From a virus, in IMG/VR virus record IMGVR_UViG_3300030333_001184, positions 1-24,268 of that record: a DNA stretch of 24,268 nt, one strand, 5' to 3'. Position numbers and translations under genes: made by a program. Of the stretch, positions 1 to 24,268 are shown piece after piece. How positions within the stretch are numbered: position 1 is the stretch's first letter; each line of letters begins with the position of its first letter. The notes below the pieces were generated by a model. That model was not told the origin of the DNA. It worked only from the letters and a program-made list of their open reading frames with translations, and ran no database searches.

Positions 1-744
1 GAGTTAAAAGTTGCTAATGAAGATAGAAGGGTTGTTGTCGGAATTGCGTTAGTTCCTGAAAAGAGAATTTATCGTAAAATGAAAGACAAAGAGTTTAACA
101 TTTATTTCAGTAAAGAAACAATAGCTAAAGCACAAGAGTTATATATGCGAAATCTAAACGCAAATAACGTAACTAGCGAACACGAGAAGCCTGTAAAAAA
201 TGCAACAGTTATAGAATCCTGGATCGTAGAAGATGCAAAAAACGATAAGTCTAATTTATATAAGTTAAATGCTCCTGTAGGTAGTTGGATAATTATGATG
301 AAAATCAATAATCTACAAGAATGGAAGTTAATTAAAAAAGGAGAATATAAAGGTTTTAGTATAGAAGGTATGTTTCAGGGATTTGAACAATTAGATGCAA
401 GTACACAATTATCTGAAGATGAATTGATGGTTGCAAAGATTAAAGATATAATTACAGAGATAGATTTAAAATCTGATAAAGTAGAGTTAGGTTTAGTTGA
501 TGACATTGAAACATTATTTAAGGATGTTATTACACAAGACGATAGAATAGAAAGTTTAGCTAAAGAGTTAAGAAGTATATCTATTAAAACTGCTGTAAAA
601 ATAGAGAAAATGCGTAAGATGCGAAGTCAGGTAGAATCTAAAGCAAAAGAATTAGGTGTTGATGTTAATACAATAATTGCAAGTGCTATGTTTTCAAGAA
701 CAAACAACATAATGAAAAGAATAGACCAAATAAAAAATCTATAA
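1..744 (+). CDS. XkdF-like prohead serine protease, 5' end outside window
   Basis: The reading frame is open from base 1, so the gene starts before the window; the ATG at 79 is internal. The visible 247 residues resemble the XkdF-like phage serine protease family (Peptidase S78_2), which matures proheads by cutting scaffold and capsid precursors. Support: an N-terminal VGIALVPEKRIYR strand, a candidate catalytic His in SEHEK (residue 61 of the visible part), the ESWIV strand, a GSWIIMMKI segment, and a candidate nucleophile Ser in KGFSIEG (residue 120). The last about 110 residues are a charged, probably coiled-coil region containing LKSDKVELGLVDD; a similar segment recurs in the gene at 3089. 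It lies just upstream of scaffold-like and capsid genes, as expected. The catalytic assignments are by analogy with the family. Confidence 0.82.
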   Translation, partial: ELKVANEDRRVVVGIALVPEKRIYRKMKDKEFNIYFSKETIAKAQELYMRNLNANNVTSEHEKPVKNATVIESWIVEDAKNDKSNLYKLNAPVGSWIIMMKINNLQEWKLIKKGEYKGFSIEGMFQGFEQLDASTQLSEDELMVAKIKDIITEIDLKSDKVELGLVDDIETLFKDVITQDDRIESLAKELRSISIKTAVKIEKMRKMRSQVESKAKELGVDVNTIIASAMFSRTNNIMKRIDQIKNL

Positions 745-819
745 ACTTAAATAACCTAAAAATACAACAGAATAATAATCTAATAGTTATATAATTAAAT
801 AATCTAAAATTAAGATAAA

Positions 820-1449
820 ATGAGCAAAGCAAGTGATACATTAAACGCAATTAAAACAGCTTTAGGAATGGAAGTTGAAGTTAAGTTAGCGACAATGAAA
901 CTAGAAGATGGTGTTACTGTTATTGAAGCAGAAACATTTGAAGCTGGTCAAGCAGTAGTTATAGTAACAGAAGATGAGCAAAAAATAGCTTTACCTGAAG
1001 GAGAATATGTACTAGAAGATGGTATGATCCTGAAAGTAGAAGAAGAAGGAATTATTGCTTCAATTTCTGAAAGAGAAGAAGAAGTAAAAGAAGAAGAAGT
1101 AGAAGAAGAAGTTGCTGCATCTAGCAAACCAACAGAAACTGCTACTCCTAAAAAAGTAGTTGAAGCAGTAACAAAAGAATCTTATTTTTCTAGCGAAGAT
1201 ATGGATGCTATCGGAAAATTAATTGATTCTAAACTTGCAGAATTTAAATCTAATTTAACATTATCTACAGATGTACAAAACGAAGAAGAAAAAGAAGAAA
1301 GCAAAGAAGTAGAACTTACTGATGTTCCAGCTTCAAAACCAATTACTCATAATCCTGAAAACACATCAACAGGAATTAAAGTTAAATATGCACAAAATAG
1401 AGCAAAAACAACTTTAGATAGAGTAATGGAAAGAATAAGTAATTCATAA
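820..1449 (+). CDS. Acidic scaffold- or decoration-like head protein
   Basis: This 209-residue protein sits between the maturation protease and the capsid gene, the usual place for a scaffolding or head-decoration protein. Residues 1 to about 85 look like a small beta-rich domain (ALPEGEYVLEDG and similar turns). Residues about 86-98 are almost all Glu with a few Lys and Val, followed by a Ser/Thr/Pro-rich linker and a second charged helical part with another Glu-rich run near residues 151-162. The C-terminus is basic (KYAQNRAKTTLDRVMERI), a common feature of scaffolds that bind capsid subunits. No catalytic motif is visible. I infer the role from position and composition only. An A-rich leader precedes the ATG, with no Shine-Dalgarno sequence. 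Confidence 0.6.
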   Translation: MSKASDTLNAIKTALGMEVEVKLATMKLEDGVTVIEAETFEAGQAVVIVTEDEQKIALPEGEYVLEDGMILKVEEEGIIASISEREEEVKEEEVEEEVAASSKPTETATPKKVVEAVTKESYFSSEDMDAIGKLIDSKLAEFKSNLTLSTDVQNEEEKEESKEVELTDVPASKPITHNPENTSTGIKVKYAQNRAKTTLDRVMERISNS

Positions 1450-1473
1450 TTTTAATTTATAAAAAAGTAAAAA

Positions 1474-2424
1474 ATGGCAAATCCAACATTATCAGGAAAC
1501 ACTTATGCAGGAGAGTTCGCAGGGAAGTATATCTCGGCAGCTTTATTATCTGCAACAACATTAGACAGAGGTCTAATTACAATTATGCCTAATGTAAAAT
1601 ACAAATCAGTTTTACAAGTAGGTTCTTACAATGATGAAGTAGTTAAGGCATCAACTTGTGATTTTACAGCAAGTGGAGCATTAACATTAACAGAAAAAGT
1701 TATCACACCTGAAGAATTTCAAGTAAACGTACAGCTTTGTAAAAAAGATTTACACGCACAATGGGAAGCTGAACAAATGGGATTTTCTGCATTTGATAAT
1801 TTAGCACCAAACTTTGAGGAGTTTGTAATTGCTTATACAGCAGCTAAAGTTGCTAATAACATTGAATCTCAAATATGGGAAGGTGCAACAGCAGATGCTG
1901 ACCAATTTACAGGATTCTCTGATTTATTAGATGCTGATGCAGACGTTATTGACGTAGCTGGTGCATCTTCAGCTATCGGTGCTTCAGCAACAGTTTTGGC
2001 AGAACTTGGAAAGTTGGTTGATGACATACCTACATCCGTTTTTGGGAAGGAGGATTTACACATATACGTTGCTCCAAATATTGCTCGTGCGTATGTTCGT
2101 GCATTAGGTGGATATGGTGCTGCTGGTTTAGGTGCTAACGGTATCAACGGTCAAGGAACAATGTGGTATTCTACAGCTAATGCTTCTGCATTATCATTTG
2201 ATGGTATTCCTGTTGTAGTTGCACAAGGTCTTGGTGCTAACAAAGCTATTGCAGCACAAAAATCAAACTTATTCTTTGGTACAGGTCTTTTATCAGATAC
2301 TACAGAAGTACAAGTTATTGATATGGCTCCTCTTGATGGTTCAAGAAATGTAAGAGTTATTATGCGATTTACTGCTGCTGTACAAACAGGAGTTGGTTCT
2401 GACATAGTTTGGTACAGACCATAA
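1474..2424 (+). CDS. Major capsid protein
   Basis: This 316-residue protein has the length and composition of an HK97-fold major capsid subunit. The N-terminal part (NTYAGEFAGKYISAALL, then TLDRGLITIMPNVKYK) resembles capsid proteins I associate with Bacteroidota phages. Long Ala/Gly-rich stretches in the second half and a beta-rich C-terminus (VRVIMRFTAAVQTGVGSDIV) fit the A and P domains. It follows the protease and scaffold-like genes and is closed by a strong terminator, consistent with heavy, separately terminated expression. No long N-terminal delta-like domain is visible, in keeping with a separate scaffold gene upstream. The call rests on context and recognised family appearance, without a structural check. 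Confidence 0.8.
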   Translation: MANPTLSGNTYAGEFAGKYISAALLSATTLDRGLITIMPNVKYKSVLQVGSYNDEVVKASTCDFTASGALTLTEKVITPEEFQVNVQLCKKDLHAQWEAEQMGFSAFDNLAPNFEEFVIAYTAAKVANNIESQIWEGATADADQFTGFSDLLDADADVIDVAGASSAIGASATVLAELGKLVDDIPTSVFGKEDLHIYVAPNIARAYVRALGGYGAAGLGANGINGQGTMWYSTANASALSFDGIPVVVAQGLGANKAIAAQKSNLFFGTGLLSDTTEVQVIDMAPLDGSRNVRVIMRFTAAVQTGVGSDIVWYRP

Positions 2425-2450
2425 GATTAATTAACTAGATTTTTAAAAAG

Positions 2451-2477
2451 GGTAGGTAAAAGTGCCTACCTTTTTTT
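2451..2477 (+). terminator. Intrinsic terminator after the capsid gene
   Basis: An 8-bp stem (GGTAGGTA at 2451-2458 pairing with TGCCTACC at 2463-2470, one T-G wobble) with a 4-base loop is followed by seven T. It would end capsid transcription 25 to 50 bases after the stop codon. Confidence 0.88.
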
Positions 2478-2500
2478 ATAACATTTAAAAATATAAAAAT

Positions 2501-3046
2501 ATGTCTTGTGATATTTCAGCAGGTAGAGTAGAGCCTTGCAAAGATGTAGTTGGAGGTATAAAAAACTTATACTTTGTAAACTACGATAATATTGATAGTT
2601 ATACTTTTGATGGTGTTGATACTGATGTAATAGATGGTTTTAATTCTACAGGATCAATCGTTGGCTATAAATATGAATTAAAAGGTGGTAATAACCTTGA
2701 ACAAACTATTACAAGTTCTCGTGAGAATGGTACAACATTCGTAGAACAAACATTAACAGCAGTTTTAAAAAAACAAGATGTTGGTACACATAAGCAAGTA
2801 AAATTACTTTCTTTTGGTAGACCAAGAGTTGTAGTAGAAGATTACAATGGTAATTTCTTTTTAATGGGATTAGAACACGGAGCAGAAGTTACAACAGCAG
2901 CAATAACAACAGGAACAGCAATGGGTGATTTAAATGGTTATACAATAACTATGGTTGCTCAAGAAAAGATTCCAGCAAACTTTATTGATGCTACAGAAAC
3001 TACAATTGCAGCTAGTCCGTTTTTTGATTCAGTTGTTACATCATAA
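2501..3046 (+). CDS. Virion structural protein, possibly tail tube
   Basis: This 181-residue protein begins MSCDISAGRVEPCKDVVGGI and continues with LYFVNYDNID. That pattern matches a family I recognise from many Bacteroidota phages and prophages, where it follows the capsid gene and is usually annotated as a structural or major tail protein. The sequence is beta-rich, with the middle motif ENGTTFVEQTLTAVLKKQ and a C-terminal segment MGDLNGYTITMVAQEK typical of tube-type beta folds. Two Cys occur close to the N-terminus (residues 3 and 13). It is bracketed by terminators on both sides, so it may be expressed from its own or a read-through promoter. Tail tube is the best guess; a head decoration protein is the alternative. 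Confidence 0.6.
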   Translation: MSCDISAGRVEPCKDVVGGIKNLYFVNYDNIDSYTFDGVDTDVIDGFNSTGSIVGYKYELKGGNNLEQTITSSRENGTTFVEQTLTAVLKKQDVGTHKQVKLLSFGRPRVVVEDYNGNFFLMGLEHGAEVTTAAITTGTAMGDLNGYTITMVAQEKIPANFIDATETTIAASPFFDSVVTS

Positions 3047-3051
3047 TATTG

Positions 3052-3085
3052 ATAGAGCAGAGTTTATTCTTTGCTCTATTTTTTT
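3052..3085 (+). terminator. Intrinsic terminator after the structural protein gene
   Basis: ATAGAGCA (3052-3059) pairs with TGCTCTAT (3072-3079) and is followed by seven T (3079-3085). It ends just before the ATG at 3089. This also argues that the in-frame TTG at 3071, inside the hairpin, is not the start of the next gene. Confidence 0.82.
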
Positions 3086-3088
3086 ACT

Positions 3089-3964
3089 ATGGTAAAATTA
3101 GAATCATATACAGACTATCCTAAACAGGCATCTGAAAATGCTAAAATAGCTTTGAGGTATGCAGAAGAAAATGGTTGGGGTTCTTGTGGAACAGCAGTAG
3201 GAAAACAAAGAGCAAATCAACTAGCAAAAGGAGAGCCTATTTCAAGAGATACTATTGCTAGAATGGCAGCTTTTGAAAGACATAGACAAAACTCTAAAAA
3301 GAAACTAGGAGATGGCTGTGGTAGATTGATGTGGTTAGCTTGGGGAGGAGATGCTGGTGTTAAATGGGCGCAAAGAAAGTTAAAACAAATTGATAAAGAA
3401 AAAAGTTTAAAAATGACAGCTTACGAAAGAGTCTTAAACAGACTAACTAAAAATAAAGAAGTAGAGTTAAAATCTGAAAAGGTTGAGTTATCAATTATTG
3501 ATGATTTAAATAATGCTTTATCTGCATCAAGTAAAACAATAGCTGAAATGAATGAAATTTTAAAAAAAATAAATTCTTTAAATTCTGATATAGATAAAGG
3601 TAAAAAGAAATTTGAAAAAGCTAGTGCAGATGAAAAGAAAGCATCAGATAAATTCTTTAAATTAGAAGATGAATTTCTTAAAGCAAAAAGAATATATAAC
3701 GATTCAATAGATAAAAGAAAACAAGAATTAGAATATATTGACCGAGATAGAGATTTATTAAATAAAGAAAGAAAAAATTCAATAAAAATTTTAAAACAAA
3801 GAGAAAAATTAGAAGCTATTTTTAATAAAAACATAAGGAGGGCTGAAAAGGCAGCAAAAGAATTAGGTTTAAAATTACCTATTGATAAGTATAAAAAAGC
3901 ACTTGATAGATTAATAGATTTACATCAAAGAATATCAATTGCTTCAGATAAAAACAAAATCTGA
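3089..3964 (+). CDS. Head-associated protein: CGTAVG domain plus coiled coil
   Basis: I chose the ATG at 3089 (291 residues), because an upstream in-frame TTG lies inside a terminator hairpin. Residues about 6-100 form a compact domain with the conserved-looking pattern YPKQASENAKIAL, WGSCGTAVGKQRANQLAKGE, ISRDTIARMAAFERHR and WLAWGGDAGVKWA. I recognise this module from phage head regions, where it occurs alone or beside prohead proteases; its function is unknown to me. Residues about 120-290 are a long Lys/Glu coiled coil that starts with ELKSEKVELSIIDDLN, close to a segment in the protease gene (1-744), and ends with AEKAAKELGLKLP, also paralleled there. A scaffold or protease-partner role is an inference. 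Confidence 0.65.
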   Translation: MVKLESYTDYPKQASENAKIALRYAEENGWGSCGTAVGKQRANQLAKGEPISRDTIARMAAFERHRQNSKKKLGDGCGRLMWLAWGGDAGVKWAQRKLKQIDKEKSLKMTAYERVLNRLTKNKEVELKSEKVELSIIDDLNNALSASSKTIAEMNEILKKINSLNSDIDKGKKKFEKASADEKKASDKFFKLEDEFLKAKRIYNDSIDKRKQELEYIDRDRDLLNKERKNSIKILKQREKLEAIFNKNIRRAEKAAKELGLKLPIDKYKKALDRLIDLHQRISIASDKNKI

Positions 3965-3984
3965 TAAAAAAAGTTTTAATAAAT

Positions 3985-4012
3985 AAACCTACCATAATCG
4001 GTGGGTTTTTTT
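3985..4012 (+). terminator. Intrinsic terminator
   Basis: AAACCTACC (3985-3993) pairs with GGTGGGTTT (4000-4008, one wobble) around a 6-base loop. A T-rich run follows to 4012. It separates the coiled-coil protein gene from the small cassette that follows. Confidence 0.88.
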
Positions 4013-4021
4013 ATTGCTTTA

Positions 4022-4070
4022 AAAAAAAAGTATATATTTTTTGTTAATAAATAAAATAATTGTATATTTA
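4022..4070 (+). promoter_or_regulatory. Promoter candidate, copy 1 of a repeated element
   Basis: TTG at 4041-4043 is separated by 19 bases from TATATTTA at 4063-4070, close to the Bacteroidota -33/-7 pattern (TTG and TAnnTTTG). The upstream A-run plus GTATATATTTTTTGTT (4022-4045) is repeated exactly at 9549-9572. The alignment continues to 4057 with two mismatches in 36 positions. It lies 23 bases before a single small gene that has its own terminator. Confidence 0.72.
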
Positions 4071-4092
4071 CATAAATAAAAACACATAAATT

Positions 4093-4275
4093 ATGACAAT
4101 TACAAAAAAAGAATTTAACAGAGAAGATTTAGAAATGAGAATAGAAAGATTAGAATATATGATAAAAAGATTTGAGAGATTTGATAACACTCAAAAAGTA
4201 AACTCATTAAGTAGAAAATTGAGAGTTTTAAAAGAAAAAAAAGAAGGACGTTGGACATTAAGAAAAAATAAATAA
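4093..4275 (+). CDS. Small basic helical protein in its own transcription unit
   Basis: This is a 60-residue, strongly charged, basic protein. Most of it can be read as a coiled-coil or helical hairpin (DLEMRIERLEYMIKRFERF, then SLSRKLRVLKEKKEG), with a basic tail RKNK. I do not recognise a family. It is unusual in being a complete unit: its own promoter candidate upstream (4022-4070) and a terminator directly downstream (4300-4324), dropped between head genes like a moron. A DNA- or RNA-binding or host-interacting role is possible but unsupported. The high A content of the codons matches the rest of the window, so recent transfer from a different genome is not indicated. Confidence 0.65.
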   Translation: MTITKKEFNREDLEMRIERLEYMIKRFERFDNTQKVNSLSRKLRVLKEKKEGRWTLRKNK

Positions 4276-4299
4276 AAACAATTATTAAAAAAAAAGAAA

Positions 4300-4324
4300 G
4301 GGAGTTAATAGCTCCCTTTTTTTT
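4300..4324 (+). terminator. Intrinsic terminator of the first cassette
   Basis: GGGAGTT (4300-4306) pairs with AGCTCCC (4310-4316, one wobble), loop AAT, followed by eight T. The stem resembles the one at 9918-9933, which closes the second cassette. Confidence 0.85.
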
Positions 4325-4362
4325 ATATATAAACAAATTACCTAAAAAATAGTTATATAAGT

Positions 4363-4683
4363 ATGGTAATATTAAAAGAACAAGGCACAAGCCAAAATTT
4401 CAAAATAATTCCAAGAGTAAACCAGGCTGATAGTTTAGTTATAAAAGGAGTAGAAGGATCCACAAGCTATTCTATTACACCTACATTTGATAGGTATTTT
4501 ATGGTTATAGCTGGAACGTTTACTTTAAAACAAGGACAACAGTATAGTTTTGATGTAAAAAATGGAACAGAGGTGGTTTATAAGGGTAGAATATTTTGCA
4601 CAAATCAAACTATAACAGATTACACTATAAATAGTGGTCAATACACAGAAACAACGTCAAACAATGACTTTATAATTATATAA
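4363..4683 (+). CDS. Small phage structural protein, unknown role
   Basis: This 106-residue protein is beta-rich throughout, with the patterns SYSITPTFDRYFMVIAGTF, FDVKNGTEVVYKGRIFCTN and a C-terminal NNDFIII. I associate the VYKGRIFCTNQ...YTINSGQY...SNNDFI type of ending with small conserved proteins of Bacteroidota phages that sit near the portal gene. The stop codon overlaps the portal start (TAATG), so the two are probably co-translated. A neck, decoration or portal-associated role is plausible from position. There is no signal peptide or membrane segment. No enzymatic motif is visible. Confidence 0.62.
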   Translation: MVILKEQGTSQNFKIIPRVNQADSLVIKGVEGSTSYSITPTFDRYFMVIAGTFTLKQGQQYSFDVKNGTEVVYKGRIFCTNQTITDYTINSGQYTETTSNNDFIII

Positions 4684-6449
4684 TGGAGAATAACGTACAT
4701 ATATTAGAGTTAGCTAAATACGAAAAGCCTGAAATAGTAGAATCTAATAACAAAGATTGGATAGAATACGGAGCAAAGAATGATTATTACGATTGGTTAA
4801 TTGGTCGTTACAAAAATTCAACAACAAATAATGCTGTTATAAACAACATTGCAAAGTTAATTTATGGTAGAGGATTACACGCATTAGATGCTAGTAGAAA
4901 GCCTAACGAGTATGCTATGATGAAAGCAATGATTTCTCCTAAAGCATTAAGAGGAATAGCCTTAAACTTTAAAATGTTAGGTGCTGGATATTTCCAAATA
5001 TTATATAATAAACAACATACAAAGATTGTAAAAGTTGATTACATACCAACAAGATTAATCAGGGTAGGTAAATGTAACAAAGATGGAGAAATAGATACTT
5101 ACTATTATTCTGATAATTGGGATGAAGTAAGAAAAAATCCTCCTGTAAAATATTCAGCTTTTGGAACAAGTAAAGATGCGATTGAAATTGATTGTGTTAA
5201 GTTTGATTCTGTAGATATGAAATATTATACAGATGTTGATTATCACGGAGGTTTGCCATATGCAGTTTTAGAAGAAGAAATCGCAAACTTTCAAATTAAT
5301 GATGTACAGAATGGTTTTAGTGCTACAAAGCTAATTAACTTTTCTAATGGTGTTCCAACAGAAGAAGCACAAAGAGATATCACAAGACAAGTAAAAAATA
5401 AACTTACAGGATCAAGTGGAGATAAAATAATAGTTTCTTTTAACGACAATGCAGAATCAAAAGCTACAATAGAAGATATCTCATTAGATGATGCACCTGA
5501 ACATTACCAATATTTGTCAAATGAATGTCAAGCAAAAATATTAAATTCTCATACAGTTATTTCTCCTATGATTGTAGGAATAACAAACGAGAATCACGGA
5601 TTCAGTTCTAATGCTGATGAAATAGAAATGGCAACAAAGGTATTTTATAATCAAAGTATAGTTACATTTCAACAAGCAATCATAGAAAAAATAGATGAAT
5701 ATTTAGCTTTTAATGGTTGTGCTTTAGATTTATATTTTAAACGATTAAATCTAATGGATTCTATAGAAGAAAAACAACAAGCAAAAGAAGAAGCAGAATT
5801 ACGTTTATCAGACCAATTTATAGATTTAATTCACGAGTTAGGAGAAACTGAATCTGATGATTGGGTTTTAATAGATGAAAGGGAAGTAGATTTAGAGAAT
5901 GAGGAGTTTTATAACAATCAGGTTAAAGAATGGGAAGCTGAATTACAAAAAAAAGAAGAAACTACATTATCTAAAATATGGAAATTTGCAACAGGGAGAG
6001 CAGCACCAAATAAACCTAGCGAACAAGATAAAGAAGTTAAAGGTTTTTATTTTAAAGTAAGATATCAATATGCAGGAAATCCAAGACCACAAAGAAAGTT
6101 TTGCAGAGAAATGTTACGAGCCTTAAAATTATACAGGCTTGAGGATATCAATAAATTAAGTGCTGCAAATCCAAATAAAGGTTTTGGAGAAGGTGGTTCA
6201 GATAACTACGATTTGTTCAAATATAAAGGAGGTGCAAGATGTCGTCATAAGTGGTTAAGAAAGACGTATGTTGCAGCATCAGCAAAAGAAACTATATCAA
6301 GTTACAATACAGTAGAGGTAACAAAAGAAAATGCTAGAAGGTTTGGTTATGTTCCTCCAAAAAATGATTATTTAGCTGGAATAGAAACAAATAAATTACC
6401 ATTAAAAGGTTTTAGTCCAAATAATCCTAATTTACCATCAGACGTATAA
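4683..6449 (+). CDS. Portal protein with a C-terminal Cys/His domain
   Basis: At 588 residues this fits a portal protein, the dodecameric ring through which DNA enters and leaves the head. The first about 400 residues carry portal-like features: YDWLIGRYKNSTTNNAVINNIAKLIYGRGL, a GAGYFQILYN strand, YIPTRLIRVGKC, a central helix-rich part (NEDAs of the SNECQAKILNSHTVISPMIVGI type), then VFYNQSIVTFQQAIIEKI. A charged helical region follows. Residues about 453-530 form an extra domain with RKFCREM (Cys474), YRLEDIN, NPNKGFGEGG and GGARCRHKW (Cys520, His522, Trp524). I have seen similar GG-x-x-C-x-H-x-W segments in Bacteroidota phage proteins but know no function. TAATG overlap couples it to the gene upstream. 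Confidence 0.8.
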   Translation: MENNVHILELAKYEKPEIVESNNKDWIEYGAKNDYYDWLIGRYKNSTTNNAVINNIAKLIYGRGLHALDASRKPNEYAMMKAMISPKALRGIALNFKMLGAGYFQILYNKQHTKIVKVDYIPTRLIRVGKCNKDGEIDTYYYSDNWDEVRKNPPVKYSAFGTSKDAIEIDCVKFDSVDMKYYTDVDYHGGLPYAVLEEEIANFQINDVQNGFSATKLINFSNGVPTEEAQRDITRQVKNKLTGSSGDKIIVSFNDNAESKATIEDISLDDAPEHYQYLSNECQAKILNSHTVISPMIVGITNENHGFSSNADEIEMATKVFYNQSIVTFQQAIIEKIDEYLAFNGCALDLYFKRLNLMDSIEEKQQAKEEAELRLSDQFIDLIHELGETESDDWVLIDEREVDLENEEFYNNQVKEWEAELQKKEETTLSKIWKFATGRAAPNKPSEQDKEVKGFYFKVRYQYAGNPRPQRKFCREMLRALKLYRLEDINKLSAANPNKGFGEGGSDNYDLFKYKGGARCRHKWLRKTYVAASAKETISSYNTVEVTKENARRFGYVPPKNDYLAGIETNKLPLKGFSPNNPNLPSDV

Positions 6450-6460
6450 AAAAATAAAAA

Positions 6461-7012
6461 ATGAGTTACGCATTATTAATAACAACACAAGACATTCCAA
6501 AGTTTACAGCTTTGAACGGAAATACTGATGTAGATAAGTTTGTACAGTTTGCTCTTATTGCGCAGGATATACATATACAAAACTATACAGGCACAAATTT
6601 ATTAGATAAGATTCTAGCAGATATTACAGCAGGAACATTAGCTGGGGATTATTTAAACTTGGTAAACAATCATTTAAAGAAAATGTTGATCCATTTTGCT
6701 ATGGTTGAATATTTACCATTCGCAGCTTATACGATAGCTAACAAAGGAGTATATAAGCACGGAACAGAGAATGGAGAAACTGTAGAAAAAAACGAAGTTG
6801 ATTATCTAGTAGAAAAAGAACGACAAATAGCACAACATTATACAGATAGATTTGTTCAATATATGTGTAATAATTCTAGCTTGTTCCCTGAATACTCAAA
6901 TAACGAAAGTGATGATATGAATCCTGATAAAAACGCATTTAGCTGTGGTTGGGTTTTAGATGAAACACCTGAAACAGTACAAGGTTATGATAAACGAGAT
7001 GTAGCTATATGA
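6461..7012 (+). CDS. Head-tail connector / head completion protein
   Basis: This 183-residue, mostly helical protein starts MSYALLITTQDIPKFTALNG and continues VDKFVQFALIAQDIHIQNYTGTNLLDKI. I recognise this as the connector-like family found beside portals in Bacteroidota phages (DUF6712-like, comparable to gp6-type adaptors). The helices LNLVNNHLKKMLIHFAMVEYLPF and IAQHYTDRFVQYMCN fit. It lies 11 bases after the portal gene, as expected of a ring docking under the portal to join head and tail. The stop overlaps the ATG of a micro-ORF (ATGA at 7009-7012). Confidence 0.72.
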   Translation: MSYALLITTQDIPKFTALNGNTDVDKFVQFALIAQDIHIQNYTGTNLLDKILADITAGTLAGDYLNLVNNHLKKMLIHFAMVEYLPFAAYTIANKGVYKHGTENGETVEKNEVDYLVEKERQIAQHYTDRFVQYMCNNSSLFPEYSNNESDDMNPDKNAFSCGWVLDETPETVQGYDKRDVAI

Positions 7013-7086
7013 GAAAAGTATATAAACCAAAACAAGTAAACATTAAAAAATTACAAGTTTACTTAATGACAAAAAGTAAGAAATGA
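7009..7086 (+). CDS. Micro-ORF, 25 aa, basic
   Basis: A 25-codon frame starts in an ATGA overlap with the connector gene and ends in another ATGA overlap with the next micro-ORF. The product is short and very basic (MRKVYKPKQVNIKKLQ...). I recognise no family. The double stop-start overlap is the main argument that it is translated; it might also serve to carry ribosomes toward the lysis genes. Confidence 0.4.
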   Translation: MRKVYKPKQVNIKKLQVYLMTKSKK

Positions 7087-7151
7087 ATTTAGTTATTTTT
7101 AGCTGGTGTTTAGCATTTTTTGTTATTGTATATATAGTAATAAAAAAATAA
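7083..7151 (+). CDS. Micro-ORF, 22 aa, single membrane segment
   Basis: This 22-codon frame starts in an ATGA overlap at 7083-7086 and ends 6 bases before the holin start. Almost the whole product is a hydrophobic helix (NLVIFSWCLAFFVIVYIVI) capped by two Lys. In its place directly upstream of the holin it could be a holin modulator or accessory pinholin-like peptide. That role is an inference from topology and position; the sequence is too short to assign a family. Confidence 0.42.
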   Translation: MNLVIFSWCLAFFVIVYIVIKK

Positions 7152-7157
7152 GAAATA

Positions 7158-7592
7158 ATGAAACAATTAATCGTAGCACATACGTCAGTTTTTATGAAAA
7201 CAATATTAGTGTTTTTTAGTCCAATAAAGCCTATTATTTTATTAGTAGGTTTATCTACGATCCTAGATACTATTGCAGGGATATGGAGAGCAAAAAAATT
7301 AAAAGAAAAGGTATCTAGTAGAAAAGCAAGAAAAGGGTTAATTCCTAAATTAATGAGTTATATCGTTGCAGTCTTGTTAGTTTATACAACAGACTTTTTT
7401 ATAATAAACGAATTAGTAGGTAATTTTATAAGTATAGATTATCTAGCAACAAAATTAATTGCGTTAGCATTAATATCTGTTGAAGTTAAATCTATAGACG
7501 AATCATTTAAAGCAGTTAAAGGTTGTTCGTTTTTACAAAAAATTACAGACATTATTTTAAAGGCTAGAGATATTCGTAAAAATTTACGTTAA
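7158..7592 (+). CDS. Holin
   Basis: This 144-residue membrane protein sits directly before the endolysin. Hydrophobic stretches at about residues 15-40, 64-88 and 95-110 would span the inner membrane. Between the first two lies a charged loop with DTIAGIWRAKKLKEKVSSRKARKGL, followed later by VEVKSIDESFKAVKG. That combination is typical of a phage holin family common in Bacteroidota phages. Holins form lesions in the cytoplasmic membrane and trigger release or activation of the endolysin. The stop overlaps the amidase start (TAATG at 7590-7594), so expression is coupled. Confidence 0.8.
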   Translation: MKQLIVAHTSVFMKTILVFFSPIKPIILLVGLSTILDTIAGIWRAKKLKEKVSSRKARKGLIPKLMSYIVAVLLVYTTDFFIINELVGNFISIDYLATKLIALALISVEVKSIDESFKAVKGCSFLQKITDIILKARDIRKNLR

Positions 7593-8089
7593 TGGCAAAT
7601 TTAGAATATTTAATTATTCATTGTACAGCTACACCTGAAGGAAGGGAAGTTACATCTAACGAAATTTACAGATGGCATACTAATCCAAAAGATAAAGGTG
7701 GAAGAGGTTGGTCGCAAGTAGGTTATTCTGAAATGATACATTTAGACGGAACTATTGAAGAATTAGTTCCTTATAATGATGACCATTATGTTGATAGCTG
7801 GGAAGTTACAAATGGTGCTAGAGGAATGAACTACAAGTCAAGACATATTGTATATGTTGGTGGAGTAGATAAAAGTGGTAAAAAAGCAAAAGATACAAGA
7901 ACAGATGCACAAAAAGAAGCATTAGAAATGTATGTAAAGGCACATACTACGTTACAGCCACAATGGCGAATAGCTGGGCATTATCATTTTGCTGCAAAAG
8001 CCTGTCCTAGTTTTGACGTTGAAGAATGGTTAGAGGAAATCGGAGTAAACAAAAAAAACATCTATACTAAAAAGCCAACAGTTTTATGA
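7592..8089 (+). CDS. Endolysin, N-acetylmuramoyl-L-alanine amidase
   Basis: This 165-residue protein is a single amidase domain of the Amidase_2/PGRP type, the T7-lysozyme group, which cuts the bond between N-acetylmuramic acid and L-alanine in peptidoglycan. The expected zinc ligands are visible: His10 in LIIHCTATPEG, His130 in IAGHYHFA, and Cys138 in KACPSFDVEEW. WHTNPKDKGGRGWSQVGYS and the DGTIEELVPYN strand also match the family. There is no signal peptide or cell-wall-binding domain, so delivery needs the holin just upstream. It overlaps the next gene by ATGA at 8086-8089. Confidence 0.92.
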   Translation: MANLEYLIIHCTATPEGREVTSNEIYRWHTNPKDKGGRGWSQVGYSEMIHLDGTIEELVPYNDDHYVDSWEVTNGARGMNYKSRHIVYVGGVDKSGKKAKDTRTDAQKEALEMYVKAHTTLQPQWRIAGHYHFAAKACPSFDVEEWLEEIGVNKKNIYTKKPTVL

Positions 8090-8529
8090 GATATTTAATA
8101 TTAGTTTTATTATTATCTAGTTGCACAAGTACATACCATTTAAAAAAAGCAATAAAAAAAGATCCTAAAATATTACAGGATAGAATTATTGTAGATACAT
8201 TAAAAATAGAAACATTAGATTCTGTAGCTTATGTTGTTAACGATACTATTCGTTATACCTATTTTAAGACGATTAGGGACACGATAATTAGCACAAGGTA
8301 CAAATACATTAAAAACCCTAAAACAAGGCAGGAGATACGTTTAGAATCCAAAAAAGAAATAAAGACTATAAAAGAAACTGCGAAAATTGATAGATTAGAC
8401 AAAAGACTAAACAAAAGAATTAAACAAACAGAGGTTCGTAAATCAGGAGGAGGATGGATGTTATGGTTGTTTTTATTTTTTTTAGGTGTTTTATGTGGAG
8501 GTTTTATAGTTTTAATTTTAAGAAAATAG
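8086..8529 (+). CDS. Probable unimolecular spanin (u-spanin)
   Basis: The 147-residue product begins with a short signal peptide and lipobox (MRYLILVLLLSSC, lipidated Cys13) and ends with a strong transmembrane helix (residues about 124-145, WMLWLFLFFLGVLCGGFIVLI) and RK. The middle is periplasmic, beta-rich at first (VAYVVNDTIRYTYFKTIRDTII) and then a charged helix. An outer-membrane lipid anchor plus an inner-membrane C-terminal helix in one protein is the topology of a u-spanin, as in phage T1 gp11. Such proteins fuse the two membranes at lysis. Its location after holin and amidase supports this. The function is inferred from topology and position, with no sequence family named. Confidence 0.75.
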   Translation: MRYLILVLLLSSCTSTYHLKKAIKKDPKILQDRIIVDTLKIETLDSVAYVVNDTIRYTYFKTIRDTIISTRYKYIKNPKTRQEIRLESKKEIKTIKETAKIDRLDKRLNKRIKQTEVRKSGGGWMLWLFLFFLGVLCGGFIVLILRK

Positions 8530-8600
8530 TTTATTTATCAAATATATTTACTAATATTGTGTGCCTTGTAAAAGGTTTCATAGTTTATAGTTTTTCGTCT

Positions 8601-8634
8601 AAAGTCCTGTTATTAGTTTAGCAGGGCTTTTTTT
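8601..8634 (+). terminator. Intrinsic terminator after the lysis cassette
   Basis: AAAGTCCTGT (8601-8610) pairs with GCAGGGCTTT (8621-8630, two wobbles) around a 10-base loop and runs into T to 8634. It ends the lysis transcript 11 bases before the ATG of the phosphoesterase gene. Confidence 0.85.
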
Positions 8635-8645
8635 ATTTATTTATT

Positions 8646-9359
8646 ATGAAAGATTTTAGACCAAGATTAAGAGGTAATTTAAAGAAAGCATTTTTTAACA
8701 TTACAAAAAAAGAAACAAGAGTTTTAGTTATTGGAGATTTGCACGAGCCATTTTGTTTAGATGGTTATTTAGAACATTGTAAAGATGTCTATGCTAAATG
8801 GAATTGTAATAGGGTGGTGCAAATTGGAGATGTTATAGATAATCATTATTCAAGTTATCACGAAACTGATCCTGATGGAATGGGTGCTGGAGATGAATTA
8901 GAATTTGCAATAAAAAAACTATCTAAATGGTATAAGGCTTTTCCTAAAGCTGATGTAACTATCGGAAATCACGATAGACTTATTCGTAGAAAGGCATTTA
9001 GTGGTGGTATTCCTAAACAATGGATTAAAGAATATTCAGAAGTTTTAGGAGTTAAAGGTTGGAATTTTACAGATAGAGTAGTTATTGATGGTGTTCAATA
9101 TATACACGGAGAATCAGGTAAAGCTATAAAGAAAGCTAAAGACGATATGATGAGTACAGTTCAAGGACATAGACATACAGAATGTGGAGTAGAATGGGCA
9201 GTAGGTGCTAATTTTAAAATCTTTGGCTGTGCTGTAGGCTGTGGTATCAATCACGAAACTTATGCAATGGCTTATGGTAAGAACTTTAAAAAACCAGCTA
9301 TTGGATGTGCAGTAGTTTTTGGAGGTAAATATGCTATAAATCAGCCTATGGATTTATAA
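8646..9359 (+). CDS. Calcineurin-like metallophosphoesterase
   Basis: This 237-residue protein carries the full set of metallophosphoesterase motifs in order: GDLH (30-33), GDVID (61-65), GNHD (107-110), HG in YIHGES (154-155) and GHRH in VQGHRHTEC (174-177). These bind two metal ions and cleave phosphomono- or phosphodiesters. The substrate cannot be read from the sequence; DNA, nucleotides or phosphoproteins are all possible. It stands alone between the lysis terminator and a 270-base non-coding region, so it has no clear operon partner. Phage genomes often encode such enzymes as accessory or early functions. Confidence 0.88.
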   Translation: MKDFRPRLRGNLKKAFFNITKKETRVLVIGDLHEPFCLDGYLEHCKDVYAKWNCNRVVQIGDVIDNHYSSYHETDPDGMGAGDELEFAIKKLSKWYKAFPKADVTIGNHDRLIRRKAFSGGIPKQWIKEYSEVLGVKGWNFTDRVVIDGVQYIHGESGKAIKKAKDDMMSTVQGHRHTECGVEWAVGANFKIFGCAVGCGINHETYAMAYGKNFKKPAIGCAVVFGGKYAINQPMDL

Positions 9360-9548
9360 AATCTTTGATTAGATTTTAATCAGACTTTGATTAGATACTT
9401 GGAATTTAATTCTAATGGCACATCTCAAGTTTTTAATGTACTAACACATTAATATACATAAAAGTGTCTTAAATCGCTTTAAAATGCAAATTAGCCTATT
9501 TGCAAATGTCAAAAATTTTGTTAAGGGAAATCATAAAAAAATAAAAAT
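9360..9548. other. Longest non-coding stretch, with short repeats
   Basis: No gene is supported between the phosphoesterase stop and the promoter at 9549; the whole gap to the next ATG is 270 bases. It holds a direct repeat CTTTGATTAGAT (9363-9374 and 9385-9396, exactly 22 bases apart), an inverted TAATCA (9377-9382) between the two copies, and a hairpin TGCAAAT (9485-9491) / ATTTGCA (9498-9504) with a 6-base loop and no T-run. The position, between late and early gene blocks, would suit an origin or operator. That is an inference; no standard DnaA box was recognised. Confidence 0.45.
9363..9396 (+). repeat. Direct repeat CTTTGATTAGAT, two copies
   Basis: Two exact 12-base copies start 22 bases apart, about two turns of the helix, just after the phosphoesterase gene. 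An inverted TAATCA lies between them. This spacing is typical of protein-binding iterons or operators, but two copies alone do not prove it. Confidence 0.5.
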
Positions 9549-9600
9549 AAAAAAAAGTATATATTTTTTGTTGATAAGTAAAATATTATTATTAGTTTTA
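9549..9600 (+). promoter_or_regulatory. Promoter candidate, copy 2 of a repeated element
   Basis: The A-run plus GTATATATTTTTTGTT at 9549-9572 is identical to 4022-4045. TTG occurs at 9568-9570 and again at 9571-9573; the second is 19 bases from TAGTTTTA at 9593-9600, the same TTG-19-TAnnTTTA layout as copy 1. It lies 29 bases before the single gene of the second cassette. Confidence 0.7.
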
Positions 9601-9629
9601 CAAACATAAACTTTAAAACTATAAAAACA

Positions 9630-9905
9630 ATGAAATTAAAAGATTTAAAAACATCAGAAGATTTAACATCAAGTATGTTAATTAAAGTAGGAAACTTTGG
9701 AATGAGTATAGGTATAGATGGACATCAAGTTATGTTGTTCTCATTAATAACTGACAAAGCTATTAAATTAAATAAATGCAAATCAAACAAAAAATTAAAG
9801 CAATTAAAAAAAGAGTTTAAAACTTGGTTATGTTGTGATGAAGAATTTTGGTTTGAAAGATTAAGTAAAGACCAAATATTTAAAATGATAAATATTATAA
9901 AATAA
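9630..9905 (+). CDS. Small unknown protein in its own transcription unit
   Basis: This 91-residue protein is not a family I recognise. The N-terminal half reads as beta strands (SSMLIKVGNFGMSIGIDG, HQVMLFSLITDKAIKL). A basic helix follows (KSNKKLKQLKKEFKTWL), then CCDEEFWFERLSKDQIFKM. It is preceded by promoter copy 2 and followed at once by its own terminator, the same arrangement as the 60-residue gene at 4093, although the two proteins look unrelated. As the first gene after the non-coding region it may be among the earliest expressed and could act on the host. Confidence 0.65.
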   Translation: MKLKDLKTSEDLTSSMLIKVGNFGMSIGIDGHQVMLFSLITDKAIKLNKCKSNKKLKQLKKEFKTWLCCDEEFWFERLSKDQIFKMINIIK

Positions 9906-9917
9906 TAATAAACAATA

Positions 9918-9939
9918 GGGAGGTAATACTCCCTTTTTT
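9918..9939 (+). terminator. Intrinsic terminator of the second cassette
   Basis: GGGAG (9918-9922) pairs with CTCCC (9929-9933), followed by six T. The stem and loop (GGGAGGTAATACTCCC) are close to those at 4300-4316. Confidence 0.78.
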
Positions 9940-9952
9940 AATTTAAATAACT

Positions 9953-10336
9953 ATGAAAATATATAGAGTAAACGACAAACATTACACTAATTATAATTTA
10001 GCATTATTAGAAGGTGTAAAAGAAAACTACGCAATAATAACTATTGAAGTAAACGATACAAAAGAATTTTATATTGAAAGAGATGGAGAAGAATTATTGC
10101 TTATAGATGATGATGGAAATGAGTATGTATGTGAATGTGATTTTTATTGCGAGGACATTGTAGTTGATAGATGTCATATTACAGATGCAGAAGATTTAGA
10201 AAGAGTATATAATTTTAGAAACATACAAATAGAAAGAAAACCTATTGAACATTTTAATCTTGATCCTGTAACAATAGAACAAATTAATAATGAATTTGAA
10301 GATATTTGTCAAATGAAAACAGAAGATTCAATATGA
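9953..10336 (+). CDS. Acidic protein of unknown function
   Basis: This 127-residue, strongly acidic protein has no family I can name. It looks beta-rich in the first 90 residues, with FYIERDGEELLLIDDDGNEYV and a Cys-containing segment CECDFYCEDIVVDRCH that could bind a metal. It ends in a helical part. Acidic early phage proteins sometimes mimic DNA or bind host nucleic-acid proteins; nothing here proves that. It is the first gene of a tightly coupled series: its stop overlaps the ATG at 10333. Confidence 0.6.
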   Translation: MKIYRVNDKHYTNYNLALLEGVKENYAIITIEVNDTKEFYIERDGEELLLIDDDGNEYVCECDFYCEDIVVDRCHITDAEDLERVYNFRNIQIERKPIEHFNLDPVTIEQINNEFEDICQMKTEDSI

Positions 10337-10458
10337 TACATTTTTTAAAACATCTATTTGGATTATGTGGCGAATCACATCCAAACATATTTACAATTCT
10401 TATGGGTGTTCCAATTTTAACTTATATTATTTACTATATTAAAAACTTATTCAAATGA
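10333..10458 (+). CDS. Mini-gene, 41 aa, one membrane segment
   Basis: This frame of 41 residues starts in an ATGA overlap with the gene before and ends in an ATGA overlap with the gene after. The C-terminal half is a membrane helix (NIFTILMGVPILTYIIYYI) followed by KNLFK. The N-terminus has LKHLFGLCGESHP. Family unknown. The two-sided stop-start coupling supports translation. Confidence 0.52.
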   Translation: MIHFLKHLFGLCGESHPNIFTILMGVPILTYIIYYIKNLFK

Positions 10459-10628
10459 ACATAATGCAAAAAATACACGATGCTTTTAATTGCCCTAACA
10501 AGAAACGAGAATGGGATAATGTATATAAACCAAACATAAAAATTAAAAAGACAATAAGACCATCAGGTAATCCTACATTTAACGAAACATTCCAGCATAT
10601 TCACAAAGAACTAAATAAACTAAAATGA
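10455..10628 (+). CDS. Mini-gene, 57 aa, basic
   Basis: This 57-residue frame lies between two ATGA overlaps. The product is basic and hydrophilic, with HDAFNCPNKKREWDNVYKP in the first half and a C-terminal helix FQHIHKELNKLK. I recognise no family. Coupled translation with both neighbours is the main evidence that it is real. Confidence 0.52.
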   Translation: MNIMQKIHDAFNCPNKKREWDNVYKPNIKIKKTIRPSGNPTFNETFQHIHKELNKLK

Positions 10629-10753
10629 AAGGAGAAATAGAACAAACAGCAATTAATGATATTATCAATATATTAAAAAAAATAGATGTTACTGAAAAAA
10701 CATTAAACAGGATCATACAAAAATTAGTTAATGAGTTTAAATTAAAAAAATAA
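10625..10753 (+). CDS. Mini-gene, 42 aa, helical
   Basis: This 42-residue frame starts in an ATGA overlap at 10625 and stops in a TAATG overlap with the DnaA-like gene. It reads as two short amphipathic helices (TAINDIINILKKI and TLNRIIQKLVNEFKL), a size that suits a small dimer or an adaptor. No family recognised. Confidence 0.52.
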   Translation: MKGEIEQTAINDIINILKKIDVTEKTLNRIIQKLVNEFKLKK

Positions 10754-11085
10754 TGGATATAAAAGAATACATACAATTGGAAAAATTAGATACAAATAAC
10801 AGGAAAAGAGAAATAGTTTATAAAAGATTTTATATGTTTGCGTATCTACGAAAAACCTATGGTTATTCATTACAAAGAATTGGTAGGTTGTTTGGTAGAC
10901 ATCACGCTACAATTATGCACGGAATAAAAGAATACGAATACTTTAAAGAAGATAAATTGTTTCAAGAGATTACAGAAGAAATTAGGCAAGATTATCCTAT
11001 GGGAGTAATACAAAAAAATGATTTAATGAGTTCAATGTATAAGATATTAGGACAACAAAATATATTAATAAACAAAATAAAATAA
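10753..11085 (+). CDS. DnaA domain IV-like DNA-binding protein
   Basis: In this 110-residue protein, residues about 28-62 (LRKTYGYSLQRIGRLFG, then RHHATIMHGIKEYE) resemble the helix-turn-helix of DnaA domain IV, whose signature is an IG-x-x-FG segment followed by (D)H-(S/A)-T-(V/I)-x-H. In DnaA this part binds DnaA boxes. There is no AAA+ ATPase module, so it could bind an origin, or compete with host DnaA, but not hydrolyse ATP. The next genes encode a replication-initiator-like protein and a helicase-like ATPase, which supports a replication role. TAATG overlaps couple it on both sides. Confidence 0.72.
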   Translation: MDIKEYIQLEKLDTNNRKREIVYKRFYMFAYLRKTYGYSLQRIGRLFGRHHATIMHGIKEYEYFKEDKLFQEITEEIRQDYPMGVIQKNDLMSSMYKILGQQNILINKIK

Positions 11086-11513
11086 TGGCGAAGGAACTAC
11101 CTTTTTTTAGATTTAATGTAAGTGAATGGCTTACAGGGAACATAGCGTACGAATCTTATGAAATACAGGGATTATTTATAAAAGTATGCTGTGAGTATTG
11201 GAACAGAAAAAATTGTTTAACGATCCAGGAAATAAAAAAGAGAACAAAAGAAGATAAAAACATAGATTATTTAATAGAAAATAATTTTTTAATAAAAAAA
11301 AGGAACAAAATAAAGATTAAATTCCTAGACGAAGAAAAAAAGCAAATTGACGATAAGTCATTAAAATTAAGCATTGCAGGTAGGAAGGGTGGCTTAAGCA
11401 AGGCTAAAGCTAGGCTCAAGCATAAAGAAATAGAAAGAGAAATAGAAATAGATAATATAAAGAAAGAGAAAAAGATAAAGCATTGGAACGAAAATCTACC
11501 AACAGGAATATAG
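11085..11513 (+). CDS. Replication-initiator-like protein
   Basis: This 142-residue protein starts MAKELPFFRFNVSEWLTGNI and continues YEIQGLFIKVCCEYWNRKNCLT. This pattern resembles the N-terminal winged-helix domain of phage replisome-organizer and Lin1244-type proteins that I associate with Bacteroidota and Firmicutes phages. The second half has a basic stretch (AGRKGGLSKAKARLKHK) and then a highly charged helix. It lies between the DnaA-like gene and the helicase-like gene, a fitting place for a helicase loader or origin binder. The 3' end overlaps the next frame by 31 bases. Confidence 0.62.
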   Translation: MAKELPFFRFNVSEWLTGNIAYESYEIQGLFIKVCCEYWNRKNCLTIQEIKKRTKEDKNIDYLIENNFLIKKRNKIKIKFLDEEKKQIDDKSLKLSIAGRKGGLSKAKARLKHKEIEREIEIDNIKKEKKIKHWNENLPTGI

Positions 11514-11698
11514 AATGTAATATCTGTTCTTCTGAAATAGATGAAGAAAATGGAGATATAGTAGGTTATTTTGGAATATTAGAAGTTGCTTTTTGTGTTT
11601 GGTGTTATAGTGGAATAAGAGATATGGTTGAGCAATGTGAAGGATATGATGATATAAATACTTTAAAAGAAAAAATTAATATATTAGAAGAAAATTAA
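11483..11698 (+). CDS. Small Cys-rich (zinc-ribbon-like) protein
   Basis: This frame of 71 residues opens with TTG at 11483; no in-frame ATG lies near enough to the start, so it either uses TTG or depends on re-initiation from the overlapping gene. Two Cys pairs (CNIC near residue 12 and CVWC near residue 38) look like a small zinc-binding fold. An acidic helix follows (INTLKEKINILEEN). Family and partner unknown. Uncertainty about the start lowers my confidence, while the Cys spacing and the clean fit before the ATPase gene raise it. Confidence 0.52.
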   Translation: MERKSTNRNIECNICSSEIDEENGDIVGYFGILEVAFCVWCYSGIRDMVEQCEGYDDINTLKEKINILEEN

Positions 11699-11706
11699 AA
11701 CTAACT

Positions 11707-12576
11707 ATGATTATAAACCACAGGGAAAATGACGATTTCCTAGAACAAGCAAGACAAAATAAAGTTCCTCAAGGTTTAGGAATAAACAACGATTTAGATA
11801 ATCACTTACGATTTAAAGCTGGAAGTTTTAACATAATTTTAGGACACGCAAACGTAGGTAAAACATATTGGGTATTATGGTATTTACTTTGTTTATCTAA
11901 AATTCATAAAAAGAAACATCTAATTTATGCAGCAGAAAATACAGTAAATGGTTTAAAAAGAAATCTTATAGATTTGTATGCTGGAAAAAAGATAAAAGAC
12001 CAAACAAAGTTTGAATTAAAAACAAACAAAGAATTTATAGAAAAGCATTTTGATTTTATAGACCATCTTAAAATTTGGAACATAAACGAATTTATGAAAG
12101 GTATTCAATCAATAAACAAAAAATATGATTCTATAATGATTGATCCTATAAATGCATTTTCAAAACCTAAAGGAGTAAATGCACACGAACACGATTACGA
12201 AACAGCAAGTAAATTAAGATTATTTGCAAAGAAGTTTAAAACAACAATATATGTTTGTATGCATTGTTCAACAGAAGCATTACGAAAAGTACATCCATTA
12301 AAACACGATTACGAAGGTATGCCTATTAGACCAAATGGAGCAGATGCAGAAGGTGGTGGTAAATGGTTAAATAGGTGTGATGATTTTATAAGTATTCATA
12401 GATACACAAGCCATCCTCACGATTGGATGTACACACAAATACATTGCTTAAAAATTAAAGAAACAGAAACAGGAGGTTCTCCTACATTTTTTAACGAGCC
12501 TGTATTATTTAAGTTAGAAAAAGGTACAAAATTTACTTGTGCTGGAATTAATAGTTTAGAGTTATGTTCAAAGTAA
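11707..12576 (+). CDS. RecA/DnaB-type ATPase, probable replicative helicase-like
   Basis: This 289-residue protein has a Walker A motif GHANVGKT (46-53) preceded by the strand FNIIL, and a Walker B-like SIMIDPIN (142-149), with AAEN after the second strand. That layout is that of the RecA-like core found in DnaB helicases and RepA-type hexameric ATPases. Downstream, VCMHCSTEA and GGGKWLNRCDDFISIHR fit sensor-type and late core strands. It lacks the N-terminal DnaB domain, so it is a core-only form and could be a short phage helicase or an annealing or loader ATPase. Location among initiator-like and recombination genes supports a replication role. Confidence 0.75.
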   Translation: MIINHRENDDFLEQARQNKVPQGLGINNDLDNHLRFKAGSFNIILGHANVGKTYWVLWYLLCLSKIHKKKHLIYAAENTVNGLKRNLIDLYAGKKIKDQTKFELKTNKEFIEKHFDFIDHLKIWNINEFMKGIQSINKKYDSIMIDPINAFSKPKGVNAHEHDYETASKLRLFAKKFKTTIYVCMHCSTEALRKVHPLKHDYEGMPIRPNGADAEGGGKWLNRCDDFISIHRYTSHPHDWMYTQIHCLKIKETETGGSPTFFNEPVLFKLEKGTKFTCAGINSLELCSK

Positions 12577-13391
12577 AAGTTAATCAGGACATTATAGAAT
12601 ACTGTAAAAACCAAGTTGATAAATATAACTTTGGTAAAAGAAGTTCTGCTAACGGAAATAAAGAACAACAGCTAACAGGAATAATTGGGCAAAGTGTTGT
12701 AATGAATTTATTTGGTTTAGGGAATGTAAATGGAGAAGATGGTTTTGATGATGGTGTAGATATTTTGTATAACAATAAAAAAATAGATGTCAAAACAATG
12801 GGCAGGAAATCAGATGTTAAACAAAACTATACTAATAACTTTTTGAAGCTACAGGATCATTATTCAACAGAAATTTATATATTTTGCAGTTACCATAAAA
12901 CAAAAGAAGAATTAACTATATGTGGATGGATTAATAAAACTGATTTTATAAACAAAAGAAGATACTATCCAAAAGGAACAGAACGTAAAAGATTTGATGG
13001 AACAACATTTGAAACATTTGCAGATTTATACGAAATAGATAACAAAGATTTAAATCAAGTAAACAACATAGACGAATTAAAACAACAATTAAAGAGTAAA
13101 ACTATGATAACATTTGAAAAAATATCAGACGTTCATTACAAGGCATATAAACACGAATTATTTTTAAATAGTATAGAAATACATTCAGACAAATATGTCA
13201 TTGTTAATCGTTATTCTCGTTTAGATGTACCTAAACATTTAAAAGACTATTTACCTTATTTAATTTTAGATACATATAAACAGGATTTAAAAACATATAA
13301 TTTAAGAGAGTATAGTAATTCCCAGCCTGAAGGAACATTATCAATAAAAAAGATGTTAAATAAATTAAAAAATGAGGTGCAAAAATTGTAA
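12564..13391 (+). CDS. Putative PD-(D/E)XK nuclease
   Basis: In this 275-residue protein, residues 34-80 carry a PD-(D/E)XK-like site: an upstream helix with EQQLTGIIGQ (Glu34), then GVDILYNNKKIDVKTMG, with Asp66 as the first metal ligand and Asp75-x-Lys77 as the D-x-K pair. Enzymes of this fold cut DNA (restriction endonucleases, resolvases). The rest contains a strand-rich middle (TEIYIFCSYHK) and a C-terminal about 100-residue extension without recognised motifs. It overlaps the helicase-like gene by 13 bases and NinG by 20, so the three are likely one translation unit. The exact substrate is unknown. Confidence 0.6.
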   Translation: MFKVKVNQDIIEYCKNQVDKYNFGKRSSANGNKEQQLTGIIGQSVVMNLFGLGNVNGEDGFDDGVDILYNNKKIDVKTMGRKSDVKQNYTNNFLKLQDHYSTEIYIFCSYHKTKEELTICGWINKTDFINKRRYYPKGTERKRFDGTTFETFADLYEIDNKDLNQVNNIDELKQQLKSKTMITFEKISDVHYKAYKHELFLNSIEIHSDKYVIVNRYSRLDVPKHLKDYLPYLILDTYKQDLKTYNLREYSNSQPEGTLSIKKMLNKLKNEVQKL

Positions 13392-13896
13392 AGAGAAATT
13401 TGAACCTAAACAATTTAATAGAAAGTTTTGTTACAAAGACGAATGTATAGATGCCTATTTTGAATATTTAAAAAAACAAGCTGAAAAAAAGTGGAATAAG
13501 GAAAAGAAGATTAGAAAAGAAAAACTTAAAACAGTCCAAGATTTACTTAAAGAAGCACAAATAGTTTTTAATAAGTACATCAGATTAAGAGATAAAGGTT
13601 TGCCTTGTATATCTTGTCAAAATCCAAAGCCTAAAAAAATAAATGCTGGTCATTATATTGCTAGTGGCAAAAGTAAATTTTTGACTTTTAACGAGGATAA
13701 CGTACATCTCCAATGCGAGTATTGCAATACATATAAACATTCAAATTCTATTGATTACAGGATTAATCTAATTAAAAAAATAGGTGTTGATAGAGTAGAG
13801 TATTTAGAGAACAATAGACATAAAACAAAGAAATACACAAGAGAAGAATTATACGAGATAATAGATGAGTATAAAAAGAAGATAAAAAGTATATAG
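13372..13896 (+). CDS. ninG: NinG/Rap-like recombination endonuclease
   Basis: This 174-residue protein matches the lambda NinG (Rap) family. The N-terminus has a Cys4 cluster (CKNCKEKF ... RKFCYKDEC; Cys3, 6, 20, 25). After a coiled stretch comes VFNKYIRLRDKGLPCISC (Cys79, Cys82), NAGHYIASGKS (His94) and FNEDNVHLQCEYCNTYKH (His112, Cys115, Cys118), then a C-terminal YRINLIKKIGVDRVEYLE. In lambda, Rap is a structure-specific endonuclease acting on branched DNA in Red-type recombination. Here an ERF protein and a YqaJ-like exonuclease follow, which fits such a system. The Cys/His spacing suggests an HNH-like zinc site. Confidence 0.85.
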   Translation: MRCKNCKEKFEPKQFNRKFCYKDECIDAYFEYLKKQAEKKWNKEKKIRKEKLKTVQDLLKEAQIVFNKYIRLRDKGLPCISCQNPKPKKINAGHYIASGKSKFLTFNEDNVHLQCEYCNTYKHSNSIDYRINLIKKIGVDRVEYLENNRHKTKKYTREELYEIIDEYKKKIKSI

Positions 13897-13920
13897 TTTG
13901 TATATATTTTTGTATCTTTG
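13884..13920 (+). promoter_or_regulatory. Promoter candidate with a consensus -7 box
   Basis: TATCTTTG at 13913-13920 is an exact match to the Bacteroidota -7 pattern TAnnTTTG, 15 bases before the ATG at 13936. AAAAAGTATATA (13884-13895) echoes the two cassette promoters. The only nearby TTG (13898-13900) is just 12 bases from the -7 box, shorter than usual, so the -33 part is weak. It lies across the end of ninG. Confidence 0.6.
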
Positions 13921-13935
13921 TAAAAAAATAATCTT

Positions 13936-14175
13936 ATGAAAATAGAAGCTAAACCTAAAAAAAGGTTATATGCACCTGATGAAGAATGTTTAGAAATCAT
14001 CAAAGCAGAATTAAAAAAAATTGGTATTAAATCTAATAATACTCAAGCAGTAAATCACGCAGTATTTTTTCTAGCTAAAACAATCAAAACAAAAGAAGCT
14101 GGAGAACGAGCATATCAAAAAGAACAAAAGAAAAATAAAAAGAAGTCAAAAGTTAAATCAATTAAATCTAAATAA
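13936..14175 (+). CDS. Small basic protein, possible DNA-binding regulator
   Basis: This 79-residue, Lys-rich protein shows KRLYAPDEECLEIIKAELKK, then a segment NNTQAVNHAVFFLAKTIK that could be the second helix of a ribbon-helix-helix type fold, and a long basic tail (KEQKKNKKKSKVKSIKSK). I suggest a DNA-binding role from this composition; no family match is certain. A promoter candidate precedes it and the ERF gene follows 3 bases later, so it may head and regulate the recombination operon. Confidence 0.58.
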   Translation: MKIEAKPKKRLYAPDEECLEIIKAELKKIGIKSNNTQAVNHAVFFLAKTIKTKEAGERAYQKEQKKNKKKSKVKSIKSK

Positions 14176-14177
14176 CT

Positions 14178-14720
14178 ATGAACAAAACAGAAAAACAACA
14201 AACAAAAAGTATTTACAAAAGCCTTGCATCATTTCAACAAGAATGTCCTGTAATACATAAAGGAACAAAAGGCTATGGATATTCTTATAGTGATTTACCT
14301 ACAATCTTTAAGGTAATTAATCCATTGTTAAAAAAGCATAAACTAGGCTTTACTCAATTAATGAATGAAGGTTGTATAGAAACAACATTATTCCATATAG
14401 ATACAGGGCAAACAATTACAAGTAAAACACCTATTCCTGAAGATGTAAATTTAAAAGGTATGAATCAATTTCAAGTATTAGGATCAGCAGTTACATATAT
14501 TCGTAGATATGCTTTATCTAGTATGCTTGGAATAGTTACAGATAAAGATACTGATGCTGCTGGAGAGCAAATACCAAACAAAAAGAAACTATCAACAGAA
14601 AGGTTTCAAAAAGGATTAGACAAAATACAAGATGGTCAATTAACTAAAGACCAATTTTTAAATATGTTGGTTGCTTATGATTTGACATCAACACAAAAAT
14701 CAGCTATAAAACTATTGTAA
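14178..14720 (+). CDS. erf: ERF-family single-strand annealing protein
   Basis: This 180-residue protein has the ERF signature: YSYSDLPTIFKVINPLLKKH (35-54), the strand GFTQLMN, TGQTITSKTPIP, and LGSAVTYIRRYALSSMLGIVTDKDTDA (101-127). ERF proteins bind single-stranded DNA and anneal complementary strands, driving recombination or genome circularisation. The next gene encodes a YqaJ-like exonuclease, forming an annealase-exonuclease pair. The C-terminal about 45 residues (ERFQKGLDKIQDGQL) are typical of accessory tails in the family. Confidence 0.9.
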   Translation: MNKTEKQQTKSIYKSLASFQQECPVIHKGTKGYGYSYSDLPTIFKVINPLLKKHKLGFTQLMNEGCIETTLFHIDTGQTITSKTPIPEDVNLKGMNQFQVLGSAVTYIRRYALSSMLGIVTDKDTDAAGEQIPNKKKLSTERFQKGLDKIQDGQLTKDQFLNMLVAYDLTSTQKSAIKLL

Positions 14721-14721
14721 A

Positions 14722-15504
14722 ATGGAAAAACTATTAATAAGAGCATCAAGTATAGGCAGAATAATGTCAGACAATCCTAACACAAAACTAACAGAAAGGC
14801 AATCTATCACTTTAGATGGGTTGCTTTCTAAAATAAAGCTAACAGAAAAACAGGCAGAATTAAGAGATACTTTATTGCTTAAAAGAGATGCAAAGCCTGA
14901 ACTATCAAAAGGTGGTAAATCATATATTCGTGAGTTATGGTTAGAAAATAACTATGGTATAAAGCAAGAAATAAACAATAAGTACATAGACAAAGGTAAC
15001 GAAGTGGAAAGTTTATCTATAAAACTTGCTGAACTTACAACAGATTTAGGAGAACTATATAAGAATGATGAATACTTTGAAAATGATTTTGTTTGTGGTA
15101 CACCTGATGTTATTACAGATACACATATTATAGACGTTAAGTCTAGCTGGTCAGCAGCTACATTCCCATTTTTTGAAGAAAAAATAACGAACACAAATTA
15201 CGAATGGCAATTAAAAGCATATATGTGGCTTACTAATATTCATAAATCATATTTAAGTTATTGTTTAGTTACTACACCTGAAATCTTGATTCAGGATGAA
15301 ATAAAAAGAGTTTCTTGGAAAAGAGGGGAAATAGAAATTAGCGAAGAAACAGAAGAAGAAGTAAGAGAATTTCATAACCTAGATAAAATCCCTATATGGG
15401 AAAGGGTAAAATCTTTTGAAGTTAAATTAACAGGAGAAGATATTATGAAGATGAAAGAGAAAATAACATTAGCTAGAGAATATTACAATAGTTTAAAATT
15501 ATGA
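14722..15504 (+). CDS. YqaJ-like recombination exonuclease
   Basis: This 260-residue protein begins IRASSIGRIMSD, as YqaJ/lambda-exonuclease-type enzymes often do. Its active-site motifs follow in order: GNEVES (Gly92, Glu94), CGTPDVI (Asp129), IDVKSSW (Asp138, Lys140) and EWQLKAYM (Gln163). This PD-(D/E)XK exonuclease would resect double-stranded ends so that the ERF protein upstream can anneal the strands. It starts 2 bases after the ERF stop, and its own stop overlaps the methyltransferase ATG by 4 bases. Confidence 0.87.
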   Translation: MEKLLIRASSIGRIMSDNPNTKLTERQSITLDGLLSKIKLTEKQAELRDTLLLKRDAKPELSKGGKSYIRELWLENNYGIKQEINNKYIDKGNEVESLSIKLAELTTDLGELYKNDEYFENDFVCGTPDVITDTHIIDVKSSWSAATFPFFEEKITNTNYEWQLKAYMWLTNIHKSYLSYCLVTTPEILIQDEIKRVSWKRGEIEISEETEEEVREFHNLDKIPIWERVKSFEVKLTGEDIMKMKEKITLAREYYNSLKL

Positions 15505-16088
15505 AAATAACAAATGAAGATAATATGGAACTGATGTCTAGGTATGAAGATAACTACTTTGATTTGGCTATTGTAGACCCTCCTTATGGAACTAAATACA
15601 ATAAAATTAAAAATTGGGATTTTATTCCTTCAAAAGATTATTTTATAGAATTGTTTAGAACTTCTAAAAATCAAATCATTTGGGGAGGCAACTTTTTTGG
15701 AGAATATTTAGGTGCAACTACTTGCCCTATAATTTGGGATAAAGAAAATGGAGAAAGTTTTGCAAGTGATGGAGAGTTCGCTTGGTGCAGTTTTAATAAA
15801 AATCAGTTAAGAATATATAGACAATTTTGGTTTAGCAATATGATGAAGAAAGAAGAAAAACCTATAATACATCCAACACAAAAACCTGTTAAACTTTATG
15901 AATGGCTTTTAATGAATTATGCAAAACAAGGAGATAAGATATTAGATACTCATCTTGGAAGTGGCTCAATAGCTATTGCTTGTCATAACTTAAAATATGA
16001 TTTAACTGCTTGTGAATTAGATAAAGACTATTACGAATCTGCAATAAAAAGAATTGAACAACACAAAGCACAACAACGATTATTTTAA
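15501..16088 (+). CDS. DNA amino-methyltransferase (N6-adenine or N4-cytosine)
   Basis: This 195-residue enzyme has motif IV DPPY (26-29) near the N-terminus, the HPTQKP segment (124-129) and motif I DTHLGSGS (149-156) near the C-terminus, followed by ACELDKDYYE. That order is of the beta class of amino-methyltransferases that modify adenine N6 or cytosine N4 using S-adenosylmethionine. No cognate restriction enzyme is beside it, so it may protect phage DNA from host restriction. The target site cannot be read from sequence. It is short for the class, lacking a large target-recognition domain. Confidence 0.88.
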   Translation: MKITNEDNMELMSRYEDNYFDLAIVDPPYGTKYNKIKNWDFIPSKDYFIELFRTSKNQIIWGGNFFGEYLGATTCPIIWDKENGESFASDGEFAWCSFNKNQLRIYRQFWFSNMMKKEEKPIIHPTQKPVKLYEWLLMNYAKQGDKILDTHLGSGSIAIACHNLKYDLTACELDKDYYESAIKRIEQHKAQQRLF

Positions 16089-16135
16089 AAAAAATGATTA
16101 TATTGTAAAACTTAATAACCGAAAAAAATAAATAT

Positions 16136-16486
16136 ATGTCTTTTAAAATGAAAGGAACAATCGCATCAATAGGTCAAAAAAAGGCTTTAGATAATGGTGC
16201 AATAGTATTAGATTATGTAGTTAATCATACCAGCGAAAATGGATATGTTACTCCTTACAGCTTTAACATTTATAAAGCAAGTGAATACACAGAGCATTTA
16301 GATAAGTTTTTAGAATTTAATAAAGTTGGAGATAACGTAGAAGTTGAATTTAACATCAGAGGCAGAGAATTTAACGGAAAAATTTATAATTCTCTATCTC
16401 ATTGGAGATGTGAAAAAGAGAAAGGTGCATCTATGGAATTAAACGAGCCTGTAAATGTAGAATCAGATGGTGGTATGCCATTTTAA
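16136..16486 (+). CDS. SSB-like OB-fold protein (DUF3127-like)
   Basis: This 116-residue protein shows a five-strand pattern MKGTIASIG, IVLDYVVNH, PYSFNIYKA, NVEVEFNIRGREFNGKIYNSL and SHWRCE. It resembles the DUF3127 group, which I associate with single-stranded DNA-binding proteins of Bacteroidota. The last residues (NVESDGGMPF) copy the acidic tip ending in a Pro-Phe that bacterial SSB proteins use to recruit partners. It follows the recombination genes, so binding ssDNA during replication or recombination is likely. A terminator lies 7 bases after the stop. Confidence 0.75.
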   Translation: MSFKMKGTIASIGQKKALDNGAIVLDYVVNHTSENGYVTPYSFNIYKASEYTEHLDKFLEFNKVGDNVEVEFNIRGREFNGKIYNSLSHWRCEKEKGASMELNEPVNVESDGGMPF

Positions 16487-16492
16487 TAATAC

Positions 16493-16523
16493 ACCCTAGC
16501 ATTAGTTTGTTAGGGTTTTTTTT
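16493..16523 (+). terminator. Intrinsic terminator after the SSB-like gene
   Basis: ACCCTAGC (16493-16500) pairs with GTTAGGGT (16509-16516, one wobble) around an 8-base loop and continues into a run of eight T. It closes the recombination block. Confidence 0.85.
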
Positions 16524-16530
16524 ATGCCTT

Positions 16531-16737
16531 ATGTTAGATGGTCTTTTTTATGTAGTAGAATACAAGATGGCAAACGAATTGTTTGTAAAGAAGTTTGTAT
16601 ATGAAACAAAATGTTTAGATGCAACAGATGGTGTAATTTATACGAACACAATAAACGCATCAGAATTAATACTAAACAGAAAGTATTTAGAGTATAGGAT
16701 AGAACGTATAATGCGACAAAACGAGATAATTGAATAA
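16531..16737 (+). CDS. Small protein of unknown function, 68 aa
   Basis: I chose the ATG at 16531; an earlier in-frame TTG at 16507 lies inside the terminator, and a second ATG at 16567 (MANELFVKKF) is an alternative. The product has beta-type segments (LFVKKFVYETKCLD and GVIYTNTI) and a C-terminal basic helix (LNRKYLEYRIERIMRQNE). No family recognised. It precedes the sigma-like gene by 30 bases. Confidence 0.5.
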   Translation: MLDGLFYVVEYKMANELFVKKFVYETKCLDATDGVIYTNTINASELILNRKYLEYRIERIMRQNEIIE

Positions 16738-16767
16738 ACAAATACAACAAAATAAAGTTATATAGTT

Positions 16768-17370
16768 ATGAGATGGTTTGATATAGTTTCAAAAAGGCAT
16801 AACGAATATTTAAGAATTGTACGTTCATTCCCTGAAAACATAAATAACAAATATATTGAAGATATAGTACAAGATGCATATATTGAATTATCAGAATTAG
16901 GAACAAAGAAACATAAAGAGAACGACAAAAGAGTAAACGATAAATACAAAGATTTACCAATAAGCCAAAGAATACTAAACGAGGATAAAGAAGTAAATAT
17001 GATTTATATGTGGATTACTCTAAAAAGAGTTTCTATGAATCATTTAAAATGTAGAAAAAGAAACGAATATATTATAAAGCTGGGAGAAGGTTTTGATATG
17101 GCTGATGTATCAGGTAGCGAAAATGAAAAAGCATTTAAAATTATAATAGATAAAATAGAAGCTGAAACTAATAGATGGCATTGGTACGATAGAATGTTAT
17201 TTGATACTTATGTAAGTAATCAAAAAAGTATGCGTAAGTTAAGTGAAGAAACAAAGATTAGTTTAACGTCAGTATTTAATACTTTAAAGAATTGTAAAAA
17301 ACGATTACAACAAAATATAGGAGAAGATTATTTAGACTATTTATATAAAGATTTTGAACTAATAAAGTAA
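16768..17370 (+). CDS. Sigma-factor-like transcription regulator
   Basis: This 200-residue protein has the two-domain layout of small sigma-70/ECF proteins. Residues about 25-45 (YIEDIVQDAYIELSEL) resemble region 2 and residues about 138-180 resemble region 4, with a helix-turn-helix in MRKLSEETKISLTSVFNTLKNCKKRL. The middle linker (50-120) is charged and longer than usual. A phage-encoded factor of this type could direct host RNA polymerase to late genes such as terminase and tail, which follow it. The identification is by motif appearance; no promoter specificity can be read. Its stop overlaps the start of the next gene (TAATG at 17368-17372). Confidence 0.65.
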   Translation: MRWFDIVSKRHNEYLRIVRSFPENINNKYIEDIVQDAYIELSELGTKKHKENDKRVNDKYKDLPISQRILNEDKEVNMIYMWITLKRVSMNHLKCRKRNEYIIKLGEGFDMADVSGSENEKAFKIIIDKIEAETNRWHWYDRMLFDTYVSNQKSMRKLSEETKISLTSVFNTLKNCKKRLQQNIGEDYLDYLYKDFELIK

Positions 17371-17504
17371 TGGCTAAAAGAGTAATTATATCAAAACTAT
17401 TTACACCTAAAAAAAAGAGAAAAGGAGTACATAGTAAAAGTAAATCAAGTAAATTAAAATCCTCTAAAAATTATAAAAAGAAATATAGAGGACAAGGTAA
17501 ATAA
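17370..17504 (+). CDS. Very basic 44-aa protein
   Basis: This short frame has a TAATG overlap with the sigma-like gene. About 40% of its residues are Lys or Arg, with KRKGVHSKSKSSKLKSSKNY and an ending YRGQGK. I recall small proteins with a GVHSKxK ... YRGQG pattern from many Bacteroidota phages, usually close to the terminase genes; their function is unknown to me. Binding to DNA or RNA is plausible from charge alone. Confidence 0.68.
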   Translation: MAKRVIISKLFTPKKKRKGVHSKSKSSKLKSSKNYKKKYRGQGK

Positions 17505-17511
17505 ATATAAT

Positions 17512-17952
17512 ATGGAAAAGAAAAAACCAGCTAAAAAAACAACAAAGAAAAAAGTGGTTAAAAAACCAAAAAAAGTGGTTGAAAATAAACCAAAAGTTGA
17601 AGGTCTAGGAGATGTAGTAGAAGTAATAACAGAAAAGACAGGAATTAAGAAAGCAGTAAAAGCTGTATTTGGAGATGATTGTGGATGTGAAGAACGTAAA
17701 GAAAAATTGAACAATCTTTTTAATTGGAAAGTAGAATGTATTGATAAATATGAATACGAAATACTTGATGGTTTCTTTACAGGAAATCCTACAGTAATTA
17801 AACCTAGTGAATGGAGAAAACTAGCAGAGATAGCAAGAAGAATATTTAACAGAAGAATAGAAAACGATATGGGTTGTGGTGGATGCGTTAGAGAGATTGT
17901 ATCTAAACTAAAAAAGGTTTATGAAACGTATGAAGAAACGGATGAGAAATAA
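17512..17952 (+). CDS. Conserved-type phage protein with Lys-rich head and CGC/CGGC motifs
   Basis: This 146-residue protein begins with a Lys-rich region (MEKKKPAKKTTKKKVVKKPK). A segment GLGDVVEVITEKTGIKKAVKAVFGDDCGCEERKEKLN follows, a pattern I recall from Bacteroidota phages near terminase genes. A C-terminal helix region contains CGGC (MGCGGCVREI). The two Cys clusters (CGC near residue 63 and CGGC near 123) could bind a metal ion. The function is unknown. Being 8 bases after the basic 44-residue gene and 100 bases before terS, it may take part in DNA packaging or condensation; that is a guess from position and charge. Confidence 0.66.
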   Translation: MEKKKPAKKTTKKKVVKKPKKVVENKPKVEGLGDVVEVITEKTGIKKAVKAVFGDDCGCEERKEKLNNLFNWKVECIDKYEYEILDGFFTGNPTVIKPSEWRKLAEIARRIFNRRIENDMGCGGCVREIVSKLKKVYETYEETDEK

Positions 17953-18025
17953 ATTAATAGCAGATGTATCAGCAGTAATAATTGTATTACTGACATTGCT
18001 AATTTTAAAATATATTATTGGATGA
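17921..18025 (+). CDS. Small membrane protein, up to 34 aa
   Basis: This frame overlaps the end of the gene before it by 32 bases. Three in-frame ATGs (17921, 17930, 17942) give products of 34, 31 or 27 residues. All have a basic N-terminus and one hydrophobic helix (AVIIVLLTLLILKYIIG). It is a possible small membrane peptide of unknown role. Overlap and short length keep confidence moderate. Confidence 0.42.
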   Translation: MKRMKKRMRNKLIADVSAVIIVLLTLLILKYIIG

Positions 18026-18026
18026 A

Positions 18027-18053
18027 AATCTAATAGTTAGATTATATTAGATT
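18027..18053. repeat. Phased 7-base repeats directly before terS
   Basis: AATCTAA (18027-18033) is followed by its reverse complement TTAGATT twice (18037-18043 and 18047-18053), with starts exactly 10 bases apart. The outer copies also form a 9-base inverted repeat (AATCTAATA with TATTAGATT) around 9 bases. The last copy abuts the ATG at 18054. Such phasing suits a protein-binding site, either an operator or a packaging site recognised by terminase. Confidence 0.55.
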
Positions 18054-18353
18054 ATGGATGGAAGAAAAAATAATGGGAACAAAGGACATTCTACAAAAGC
18101 TAAAGGAAGCGATAAGAGAAAGAATGAATACAGAAAAGCATTAGAACTAGCATCTACTCCTGAAGATGTCGTAGAGGTCATTAAAAAGCTAAAAGAGAAG
18201 GCTATAAATAAAAGTGATGTAAATGCAATTAAACTGTATTTAGAATATTATTTAGGTAAGCCTAAAGACAGTATAGAAATAGAAGGTAATCTTAACACAG
18301 GATATTCTTTTAATGAAGTGATAGCATTAATTAGGGGTAGTGATAAATCATAA
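18054..18353 (+). CDS. terS: Small terminase subunit
   Basis: This 99-residue protein starts MDGRKNNGNKGHSTKAKG, basic and Gly-rich, and continues with two to three helices (KRKNEYRKALELASTPEDVVEVIKK, then DVNAIKLYLEYYLGKPKDSIEIEG). The KNNGxKGHST start and the LEYYLGKPKDSIE helix resemble small terminase subunits or terS-like proteins of Bacteroidota phages that recognise DNA for packaging. It overlaps the terL start by 14 bases. The identification rests mainly on position plus this appearance. Confidence 0.72.
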   Translation: MDGRKNNGNKGHSTKAKGSDKRKNEYRKALELASTPEDVVEVIKKLKEKAINKSDVNAIKLYLEYYLGKPKDSIEIEGNLNTGYSFNEVIALIRGSDKS

Positions 18354-19539
18354 GTATTTAACATTAAATAATCCAACTAGATATTTTATAGTTACAGGGG
18401 GTAGAGGTTCAGGTAAATCGTATTCTATAAATATGCTTTTATGTTTGTTAATGACATATGAAGCTGGGCATACAATTCTATTTACAAGATACACATTACG
18501 TTCTGCATCAATATCTATTATTCCTGAATTTGTAGATAAAATACAGCACCTAAAAATGTTTAATGATTTTATTATAACAAAAGATGAAATCATACATAGA
18601 GAAACAAGAAGTAAGATTTTATTTAGAGGTATTAAAACATCATCAGGGAATCAGGTAGCAAATCTTAAATCATTACAAGGTGTTACAACTTGGGTACTTG
18701 ATGAAGCTGAAGAATTAGTAGATGAGAATATCTTTGATACTATAGATTTATCTGTACGTCAAAAAGACATTCAGAATAGAGTTATAATGATTCTAAATCC
18801 AGCAACAAAAGAACATTTTATTTACAGAAGGTTTTTTGAAGAAGCAGGAGTACAAGCTGGAATGAATCACAGTAAAGGAGATGTAACATATATACATACA
18901 ACATACCTAGACAATAAAGAGAATTTAAGTAAAAGCTATATTGCTCAAATAGAAAGGATCAAAGAAAACAATCCAAAGAAATACGACCATATAATAAAAG
19001 GCTCTTGGATAAATAGAGCAGAAGGTGTTGTGTTTGATAATTGGTCTTATGGTAAATTTAATCCTGATAATTTACAAACATCTTGTGGAATGGATTTTGG
19101 CTTTTCTGTTGATCCTGATACGTTAATAGAAGTTGCTATTGATAAAACTAAAAACAAGATATATCTAAAAGAACACATATATCAGACAGGAATTAAAACA
19201 CATATACTAGGTGCAATGATAAAAGATAGAATAGGAGATAAATTAATTATTGCAGATTCAGCAGAGCCTAGATTGATAGAAGATTTAAAACATCAAAGAG
19301 TAAACATTCAAGCAGTAAAGAAAGGAACAATAGAATCAGGCATTGTAAGAATGCAAGATTTTGAAATTATAATTGATCCTGATAGCACAAACATAGGTAA
19401 AGAGTTTAATAATTATTCTTATGCAGACAAAGGTAGTAAACTATATATTGATAATTGGAATCACGCAATAGATGCTGCTAGGTATAACATAATATACCAT
19501 TTAGACAATCCTAATAGAGGTAAATATTTCATACAATAA
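18340..19539 (+). CDS. terL: Large terminase subunit, packaging ATPase and nuclease
   Basis: This 399-residue protein begins with GTG, since no ATG lies upstream of the Walker A motif in this frame. Walker A is GGRGSGKS (20-27), Walker B with the catalytic Glu pair is WVLDEAEE (118-125), and the coupling segment ILNPATKEHFIYRRFF follows. The C-terminal nuclease has CGMDFGFSVDP (Asp252), IIADSAEPR (Asp306) and HAIDAARY (Asp378), the expected metal ligands of the RNase-H-like nuclease. It belongs to the Terminase_3/PBSX-like group. It drives DNA into the prohead and cuts the concatemer. It lies about 12 kb from the portal gene, which is unusual. Confidence 0.95.
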   Translation: MINHKYLTLNNPTRYFIVTGGRGSGKSYSINMLLCLLMTYEAGHTILFTRYTLRSASISIIPEFVDKIQHLKMFNDFIITKDEIIHRETRSKILFRGIKTSSGNQVANLKSLQGVTTWVLDEAEELVDENIFDTIDLSVRQKDIQNRVIMILNPATKEHFIYRRFFEEAGVQAGMNHSKGDVTYIHTTYLDNKENLSKSYIAQIERIKENNPKKYDHIIKGSWINRAEGVVFDNWSYGKFNPDNLQTSCGMDFGFSVDPDTLIEVAIDKTKNKIYLKEHIYQTGIKTHILGAMIKDRIGDKLIIADSAEPRLIEDLKHQRVNIQAVKKGTIESGIVRMQDFEIIIDPDSTNIGKEFNNYSYADKGSKLYIDNWNHAIDAARYNIIYHLDNPNRGKYFIQ

Positions 19540-19579
19540 AAAAAGCACCTACTACTCTCCCAAATTATAGATGCTTTTT
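19540..19579 (+). terminator. Probable terminator after terL
   Basis: AAAAAGCACCT (19540-19550) pairs with AGATGCTTTTT (19569-19579) with one mismatch, around an 18-base loop. The T-run is part of the stem (five T, then C), so it is weaker than the other terminators. It may also work on the opposite strand. Confidence 0.55.
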
Positions 19580-19654
19580 CACTAATAAACAATAAAAATC
19601 AAATATAATTATTGCATATAACAAAAACAAAAAAAAATAGTTAATTAAATAGAT

Positions 19655-20224
19655 ATGAAGGCATCAATAACAATTCCTGATAATTTGAACGAAATATCTG
19701 TTGGACAATACCAGCGATATGTTGCAGTTACAAAAGGAATAGAAGGAGAGTTTTTAAACCAAAGAACAATAGAGGTTTTTTGTAATGTACCTTTTGAAAG
19801 AGTTATTTTAATGAAGCATAATGACGTTAAAGAAATAGCAGAACATTTAGTTGCATTAATAAACGAAGAAAATGTAGATTTTAAACATAGGTTTAATATA
19901 AAAGACCAAGAGTTTGGTTTTATTCCTGATTTAGATGAAATGACATCAGGAGAGTTTGCAGATTTAACAGCATATCTTGGTAAGCCTGAAGAAATGCACA
20001 AGGCAATGGCTGTTTTATTTAGACCGATAGTAAAGAAGGAAGGAGATAAATATGATATATGTGAATACAATGGTACAAAAGAGTTTAGCGATTTAATGAA
20101 GTATATGCCTTTAGGTATTGCTTTTGGTAGCTTGGTTTTTTTTTACAATTTAGCGAAAGACTTAACGAAAGGTACGCAACACTCTATCAGGGAGGAACTA
20201 ATGAAGGAGGTCTTGGAAAAGTAG
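19655..20224 (+). CDS. Tail assembly chaperone-like protein, short (0-frame) form
   Basis: The frame gives a 189-residue protein with a beta-rich N-terminus (ASITIPDNLNEISVGQYQRYVAV) and a helical middle (FERVILMKHNDVKEIAEHLVALI; DLDEMTSGEFADLTAYLG). I recall this pattern in Bacteroidota phages upstream of tail genes. Near the end, at residue 162, the message contains a run of nine T; ribosomes that stay in frame add 26 more residues ending KEVLEK, while those that slip by -1 add 86 other residues (see 20131-20403). The gene lies 115 bases after terL and just before tail genes. Tail-assembly-chaperone identity follows from this arrangement, as in lambda G/GT; the sequence family itself I cannot name. 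Confidence 0.72.
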   Translation: MKASITIPDNLNEISVGQYQRYVAVTKGIEGEFLNQRTIEVFCNVPFERVILMKHNDVKEIAEHLVALINEENVDFKHRFNIKDQEFGFIPDLDEMTSGEFADLTAYLGKPEEMHKAMAVLFRPIVKKEGDKYDICEYNGTKEFSDLMKYMPLGIAFGSLVFFYNLAKDLTKGTQHSIREELMKEVLEK

Positions 20225-20403
20225 AAAACTTTGGTCGTAAGTGGGGGTTTTATCAGAACTTTTACACTTTGGCTCAAGGCGATATTAGAAGATTTGATGA
20301 AATAAGTAAAATGAATATACATACTTGTTTAACATATTTAAGTTTTGAAAAAGAGAAGAACGAAGTAGAAGCAGAATTAATAAAAAAGAGTTATAAGAAA
20401 TGA
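20131..20403 (+). CDS. -1 frame extension of the tail chaperone (frameshift product)
   Basis: In the -1 frame a TAG at 20128-20130 is followed by an uninterrupted frame to TGA at 20401-20403. No ATG occurs until 20311, so the part from 20143 on is reached most simply by a -1 slip from the 19655 frame. The product from the slip site reads LQFSERLNERYATLYQGG, then VENFGRKWGFYQNFYTLAQG, then DIRRFDEIS and CLTYLSFEKEKNEVEAELIKK. This is normal, compact protein with Trp, Tyr and Phe in ordered places, and the KWGFYQ ... LAQGDIRRFDE type is one I associate with Bacteroidota phages. The fusion would be 163 + 86 = 249 residues. Its TGA overlaps the ATG of the next gene (ATGA at 20400-20403). A homopolymer sequencing error (nine for ten T) is the alternative. 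Confidence 0.8.
   Translation, partial: LGFFLQFSERLNERYATLYQGGTNEGGLGKVENFGRKWGFYQNFYTLAQGDIRRFDEISKMNIHTCLTYLSFEKEKNEVEAELIKKSYKK
20137..20143 (+). promoter_or_regulatory. T TTT TTT slippery heptamer for -1 frameshifting
   Basis: The heptamer lies in a run of nine T (20136-20144) with the 0-frame codons TTT (20138-20140) and TTT (20141-20143). A -1 slip lets both tRNAs re-pair fully on Phe codons, and the next codon becomes TTA. It is placed 7 bases after the last -1-frame stop, inside the 94-base window where the two frames overlap. I saw no obvious downstream pseudoknot. Confidence 0.72.
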
Positions 20404-22271
20404 TAACATATTACAATTTACTAGATACAATAAAAACACAATTACTAGAAGACCCACAATGTAATTCTGTTACTGAAGGCTCTATATGGGAAATAGATTT
20501 AGCTAAACAAACTATAATGCCTTATGCACACATTCAAGTTAATAGTGCATCAATTACAGAACGTACAAATATATTTAATGTTACTGTTTTCTGTATGGAT
20601 ATTGTAGACAAGTCTAAAGAAGAAACAACAGATAAATTCAAAGGTAACGATAACGAACAGGATGTATTAAATACACAATTTGCAGTTGCTACAAGATTGT
20701 TAGAATTAATGCGTAGAGGAGATTTAAGAAACGATAATTTTGCTTTATTAGAAGGTTCATCTCCAAGTCTTGAATCGTTTACAGAGAGATTTGAGAATTT
20801 TTATGCTGGATGGGCAGCTACATTTGATGTAGAAGTTCCTAACGAAATGACTATATGTGGAACAGTTGCACCATCAGCTTGTGAAGATGCTTCATATAGT
20901 ATTACAGATTCAGCAGGAACAGTATTATATAGTGGAACGATTGTATCAGGTGGCTCATTAACACAAGCAATATCAAATAGTGCAGTAAGCAATTCTGACG
21001 ATAGTTTTACAGCAAGTATTTTAGCACAAGGAACATTGGCTCTTGGAGATATAGAAATAACAGTTCGTAATAGTGCAGGAGCAACAGTTGGAACAAACAC
21101 ATTACCAGCAGCAGTTAATGGTACAGCAACAGCACCTGATGGAACAGTAAGAAATACAGATGGTAGTTATTCTCTTGCAGTAGTTTCAGGAACAACAGAT
21201 GGTGTTATACCTAATAGCACAATGAATTTTAATGGTGCAAGTGAAGGAACATTTGTTAGTGTAAAAACAACAGCAGTTACTTTGAAGGATGAAACAGGAT
21301 CAAACCTTACTCCGACATCAAAAAGTTTAGCAAGTAATACATTAGCATTAGTAGTTCAAAATCCTGTAACAGTATTTACAGATATGTACACAGGAAAAGC
21401 AGTTTCACACGGAGGAACAGTTGAATCATTATCTTGTATAGATACATCTGATGTATTTAGTGCTGCACCATTAGGAAAAATACAGCCATCAGCTTACGGA
21501 ACAGGAAAACTAATTGCAATGAAGCCATTAGCAGGAGGTTTTGATTTAGATGTTGTAAGAAGCACAACAGCATACAGAACAAATAGCAGTAATTTATTAG
21601 AATCAGTTGCAGCGAATGTTCCAAGACTAGATTATGAAGGTGTTACTTGTCCATCTGTTTTAGTAGAAGCACAATCAACAAATCTATTACTTTACTCACA
21701 GGAATTTGATAATTCTTGGTGGAAAAAAAATAGTTCAACAGTAACAGCTAATGATGCAGTTGCTCCTGATGGAACAACAACAGCAGAAAAGTTAGCTTTA
21801 GGTGGTGTAAATTTAGCTAGGTTATTTAGAAACAGTACAGTAACAACATCTAACACTCATACATTTAGTATATGGATGAAAGGAACAGCAGGAGAGCAAG
21901 TTACATTAGAAGCTGGAAGTGGAGCAAATTCTGTTACATTGACTGCTAATTGGGTTAGATATAGTGTTGTAAATACAGGAGGTGAAACATCAACAAATGT
22001 TAAAGTTATAAATAGGTCATCAAATGGAGATGATGCAAACGATATTTATATTTGGGGCGCACAATTAGAAGAAACATCTACGGCTAGTTCATATATTGTA
22101 ACAACGTCTGCAAGTGCTACAAGAAATGCAGATGTATTATCAGTAACAGGCTTAACAGGATCATCAACAGTAACAGAAACATTTGAAGATGATTCAACAA
22201 ACGTAATAAGTAATCCTAGTACATATACAATGAGTACAGGAAGAATTAAAAAAGTAACACGAACAGTATGA
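20400..22271 (+). CDS. Tail protein with a receptor-binding-type C-terminus
   Basis: This 623-residue protein seems to join three parts. Residues 1-145 (MITYYNLLDTIKTQLLEDPQ, PYAHIQVNSASITERTNIFNVTVFCMDIV, LLELMRRGDLRN) look like a tail-completion or terminator-type domain of Bacteroidota phages. Residues about 150-350 are low-complexity, Ser/Thr/Ala/Gly-rich beta repeats (APDGTVRNTDGSYSLAVVSG). Residues about 360-623 have the pattern of tail-fibre receptor-binding regions: AYRTNSSNLLESVAANVPRLDYEG, VLVEAQSTNLLLYSQEFDNSWW, APDGTTTAEKLALG, HTFSIWMKG and YIWGAQLEETSTASSYI, which resembles a carbohydrate-binding jelly roll. It begins in an ATGA overlap with the frameshift product and ends in another with the next gene. 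The order suggests a multi-role tail protein. Confidence 0.68.
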   Translation: MITYYNLLDTIKTQLLEDPQCNSVTEGSIWEIDLAKQTIMPYAHIQVNSASITERTNIFNVTVFCMDIVDKSKEETTDKFKGNDNEQDVLNTQFAVATRLLELMRRGDLRNDNFALLEGSSPSLESFTERFENFYAGWAATFDVEVPNEMTICGTVAPSACEDASYSITDSAGTVLYSGTIVSGGSLTQAISNSAVSNSDDSFTASILAQGTLALGDIEITVRNSAGATVGTNTLPAAVNGTATAPDGTVRNTDGSYSLAVVSGTTDGVIPNSTMNFNGASEGTFVSVKTTAVTLKDETGSNLTPTSKSLASNTLALVVQNPVTVFTDMYTGKAVSHGGTVESLSCIDTSDVFSAAPLGKIQPSAYGTGKLIAMKPLAGGFDLDVVRSTTAYRTNSSNLLESVAANVPRLDYEGVTCPSVLVEAQSTNLLLYSQEFDNSWWKKNSSTVTANDAVAPDGTTTAEKLALGGVNLARLFRNSTVTTSNTHTFSIWMKGTAGEQVTLEAGSGANSVTLTANWVRYSVVNTGGETSTNVKVINRSSNGDDANDIYIWGAQLEETSTASSYIVTTSASATRNADVLSVTGLTGSSTVTETFEDDSTNVISNPSTYTMSTGRIKKVTRTV

Positions 22272-22555
22272 TAGTATATAAATTAAAATACGAAGATTAC
22301 CAAAAGGCAATTTTAGATTTAATGAATAAAGGAGTTTTCTTAAATTCTAAATTAGATTATGCTACACATATTCAAGCTGTAGTTTTTATTGGTAAAATAG
22401 AAATAACAGAAGGAACGTATGATGAACAAGATAAAGTATTAACAGAGCCAACATATGAAGATGGTTTTTTTGTTGATGTTATGAGTTCACAAGAAATAGA
22501 TTTTGATAATATAGTAACACCAAACAATCCTGTACATAAATTTGCAGGGCAATAA
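22268..22555 (+). CDS. Small tail-region protein of unknown function
   Basis: This 95-residue protein starts MIVYKLKYEDYQKAILDLMNKGVFL, contains THIQAVVFIGKIEITEGTYDE, and ends NNPVHKFAGQ. I recall proteins of this pattern in tail regions of Bacteroidota phages, but no function. It starts in an ATGA overlap with the gene before and is followed 3 bases later by the gp10-like gene. A small tail completion or baseplate component is plausible from place alone. Confidence 0.6.
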   Translation: MIVYKLKYEDYQKAILDLMNKGVFLNSKLDYATHIQAVVFIGKIEITEGTYDEQDKVLTEPTYEDGFFVDVMSSQEIDFDNIVTPNNPVHKFAGQ

Positions 22556-22558
22556 GAT

Positions 22559-23116
22559 ATGTTTAAACCTGAAGAAGTAGAAAAAGAATTATCAGCTTTT
22601 GGTAAGTATGTTGTAAAACAAGCAAAAACAAGATTATCAAAAAGCAAAAAAAAATCTAGTGGAAATTTATATAATTCTATTGGCTTTGATTTAAAGGTAA
22701 TGCGTAATTCTTTTAGTATGTCTTTTTTTATGCAAGATTATGGTGCTTTTGTAGATGAAGGAGTACGAGGTAATAAAAGTAGTAGTAAAGGTAATAGACA
22801 AACTCAATCTCGTTTTAAATTTGGTACAAATAGTAGTTTAATAGGAAAATCTAAAGGAGGGATGTCAGGCTTGATGGCTAAATGGGCAAAGAAAAAAGGT
22901 TTTCAATGGAGAGATAAAGAATCAGGAAGATTTATGTCGCACAAATCTATGGGATATTTAATAGCTAGAAGCATATATAACAAAGGATTAAAACCTACAT
23001 TATTTTTTACAAAACCATTTGAGGATGCTTTTTTAAGATTGCCTGAAGATATAATAGAAAAATTTGGTTTAGATGTAGATGAATTTTTAGAACAAGTAAC
23101 ACAAGGAACAGATTAA
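22559..23116 (+). CDS. Tail completion / neck protein, HK97 gp10-like
   Basis: This 185-residue, basic protein has an N-terminal helix (VEKELSAFGKYVVKQAKTRLSK), then GNLYNSIGFDLKV and the motif MQDYGAFVDEGVRG. It ends with a conserved-looking FFTKPFEDAFLRLPEDIIEKFG. The DYGxFVDEG motif with a preceding LYNSI strand is typical of the HK97 gp10-like family and its Bacteroidota relatives, which join tail to head or complete the tail. The middle (GNKSSSKGNRQTQSR) is a charged loop. Between a tail-region gene and a structural gene its position fits. Confidence 0.68.
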   Translation: MFKPEEVEKELSAFGKYVVKQAKTRLSKSKKKSSGNLYNSIGFDLKVMRNSFSMSFFMQDYGAFVDEGVRGNKSSSKGNRQTQSRFKFGTNSSLIGKSKGGMSGLMAKWAKKKGFQWRDKESGRFMSHKSMGYLIARSIYNKGLKPTLFFTKPFEDAFLRLPEDIIEKFGLDVDEFLEQVTQGTD

Positions 23117-23127
23117 AATAATAGACA

Positions 23128-24189
23128 ATGTCAAACGTATATACAAAAATAAATACAAGAAGTCCGTACATAATATCTCAAGCTGGAACATCAGCAGGGC
23201 AATTAATACAAGTAGAATTATACATACATCAATCAGGTGGAAGTGAACCTGGATCAGCAACATTTAATTTATCAAAGCCTGTACCTAGTGCTAGTTTACT
23301 AACAGTATATTTTGATATATCTCCATATTTAAAATATTATATTAGTCATACATCACTTACTCCTGTAACAGGATTAACAGCAACATCTGCTGGTAATTAC
23401 GTTTATTGTAAAGCATTAATAAAAAGAGCAGGAGTTTTACAAGATACAAAATTCTTAATTGGTTATAATGGCTATGGTTATTTTGAGAATGGAAGCAATC
23501 CTGTATTAGATGCTCATATAATGTTAGATGAAGGAGAATACTATATGTATAAAAACCAAAACAACGGAGCATTATTTTATTCTATTGATAGTGATGCTTC
23601 TCCAGCAGAAGATTGGGATGCTACATACGTTTGTTTAGATGGTACAACAGCAAATGTAGATATAAACTTAAACACACAAGATAATGCATATATTCCTTAC
23701 ATTACTCCAACACATAAAAACAATGGAGGATCAACATTGAAAATATATAAAGATTCATCATTATATAAAACATTTACATTTACAGAAGTATGCGAACCTA
23801 AATATACTCCTGTTGTTTGTGATTTTGTAAATAAATACGGAGTATGGCAAACGATAATTTTCTTTAAGGTATCAAAGTCCAATATTAATACAACAAGAAG
23901 TACGTTTAATATGATGCCATCTAGTCCAGCATATAATACATCTAAAAACATCACACAAAACTTTAATACAAATGGTACAGAAACAATTACTGTAAATACA
24001 GGATTTGTAAGAGAAGGTTATAATGATGTTATGAAACAAATATTATTAAGTGAAACAATTAGGTTAGATGGAAAACCTGTTGTTCCACAAACAAATAGTT
24101 TAGATATGCACAAGAGCATAAACGAAAGATTGATTAATTATACATTGTCATTTAATTACGCACATCATATTATAAATAATATTCAGTAA
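23128..24189 (+). CDS. Virion structural protein of the tail region
   Basis: This 353-residue, beta-rich protein begins SNVYTKINTRSPYIISQAG with a strand QLIQVELYIHQSG, and carries strings such as VYFDISPYLKYYI, VYCKALIKRAG, CEPKYTPVVCDFVNKYGVWQTIIFFKVSK and SLDMHKSINERLINYTLSFNYAH. I recall this DISPYLxxY ... KYTPVxCxFVNKxGxWQ type in Bacteroidota phages, where it accompanies tail genes; its place in the virion is not clear. There is no membrane segment or signal peptide. The stop overlaps the ATG of the next gene (TAATG at 24187-24191). Confidence 0.65.
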   Translation: MSNVYTKINTRSPYIISQAGTSAGQLIQVELYIHQSGGSEPGSATFNLSKPVPSASLLTVYFDISPYLKYYISHTSLTPVTGLTATSAGNYVYCKALIKRAGVLQDTKFLIGYNGYGYFENGSNPVLDAHIMLDEGEYYMYKNQNNGALFYSIDSDASPAEDWDATYVCLDGTTANVDINLNTQDNAYIPYITPTHKNNGGSTLKIYKDSSLYKTFTFTEVCEPKYTPVVCDFVNKYGVWQTIIFFKVSKSNINTTRSTFNMMPSSPAYNTSKNITQNFNTNGTETITVNTGFVREGYNDVMKQILLSETIRLDGKPVVPQTNSLDMHKSINERLINYTLSFNYAHHIINNIQ

Positions 24190-24268
24190 TGAGAACAGTT
24201 CAATTATACATAAATGATAAAAAGGTAGATTTATATGGAGATGAAAAAATTTCAATTACATCTAGTAT
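24189..24268 (+). CDS. Tail protein, 3' end outside window
   Basis: Only the first 26 codons are present: MRTVQLYINDKKVDLYGDEKI, then SITSS. The pattern VQLYIN-x-x-x-VDLY-x-DE is one I associate with large tail proteins in Bacteroidota phages, here beginning in a TAATG overlap with the gene before. The rest of the gene is beyond the window, so function cannot be judged further. Confidence 0.6.
   Translation, partial: MRTVQLYINDKKVDLYGDEKISITSS

Follow-up and report, generated by a model that had tools for sequence, protein, structure and literature searches.

A conserved change of frame at a run of nine T in a late phage gene that probably encodes a tail assembly chaperone-like pair

The viral sequence studied here, a window of 24,268 nucleotides, carries behind terL (18340 - 19539, Terminase_3) an open reading frame that ends inside a second open stretch in the -1 frame. 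Is this one recoded gene, two separate genes or one continuous gene broken by a sequence error, and what would its products do? The initial annotation proposed a programmed -1 frameshift giving a tail chaperone pair. A recheck of its coordinates found all of them correct: the 0-frame gene, the -1-frame TAG, the run of nine T with its heptamer, the 86-residue product, the first -1-frame ATG at 20311 and the overlap of the TGA with the ATG of the next gene (Table 1).

Table 1. Coordinates of the two-frame locus in the window
Feature	Position	Strand	Details
0-frame gene	19655 - 20224	+	ATG at 19655, TAG at 20222 - 20224; 189 residues
-1-frame TAG	20128 - 20130	+	Upstream limit of the region in which a shift can occur
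Run of nine T (T9), putative shift site	20136 - 20144	+	T TTT TTT in register at 20137 - 20143
-1-frame extension	20143 - 20403	+	86 residues plus TGA (20401 - 20403)
Dual-coding overlap	20144 - 20224	+	0-frame tail, 26 codons here, in a different frame from the extension
ATGA	20400 - 20403	+	TGA of the extension overlaps the ATG (20400) of the next open reading frame

The codons at the run are GTT TTT TTT TAC, and this is the only run of at least nine T in the window. Because the -1 frame is closed by its TAG and then stays open to the TGA, a shift has to take place between position 20131 and the end of the 0-frame gene. Translation would yield mostly the short protein, which consists of 163 residues encoded ahead of the shift and a 26-residue tail of its own. 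Part of the expression would slip by one base at T9 and give a fusion of 249 residues (163 + 86), the last 86 of which come from the -1 frame; the fusion reads VFF-LQF across the junction. The 0-frame product matches phrog_32199 in PHROGs with an E-value of 2.6e-13, and the relatives of the extension form phrog_38404.

Relatives were collected by scanning viral contigs with both halves of the gene, then with profiles of the halves and then with divergent members, which brought the set to several hundred. Scans of genome contigs found none. The C-terminal half lies in the -1 frame in 189 of the first 190 loci, the exception (L034) having a broken N-terminal half, and a further 143 loci have the -1 arrangement without exception. 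The motif nnT TTT TTT is present in all 171 distinct first-round copies, with the extension in the -1 register. Four loci (L062, L073, L083 and L108) that had been taken for junctions lacking the seven T were offset in register by one codon and all contain nnT TTT TTT. Altogether, T TTT TTT followed by a -1 extension was found in 275 of 275 distinct junctions, which are not mutually independent and fall into 96 clusters at 70% identity and 25 at 50%. The run is nine T long in 258 of them, ten in 16 and eight in one (L171). The initial annotation had suggested looking for homologs with the same slippery site, and had named absence of the extension from related phages as evidence against a shift; the site was found, and the extension is present throughout.

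The invariance of the run is not due to codon bias, because TTT and GTT are far from fixed elsewhere in the same genes: TTT encodes 1100 of 1412 phenylalanines (78%) and GTT 615 of 1499 valines (41%). The other open reading frames of these loci, 734 kb in total, contain no T9, whereas 9.4 are expected from synonymous shuffles, and no run of ten or more T, against 4.4 expected. Inheritance of the run without selection is implausible, judging from the number of clusters and from the avoidance of the homopolymer elsewhere. In these alignments the recoding is conserved across the relatives far beyond chance. It is a previously unannotated event.

A run of nine T is prone to error, and the homolog in Flavobacterium phage 6H is apparently broken where phages 2A and FPSV-F7 have no such break. 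Both could suggest that the two frames are an artifact of sequencing or assembly and that the gene is truly continuous. The two frames are kept in all 275 distinct junctions, however, two isolate genomes among them, and this conservation refutes a homopolymer error, a reading to which we give practically no weight. The initial annotation had named reads with ten T in place of nine, giving one continuous gene, as evidence against a shift. In the relatives, the 16 copies with ten T still continue in the -1 frame, and their extra T lies inside another codon.

Translation of the -1 frame through the run is indicated by the codon that follows it. When the 0-frame residue just past the run is tyrosine and the next base is A, the codon is TAC in 75 of the distinct junctions and TAT in one; when the next base is C, it is TAT in 80 and TAC in 7. 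TAT is otherwise the commoner codon (774 against 534 TAC). TAT followed by A would create a TAA in the -1 frame, and its avoidance implies that the -1 frame is read at this point, so that the shift falls between the upstream -1 stop, which lies a median of 52 nt ahead of the run in the relatives, and the run itself. By this codon evidence the stop avoidance pins the shift to the T-run. Conservation in the C-terminal region is also highest in the -1 frame (mean 0.48; the other two frames reach 0.35 and 0.33). In the one relative with TAT-A (L012, 6455 - 6468) the second -1 codon is a stop, although the rest of the extension is conserved; this is either an error or a loss of the long form. A -1 stop straight after the run was counted against the main explanation.

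The second half could instead be a separate gene with its own start, as in the public annotation of Nonlabens phage P12024L (_40/_41). This is very improbable, though slightly less so than an artifact. Most relatives have no start codon ahead of a conserved FGxKWG block, the first -1-frame ATG of the window falls inside the conserved part of the extension, and the annotated start of P12024L_41 omits conserved first residues. Furthermore, the first 28 post-shift codons of the -1 frame contain no ATG, GTG or TTG in 250 of the 275 junctions, which speaks against separate initiation. In both Nonlabens phages, P12024L (gp40/41) and P12024S (gp38/39), the gene pair with the T9 junction directly follows terL. 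Genes 40 and 41 of P12024L (locus L038, 12420 - 12700) have the appearance of one recoded gene annotated as two, and PHROGs likewise splits the gene into two unknown families.

The initial annotation had also proposed a search for homologs that are naturally fused in a single frame, and such proteins exist. A one-frame homolog of 270 - 301 residues (phrog_25418) is carried by the Duneviridae phages 2A and laban6-1 of Flavobacterium and Ingeline_1 of Cellulophaga, and it also occurs in Bacteroides phage BT-TP2. The alignment of the fusion profile with this protein spans 230 columns and crosses the junction (hhalign probability 97.4%, E-value 1.4e-11), with VFFLEF of the fusions set against LYFASF of the single-frame protein. 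Twenty column-shuffled profiles gave at most 0.5%, and one reversed profile gave 0.2%. The N-terminal half alone reaches 96.6%. The C-terminal half alone matches weakly (E-value 0.011), and its homology to the single-frame protein is probable. In phage 6H (L199, 10047 - 10927) the homolog is broken and in the sister phages 2A and FPSV-F7 it is intact. The 6H copy had been considered a distant frameshifted form with an odd frame pattern, an idea that was dropped because 2A and FPSV-F7 have one intact open reading frame; the interruption in 6H probably reflects a mutation or an error in the sequence. Taken together, the universal conservation of the site, the avoidance of -1 stops and the naturally fused homolog strongly support the programmed -1 shift making a fusion, as first proposed.

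In most relatives the 0 frame runs on well past the shift. Its median open length there is 61 codons, compared to 14 in synonymous shuffles preserving the -1 protein. Its first 52 codons past the shift contain 0.17 stops against 2.38 expected, and the same stop-count test found no such depletion in the third frame. The short form thus appears to have its own selected tail overlapping the extension. In the lineage of the window this tail has been shortened to 26 codons.

The stop of the extension meets the start of the next gene as ATGA in 99 distinct relatives and as TAATG or TGATG in 63. As the extension ends on that start codon, only shifted translation would have direct access to it, and an effect of the shift on the level of the next gene is possible. 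In the window the next open reading frame (20400 - 22271) encodes 623 residues; its N-terminal ~150 residues match phrog_30964, which in P12024L is a separate protein of 138 residues, and tail-protein-like regions are fused behind them. Between terL and the frameshift gene lies a stable hairpin (19540 - 19579, AAAAAAGCA...TGCTTTTT, z -4.4), possibly a terminator or a processing site, and given this hairpin the gene may begin its own transcript. A run of nine A (22646 - 22654) is found inside a gene for 185 residues (22559 - 23116); such runs are scarcer in these phages than expected (10 against 33).

The frame could be changed by the ribosome or by RNA polymerase. On the ribosome, both Phe-tRNAs on TTT TTT would re-pair in the -1 frame. 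Polymerase slippage would instead add one extra U at T9, so that an unshifted ribosome reads the extension. An X XXY YYZ heptamer in the 0-frame register is present and conserved; this does not speak for the ribosome, because any T9 contains a heptamer in every register. A heptamer needs just seven T, whereas at least nine are present in 274 of the 275 junctions, and the ninth T, which opens the following 0-frame codon, is invariant whether that codon stands for Y, W, S, C, L or F. A preference for hydrophobic residues (V, L, I or F before, L or F after) could also explain the flanking T's, however, and the single junction with eight T favors the ribosome slightly. An A/T run of at least nine that is rare elsewhere in genes is expected for transcriptional slippage, and the absence of T9 from the other reading frames agrees with this. 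T7 is depleted in each of the three registers (ratios 0.24 - 0.42) and not chiefly in the slip register, which resembles the frame-independent avoidance of runs reported for E. coli (PMC4066793). Nine is furthermore the length from which selection against A/T runs is evident in many bacterial genomes (PMC1088944). A search for pseudoknot-free 3' stimulatory RNA structures found none (mean z -0.02 over 61 relatives; z +1.26 in the window). In E. coli, U_UUU_UUU shifts less readily than A_AAA_AAG, but the tail-chaperone shifts described in the same work are ribosomal (PMC5009743). Mainly on this precedent, the ribosome is taken as the likelier agent, and polymerase slippage as a serious minority view. 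Slightly less credible still, and somewhat unlikely, is a combined reading in which a flavobacterial tail-assembly gene makes its long form by polymerase slippage at T9 and has two selected, overlapping C-terminal tails, ~61 codons in the 0 frame and ~84 in the -1 extension. If so, the short and long forms would both carry functional tails.

What remains is the function. Searches of Pfam, NCBIfam and the PDB matched no family. The two halves were modeled apart with AlphaFold2. The N-terminal domain (residues 1 - 163) is predicted to be compact and soluble (pLDDT 90.6), and the extension to be helical (pLDDT 74). The N-domain model matches none of the solved structures. It matches 36 viral models with E-values below 0.001, all of them unnamed or uncharacterized, and the fold search also returned the 6H copy (R9VW65, E-value 1e-4). 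A weak match in BFVD, ctCpR1 (E-value 0.017, probability 0.99), is a tail assembly chaperone by its label only. Known tail assembly chaperones are very diverse among themselves.

P12024L has a tape-measure protein (phrog_9483, E-value 5.6e-12), hence these are long-tailed phages. Its gene lies ~6.4 kb downstream of the gene pair, and neither in P12024L nor in G007, a near and long relative of the window, is the pair found directly upstream of the tape-measure gene. The gene order of G007 is similar, its tape measure having been named by inspection. In Ingeline_1 the homolog sits two genes upstream of the annotated tape measure.

The G/GT logic consists of a short and an extended recoded product among the late genes of a tape-measure phage (PMC5009743). 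By analogy with lambda gpG and gpGT, the two products would act in tail assembly, the shared N-terminal domain covering the tape-measure protein and the extension bringing in tail-tube subunits. We consider it fairly probable that a long-tailed phage of flavobacterial type encodes in this recoded late gene a gpG/gpGT-like chaperone pair made by a ribosomal shift. The tail chaperone pair of the initial annotation stands as the best-supported function, suggested by the gene's architecture, by synteny and by a single weak fold match. G/GT-like working is likely, whereas the searches placed the pair in no known chaperone family.

T7 gp10A/10B is a structural protein with a minor extended form. The recoding may likewise be real and the protein structural, or a neck or tail-completion protein. 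The gene is indeed grouped with the terminase and neck-like genes (an HK97-gp10/Neck1-like product, phrog_5, E-value 4e-4), at a distance from the tape measure and with no sequence kinship to chaperones. The position of the Ingeline_1 homolog, the compact soluble model, the weak fold match to a protein labeled as tail assembly chaperone and the lack of any other chaperone-like gene beside the tape measure of G007 argue against this, and we regard it as unlikely. A chaperone pair remains the preferred reading. Together with the corrected gene model it offers a lead to the function of a large marine and freshwater phage family that is listed as two unknown PHROGs, with a recoding site nearly invariant across hundreds of phages. 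To our knowledge, phages of the flavobacterial group have been little studied for recoding.

Frameshifts in tail assembly chaperone genes were reportedly treated by Xu, Hendrix and Duda in 2004. Like lambda G/GT, the present locus is a late gene of a long-tailed phage with a tape measure, and has a -1 slippery heptamer and a short form that shares its N-terminus with a fusion. Unlike G/GT, it follows terL and precedes the tape measure by ~6 kb, and no similarity to the lambda proteins was found in sequence or fold; the initial annotation had already remarked on the position after terL and on the lack of resemblance to gpG, and both were borne out. Two further departures from the classical system are the long dual coding past the shift and T9 itself, with either ribosome or polymerase as agent. 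In known chaperone sets the shift lies on average 26 - 36 nt from the 0-frame stop (PMC10885494), compared to 78 nt in the window and a median of 183 nt in the relatives. A homopolymer of nine is shared with the 9A/9T transcriptional slippage of Thermus dnaX, IS elements and Shigella spa13, and in spa13 the extension overlaps the start of the next gene, as it does here. A literature search found no description of 9A/9T transcriptional slippage for tail chaperones. The Duneviridae protein, encoded in the late tail block, is homologous across the junction but is read in one uninterrupted frame, and its long form needs no shift. The P12024L and P12024S (Inhavirus) pairs, annotated as two hypothetical genes and 25 - 29% identical, have the same T9 junction after terL.
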